In this document: piece by piece, positions 1 through 20,544 of the stretch
Position numbering within the stretch: position 1 is the stretch's first letter
How the letters are laid out: every line of letters starts with the position of its first letter
Virus record (IMG/VR): IMGVR_UViG_3300047379_000058
Coordinates: 1-20,544 of that record
Source: a virus
Strand: one strand, 5' to 3'
Length of the DNA: 20,544 nt
The notes under the pieces: model-generated
Seen by the model: the letters and a program-made list of their open reading frames with translations, nothing else
Database searches by the model: none
Told to the model about the DNA's origin: nothing
Made by a program: the position numbers and the translations under genes

Positions 1-393
1 ACCAGCAGAACCAGCAGTGTAAGAAGTTACATTACTGAAGTTGGGAACATCTCCTACAGTAGGAGCAGCAGTTGGGATAGCATCACCTTGAGTAAAGGAA
101 GTGCTGTAAGAGAATGACTCTCCGTTAGTTGCCGAAAGTTGACTTGCAGAAATCGTACCAGGAGAATATACTCCACTGGTAATCGTGCCAGTTGAAAGTA
201 CACCAGCGGTTGTTCCATCTGAGGTGCCAACATTGGTGCCTGAAATACTATAGGAGTTGCCTACTCTTACGGCAGTTGATCTAGCAGCGTCAACAGTTAG
301 TTGAACACTAGAAGATTGTGAACTCACTAATCCACCTGCTTGAGCAGCCGAGGCAGATATTAAAATCATTACGACAGGGATGAGTTTTTTCAT
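1..393 (-). CDS. Secreted protein with signal peptide, partial (C-terminus outside window)
   Basis: An open frame of 131 codons reads leftward from ATG at 393-391 to the window edge without a stop. It begins MKKLIPVVMILISASAAQA, a textbook Sec signal peptide (two Lys, hydrophobic core, AQA cleavage site near residue 19). The mature part is rich in Ser, Thr, Gly and Val, with short strand-like segments such as SSVQLTVDAARSTAVRVG, and lacks Cys, suggesting a beta-rich exported protein. I recall similar secreted proteins of unknown role in T4-like cyanophages. No Shine-Dalgarno sequence precedes the ATG. It diverges from hsp20, with a 136-base intergenic region holding a palindrome and a late promoter facing the other way. 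No function is assigned. Confidence 0.8.
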   Translation of the reverse strand, partial: MKKLIPVVMILISASAAQAGGLVSSQSSSVQLTVDAARSTAVRVGNSYSISGTNVGTSDGTTAGVLSTGTITSGVYSPGTISASQLSATNGESFSYSTSFTQGDAIPTAAPTVGDVPNFSNVTSYTAGSAG

Positions 394-440
394 CGTAGTC
401 TATCGTTAGTTTGTCATTAGTATTTAGTGTTTGGATAACC

Positions 441-453
441 GTACACAGTGTAC
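441..453. promoter_or_regulatory. Perfect 6-bp palindrome between divergent genes, possible operator
   Basis: GTACAC-A-GTGTAC is a perfect inverted repeat with a one-base centre, lying between the leftward secreted gene and hsp20, 12 bases upstream of the late promoter. The position would suit a dimeric regulator or a structural element. No protein is known to bind it and a chance origin is possible. Confidence 0.35.
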
Positions 454-464
454 ATTTATTCGGT

Positions 465-472
465 CATAAATA
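465..472 (+). promoter_or_regulatory. T4-like late promoter (CATAAATA) for hsp20
   Basis: CATAAATA fits the NATAAATA form of the T4 late promoter used by cyanomyoviruses (T4 itself: TATAAATA, recognised by the gp55 sigma factor). It is intergenic, on the coding strand, 57 bases upstream of the chosen hsp20 ATG. The motif also occurs by chance inside coding regions here, so the call rests mainly on position. Confidence 0.55.
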
Positions 473-516
473 AATTTGGTTGCCTTCGGGGACCACACAA
501 TTCACACTCGCTTTAT

Positions 517-522
517 AAGGAG
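517..522 (+). promoter_or_regulatory. Shine-Dalgarno deciding the hsp20 start
   Basis: AAGGAG lies seven bases upstream of ATG 530. The same frame is open further upstream from 476, but that earlier ATG overlaps the expected transcription start and has no ribosome site, so 530 is preferred. Confidence 0.75.
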
Positions 523-529
523 TAGATAC

Positions 530-1030
530 ATGACTGGACTGAGAAAGTTCACGGCAAAAGATATGAATGCCGTGGTAGATGCTGTTGAAAGATATAGTAT
601 TGGACTAGATGATATTGTTTATAGACTACATTCATATGGAATTGGTAGTGTAAACGATGCATATCCTCCATACAATCTGGTGAAAGAATCAAACATCAAG
701 TGGCGCATTGAAATGGCACTTGCTGGATGGTCACCAGATGCGGTAGAAGTGTCCACTGAATCAAATGTATTGCTGATCAAATCCAAAGCACCACATCAAC
801 ATACTGATCCTGATCACGAGTATGTTCACCGTGGAGTCAGCACGAGAACATTTGCTAGGGGATTCAACCTTTCAGATGATGTAGAAATTGGGAAGGTCTC
901 TTTCCAAGACGGACTACTTGTGATAGAATTACAGAAGGTCATTCCCGATCACCAGAAACTAAAGGTTTATGAAATCCAAAGTTCTCAACTACCTGAAAGT
1001 GATAGTGTGCCATCCAGCGACACACTATAA
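530..1030 (+). CDS. hsp20: Hsp20-family small heat-shock chaperone
   Basis: The 166-aa product is a small heat-shock protein (IbpA/Hsp20 type), an ATP-independent holdase commonly carried by cyanomyoviruses. An N-terminal arm (about 1-45) is followed by an alpha-crystallin domain (about 46-140). The domain opens with YPPYNLVKESNIKWRIEMAL, has beta segments around VEVSTESNVLLIKSK, and ends in the characteristic strand DGLLVIEL (127-134). The C-terminal tail (LKVYEI, then Ser/Pro-rich) is where such proteins carry an oligomerisation motif, though a clear IxI is not obvious. It follows a late promoter and a good Shine-Dalgarno, suggesting expression during assembly. Its 3' end overlaps the next small gene by 62 bases. 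Confidence 0.92.
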   Translation: MTGLRKFTAKDMNAVVDAVERYSIGLDDIVYRLHSYGIGSVNDAYPPYNLVKESNIKWRIEMALAGWSPDAVEVSTESNVLLIKSKAPHQHTDPDHEYVHRGVSTRTFARGFNLSDDVEIGKVSFQDGLLVIELQKVIPDHQKLKVYEIQSSQLPESDSVPSSDTL

Positions 1031-1190
1031 TCTGATTACGATTGGAATCCTGATTACAATAGGAGCATTACATAACCATGCTCACTACGCAATGAATATG
1101 GATGCAGATTCTTATGTTAGACAGTGGTGTAGATCATCAGCAGAAAACAAAAAGACCTGTATCCGTTATGGCGGACCCATGGACTACTGA
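969..1190 (+). CDS. Small single-pass membrane protein, unknown function
   Basis: The 73-aa frame starts inside the end of hsp20 in another frame. It has a hydrophobic stretch at about residues 20-38 (YNLITIGILITIGAL) and a polar tail with two Cys (RQWCRSSAENKKTCIRYGG). The tail continues 160 bases past the hsp20 stop, and its balanced composition looks protein-like rather than a shadow. AAAGG lies close upstream of the ATG. GTG codons at 999 or 1005 would be later starts with less overlap. I recall short proteins of this kind in cyanophages but know no function. Confidence 0.6.
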   Translation: MKSKVLNYLKVIVCHPATHYNLITIGILITIGALHNHAHYAMNMDADSYVRQWCRSSAENKKTCIRYGGPMDY

Positions 1191-1202
1191 ATAAGTATAC
1201 CT

Positions 1203-1220
1203 TATCATACCTATATGATA
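1203..1220. repeat. AT-rich inverted repeat upstream of sigma70 promoter
   Basis: TATCATA-CCTA-TATGATA is a perfect 7-bp inverted repeat with a 4-base spacer. No T-run follows, so it is unlikely to be an intrinsic terminator. It ends 22 bases before the -35 box of the promoter at 1243, a possible operator position. Confidence 0.4.
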
Positions 1221-1242
1221 TCGTCATTGGAGTTCGGTCATC

Positions 1243-1271
1243 TTGACAGATAATCCAACTCCTGTTATACT
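1243..1271 (+). promoter_or_regulatory. Sigma70-type early promoter
   Basis: A perfect -35 box TTGACA (1243-1248) lies 17 bases from TATACT (1266-1271), a five-of-six match to TATAAT. This is the best host-type promoter in the window. It would start transcription near 1278, leaving a leader of about 100 bases before the ATG at 1378. CTAAATA (1270-1276) overlaps the -10 box. Confidence 0.75.
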
Positions 1272-1283
1272 AAATACTTGCTA

Positions 1284-1355
1284 GCAATTCATTGCGAGTT
1301 GTTACAAAAACGAAGACTAGTCGGGTCTTCTATCATCTGTGGGTTAAACTCCACA
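1284..1355 (+). promoter_or_regulatory. Structured 5' leader with three hairpins
   Basis: Three small hairpins follow each other in the leader: GCAAT/ATTGC (1284-1288 with 1291-1295), GAAGAC/GTCTTC with a 7-base loop (1312-1317 with 1325-1330), and TGTGG/CCACA (1338-1342 with 1351-1355). They are followed by an A/T-rich unpaired stretch to the ATG. The arrangement could stabilise the mRNA or regulate translation. It matches no riboswitch class I recognise. Confidence 0.4.
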
Positions 1356-1377
1356 AGCAAATAAATTTTAAACAAAA

Positions 1378-1749
1378 ATGATCAAATCTGTATTCGCAGC
1401 AACCGCTGCCCTTTCTGTCTCTGCTGGTGCCGCTTTCGCTGGCCCCTACGTTAACGTGGAAGCCAACTCTGGTTTCACGGGATCCAGCTACAATGGAACC
1501 GCGACTGACCTGCACGTGGGTTACGAAGGCGCTATTGGTGAGAACGCTTCGTACTACGTCCAAGGCGGCGCTACTGTAGTCTCCCCTGACGGTGCTGAGA
1601 GCGACACCGTTCCTTCTGGCAAGGCAGGCGTTGGTATCGGTTTGACCGATGCTCTTGGAGCATATGGCGAAGTCTCCTTCGTTGGATCAGGTGACGACAA
1701 CGTTGACCGTGGTTACGGAACGAAGTTGGGTTTGAAGTACTCCTTCTGA
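1378..1749 (+). CDS. Small secreted outer-membrane beta-barrel-like protein
   Basis: The 123-aa product has a Sec signal peptide MIKSVFAATAALSVSAGAAFA cut near residue 21. The mature protein alternates polar and aromatic or small residues (ATDLHVGYEGAI, ASYYVQGGATVV, GAYGEVSFVGSG) and ends in YGTKLGLKYSF, with a C-terminal Phe typical of outer-membrane beta-barrel proteins. At about 100 mature residues it would be a very small barrel or a fragment of one. Similar short host-like proteins occur in cyanophages and marine cyanobacteria. Base composition is visibly more GC-rich than neighbouring genes. It has its own sigma70 promoter, structured leader and terminator. No Shine-Dalgarno precedes the ATG (AAACAAAAATG). 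Transfer from the host is likely; the role is unknown. Confidence 0.82.
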   Translation: MIKSVFAATAALSVSAGAAFAGPYVNVEANSGFTGSSYNGTATDLHVGYEGAIGENASYYVQGGATVVSPDGAESDTVPSGKAGVGIGLTDALGAYGEVSFVGSGDDNVDRGYGTKLGLKYSF

Positions 1750-1777
1750 TAAAACCTCCTATATACTAGGAACTGAA

Positions 1778-1803
1778 GAGACTCCCTTAGGGGGTCTCTT
1801 TTT
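1778..1803 (+). terminator. Rho-independent terminator
   Basis: GAGACTCCC-TTA-GGGGGTCTC forms a 9-bp stem (one G-T pair) with a 3-base loop, followed by TTTTT. It ends the monocistronic beta-barrel gene and separates it from the replication operon starting at 1816. Its core is repeated in the terminator at 16138. Confidence 0.88.
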
Positions 1804-1815
1804 ATTGGAGAAGTA

Positions 1816-2046
1816 ATGAATTTTTACTATAACTGTTCTCCTCCAGGATATTCTGGTGAAAGAGAAATCTTGACAGTAGAACTTCCCTCGTATATGATGG
1901 AAGATATCTTGGAGTATGCTAGAAATGTGGCATATCAAAATGATACCCACACATCCAAAGTCTTAAAGAACATCGTAAACGAAACAATTAGTACTATTAG
2001 TCATAAAAATTATGTCCGTAAAAATCGCAAGACTAAGAAACGGTGA
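1816..2046 (+). CDS. Small unknown protein at head of replication operon
   Basis: A 76-aa product starts nine bases or so after GGAGAAG, a good ribosome site just past the terminator. It has an acidic/hydrophobic middle (TVELPSYMMEDILEYARNVAY, likely helical) and a strongly basic C-terminus (YVRKNRKTKKR), which could bind nucleic acid. I do not recognise the family. It overlaps the next gene by 35 bases, suggesting translational coupling. With no strong promoter of its own visible, it may depend on read-through of the upstream terminator. Confidence 0.65.
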   Translation: MNFYYNCSPPGYSGEREILTVELPSYMMEDILEYARNVAYQNDTHTSKVLKNIVNETISTISHKNYVRKNRKTKKR

Positions 2047-2425
2047 GGATGTCATTGCAGATATCAAAGAGGTAAGTGCAAAAGACGATCCCAGTAAAAC
2101 TGCTGTTGCATTTCAATTCAATGAACCTTATAGTGTAATCTTAGAGGACAGTGAAGAGATGGAGATGGCGATGTGGGGAGAGGGATTGATTGATGATGAG
2201 GAAATTGAGGGTGATGATGAGACTGAACTCCTCTCAGAAAATGAGGAAGAAGCAAAACAACCTACTCTCATTCTCTATCCTTGGTGTCCCCTCTCAAGAA
2301 ATCGTGAGTTCTTCTTACGAATTGATGAAGTAGTAACAGTGTATGACCCACATACTCAAGTTGCTGATCAGTATACACAACTCCTAAAGGATAAACAGAA
2401 TGTCAGTGAAAGTAGTTCTACTTAA
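2012..2425 (+). CDS. Acidic conserved phage protein, paralog of next gene
   Basis: The 137-aa product begins MSVKIARLRNGEDVIADIKEV, then an acidic insert (about 47-80, many Glu/Asp), then YPWCPLSRNREFFLRID and VYDPHTQVADQYTQLL. The opening (LRNGEDVIADI) resembles the first strands of small Sm-like beta-barrels, only a weak hint. The ends match the next protein, so the two are tandem duplicates. It lies two genes upstream of DNA polymerase in a coupled operon. A replication-associated or regulatory role is plausible but unproven. I recall similar proteins in marine T4-like phages without assigned function. Confidence 0.78.
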   Translation: MSVKIARLRNGEDVIADIKEVSAKDDPSKTAVAFQFNEPYSVILEDSEEMEMAMWGEGLIDDEEIEGDDETELLSENEEEAKQPTLILYPWCPLSRNREFFLRIDEVVTVYDPHTQVADQYTQLLKDKQNVSESSST

Positions 2426-2639
2426 GAACGGTAATCTTGATGATTATTTAATTGGTGATGTTGAAGAATTAGATGAAGAACCGTCATGCTTCATTGAAAA
2501 ATGCTACAGAATTATAGATGGCAATTTGGAAGAGTATCCCCAGTATGCGGACCAACGTGATCTCTTCTTGACATCTGACTCAATCTTTAGTATAGTGGAT
2601 CCAAGCCCCGAGATCCTGAAGAAGTACAAGTCCCTGTGA
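2400..2639 (+). CDS. Short paralog of the preceding protein
   Basis: The 79-aa product MSVKVVLLKNGNLDDYLIGD... keeps the N-terminal strand and the C-terminal pattern YPxx..RxxFLxxDxxxxxxDPxxxxxxxYxxL seen in the 137-aa neighbour, but lacks the acidic insert. It overlaps the previous gene by 26 bases and its TGA overlaps the GTG of the polymerase (GTGA). Function unknown; the pair probably arose by tandem duplication followed by divergence. Confidence 0.75.
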   Translation: MSVKVVLLKNGNLDDYLIGDVEELDEEPSCFIEKCYRIIDGNLEEYPQYADQRDLFLTSDSIFSIVDPSPEILKKYKSL

Positions 2640-5125
2640 GTTTCTACACAAACGTCCAACTGATCGGTAATAATATTCTTTACCGAGGCATTGAGGGTGG
2701 AGAGAGAATTCAGTCACGTACTGAGTTTTCTCCCACTCTTTTTATTACCAGTAATAAGGAAGAGAAATATAAGACACTTACTGGTCGCTCGGTCAAACCT
2801 CTCAAGTTTGAAAACGCTCGTGAGGCAAGGCAGTTTGCTGCTAAGTATGAGGATGTTGAGGGTGTAGAAGTTCATGGATATGATCGTTTTCTATATCAGT
2901 TCATCTCCGAAAACTTTCCTGGAGAAATAGATTATCGTACGGACCAGATGAATATTCTGGCTATTGATATTGAGGTTGAGTGTGAGAATGGATTCCCTGA
3001 TGCAGAGGCAGCAGCAGAGCGTATGCTCTGTATTACTGTCCGTGATATGAACTCTAAAAAGTTTACTGTCTGGGGTATCCGTGAGTTTGAGTGTGAGCAT
3101 GAGCATTACATCTTCAATACTGAACATGAAATGTTGACTCACTTTATCAATTGGTGGGTGCAAAATACTCCAGACATTGTTACTGGTTGGAACTGTAACC
3201 TATACGATATTCCATACATCTGTCGCCGTGTGAGTCGTATCCTAGGTGAGAAGTGGATGAAATCTTTATCTCCCTGGAACAAGGTTGATGAGGAAGAACT
3301 GTTTATTCAGGGTCGTCGCAATATTCAATTTGATATTTGTGGAGTATCTATCCTAGATTACATGGACTTGTATAAGAAATTTACTTATACTAACCAGGAA
3401 TCTTATCGTTTAGATCACATTGCATTTGTAGAACTGGGTCAACGTAAGTTAGATCACTCAGAATACGATAATTTTAAGGACTTCTACACCCGTGACTGGC
3501 AGAAGTTCATTGACTACAACATCATGGACGTGGAACTAGTGGACCGTCTTGAAGATAAGATGCGTTTGCTAGAACTTGCATTGACTATGGCATATGATGC
3601 TAAGGTAAACTTTGAAGATGTGTACTCACAGGTTCGTATGTGGGACACGTTGATCTATAATTATCTTAAACCCAAGAATCTCGTAGTACCCTCTAAGAAA
3701 CGTGCAAACAAAGATGAAAAGTATGAAGGTGCTTATGTTAAAGAACCTATTCCTGGACTGTATAACTGGGTTGTCAGTTTTGACCTCAACTCCCTATACC
3801 CTCACCTCATTATGCAGTACAACATCTCGCCAGAAACGCTGGTTGAGACTAAACATCCCTACGCTACTGTAGACAAACTCCTTAAAAAGGAGATTGATTT
3901 ATCTGGCGACTATGCAGTGTGTGCTAACGGTGCTCAATACCGTAAAGACATTCATGGTTTCCTTCCACAAATGATGCAGAAGATCTATGATGAACGAAAA
4001 CTTTACAAGAAGCACATGCTTGCCGCTAAACAAGCTCTTGAAGATGCCACCACACCTGAGGAAACCCTGGCACTACAAAAATCTGTGTCAAGATTCAACA
4101 ACATCCAAATGGCAAGAAAGATCCAACTCAACTCTGCCTATGGTGCCATCGGAAACCAATACTTCCGATACTTCAATCTGGCAAATGCTGAAGCGATTAC
4201 TCTCTCGGGGCAAGTAAGCATTCGCTGGATTGAAAATGATATGAATGATTACCTTAACAGAATTCTAAAAACTGACGGTGAAGATTATGTTATTGCTTCT
4301 GATACTGATTCTATCTACCTCAATCTGGGTCCTTTGGTTGACCAAGTATACAAGGGAAGAGAGAAAACTGATGAGAGCGTTGTCACGTTCCTTGATAAGG
4401 TGTGTACGTTGGAACTTGAGCCGTTTATTGACCGTTCTTATCAATCCTTGGCAACGTACGCCAACGCCTACGACCAAAAGATGCAGATGAAGCGAGAGAC
4501 TATCGCTAATAAAGGTATCTGGACTGCCAAGAAGCGATACATTCTTAATGCTTGGGACATTGAGGGTGTACGATTCCGCGAACCCAAACTTAAGATCATG
4601 GGTATTGAGGCAGTAAAGTCATCTACCCCTGCACCATGCCGTCAAATGATTAAGGACGGACTTAAGGTTATCATGCAGCAAGATGAGGAAGCCATGCAGA
4701 AGTTTATTGCTAAGTTCCGAGAAGAATTTAAATCTTTACCCCCAGATCAGATTGCATTCCCTCGTGGATGTAACAATCTAGGTAAGTGGTCCAATCCTGT
4801 AACCATCTTTAGTTCTGGAACCCCCATACATGTACGGGGATCTCTACTATATAATCATTATATCAAGTCAAACAAACTCACGTATAAGTATCCACTTGTT
4901 CGTGATGGTGATAAGGTAAAATACATTTACCTTAAGACTCCCAACAAAATTAATCAAAATGTAATTTCATTCATGGGTCAGTTCCCAAAAGAATTGGGAC
5001 TTGACAAGAGTATAGACTATGACCTACAATTTGAAAAGTCATTCCTAGACCCTTTCAAGGTTATCTTGAACACCTTGGGTTGGCAGCCTGAAAAAATCTC
5101 AACACTTGAATTCTTATTTTCATGA
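2636..5125 (+). CDS. 43: Family B DNA polymerase (T4 gp43)
   Basis: The 829-aa replicative polymerase has 3'-5' exonuclease and polymerase domains. Exonuclease motifs: LAIDIEVE with D111/E113, [11 protein letters not shown] with D191, and YNIMDVE with D298. Polymerase motif A is [15 protein letters not shown] (381-395), motif [14 protein letters not shown] (495-507), and motif [10 protein letters not shown] (553-561) with the DTDS metal-binding site. It is somewhat shorter than T4 gp43 (898 aa), as in cyanophages. The start is GTG at 2636, overlapping the previous stop. Its own TGA overlaps the uvsX ATG (ATGA), so polymerase and recombinase are translated together. All catalytic acidic residues are present and the gene is intact. 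Confidence 0.98.
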
Positions 5126-6132
5126 ACTTTTTACAAGACATAGTAAAGGACCTAGGCAATGAATACGCAGGACTGGTTAGCGATGGTGTTGCTGCAGGTG
5201 ACACCAGTGGTTTCATTGATACTGGCAGTCATATCTTTAATGCTCTGGTATCTGGGAGCATCTATGGAGGTGTTCCTGGGAACAAGATTACTGCCATTGC
5301 AGGCGAGTCGTCTACTGGCAAGACTTTCTTTTGCCTTGGCATTGTTCAGCATTTCTTGGAGTCTAATCCGAACGCAGGTGTAATCTATTTTGAATCTGAA
5401 TCTGCTATTTCTAGAAGCATGATTGAGGATAGAGGTATTGATTCCAATCGCATGATGATTGTACCTGTATCTACAATTGAAGAGTTTCGTACTCAGGCAT
5501 GTCGCATTCTTGACAAGTACATGGAACAACCTAAGGATGAACGTCAACCTATGATGTTTGTCTTGGACTCTCTGGGTATGCTATCCACTAGCAAAGAGAT
5601 GCAGGACGTTGCTGATGATAAGCAAGTTCGTGATATGACTAAGAGTCAATTGATCAAGGGTGCATTCCGTGTGCTGACTTTGAAACTTGGCAAAGCAGAT
5701 GTACCTATGCTAGTCACTAATCATACCTATGATGTCATCGGCGCTTATCACCCTACAAAAGAAATGGGAGGTGGTAGTGGTCTGAAGTATGCATCCTCTA
5801 CTATCATCTATCTCTCTAAGAAGAAAGAGAAGGATGGCACCGAGGTTGTTGGTAACATCATCAAATGTAAGGCACAGAAGTCACGTTTGACCAAAGAGAA
5901 TAGTCAGATTGAGACACGTCTTTACTATGATCGTGGTCTTGACAAATACTATGGACTGCTAGAACTAGGTGAGCGAGCAGGGATGTGGAAGAATGTTGCT
6001 GGTCGTTATGAAATGAATGGTAAGAAAGTATATGCTAAGGCAATCCTGAAAGATCCAGATACTTATTTTACTGCCGAAGTGATGCAGGCACTGGATGAAG
6101 CAGCACAGAAAGAGTTTATGTACGGAGCATGA
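5122..6132 (+). CDS. uvsX: UvsX RecA-like recombinase
   Basis: The 336-aa strand-exchange ATPase forms filaments on single-stranded DNA for recombination-dependent replication and repair. Walker A GESSTGKT is at 61-68 and Walker B MMFVLDS at about 144-150. The RecA-core catalytic Glu lies in FESES (90-94), and the DNA-binding loop region includes [20 protein letters not shown] with [11 protein letters not shown]. It is shorter than T4 UvsX (391 aa), mainly at the C-terminus. It overlaps the polymerase upstream and the oxygenase downstream by four bases each. Intact. Confidence 0.97.
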
Positions 6133-6737
6133 GACAACTAAAAGATTACGTTCGCACCTATGATGGGGCAGTCACTCCATCAATGGCAAAGGAACTTATT
6201 AAACTATATGAAAACAATGTAGATCTTCATGAGAAGTATGATCAAAATGCCCGTCCACAATTTACGCAGTTAAATTTTACCCAACTCTATCAGAGCGATA
6301 GAGGAGAGTATGCAGATCTTCATGGTAAACTACAGAAAATATTCTTAAATTACATTGATGTCTATAAGACTGAGATGAATATTGACTGGCAGTTCCAAAA
6401 TGACATTGCATTAGAAGAGTTTCGTATCAAAAAATACAATCCATCTAAACTGTCTGAGGATCCTTGTGAGAAATGTGTGCAACCCAAGTCACCAGATCAG
6501 TTCAAAGAGCACGTAGATGTGCTAGACTATAACTCCTCTCGTAGATACCTCGCATTCTTCCTGTACCTCAATGACCCATCAGCAGGGGAGACAGTCTTTC
6601 CTCGCTGGCATCAGCACATCAAACCACAAACGGGTAAGTTGCTAATCTTCCCTCCCACATGGCAATACCCCCACATTGGCAAACCATGTAAGGTAAAACC
6701 AAAGTACATCGTCGGATCCTATCTTCACTACCTATGA
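6129..6737 (+). CDS. 2-oxoglutarate/Fe(II) oxygenase, prolyl 4-hydroxylase-like
   Basis: The 202-aa protein carries the double-stranded beta-helix iron site. HVD (H128, D130) lies in [10 protein letters not shown], followed by [19 protein letters not shown], a signature close to prolyl 4-hydroxylases. The distal His is H182 in YPHIGKP, and a basic residue near K192 could bind 2-oxoglutarate before YIVGSYLHY. The N-terminal 100 residues are helical and family-specific. These oxygenases are frequent in cyanophages, but their substrates are mostly unknown (protein prolyl, nucleic acid or small molecule). It sits between uvsX and gp41 with four-base overlaps on both sides, so it is made with the replisome. 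Confidence 0.88.
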
Positions 6738-8116
6738 ACACTGAATTGCTAATTGTAAGCAACCTACTTTATACTGAAGATTACTGTCGTAAAGCCATCC
6801 CATTTATTGAAGAAGACTATTTCGTAGATAAGAACTGTCGTATTATTTTTCAAGAGATTGAAAAATATATAAATACATATAACCGTCTTGCCACTAAAGA
6901 AGTACTATTCATTGAGTTAGAGAATCGCACCGATCTCACTGATGAAGGGTTTGGCGACATCAGAAATTGTGTTGACAATATATCTTACGAAGAATCCAAT
7001 TTGCAATGGTTGTTTGATACTACTGAAAAGTGGTGTCAGGAACGTGCTATTTACTTAGCACTGATGGCTTCAATTAAGATTGCAGACGGACAAGACAAAG
7101 ATCGTGACAAAGGTGCTATCCCTCATATTTTAAGTGAGGCATTGGGTGTTTCTTTTGACGCTCATATCGGTCACGATTACATATCGGATTCCGACGAAAG
7201 ATATGACTCCTATCACGAAGTTGAAGCGAAAATTCCCTTTGATCTGGAATTTTTCAACAAAATTACGAAAGGCGGTGTGCCTAACAAGACTCTTAATGTG
7301 GCACTTGCTGGCACTGGCGTGGGTAAATCATTGTTTATGTGTCACTGCGCCGCTGCATCATTACTACAAGGCAAGAACGTACTGTATATCACATTGGAAA
7401 TGGCAGAGGAGAAGATCGCAGAGCGTATTGATGCAAATCTTCTCAACGTCAACATACAGGATCTAACATCTCTGCCCAAGGTGATGTTTGATAATAAGAT
7501 TAACAATCTGTCTAAGAAGACTGAGGGTTCACTTATAATTAAGGAGTACCCAACTACTGCTGCACATAGTGGACACTTCCGAGCCCTTATTAATGAGCTT
7601 GCACTTAAGAAGTCATTTAGACCTGATATTCTTTTCATTGATTACCTTAATATATGTGCTTCCAGCAGATATAAGCAAGGTGGTACTGTCAATTCATATA
7701 GCTATATTAAGTCTGTTGCAGAAGAGCTTAGAGGACTGGCTGTTGAAACAAAAATCCCTATCTTTTCTGCCACGCAGACCACTCGTTCTGGTTATGGTAG
7801 CACTGACGTGGACATTACTGACACTTCAGAGTCCTTTGGTCTCCCTGCTACTGCTGATCTTATGTTTGCCCTTATTAGTACTGAGGAACTTGAAGGTATG
7901 AATCAGATTATGGTCAAGCAGTTGAAGAATAGATACAATGACGTGAATCTCAACAAGAGATTCTGCGTGGGTATTGACAGAGCGAAGATGCGGCTGTATG
8001 ATGTGGAGCAGTCTGCTCAAAACAACATTGTGGACGCTGGTCACGGTAGTGACGAAGAACAGATTAACCTGGTTAAGACGTTCAACACAGGTAAACTTTC
8101 AAAACTAAATTTCTAA
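6734..8116 (+). CDS. 41: Replicative DNA helicase (T4 gp41, DnaB family)
   Basis: The 460-aa hexameric helicase has an N-terminal helical domain (about 1-110) and a RecA-type motor. The motor starts at FFNKITKGGVPNKTLNVALAG, with Walker A GTGVGKS (193-199). The DnaB-like segment VLYITLEMAEEKIAERIDAN follows, then Walker B DILFIDYLN (298-306) and SATQTTRSG (345-353). It unwinds DNA ahead of gp43 and works with the gp61 primase encoded at 18389. Length is close to T4 gp41 (475 aa). Its ATG overlaps the previous stop (ATGA). The perfect TATAAATA at 6868-6875 inside the gene is probably coincidental. Confidence 0.97.
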   Translation: MNTELLIVSNLLYTEDYCRKAIPFIEEDYFVDKNCRIIFQEIEKYINTYNRLATKEVLFIELENRTDLTDEGFGDIRNCVDNISYEESNLQWLFDTTEKWCQERAIYLALMASIKIADGQDKDRDKGAIPHILSEALGVSFDAHIGHDYISDSDERYDSYHEVEAKIPFDLEFFNKITKGGVPNKTLNVALAGTGVGKSLFMCHCAAASLLQGKNVLYITLEMAEEKIAERIDANLLNVNIQDLTSLPKVMFDNKINNLSKKTEGSLIIKEYPTTAAHSGHFRALINELALKKSFRPDILFIDYLNICASSRYKQGGTVNSYSYIKSVAEELRGLAVETKIPIFSATQTTRSGYGSTDVDITDTSESFGLPATADLMFALISTEELEGMNQIMVKQLKNRYNDVNLNKRFCVGIDRAKMRLYDVEQSAQNNIVDAGHGSDEEQINLVKTFNTGKLSKLNF

Positions 8117-8118
8117 TT

Positions 8119-8583
8119 ATGTCTAAAGGATTCCAAGCAAAAGTGGAAGTCAAGGAAGAAAATATTACTTCAGAAATTCCCAAGGTAGACTATGATAAGT
8201 ATACCGAGTTTGTAGATGAAGTTACTTCTGATGCAACAAAGTTCAGTGATTCTTTTCTAGAACGTTTTAGTTCTCTTGAAGATAACGGTGCTGATGTTCA
8301 ACGTCTAATGACTGCTGCCATGGGATTGTCTGCAGAAGCAGGTGAGTTTACTGAGATCGTCAAGAAGATTTTGTTTCAAGGTAAACCCTATGATGCAGAT
8401 AACATTGACCACATGAAGACCGAACTGGGTGATTGTATGTGGTACATTGCTCAAGCAATGATGGCACTTGGATCATCGTTTGATGAGATTGCACTGATGA
8501 ATGTGAACAAACTGATGGCTCGTTACCCTGGTGGTGAGTTTGAAGTTACTCGTTCAGAAAACCGTAAAGAAGGAGACCGATGA
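8119..8583 (+). CDS. mazG: MazG-like nucleotide pyrophosphohydrolase
   Basis: The 154-aa product carries the all-alpha NTP pyrophosphohydrolase motif EAGEFTEIVKK (E73, E76, E79), then ELGDCMWYIAQA (E102, D105), the EExxE...ExxD metal site of MazG/dUTPase-like folds. Such proteins hydrolyse NTPs or dNTPs to monophosphates. Phage MazG was once proposed to act on ppGpp, and later work favours dNTP substrates. An N-terminal extension of about 60 residues precedes the core. The gene starts two bases after the gp41 stop with no visible Shine-Dalgarno, so it may rely on coupling. Next to the replication genes and ahead of nrdA it fits nucleotide-pool control. Confidence 0.9.
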   Translation: MSKGFQAKVEVKEENITSEIPKVDYDKYTEFVDEVTSDATKFSDSFLERFSSLEDNGADVQRLMTAAMGLSAEAGEFTEIVKKILFQGKPYDADNIDHMKTELGDCMWYIAQAMMALGSSFDEIALMNVNKLMARYPGGEFEVTRSENRKEGDR

Positions 8584-9254
8584 AAAACATTATTATGAGT
8601 TTGCTAGCAGTAGTAGCAGCGATTGCTATTCCTGTGCAAGCAGAACCAATCACCGAAGAAGACTACAACACACCACATGCTATGGGGTGTATGCTCCTTG
8701 GTGAATGCACTGATGATGTAGTGAAAGTATACTCTATGCTTGATATCTCAAACAAGTATGCTAACACTGAAGAATTCACTGGCGTCACTGGTGAGTTCCA
8801 TAACATCCTACACTCACTCAATCAAGTTGGTGTGAATGTATTCCTTGCTGACGAGAAGTATTTCCCCAAAGGACATCGTGGGGTATACCATACTGTGAGT
8901 AACAACTTCTTCCTTAACAAGAAACACATGGGTCGTCCTGGTACACTGATGATGGTTATGCGTCATGAAGGATGGCATGCAGCACAAGATTGTATGGCAG
9001 GCACGATTGATAATAGTCTGATTGCTATCATCAAACCCGAGGATGAAGTTCCTATGATCTGGCGTGTGCTGGCAGAACGCACTTACCCTGAGTCTGCTGT
9101 ACCTTGGGAAGCAGAAGCACAGTGGGCAGGTCGTACCGAAAACATGACAATGAATGCTCTCGCAGCATGTGCTGGTGGTAAAATGTGGGAGGTTTACGAA
9201 CCTACTGCTCTTACTAGAAAGTATCTGGTAGACTTCGGATATATTAAAGAGTAA
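8580..9254 (+). CDS. Secreted putative zinc metallopeptidase-like protein (HExxH)
   Basis: The 224-aa protein begins MKNIIMSLLAVVAAIAIPVQA|EP, a Sec signal peptide with cleavage near residue 21. The mature part holds HEGWH (129-133) in MMVMRHEGWHAAQDC, the HExxH zinc signature. E177 or E179 in PWEAEAQW is a candidate third ligand, as in gluzincins. Cys37, 43, 138 and 197 could form disulfides, consistent with periplasmic export. The Shine-Dalgarno AAGGAG is four bases before the ATG, which overlaps the MazG stop. I recall homologs in cyanophages labelled hypothetical. Possible roles are envelope or peptidoglycan-protein processing. Protease activity is inferred from the motif only. Confidence 0.8.
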   Translation: MKNIIMSLLAVVAAIAIPVQAEPITEEDYNTPHAMGCMLLGECTDDVVKVYSMLDISNKYANTEEFTGVTGEFHNILHSLNQVGVNVFLADEKYFPKGHRGVYHTVSNNFFLNKKHMGRPGTLMMVMRHEGWHAAQDCMAGTIDNSLIAIIKPEDEVPMIWRVLAERTYPESAVPWEAEAQWAGRTENMTMNALAACAGGKMWEVYEPTALTRKYLVDFGYIKE

Positions 9255-9454
9255 TGTTTAGTCTCTGGATCCACCTACGAGCATTCTTTACTGTTGTAGT
9301 GGTGAGTTGTTCTCATCCTGTCAACTGGAAGCATTGCTATCGGGTGGACCAGTGGTTACTACCAGAGATAGTGCAGGGTTATAAACTGTGGACTGGAGAA
9401 GAGAAACCATATCAGATTGAGAAAGACTATATTGATAGTGCCAAGGCTAAATAA
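9254..9454 (+). CDS. Small membrane or lipoprotein-like protein
   Basis: The 66-aa product starts in a TAATG overlap with the HExxH protein. The N-terminus (MFSLWIHLRAFFTVVVVSC) has a basic residue, a short hydrophobic core and VVSC at 16-19, which resembles a lipobox with Cys19 as the lipidated residue. The remainder is polar with many aromatics (WKHCYRVDQWLLPEI, YKLWTGEEKPYQIEKDY). It could be a membrane-anchored partner of the secreted protein upstream. A plain transmembrane anchor is the alternative. Function unknown. Confidence 0.65.
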   Translation: MFSLWIHLRAFFTVVVVSCSHPVNWKHCYRVDQWLLPEIVQGYKLWTGEEKPYQIEKDYIDSAKAK

Positions 9455-9476
9455 TAATGGCGCTATAGAAAGATGA

Positions 9477-10874
9477 ATGGCAACCTCTTACAACTTAAAT
9501 GACAAGGCGGGTATAAAGAAGAAAGCACCTAAAGATTTAAAACCCACCATCACTGCAATGCTGGCTTCTCTTCCTAGAGGTAAAATGGGAATCTATGCAG
9601 ACGCTATGTGGACTGGATCTAAAAGTAAGCAATGGGGTTTCAAAGTAAATCAAGATGAGATGGAAGCAATCGCTCTCAACTTTGGAGAGAAGATAGGTCC
9701 AAAAGGATTCGTAACAGAAGCGGCAGGATATAGACTAAAATTTATTGCATCTGCTAAGAAGTCTGCAGGTAGTGGTGCGGCAGATGCAAAGACAACTAGA
9801 ATGCAGGAGTTAGGATCTGCCTGGATTTTTAGAAGAGCACTTCAGGATAATGTAAAGTATTCTAAGTGGCAGGACATCATGCAGGATCCAAAGTATTCTG
9901 AGTTGGAAGCAATATATCCTGGTATCAGTGACGAGTGGATTCAAGGATACTATGCTCAACAAAAGAAGATGTTGGAGGTATACTCATCATCTAAGTTTGA
10001 TGAATTCAATAGGGAAGGTGGATTCATGGGTTACATTAGTAACCTAATCAAAGAAAAATTTGGTATATCACAGAAAGATAATTGGAACCCTGCAGACATC
10101 TGGTTGATTCAGAATGAACGATCAGTCAAAGCACTTATTGAAGAGACTGTAGATGGTAATGGTTCTCAAACTATTCTAGAATTGAATGCCGTTCTTAGGA
10201 AGTTGTTTAATGAGGAGAAGGTTGTTGGTGTATCTCTCAAAAAGATTAGTGGTAAGACTGCAAAGTGGCAGAAGTATAATGTAGATGATCTTGGTCTTAC
10301 TGACACATATAACTATGAAACTAAAGAGTTTCAGTGTGATCTTTCTTTGAAGGGTGAAGGGGAGTTTCAATCTCTTGCTGTTCGTGCAATCGTAGAGGGC
10401 AATAACGCTGTTTATAATTTCCAGATTCAGGGCAATGATACTAGTAAGGTATCAAACCTGAAGTTTGAACCTACAGAGAAGGGTGCATCATCTGCCCGTA
10501 TGGGTAAGGCACCAGTTGCTATGGTTGGGATGCTATTGAAAGATGCTAAGGTTGATTTTGAAAATGATCATAAAAAGTATCCCAAAACCTCAGCAGAGTT
10601 TAGTAAAGAGTTTGATGACTATAAAAAAATATACAACAAACTGAAGAGTAAGGGTGTTGAGATGGGAGAAAGTAATGCTGATACTGCACTGGGTAATATA
10701 AGTGCAGTTTTCCTGACTAAACCTCACGCTGCAACTAGTAAACTGATGGGCATGAAGTTTATTCACGCTGTGGTAACAATGCCAAAGAAGAAAAAAGATG
10801 AGTTTATGACTGATATGGTATTCATCGCTGCCAAGAAGGGCAAACGCTTTGGACCGTTCGGCAAACTGTATTGA
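9477..10874 (+). CDS. Conserved 465-aa phage protein, unknown (weak nuclease-like motif)
   Basis: I do not recognise a named family. An N-terminal region (about 1-100) contains ASLPRGKMGIYADAMW. A helical middle follows, then NWNPADIWLI (202-211), and 40 residues later VVGVSLKK (249-256). A core Asp followed by a strand ending in SLK is the spacing seen in some PD-(D/E)xK nuclease folds (D206, K255), but with Ser in place of the usual acidic residue. The C-terminus is a Lys-rich strand set ending in KKGKRFGPFGKLY. No capsid-targeting peptide is present. It opens the inferred virion gene block, 22 bases after the previous stop, and is followed by a terminator-like hairpin. Confidence 0.75.
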   Translation: MATSYNLNDKAGIKKKAPKDLKPTITAMLASLPRGKMGIYADAMWTGSKSKQWGFKVNQDEMEAIALNFGEKIGPKGFVTEAAGYRLKFIASAKKSAGSGAADAKTTRMQELGSAWIFRRALQDNVKYSKWQDIMQDPKYSELEAIYPGISDEWIQGYYAQQKKMLEVYSSSKFDEFNREGGFMGYISNLIKEKFGISQKDNWNPADIWLIQNERSVKALIEETVDGNGSQTILELNAVLRKLFNEEKVVGVSLKKISGKTAKWQKYNVDDLGLTDTYNYETKEFQCDLSLKGEGEFQSLAVRAIVEGNNAVYNFQIQGNDTSKVSNLKFEPTEKGASSARMGKAPVAMVGMLLKDAKVDFENDHKKYPKTSAEFSKEFDDYKKIYNKLKSKGVEMGESNADTALGNISAVFLTKPHAATSKLMGMKFIHAVVTMPKKKKDEFMTDMVFIAAKKGKRFGPFGKLY

Positions 10875-10886
10875 AAGTGGCACAAG

Positions 10887-10906
10887 CCCCCTGTCACAGG
10901 GGGTTT
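10887..10906 (+). terminator. Intrinsic terminator-like hairpin after the 465-aa gene
   Basis: CCCCCTG-TCA-CAGGGGG is a perfect 7-bp GC-rich stem with a 3-base loop, followed by TTT then CCCG. The T-run is short, so termination is likely partial. AAG before and TTT after extend the pairing. The hairpin overlaps the proposed -35 box of the next promoter. Confidence 0.65.
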
Positions 10907-10919
10907 CCCGTGCTATACT
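10891..10919 (+). promoter_or_regulatory. Sigma70-like promoter with extended -10, overlapping the terminator
   Basis: TGCTATACT (10911-10919) is an extended -10 (TGn plus TATACT). Seventeen bases upstream CTGTCA (10891-10896) matches TTGACA at four of six positions. The start would fall near 10926, about 17 bases before ATG 10943, supporting that ATG as the translation start of the next gene. Confidence 0.45.
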
Positions 10920-10942
10920 ATAAGGGTAAAGATGAGAGTTCT

Positions 10943-11884
10943 ATGCCCAACAAACACCTAGAGCATCCAGAAGACAACATCCTCAACGGGGTGAACCCTT
11001 ATGATGTCTTGGATTCTATGGTGAATTTTGATAAGGTCACTACTAAGTGGGACGGTGCTCCTGCCATTGTGTTTGGATACAATGAAGGTAAGTGGTTTGT
11101 TGGCACTAAGAGTGTATTCAATAAGAAGAAAGTCCTAATCAATTATAGTGTTTCTGATATTGTCAAGAACCACACAGGTAACGTTGCTCAGATACTAACT
11201 GCATGTTTCTATGCACTTCCTCGTACATGCCGTGGAATTTATCAAGCAGACTTCATTGGGTTTGGTGGAAACCTTTACTACAAACCTAATACAGTACTGT
11301 ATCTCTTCCCAGAGATTATGAATCAGGATGTAATTGTTGCTCCTCATACTCTGTACAAAGAGATATCTCCAACAGCACAACAGTATCCTCTTGATCATGT
11401 GGTTGTTCCTGGAACACCTATCCATAACAATAAGTATCGCTTCCTAAGACACAAAGCATCGTTGGTAGTTCCTAAGCGTGCTCGTCTATTGTCTCAGGCA
11501 GCAAAACTTCTGATTCCTTTCTGTAAATTTCCTAAGGGCGATACTTCTACTAGTGCTACTTGTTCCATGCACATCAAGAAGCATGTCAACAAATTTGTTC
11601 GTGCTGGTTATATTCCTAGTGCCTCAGAATTGTACAATACTTTGGACGATAAATATAAGCAGGAAGTTAATACCATGACTTTCCGTTTATATCATATTAT
11701 CCTGAAATTAAAAGATATCCTGCTCTCCTGTGGCGTAGCAGATGAGCCCGTAGAATGTTACATTGAAGGTCAACCAATCAATCATGAGGGGTTTGTTCTT
11801 ACTGGTAAGCACTCTGTGAAATTGGTCAATCGTTTGGAATTCAGTCAGGCAAACTTTAACTCAAATAAGAATTGGAATAAATGA
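10943..11884 (+). CDS. Putative ligase-superfamily nucleotidyltransferase (KxDG motif)
   Basis: The 313-aa product shows the ordered motifs of covalent nucleotidyltransferases (DNA/RNA ligases, capping enzymes). Motif I is TTKWDGAPAIVFG with K35 as candidate AMP-accepting lysine, a motif III-like CRGIYQADFIGFGG is at 96-109, motif IV EGFVL at 282-286, and motif V SVKLVNR at 291-297. The 170 residues between III and IV form an unusually large insert. I recall related marine-phage proteins (start ...HLED/HPED, then KWDGAPA) annotated only as a domain of unknown function. The frame is open back to 10871, but that stretch reads through the terminator hairpin, so ATG 10943 is chosen. Its stop overlaps the ATG of the next nucleotidyltransferase. 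Adenylation activity is inference. Confidence 0.7.
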   Translation: MPNKHLEHPEDNILNGVNPYDVLDSMVNFDKVTTKWDGAPAIVFGYNEGKWFVGTKSVFNKKKVLINYSVSDIVKNHTGNVAQILTACFYALPRTCRGIYQADFIGFGGNLYYKPNTVLYLFPEIMNQDVIVAPHTLYKEISPTAQQYPLDHVVVPGTPIHNNKYRFLRHKASLVVPKRARLLSQAAKLLIPFCKFPKGDTSTSATCSMHIKKHVNKFVRAGYIPSASELYNTLDDKYKQEVNTMTFRLYHIILKLKDILLSCGVADEPVECYIEGQPINHEGFVLTGKHSVKLVNRLEFSQANFNSNKNWNK

Positions 11885-13050
11885 AAAAGTTTAGCGACTT
11901 CTTATCCGAAGCAGCAAAGTCACGAGCGTCGGATGAAGCACAAAAGAGAGGACTAGAGCATGTTGGTTATGGTTACTACGGTCTTGCCGATGGTACTGTA
12001 ACTCACCGATCTCTTAACGGTAAGTTGGTAGAACTTTCTAAGGATCAGCAGGCAGCTAAGAATGGGCAACCACCAGCACAAGAATCAGAACCCCAGTCTA
12101 CAGAAGGCGAAGGTGAGGGCGGAAAAGGTGCGGTGTCTATTACTTTTGGAAGATTCAATCCACCTACTATCGGTCATCAAAAACTCATTGATCGTGTAGC
12201 ACAATCTGCTAAGGGTGGTGAGTATAAAGTATATCCATCAAGGTCTCAAGATCCTAAAAAGAATCCTATTGATCCTGAGACTAAGGTGCATTACATGCGT
12301 CAGATGTATCCTGATCATGCCCATGCCATCACTAATAATGAAGAGTATAAGACTATCTTTGATGTGCTAAAAGGTTTATATAGTGAAGGATATAGTGAAG
12401 TTAATATTGTAGTTGGTGGTGATCGTGTTGCTGAGTTTGATAACCTTGCCAATAAATATAATGGTAAACTGTATGAGTTTGAAGAGATCAATGTAGTATC
12501 TGCTGGTGATAGAGATCCAGATTCTGATGGTGTAGATGGTATGTCTGCATCTAAGATGCGTAAAGCAGCAGCAGACAATGACTTTGCTACTTTCCGTTCT
12601 GGTATTCCTGAAGAACTAACTGATAAAGAAACAAAAGAACTCTTTAATGAAGTTAGATCTTCCATGCAAATGGAATCCTTTGAGGATTTTGCAGATGCAT
12701 CTTATGTTTTACATGAGATTGCACCTAAATTAGATGAGAAATCTCTCAGAGAACACTACTATAATAGTAATGCTTTCCCCGTAGGATCATTCATTGAGAA
12801 TGTAAATACAGGAATTATCGGTAAGGTTGTAAACCGTGGTGCTAATTATGTCATATATATTGATGAGCATGATACTGTCTATAGAGGATGGTTGAAAGAT
12901 CTCACCGAGAAAAATGATATTCATGGGTTTGATTTTACTCCTCAAGGACTAATAGGAACAAGTGAACTATCTCAGTCAGTTGTCAAAATGACACCTGGAC
13001 AATTCATACAAAAGATAAATAAAAGAAATAAGGTCGCTGCCAAGACATGA
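11881..13050 (+). CDS. NMNAT/cytidylyltransferase-like enzyme with T4-type capsid-targeting peptide
   Basis: The 389-aa multidomain protein starts MKKFSDFLSE|AAKS, matching the T4 internal-protein targeting peptide (M-K-x-aromatic-x-acidic-F-aliphatic-x-E|A) at each position. Next comes GYGYYGLADGTVTHRSLNGK (29-48) and a Glu/Gly-rich linker (65-83). The HxGH-type nucleotidyltransferase domain has GRFNPPTIGH (90-99), VVGGDRV (177-183) and MSASKMRKA (221-229), equivalent to the ISSTxxR motif of NMN adenylyltransferases. A C-terminal KOW/SH3-like strand set (300-342) has VGSFIENVNTGIIGKVV and NYVIYIDEHD. Expected chemistry is transfer of AMP or CMP to a phosphorylated substrate, with NAD synthesis one option. 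Packaging into the head is inferred from the N-terminus. Confidence 0.85.
   Translation: MKKFSDFLSEAAKSRASDEAQKRGLEHVGYGYYGLADGTVTHRSLNGKLVELSKDQQAAKNGQPPAQESEPQSTEGEGEGGKGAVSITFGRFNPPTIGHQKLIDRVAQSAKGGEYKVYPSRSQDPKKNPIDPETKVHYMRQMYPDHAHAITNNEEYKTIFDVLKGLYSEGYSEVNIVVGGDRVAEFDNLANKYNGKLYEFEEINVVSAGDRDPDSDGVDGMSASKMRKAAADNDFATFRSGIPEELTDKETKELFNEVRSSMQMESFEDFADASYVLHEIAPKLDEKSLREHYYNSNAFPVGSFIENVNTGIIGKVVNRGANYVIYIDEHDTVYRGWLKDLTEKNDIHGFDFTPQGLIGTSELSQSVVKMTPGQFIQKINKRNKVAAKT
13014..13021 (+). promoter_or_regulatory. Possible late promoter (GATAAATA) before the 596-aa gene
   Basis: GATAAATA fits NATAAATA and ends 25 bases before ATG 13047, a spacing like that of the stronger site at 16160. It lies inside the 3' end of the upstream gene, where A-rich Lys/Asn codons make the motif likely by chance, so support is weak. 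Confidence 0.25.
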
Positions 13051-14837
13051 ACCTCAACGAACTACCAGACATGACCGACGCCTTACGGCAGGTCTATGAA
13101 AAGAAAAACAATGATGGCAATCTTGCCAATAATGCTGTCCCTTATGACAAGGTAACTAAAGCTGATATCATCACAGGTGCCAAAGGCAAGGATGAGCAAG
13201 GCGGAAAAAAGAAACCTAAGGGTCATGACTGCGCCAAACAGGTAAAGTATGAAGGTAAGGAGTACTCAGTTATTCCCGAAGCACATACTCTCTTGGAAGA
13301 TGGTACTGTAACTCATTACGATATTGAAGATGAGGAGTACATCTATGAGAACGTTCCTGTTGAAGATCTTGAGATTCTGATTTCTGAGAAGCACGAGCAC
13401 TTCGCCAACTATGATAAGAACGCTGAGGTTCTTGGTGAAGCAATCACCAGTGAAAAGGGTAAAGCAAAACTGAAATCTATGCTTGATGCTCGCACCACTG
13501 CTGCTGGTAGAGCAAAATCAGGTAAAGGTCAAAACGTTAAAGATATTCAGCATATTGGTCGTGCTAATGTTGATGGTCTCGGAGGAACACCACCTAACCG
13601 AAAAACTGCTAAAAATCCAATTAAGTCTAGGCATTATGGTGGAACTGGAAACAAAGCAGCAAAAAGAGCAGACGCCTTAACCAAGAAAGAAGAGGTTGAA
13701 TTTGATGAGGCAATGTCATCTTACGATAAGAATCGTAAGAGAGCAGCACAAAGAGCAGCAGACAGAAACGCAGCAAGAGCAGCAGGTAAAACTGGTGTAG
13801 TCCCTGGTGTGGGTTATGTAACTGCTAGAAAAGAGAAAGAAACATACACTGACGAGAAAGGAACTGTCCGTCATAAGTCTGGTGCTAAGAACGAAGCATT
13901 TGCATTCTCAGAAGCAGACTTTGCTGAGTTGGAAACTCTTGGAGCAGAGATTGATGCACTGACTGATGAGCAACTCATTGATGTCATGGAAGAAATCATT
14001 CTTGAGATGGCACAAGATGATCAAGACTTGATTGAAATCTGTGAGCATCTTGAGACTGTTGAAGTCTTGGACGAAAGAATGGATCCTAAGGAGATCCAAC
14101 GTCGTAGAGATCAGGCAAAGGATAGACTATCCACTGGTGCATCCATGAAGAAGGCAGCAGCAAAATCTGATTCTGCTCCTGCTTCTGCTGGTCCTTCCCG
14201 TATGGATCGTCTGAAGAGTGCTGCTAAGAAAGCAGGTAGTGCTATTAAATCTGGTGCTAAGAAGGTTGGTAAGAAGGCAGTACAGACTGCTGGTAAAGTT
14301 GCTGGTGAATTCTCTGCATCCAAAGAGAAGCAGAAGTCTGCATCAATGGAGAGAGAACCTAAGGAACCAAAAGAAGCACCTAAGAAATCATCTGGTGTAA
14401 CAAGATCTACAGTACCTTCTAGTAGTGCTGGCGGTGGCGGATCATCGTCTGGTGGCGGGAGTAGTGAGAGTGGTAGCACACGTAAGGCCGTTGGTGGTGC
14501 GTTGAGAAAAGTTGGTTCACTTCTTAAGAAGGGAGTCAAGAAGGCAGTTGGTAAGACATCACGTCTGGTATCCAAGGGTAGCGATAAACTCGCCAAGCGT
14601 CTCGGTGAAGAGTATGATGAGATTGCAAGTCTCTATGAGTCTGGACTGTTTACTATTGAAGAGATTGAGAACATCGTAGAGGAGAAGAAGCCTTTGCCTA
14701 AGAACAAAATGTTCCGTAAGGCAGGTAACCTAGGTCGTGAAGTTGTAAGTCCTTCTGTGACTGATGACCAGCGTCAAAAAGCATATGATCGTTCTAAGAA
14801 GATCGTTAAGACCTTGAACAAGGAGAACCAAAAGTGA
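13047..14837 (+). CDS. Large Lys/Ala-rich protein, putative internal head or scaffold protein
   Basis: The 596-aa product has several low-complexity parts. MNLNELPDMTDALRQVYEKK at the N-terminus is a likely helix. Then come LLEDGTVTHYDI (82-93), shared with the upstream enzyme, and EHFANYDKNAEVLGEA (117-132). A basic Ala/Arg region (228-248) is followed by an acidic helical segment (285-345), Lys/Ala repeats (385-425 and 479-520), and a Ser/Gly linker (450-478). Many (I/L)xE triplets (for example LISE, VLGE) could be prohead-protease sites. Composition fits a DNA-associated or core protein of the prohead, but no known family is recognised. Its start overlaps the previous stop (ATGA). Confidence 0.72.
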   Translation: MNLNELPDMTDALRQVYEKKNNDGNLANNAVPYDKVTKADIITGAKGKDEQGGKKKPKGHDCAKQVKYEGKEYSVIPEAHTLLEDGTVTHYDIEDEEYIYENVPVEDLEILISEKHEHFANYDKNAEVLGEAITSEKGKAKLKSMLDARTTAAGRAKSGKGQNVKDIQHIGRANVDGLGGTPPNRKTAKNPIKSRHYGGTGNKAAKRADALTKKEEVEFDEAMSSYDKNRKRAAQRAADRNAARAAGKTGVVPGVGYVTARKEKETYTDEKGTVRHKSGAKNEAFAFSEADFAELETLGAEIDALTDEQLIDVMEEIILEMAQDDQDLIEICEHLETVEVLDERMDPKEIQRRRDQAKDRLSTGASMKKAAAKSDSAPASAGPSRMDRLKSAAKKAGSAIKSGAKKVGKKAVQTAGKVAGEFSASKEKQKSASMEREPKEPKEAPKKSSGVTRSTVPSSSAGGGGSSSGGGSSESGSTRKAVGGALRKVGSLLKKGVKKAVGKTSRLVSKGSDKLAKRLGEEYDEIASLYESGLFTIEEIENIVEEKKPLPKNKMFRKAGNLGREVVSPSVTDDQRQKAYDRSKKIVKTLNKENQK

Positions 14838-15898
14838 TGCTAAACTTTAATGCATACTTGGAGGAAAAGAAATCCAAGATTAAGCTCAACCCTAAGAAGG
14901 ATGATCTTATGGAAAAGTGCTGCGATAAGACAGGTGAAGCAGAGTGTAAATGTGAAGACAAGACACCTGCACAAAAATCAGTTGCAGGTAAAGGTAAAAT
15001 GTGTCCTAAGTGCGAAGGCAAAGGATGCAAGCATTGTGGTGGCACAGGCTACCATGATGAAGATGGCGAAGGTGCCGACATGAGCGAAGCGAAAAAGAAA
15101 GACGATTCTTATCTGGAGGTGGACCCCAAGAAGCGTCAAAAGAATAATGAGAAAGCTCGTAAAGAGATGGACAAAGTTCCATCCCAAAAAAATCCTCACT
15201 TTGAATCTACAGGAGACCAAGCGTATGGCAGTCAAGAAGAAGTTTCAGAAGAAAGCACAGAAGAAGTCGCAGAAACTGAAAACACACTCTTGACATTTGC
15301 CGAACTCTATAAGGGTAAGCACGGTCAGTCTGAGAAAGAGTATCAAGACGGTCGCTCACAGGGCGGCAAGATGGTCTCTGGTGACTCTAAAGGTAGCGGT
15401 GCAAAATACTCTCATGGTAGAAGAGTTGACGACGGTGGTGCTGGTCCACAACCTGCTGGTGGTTCTAAGAAACCAAAGGCACAAGGTAGAATGGACAAAG
15501 GTGGTCGTGCCGAACTGCAAATGCGTAAGGCAAACCTGAAAGCAAAGAATGAATCAATGGATTACCTTAAGGATAATCTTGTTGATGCTGCGTTTGAACT
15601 CTATGAGCGTACACGTTATGCTAAAGAGACTGGTAAGGATCCTCAGACTGGTAAACCATCCGAGAAGGGTGGTACTATCAAACCTGGATCTGCTATGTCA
15701 AAGGTTCGTAAGAGTCTTGCTGGTCAGGGTTTGATGTCTTCCAGAAAGAAAGCGATTCAACCTCAGGGTAAGAAGAAAGAAAAGGGCAAGAAAGGTTACG
15801 AAGGTCCAACACCTGTTGATAAGATCAAGGGTAATCTTTCACGCAAGAGAGCACCTAAACCTAATCCTTACAAAGCAAGACCTGGCGAATCGGATTGA
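14837..15898 (+). CDS. Zinc-motif protein with T4-type capsid-targeting peptide
   Basis: The 353-aa product starts MLNFNAYLEE|KKSK, matching the T4 targeting pattern (aromatic at 4 and 7, aliphatic at 8, Glu at 10). A Cys-rich part follows: CCDKTGEAECKC (28-39), then CPKCEGKGCKHCGGTG (56-71). The latter combines two CxxC pairs and resembles the DnaJ CxxCxGxG zinc repeat. The rest is acidic (STGDQAYGSQEEVSEESTEE) and then Gly/Lys-rich and basic up to KPNPYKARPGESD. AAGGAG at 14820-14825 is 11 bases from this ATG and eight from a GTG at 14834, which would add one Met. It probably acts as a structural or nucleic-acid-binding protein inside the head. Confidence 0.75.
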   Translation: MLNFNAYLEEKKSKIKLNPKKDDLMEKCCDKTGEAECKCEDKTPAQKSVAGKGKMCPKCEGKGCKHCGGTGYHDEDGEGADMSEAKKKDDSYLEVDPKKRQKNNEKARKEMDKVPSQKNPHFESTGDQAYGSQEEVSEESTEEVAETENTLLTFAELYKGKHGQSEKEYQDGRSQGGKMVSGDSKGSGAKYSHGRRVDDGGAGPQPAGGSKKPKAQGRMDKGGRAELQMRKANLKAKNESMDYLKDNLVDAAFELYERTRYAKETGKDPQTGKPSEKGGTIKPGSAMSKVRKSLAGQGLMSSRKKAIQPQGKKKEKGKKGYEGPTPVDKIKGNLSRKRAPKPNPYKARPGESD

Positions 15899-15932
15899 GC
15901 CTATATAGGAGGGCCACCTTATAACTAAAATT

Positions 15933-16130
15933 ATGGTATCCTTCCTACTTCCCCTTGCTTACAAAATCGTAGACGCTGCAGTTGCAAAAATTCCTGACGA
16001 TGCAGAATTGGGTGAGAAACTTGTTGAGTTGTGTCTTTTGATTGTAGGTAAAGCAGTAAAACTTACTAAGACTACTGCAGATGATGAACTGTTTGCTAGA
16101 GTTAAAGAAGCACTAGCAGTAAGAGAATAA
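15933..16130 (+). CDS. Small conserved cyanophage protein
   Basis: The 65-aa product MVSFLLPLAYKIVDAAVAKI... is predicted helical, with a hydrophobic N-terminus and a second amphipathic helix (LVELCLLIVGKAVKLT), then a charged tail. I recall closely similar short proteins in many marine T4-like phages, without function. AGGAGG (15907-15912) lies 20 bases upstream of the ATG, too far for a normal Shine-Dalgarno, and no nearer site is seen. A terminator follows directly, closing the transcription unit that begins at or before 10943. Confidence 0.7.
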   Translation: MVSFLLPLAYKIVDAAVAKIPDDAELGEKLVELCLLIVGKAVKLTKTTADDELFARVKEALAVRE

Positions 16131-16137
16131 TAAACAT

Positions 16138-16160
16138 GACCCCTTAGGGGGTCTGTTTTT
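16138..16160 (+). terminator. Rho-independent terminator
   Basis: GACCCC-TTAG-GGGGTC forms a perfect 6-bp stem with a 4-base loop, followed by TGTTTTT. It closes the unit ending with the 65-aa gene. The 14 bases CCCTTAGGGGGTCT are identical to those in the terminator at 1778. The last T is also the first base of the late promoter TATAAATA. Confidence 0.88.
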
Positions 16161-16167
16161 ATAAATA
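16160..16167 (+). promoter_or_regulatory. T4-type late promoter (TATAAATA)
   Basis: A perfect match to the T4 late promoter TATAAATA lies intergenic, directly after a terminator and 29 bases before ATG 16197. It is the strongest late-promoter call in the window and marks the downstream gene as a late structural gene. Confidence 0.75.
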
Positions 16168-16196
16168 AATATATCGGAATTAATACGGAGTAACCC

Positions 16197-16817
16197 ATGT
16201 CTCTTTACGGGAGAACTGACAGTAACGCAAATAAGACTCAAGCAGGACTCGCCCGTGGTAACGGCAGTGGCTCTGCTACCGAGACTATTGTTTTTATTGA
16301 CGCTGCTGAAGCAGCATTGAACGAGAATGCTTCTCGTGGTATCACTGGCCCTGGTTGGTGGGCATATAGGACCTACACCGATGGCGCTGGTAATACTCGT
16401 CACAAGGCAGAGTGTCTTGCCTTCATCAGCAACCCTGATGGCACTGAGTCACAAGCAGATGACACGATTGCAGCAGACGTTGCATCGGCAGTAACCATCT
16501 CTGCACAACCTGCAGCATCTACTAGTTCCTCTGGCGCTGGTACATTCACCCTTAGCACTTCTACTACAGGAACACCTGGTGCTCTTGCTTATGTCTGGCA
16601 GCGTCAGACTGCAGCAGCAACTACCCGTTGGGTTAACATTGCAGCAGACACTGACACTGGTGTAACCTATGCAGACTTCACTACTGCGACTCTGGCATAC
16701 AGTAGTCTCGGTGATGATTCACTTGACGGTTATAAGTACCGTGTCAAGATCACCTCTGCAGGTGGTACTGAAGAAGTCATCTCTGACGGCGCTGCAACCC
16801 TGACCTTTAGTAGCTGA
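16197..16817 (+). CDS. Virion structural protein with C-terminal Ig-like domain
   Basis: The 206-aa product begins MSLYGRTDSNANKTQAGLAR, then GITGPGWWAYRTYTDGAGNTRHKAECL (49-73), a segment I recall from structural proteins of marine T4-like phages. From about residue 98 a beta-rich Ig-like domain follows: FTLSTSTTGTP, LAYVWQRQTA with the core Trp, and DSLDGYKYRVKITSAGGTE. This resembles the Ig-like repeats of T4 Hoc and other decoration proteins, which bind glycans or stabilise capsids. CGGAG sits six bases before the ATG and a perfect late promoter precedes it. Codon use is relatively GC-rich, as expected for a highly expressed protein. Whether it is on the head or the tail cannot be told. 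Confidence 0.75.
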   Translation: MSLYGRTDSNANKTQAGLARGNGSGSATETIVFIDAAEAALNENASRGITGPGWWAYRTYTDGAGNTRHKAECLAFISNPDGTESQADDTIAADVASAVTISAQPAASTSSSGAGTFTLSTSTTGTPGALAYVWQRQTAAATTRWVNIAADTDTGVTYADFTTATLAYSSLGDDSLDGYKYRVKITSAGGTEEVISDGAATLTFSS

Positions 16818-16820
16818 TAA

Positions 16821-17183
16821 ATGAAATTTGGTGAACTGAACGAAGACAACAGCGTCATGTTCGCCATCAAGCATTATGAAAATCCTCAATCAGTAACGAG
16901 AGAAGATTTTGATGATGATATGAAACGCTTTAAGTACCTCAAGAGATTATTCAAGAGGTACTTACGTGGGGGTAGTCTAAGATCCCATCTTATTATCAAT
17001 CACTTGGTCATACTTTATAATGTATTTGATGACGCCGCGACCCCACTATTATTTTTCAAATTAGAAAAAGAATATTGGCCACTACTTAAAGCATTTTTAT
17101 ATTGGATGAATAGGTATCCAGAATGCTGGATGGAATCTCTGGAAGAAGATCCAGACATAAAAGAAATACTAGATAAGATATGA
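16821..17183 (+). CDS. Conserved T4-like marine phage protein, unknown function
   Basis: The 120-aa product is predicted mostly helical: FDDDMKRFKYLKRLFKRYL (30-48, basic amphipathic), LIINHLVILYNVFD, and LFFKLEKEYWPLLKAFLYWM. No Cys-based metal site or signal peptide is present. I recall close relatives (MKF..LNEDN..MFAIKHY.NP) in many cyanophages and pelagiphages, without function. It starts three bases after the Ig-like gene stop, and its TGA overlaps the next ATG, so all are likely co-expressed from the late promoter at 16160. Confidence 0.8.
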   Translation: MKFGELNEDNSVMFAIKHYENPQSVTREDFDDDMKRFKYLKRLFKRYLRGGSLRSHLIINHLVILYNVFDDAATPLLFFKLEKEYWPLLKAFLYWMNRYPECWMESLEEDPDIKEILDKI

Positions 17184-18007
17184 TTAACGAGTCACCTACA
17201 ATGAGTGCTGGTACTGGCGGGTTTAGTGGTAGTTCTGCTGCTACTGGACCAGTTGCTGGGTTTGATCCTGTATTAGATTTTCGTAAGAAAGCCTTCTCTA
17301 AGATTAAAGATCAACCTTATGTTAGTGAGTATCGTAAGCAGAAAAAGAATAAGAAGACAGTAAAGGAGAATGTTTCCAGACTGTTGCAGTATAAAGTAAC
17401 GATCCCTGAGGTCGGTGAGACTATCATCTATGCTAGTTCCCCATCAGAATTGAGACAGAAGATGCGTCTTCTTATCAATCCTCGTTACAGGGGCGATGTT
17501 GATATTGAAAGAGTATTCCCTGGAGCAGCTGCTAAGTTTTATATGGACAAGAGAATGAAGGCTATGAGAAATATTCCTGAGGAAGCAGATCCAGCTGATG
17601 CTCAAATGAAAAAGCAACTTGCAACGAAGCAAGTACAGCAAAAGATTGCGATTGAGAAAAAGAAGATCGCTCTTAAGAAGCAGGAAATGCAAAAAGCATT
17701 GTCAACTAAAGTAGCATCTATGAAACGTGCTGCTTCTGGTGGTGCAGGACCTAAGTCTGCTACTGAATCATTCACACCTTCTGGTAATCTTGCTAAGATT
17801 AGTCAGTGTGCTGAAAATAAATGTGCTGGTGCTATCAAGTTTCTCAATGGAGAAGAGTTTGAAGTAACTCCAGATGTTGCTAGTAAAGTAATGCAGGGGT
17901 TTGGTTCCCTGTCACAAAAAAGAAACCAATCAAAGTTTAGTAATGCCTGTGCAGAATCTCAAGATTCTTTCAACCGTGTCTTGTCCTTCTGTAGCGGAGA
18001 TAACTAG
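17180..18007 (+). CDS. Conserved unknown protein with Gly/Ser N-terminus and Lys-rich coiled coil
   Basis: The 275-aa product has a flexible Gly/Ser-rich N-terminus (TMSAGTGGFSGSSAATG). A compact segment follows, YKVTIPEVGETIIYASSPSELRQKMRLLIN (about 70-99), then RVFPGAAAKFYMDKRM. A charged coiled coil (about 138-178, rich in Lys/Gln) comes next. The C-terminal part has several Cys (CAENKCAGAIKFLNGEEFEV, ACAESQDSF, FCSGDN) and looks like a small domain of its own. I recall relatives in marine T4-like phages as unknown virion-associated proteins. A second ATG at residue 8 is possible, but the overlap ATGA at 17180 favours the first. Confidence 0.75.
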   Translation: MINESPTMSAGTGGFSGSSAATGPVAGFDPVLDFRKKAFSKIKDQPYVSEYRKQKKNKKTVKENVSRLLQYKVTIPEVGETIIYASSPSELRQKMRLLINPRYRGDVDIERVFPGAAAKFYMDKRMKAMRNIPEEADPADAQMKKQLATKQVQQKIAIEKKKIALKKQEMQKALSTKVASMKRAASGGAGPKSATESFTPSGNLAKISQCAENKCAGAIKFLNGEEFEVTPDVASKVMQGFGSLSQKRNQSKFSNACAESQDSFNRVLSFCSGDN

Positions 18008-18432
18008 TGGCTTTTGGTCTTGGAAAACTAAACACTCTTGAAGCAAAATTAGATATTTATGAAGACCTATCCAAGGAGATGTTGGATAAGTTAGAACGCG
18101 CCGTAGATAGAATCTCCGAGAATAGTAATAGAGTTGCTATTATGTTGGAGCGTCATGAGAATCGCTTGGATGAAAGTGATAGAACTCATGATACCTTAAT
18201 GAAACTTCTATCAAAAGTTGAACAAAAGATTGATGATGTTGAAAATAAGGTAGGAGAAATTCAAAAATTTAGGTGGGTGACTGTAGGAATTGCCGTTGCT
18301 GTTGCGACAGTTTTCCAACTGTCAACACCCCTCTCCAGGTTGACACCATCTGATCCAGCTGCTATAGTAGGTTCATCGCAGGTGTCGTATGAACTACATA
18401 GAGACCAAGTACGTCAACCTTCTGTCGTCTAG
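18007..18432 (+). CDS. Coiled-coil protein with C-terminal membrane anchor
   Basis: The 141-aa product starts at GTG 18007 in a TAGTG overlap. Residues about 10-88 form a heptad-rich coiled coil (LEAKLDIYEDLSKEMLDKLE, LLSKVEQKIDDVENKVGEI). A single transmembrane helix follows, FRWVTVGIAVAVATVFQL (88-105), then a polar tail of about 35 residues. The layout is like XhlA-type haemolysin/holin-associated proteins, so a lysis or membrane role is possible but not shown. The last 44 bases overlap the gp61 primase gene in another frame. Confidence 0.72.
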   Translation: MAFGLGKLNTLEAKLDIYEDLSKEMLDKLERAVDRISENSNRVAIMLERHENRLDESDRTHDTLMKLLSKVEQKIDDVENKVGEIQKFRWVTVGIAVAVATVFQLSTPLSRLTPSDPAAIVGSSQVSYELHRDQVRQPSVV

Positions 18433-19387
18433 ACTAGACAAGTTTGCACGGAAGAAGGAAGGTCTCTGGAATTTTAGATGTCCTTACTGCGGTGACAGTA
18501 AGAAGTATAAGAACAAAGCACGAGGTTACTTCATTCGCGTGAAGACTGACCTAGTTTTCAAGTGCCATAATTGTGGTGTCGGTAGATCCTTCTCCAATTT
18601 CCTTAAGGATAATTGCATAGATCTGCATGACGATTATGTCATGGAGCGTTATAAGGAGGGACTGACTGGTGCTGGACGCTACATCAAATCTCCAGAACTT
18701 GATTTCAAGACAAGAACCATTAAACGAGTCAAAATGCCTACGGGTTTGACACCCATTTCTTGTCTAAATAATCATCACCCTGCAAAGGGATATCTTCTTG
18801 GGCGTGGTATCCCAGAAAAGTTTTATGATAAACTTTTCTACGTTGAAAAATTTCAAGAGTGGGTCAACAAACAAAAACCAACTTACAGTAATACTAAATT
18901 TGAGCACCCAAGAATTATCATTCCGTTGATACAGGATGGGAGTTGGACAGGATTCCAAGGTAGATCTTTGGACTCTAAAGATAAGATGAGATACATTACT
19001 ATCATTCTTGACGATAGTAAACCCAAGATCTTTGGACTTGACGACACTGATAAAGATTCCACAATCTACATTACAGAAGGACCATTTGATAGTCTATTCA
19101 TAGACAATTCAATTGCGATGGTTGGAGCAGACATTGATTGGTCCTTCTGTAGTGATAGAAATGTTGTCTTTGTTTATGATAATGAACCACGCAACGCAGA
19201 AATTATTGCCCGAATGGTCAAGGTCATAGATAGAGGATACAAAATTGTAATCTGGCCAGATGTAGTTGAGGAAAAGGACATAAACGAAATGATAAATGCT
19301 GGACACAATGTCCTAGACCTGGTAGAATCTAACATACATCAGGGTTTATCCGCCACATTAACACTTAACAATTGGAAGCGAGTATGA
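18389..19387 (+). CDS. 61: DNA primase (T4 gp61, DnaG-like)
   Basis: The 332-aa primase makes RNA primers for lagging-strand synthesis with the gp41 helicase. The N-terminal zinc ribbon has CPYCGDS (C31, C34) and CHNCG (C59, C62). The TOPRIM domain has YITEGPFDS with E230 and VYDNEP with D264, the metal-binding acidic residues. The start ATG lies inside the 3' end of the coiled-coil gene, with AGGTG a few bases upstream. The frame fits the T4 gp61 N-terminus (...LWNFRCPYCGDS). Length is close to T4 gp61 (342 aa). Its TGA overlaps the nrdA ATG. It lies 10 kb from gp41, with the virion-like block between them. Confidence 0.95.
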   Translation: MNYIETKYVNLLSSRLDKFARKKEGLWNFRCPYCGDSKKYKNKARGYFIRVKTDLVFKCHNCGVGRSFSNFLKDNCIDLHDDYVMERYKEGLTGAGRYIKSPELDFKTRTIKRVKMPTGLTPISCLNNHHPAKGYLLGRGIPEKFYDKLFYVEKFQEWVNKQKPTYSNTKFEHPRIIIPLIQDGSWTGFQGRSLDSKDKMRYITIILDDSKPKIFGLDDTDKDSTIYITEGPFDSLFIDNSIAMVGADIDWSFCSDRNVVFVYDNEPRNAEIIARMVKVIDRGYKIVIWPDVVEEKDINEMINAGHNVLDLVESNIHQGLSATLTLNNWKRV

Positions 19388-20544
19388 GTAACGGTTTTTC
19401 AGTAAAGAAACGAGATGGTACTGTAGAGAAAATCAATCTTGATAAAGTACATGTCATGGTTGAACATGCATGTAAAGGATTGGCGGGAGTATCTGAATCT
19501 CAAGTAGAGATGAATGCTAACCTTCAGTTCTTTGATGGTATTGCAACTAAAGATGTTCAAGAGATTCTTGTTCGTTCTGCTAATGATCTGATTAGCCTTG
19601 ACGCTCCCAACTATCAATTCGTTGCTGCTCGCTTGCTTCTGTTTGGTCTTCGTAAGAGTGTCTACAAGGGGCATCCAGAACAAAGACCTACTCTGCTAGA
19701 ACAACTGCGTTCGGGCGCTTCTAAGGGCATCTACGACCCCTCTCTGGAGGCAATGTATACCGAAGAAGAGTGGGGTATCATGGATGGGTTTATTGATCAC
19801 GAGCGTGATTACATCTTTACCTATGCTGGTCTTCGTCAGGTAGTGGATAAATACCTAGTGCAGGATCGTAGCACTGGTGAGGTATATGAAACTCCACAGT
19901 TCATGTACATTCTCATTGCCGCTACATTGTTTAAGCAATATGATACTTCCCGAAGATTAGATTATGTCAGAAGATACTACAACGCAATCAGCAAGCACCG
20001 AATCAACATCCCAACGCCAGTCATGGCAGGAGTGCGAACGCCACTGCGGCAATTTGCAAGTTGTGTTCTGGTTGATGTTGATGACACCCTCAACAGTATC
20101 TTTACTAGCGATATGGCTATTGGCCGATATGTCGCTCAACGCGCAGGCATCGGTATCAACGCAGGCAGAATCCGTGGTATCAACAGTAAGATCCGAGATG
20201 GAGAAGTTCAACACACAGGTGTTGTCCCATTCCTCAAAAAATTTGAAAGCACTGTCAGATGTTGTACTCAGAATGGCATCCGAGGTGGATCAGCAACTGT
20301 CCACTTCCCAATCTGGCACCAAGAAATAGAGGACATCATTGTTCTCAAGAACAATAAAGGTACGGAGGATAATCGTGTCCGAAAACTTGACTACTCAATC
20401 CAAATTTCAAAACTTTTCTACGAGCGTTTCATCCAGAATGGAGAGATTAGCCTCTTCTCACCGCATGACGTACCAGGTCTCTATGATGCTTTTGGTACTG
20501 ATGCATTTGACGCTTGCTATGTGGACTATGAATCAGATCAGTCT
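19384..20544 (+). CDS. nrdA: Ribonucleotide reductase large subunit NrdA, partial (5' part)
   Basis: An open frame of 387 codons from ATG 19384 runs to the window edge. It encodes the N-terminal half of the aerobic class Ia reductase alpha chain, which converts NDPs to dNDPs. An ATP-cone-like start (FSVKKRDGTVEKINLDKV, 5-22) is followed by AGLRQVVDKYL and INIPTPVMAGVRTPLRQFASC. C227 in FASC corresponds to Cys225 of E. coli NrdA, one of the redox cysteines. GIGINAGRIRGINS and GIRGGSATVHFPIWH follow. The catalytic NxCxE region would lie beyond the window. It overlaps the primase stop (ATGA) and joins MazG in serving nucleotide supply for replication. Confidence 0.95.
   Translation, partial: MSNGFSVKKRDGTVEKINLDKVHVMVEHACKGLAGVSESQVEMNANLQFFDGIATKDVQEILVRSANDLISLDAPNYQFVAARLLLFGLRKSVYKGHPEQRPTLLEQLRSGASKGIYDPSLEAMYTEEEWGIMDGFIDHERDYIFTYAGLRQVVDKYLVQDRSTGEVYETPQFMYILIAATLFKQYDTSRRLDYVRRYYNAISKHRINIPTPVMAGVRTPLRQFASCVLVDVDDTLNSIFTSDMAIGRYVAQRAGIGINAGRIRGINSKIRDGEVQHTGVVPFLKKFESTVRCCTQNGIRGGSATVHFPIWHQEIEDIIVLKNNKGTEDNRVRKLDYSIQISKLFYERFIQNGEISLFSPHDVPGLYDAFGTDAFDACYVDYESDQS

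Follow-up and report, generated by a model that had tools for sequence, protein, structure and literature searches.

The first ten residues of the T4 internal protein IPIII suffice for packaging. Within this capsid-targeting sequence (CTS), targeting depends on residues 4 and 7 and processing on residues 8 and 10, and a CTS with Asp at position 10 is targeted and remains uncleaved (PMC9026906). It has also been published that diverse internal proteins in T-even phages start with CTS-like peptides (PMC9026906 among the sources), and T4 Alt is an enzyme that is carried in the head and then ejected (PMC9026906). MuF- or portal-fused effectors and polyvalent proteins include enzymes that are likewise thought to be loaded into phage heads (PMC9503650); there, loading occurs via fusion to a head protein or is inferred from gene context, whereas the system considered here would use a ten-residue tag.

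The product of the cyanophage core gene T4-GC190 has been found in virions for no known reason (PMC3037559, PMC10665884). It was detected by mass spectrometry in virions of S-SM1 and went undetected in S-PM2 (PMC3037559). Proteins homologous by alignment to the enzyme described below were found by mass spectrometry in S-SCSM1 virions (PMC9602691) and in S-CREM2 virions, the latter with only 3 unique peptides and with co-purification not excluded by the authors (PMC10665884); the S-SM1 protein, also homologous, is labelled T4-GC190. The initial annotation of the present locus had accepted absence from virions as a refutation of its packaging claim; the published evidence concerns orthologues, which were detected in S-SM1, S-SCSM1 and S-CREM2 and went undetected in S-PM2. 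The available parts of these reports give virion presence and mention no N-terminal targeting peptide, and neither 'N-terminal' nor 'targeting' occurs in the main text of the S-CREM2 paper (PMC10665884). The family's virion presence is already known. We found no report of a capsid-targeting tag in cyanophages in the open-licence literature searched, mostly titles and abstract starts, with full-text searching leading to the T4 review alone, and within those limits the tag on cyanophage proteins appears to be unreported.

The window analysed here is the whole 20,544-nucleotide stretch of IMG/VR record IMGVR_UViG_3300047379_000058. It belongs to Synechococcus phage ACG-2014d or to a phage very closely related to it: 48 of the 536 phage records with a homologue match with at least 99% identity, and its gene order (gp43, uvsX, gp41, mazG ... 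gp61) is that of NC_026923. The features discussed below are the following.

9477..10874, + strand: phrog_1462 protein, untagged, with weak blastp similarity (E 2.7e-5) to S-SCSM1 virion-labelled protein 90
10943..11884, + strand: DUF6267 protein, directly upstream of the tagged ORF, its stop overlapping the ATG at 11881
11881..13050, + strand: tagged nucleotidyltransferase ORF, 389 aa plus stop, beginning MKKFSDFLSEAAKSRASDEAQ..., phrog_395 / T4-GC190 family
11881..11910, + strand: CTS-like decapeptide MKKFSDFLSE, predicted cleavage after E10 and before A11
11917..12036, + strand: second mobile module, residues 13-52, common to record-labelled virion kinases and phrog_3561 proteins
12127..12666, + strand: HIGH-superfamily nucleotidyltransferase core, residues 83-262
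12145..12177, + strand: nucleotide-binding motif FGRFNPPTIGH (TxGH)
12541..12561, + strand: MSASKMR motif (ISSTxxR equivalent)
12775..12915, + strand: C-terminal small beta domain, about residues 299-345
13047..14837, + strand: phrog_764 protein, untagged in the window, labelled 'cytidyltransferase' in NC_026923 and PHROGs
14837..15898, + strand: phrog_1418 protein with its own tag-like start, MLNFNAYLEE

The ORF beginning MKKFSDFLSE|A that the initial annotation had placed at 11881-13050 lies at exactly those coordinates. Its start is beyond doubt, because an in-frame TAA is the codon just ahead of the ATG and no further Met occurs before residue 139. The T4-GC190 label is taken from the records of its S-ShM2 and P-SSM4 orthologues. 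One profile, phrog_455, spans both the DUF6267 protein and the enzyme; we rejected a fusion of the two since the enzyme is a separate gene in the annotated stretches examined, and the decapeptide is thus a true N-terminus. As for the neighbours, the DUF6267 protein is untagged in the window, its counterpart being tagged in L443 and tag-like in Melnitz; the phrog_764 protein had no Pfam match at E 0.1; and the phrog_1418 protein has stretches in common with S-SCSM1 virion-labelled proteins 89 and 92. The window has 9 copies of the late-promoter motif ATAAATA (4.2 expected), none of them just upstream of 11881, so the motif count gives no support for late expression.

All four T4 CTS positions are satisfied by the window ORF: F4 and F7 (targeting), L8 and E10 (processing). 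As in the CTSs of IPI, IPII and IPIII, the peptide has ten residues and is N-terminal, and it shares the aromatic residues 4 and 7, aliphatic residue 8, E10 and A11 with ipII and ipIII. MKTYQEFIAE|A, which the initial annotation had given as the start of T4 internal head proteins, is correct for ipII and ipIII and does not hold for every internal protein: the one that we take to be IPI reads MKTFKEFTSTTTPVSTITEA, and the one that we take to be Alt, an ADP-ribosyltransferase, starts MELITELFDE (both names are absent from the record). Our anchored tag pattern required residue 4 [FYWL], residue 7 [FYL], residue 8 [LIVMF] and E at residue 10; Alt, unlike the window enzyme, falls outside it.

We read the decapeptide as a T4-type CTS that carries a HIGH-superfamily nucleotidyltransferase into the head, with a probability of roughly 0.85; targeting, cleavage, ejection and substrate are inferred. 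The reading draws on the peptide itself, its position-specific conservation, the tag on unrelated virion proteins, orthologues in virions and the LxE site of gp23, all of them established here or in print. F4 and F7, both aromatic, would recruit the enzyme to the prohead core as the head assembles, and the homologue of the gp21 prohead protease would then cut after E10, at an LxE-type site as in the major capsid protein. The 379-residue remainder (small module, nucleotidyltransferase and small beta domain) would stay in the head and be ejected together with the DNA; with NMN or NaMN as its most likely substrate, it would supply NAD at an early stage of infection. The peptide very probably functions as a CTS; ejection and early action of the enzyme are likely and remain unshown.

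Conservation of the peptide was assessed in 117 IMG/VR loci that yielded 117 family ORFs, 115 of them with a complete 5' end. This sample leans to close relatives, because 80 of the loci are the best of 597 relatives, and here, as for the SAM lyases below, a tag-matching candidate start was chosen whenever one existed. The tag was present in 106 of the 115 homologues, or in 98 and 93 when only the first start codon or the first Met was allowed. Seven of the other nine have a peptide one residue shorter and two lack E10; these counts address the refutation that the initial annotation had foreseen, homologues without the N-terminal ten residues. Among named phages S-CAM3 is untagged as annotated, and S-CAM9 and HTVC008M have degenerate tags. 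Non-redundant N-termini matched in 44 of 47 cases, and at positions independent of the pattern the 44 kept K2 throughout and A11 in 38, positions 3, 5, 6, 9, 12 and 13 being variable. F4, F7, E10 and A11 were at least 90% conserved in a 13-row alignment; in a 30-row alignment this held for F7, E10 and A11 but not for F4. The stretch from the tag to the catalytic core is nearly missing in S-CRM01, S-CREM2 and P-TIM40, and the S-CRM01 and S-CREM2 homologues keep the tag though the residues up to the core are gone.

We applied the anchored pattern to every candidate start in 13 whole phage genomes, T4 and 12 of Kyanoviridae type (S-H38 without its last 224 bases). Three of 689 starts matched in T4 (0.54 expected), namely ipII, ipIII and the uncharacterised gp61.1; the proteins presumed to be IPI and Alt were not matched, so the pattern is stricter than the biology. 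The twelve Kyanoviridae-type genomes gave 25 matches among 7,353 starts against 3.97 expected (ACG-2014d: 2 of 591, 0.26 expected). Nine of these are the orthologue of the window ORF, in S-SM1, ACG-2014d, P-SSM4, S-CRM01, S-ShM2, Syn9, S-SCSM1, S-H38 and S-CREM2. The remaining 16 also exceed expectation (Poisson p 4e-6, uncorrected for kinship between phages, in which matches are not independent of each other), and three of them, two in S-H38 and one in S-CREM2, look like chance. HTVC008M and P-TIM40 had no anchored match among all candidate starts, the P-TIM40 enzyme having a peptide one residue shorter (MRFLDFIKEA), and the Melnitz match is a protein other than the enzyme orthologue. When starts were ranked without the pattern, by BLOSUM62 score against MKTYQEFIAEA, the orthologue came first in 7 of the 12 genomes, the window ORF being first of the 591 starts of ACG-2014d; it was second in S-SCSM1, third in S-CRM01, fourth in HTVC008M, sixth in Melnitz and outside the best six in P-TIM40. 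The proposed likeness to a capsid-targeting peptide is thus upheld: the four functional positions are met, the pattern is rare at gene starts and the scan recovers ipII and ipIII.

Four cyanophages outside the T4 group served as a control and gave 2 matches among 1,553 starts (0.87 expected). We take S-TIM5, P-SS2 and P-SSP7 to lie outside this group. S-CBWM1 is termed non-T4 in print (PMC10665884). Both matches were in S-TIM5, where 0.27 were expected, and one of them is tag-like (MKIYSNFLLEE), so the tag may not be restricted to the T4 group. None of the S-CBWM1 candidate starts matched the tag, and the virion NMNAT named in papers for this phage was not found by the enzyme-family profile.

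The virion proteome of S-CREM2 comprises 52 proteins with coordinates (Table 3 of PMC10665884). The anchored tag stood at the annotated start of 5 of these 52 and of 1 of the 167 other proteins (Fisher p 0.003), and the enrichment persisted without the seed-family member ORF154 (p 0.011). Tagged virion proteins are SAM hydrolase ORF6, ORF13, APH-like kinase ORF14, ORF136 and cytidylyltransferase ORF154; the single tagged non-virion protein is a 55-aa ORF. Without anchoring, an earlier test counted 4 of 52 virion proteins against 1 of 167 others (p 0.012), and a looser form 5 of 52 against 3 of 167 (p 0.02). All 24 structural proteins and both endolysins are among the 47 untagged virion proteins, as are 20 of the 22 proteins listed as unknown. 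The last of the 47, ORF12, has a tag-like peptide at residues 16-25, away from its start; we rejected its 'Cas9' label, as it had no Pfam match at E 0.05 and its body matches phrog_3561. The 'kinase' names come from the records, Pfam kinase matches being under cut-off. The kinase-labelled protein of S-CRM01 starts MISFDQFLSEKK and is presumably the kinase reported in S-CRM01 virions (PMC10665884). In S-SCSM1 the NMNAT starts MKSFLQFLKEA and is virion-labelled; protein 30 has a start that matches the tag, yet no virion label.

The SAM lyases form an independent family, searched with the S-CREM2 protein as query. Among their 76 complete N-termini, 58 had the tag (54 when no start but the first ATG was allowed) and 67 had the targeting half, aromatic 4 and F7; many starts are nearly T4's own (MKTYKEFISEA, MKTFQEFMIEA). 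This sample leans to close relatives because it took the best 80 of 335 loci. Other ORFs in the 117 enzyme loci gave 16 tag matches, 11 of them distinct, against 2.6 expected. IMG/VR scans found no relatives of the S-CREM2 kinase and one locus for the 892-aa protein of ACG-2014f.

A conserved amphipathic helix with another role, such as folding or partner binding, could in principle account for the peptide if its CTS likeness were chance or convergence and the virion finds were contaminants. AlphaFold2 does place a helix at residues 4-11, at low confidence, and the virion peptide counts of the S-CREM2 orthologue are low (PMC10665884). We consider this improbable: unrelated proteins begin with the same peptide, it follows the T4 CTS at the positions known to be functional, the pattern that it fits retrieves ipII and ipIII from T4, and S-CREM2 virion proteins carry the tag more often than the other proteins of that phage.

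A T4-type CTS would need its protease, and ACG-2014d encodes homologues of the gp21 protease, the gp22 scaffold and gp23. Mature T4 gp23 starts after E65, and E65-A66 lies within FLTEA. At this column 8 of 10 Kyanoviridae-type gp23 proteins have LxE (LTEA in ACG-2014d), and in the other two, S-CRM01 and S-SCSM1, FLAEA stands six columns later; the alignment leaves out the query S-CREM2 and Syn9. In these components the window phage type resembles T4, whereas its tag sits on a 389-residue enzyme family with a second mobile module behind it, and cleavage and packaging by the peptide are inferred. Beyond the tag the enzyme has eight more [LI]xE strings that the protease would need to spare. These strings are counted against the CTS reading, as are the S-PM2 non-detection, the low S-CREM2 peptide count, the untagged or degenerate family members, S-SCSM1 protein 30 and the S-TIM5 control matches; no cleaved N-terminus has been observed.

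With an iterated profile we found the small domain formed by residues 13-52 on 17 proteins. The search set was the 13 genomes plus seven likely-looking proteins added by hand, of which six were positive. Carriers are the nucleotidyltransferases, the kinase-labelled proteins of S-CREM2 (two copies) and S-CRM01, S-CREM2 ORF12, a 183-aa S-CRM01 protein and large proteins of ACG-2014f and RN05-S. By eye, the module lies directly behind the tag in 12 of the 17 and further inward in three; a S-CAM9 protein and the 859-aa RN05-S protein carry it without a clean tag. The 117 loci held 111 ORFs with the module, 110 of them the enzyme. A profile search did not find the module in tagged S-CREM2 ORF6, ORF13 and ORF136 or in the 80 SAM lyase ORFs, so the tag does not depend on the module.

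We then counted the tag in IMG/VR with the DNA form of MK(S/T/R)(F/Y)xxF(aliphatic)xEA. At least 120 stretches had it, compared with 22 in the whole collection for a permuted-position control. This control overstates chance, because it keeps F7, aliphatic 8 and A11 and several of its 22 matches are themselves tag-like (MKTYYQFLEEA, MKSFFQFLESA). Among the matches listed, at least 123 of 125 start ORFs of at least 45 codons; the count of first codons is no independent control, since the loci were selected for ATG. At least 50 of the listed tagged ORFs match the enzyme-family profile, and at least 45 sequence clusters are left once the first 12 residues are removed. Residue 5 is K or Q in 22 and residue 6 is E or Q in 36 of the 45 listed clusters, both T4-like and both left free by the pattern. 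Of 20 cluster representatives searched against Pfam, four reached the curated cut-off: DUF6267, DUF5661, DPBB_1 and GNAT. DUF6267 is also the family of the gene directly upstream of the window ORF.

Finding the same tag on unrelated ocean-virus proteins suggests a common way to pack enzymes with viral DNA. We lean, with reservations, towards a broader reading in which marine T4-like phages use the T4-type CTS as a general loading tag that can be exchanged: dozens of unrelated proteins would acquire it and so enter the head, and the cyanophage module of ~40 residues would be a second, co-travelling part for loading or ejection. Its cargo would comprise the nucleotidyltransferase, kinase-labelled proteins, SAM lyase, GNAT, DUF6267, DUF5661, DPBB and large phrog_3561 proteins.

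The enzyme matches PF01467 with 25.4 bits (cut-off 21). Motifs of this kind are known as (H/T)xGH and ISSTxxR; those of the window ORF, announced as HxGH/ISSTxxR, are intact, with different letters (FGRFNPPTIGH, that is TxGH, and MSASKMR). In alignment A1 (13 rows), three rows show H where the window ORF has the T of TxGH. In the AlphaFold2 model (mean pLDDT 71, pTM 0.48, residues 1-13 below 50) the core spans about residues 83-262 and the small beta domain lies near residues 304-343. The best Foldseek match was NadD 8aii (E 1.6e-5, TM by target 0.63); the first seven fold matches are NadD-type, with PPAT close behind, and the one solved structure matched by sequence reached only E 0.081. NCBIfam NMNAT models remained below cut-off (TIGR00482, 19.2 against 112.45 bits; TIGR01526, 16.5 against 341.15; NF006479, 16.5 against 164). 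The proposed NMNAT activity is therefore weakly supported, by the HIGH-superfamily fold, the motifs and NadD as the closest structure, and by no curated NMNAT model at cut-off. With these models far under cut-off and fold matches running from NadD to PPAT, NMN or NaMN is inferred as the most likely substrate and is only a lead. We would put not far below even odds on a nucleotidyltransferase with another substrate, for example a phosphosugar or phosphopantetheine, given the NCBIfam scores, the PPAT structures just behind NadD and a survey that proposed NMP transfer to phosphosugars for some cyanophage HIGH-superfamily enzymes (PMC7824862); against it are the seven best fold matches and a gene annotated NAD synthetase downstream in the ACG-2014d record. 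Some phages are thought to rebuild NAD against NAD-depleting defence (PMC9503650), which makes an injected NAD enzyme plausible.

The peptide could also be a CTS while the enzyme serves assembly or fills the core like IPIII, its ejection having no role. In T4, IPIII takes part in assembly, and what it does once injected is unsettled (PMC9026906); elsewhere in the cluster, genes match head-protein families or carry a virion label in S-SCSM1. Such a role is unlikely in our view, though not to be dismissed: the motif residues are invariant in both the 13-row and the 30-row alignment except that T96 is T or H, and further tagged proteins include enzymes such as the SAM lyase.

Read as a T4-type CTS, the decapeptide supplies a mechanism for the presence of T4-GC190 in virions and predicts an exact cleaved N-terminus, AAKSR.... 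The tag points to a list of cargoes that includes the SAM lyase family, SAM removal being a known means of blunting restriction (PMC10665884), and to a small module common to several cargoes. It offers a sequence rule that predicts which proteins of uncultured ocean phages ride in the head and reach the host first. If it is indeed a general loading tag, the head contents of an uncultured phage would be readable from its N-termini.

The DUF6267 protein encoded directly upstream of the nucleotidyltransferase (window 10943–11884) contains the strings KWDGAP and EGFVL, which are reminiscent, by string resemblance alone, of covalent nucleotidyltransferases (ligases). In L443, an IMG/VR stretch from the tag census, a DUF6267 protein carries the tag MKRFKSFVVEA. 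The product of window 13047–14837 is named cytidyltransferase in both NC_026923 and phrog_764; we did not detect a cytidyltransferase Pfam domain in this protein, and its name is probably a carried-over label. The Cas9 label of the S-CREM2 virion protein ORF12 (L015 7704–10313) also looks doubtful: the protein groups with phrog_3561 and had no Pfam match at E 0.05.

A VLRTxHYT string was observed in the tagged protein of L364 (1211–1858), another census stretch, and in those of the permuted-pattern control hits L453, L455 and L463. This string resembles ADP-ribosyltransferases; a Pfam search with the L364 protein matched nothing.

Tag-like sequences were also seen in other settings. SSCSM1_93 (L135 5127–5336), a small S-SCSM1 protein labelled virion, ends in the CTS-like RTFKEFLEYIE. 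S-TIM5, a cyanophage outside the T4 group, encodes a 372-aa protein (NC_019516 52035–53153, minus strand) with the tag-like N-terminus MKIYSNFLLEE. In T4 itself (NC_000866), the N-terminus of the 54-aa gp61.1 (18966–19130), MKTFKEFIKED, matches the CTS pattern, and gp61.1 may be a so far unrecognised internal head protein.
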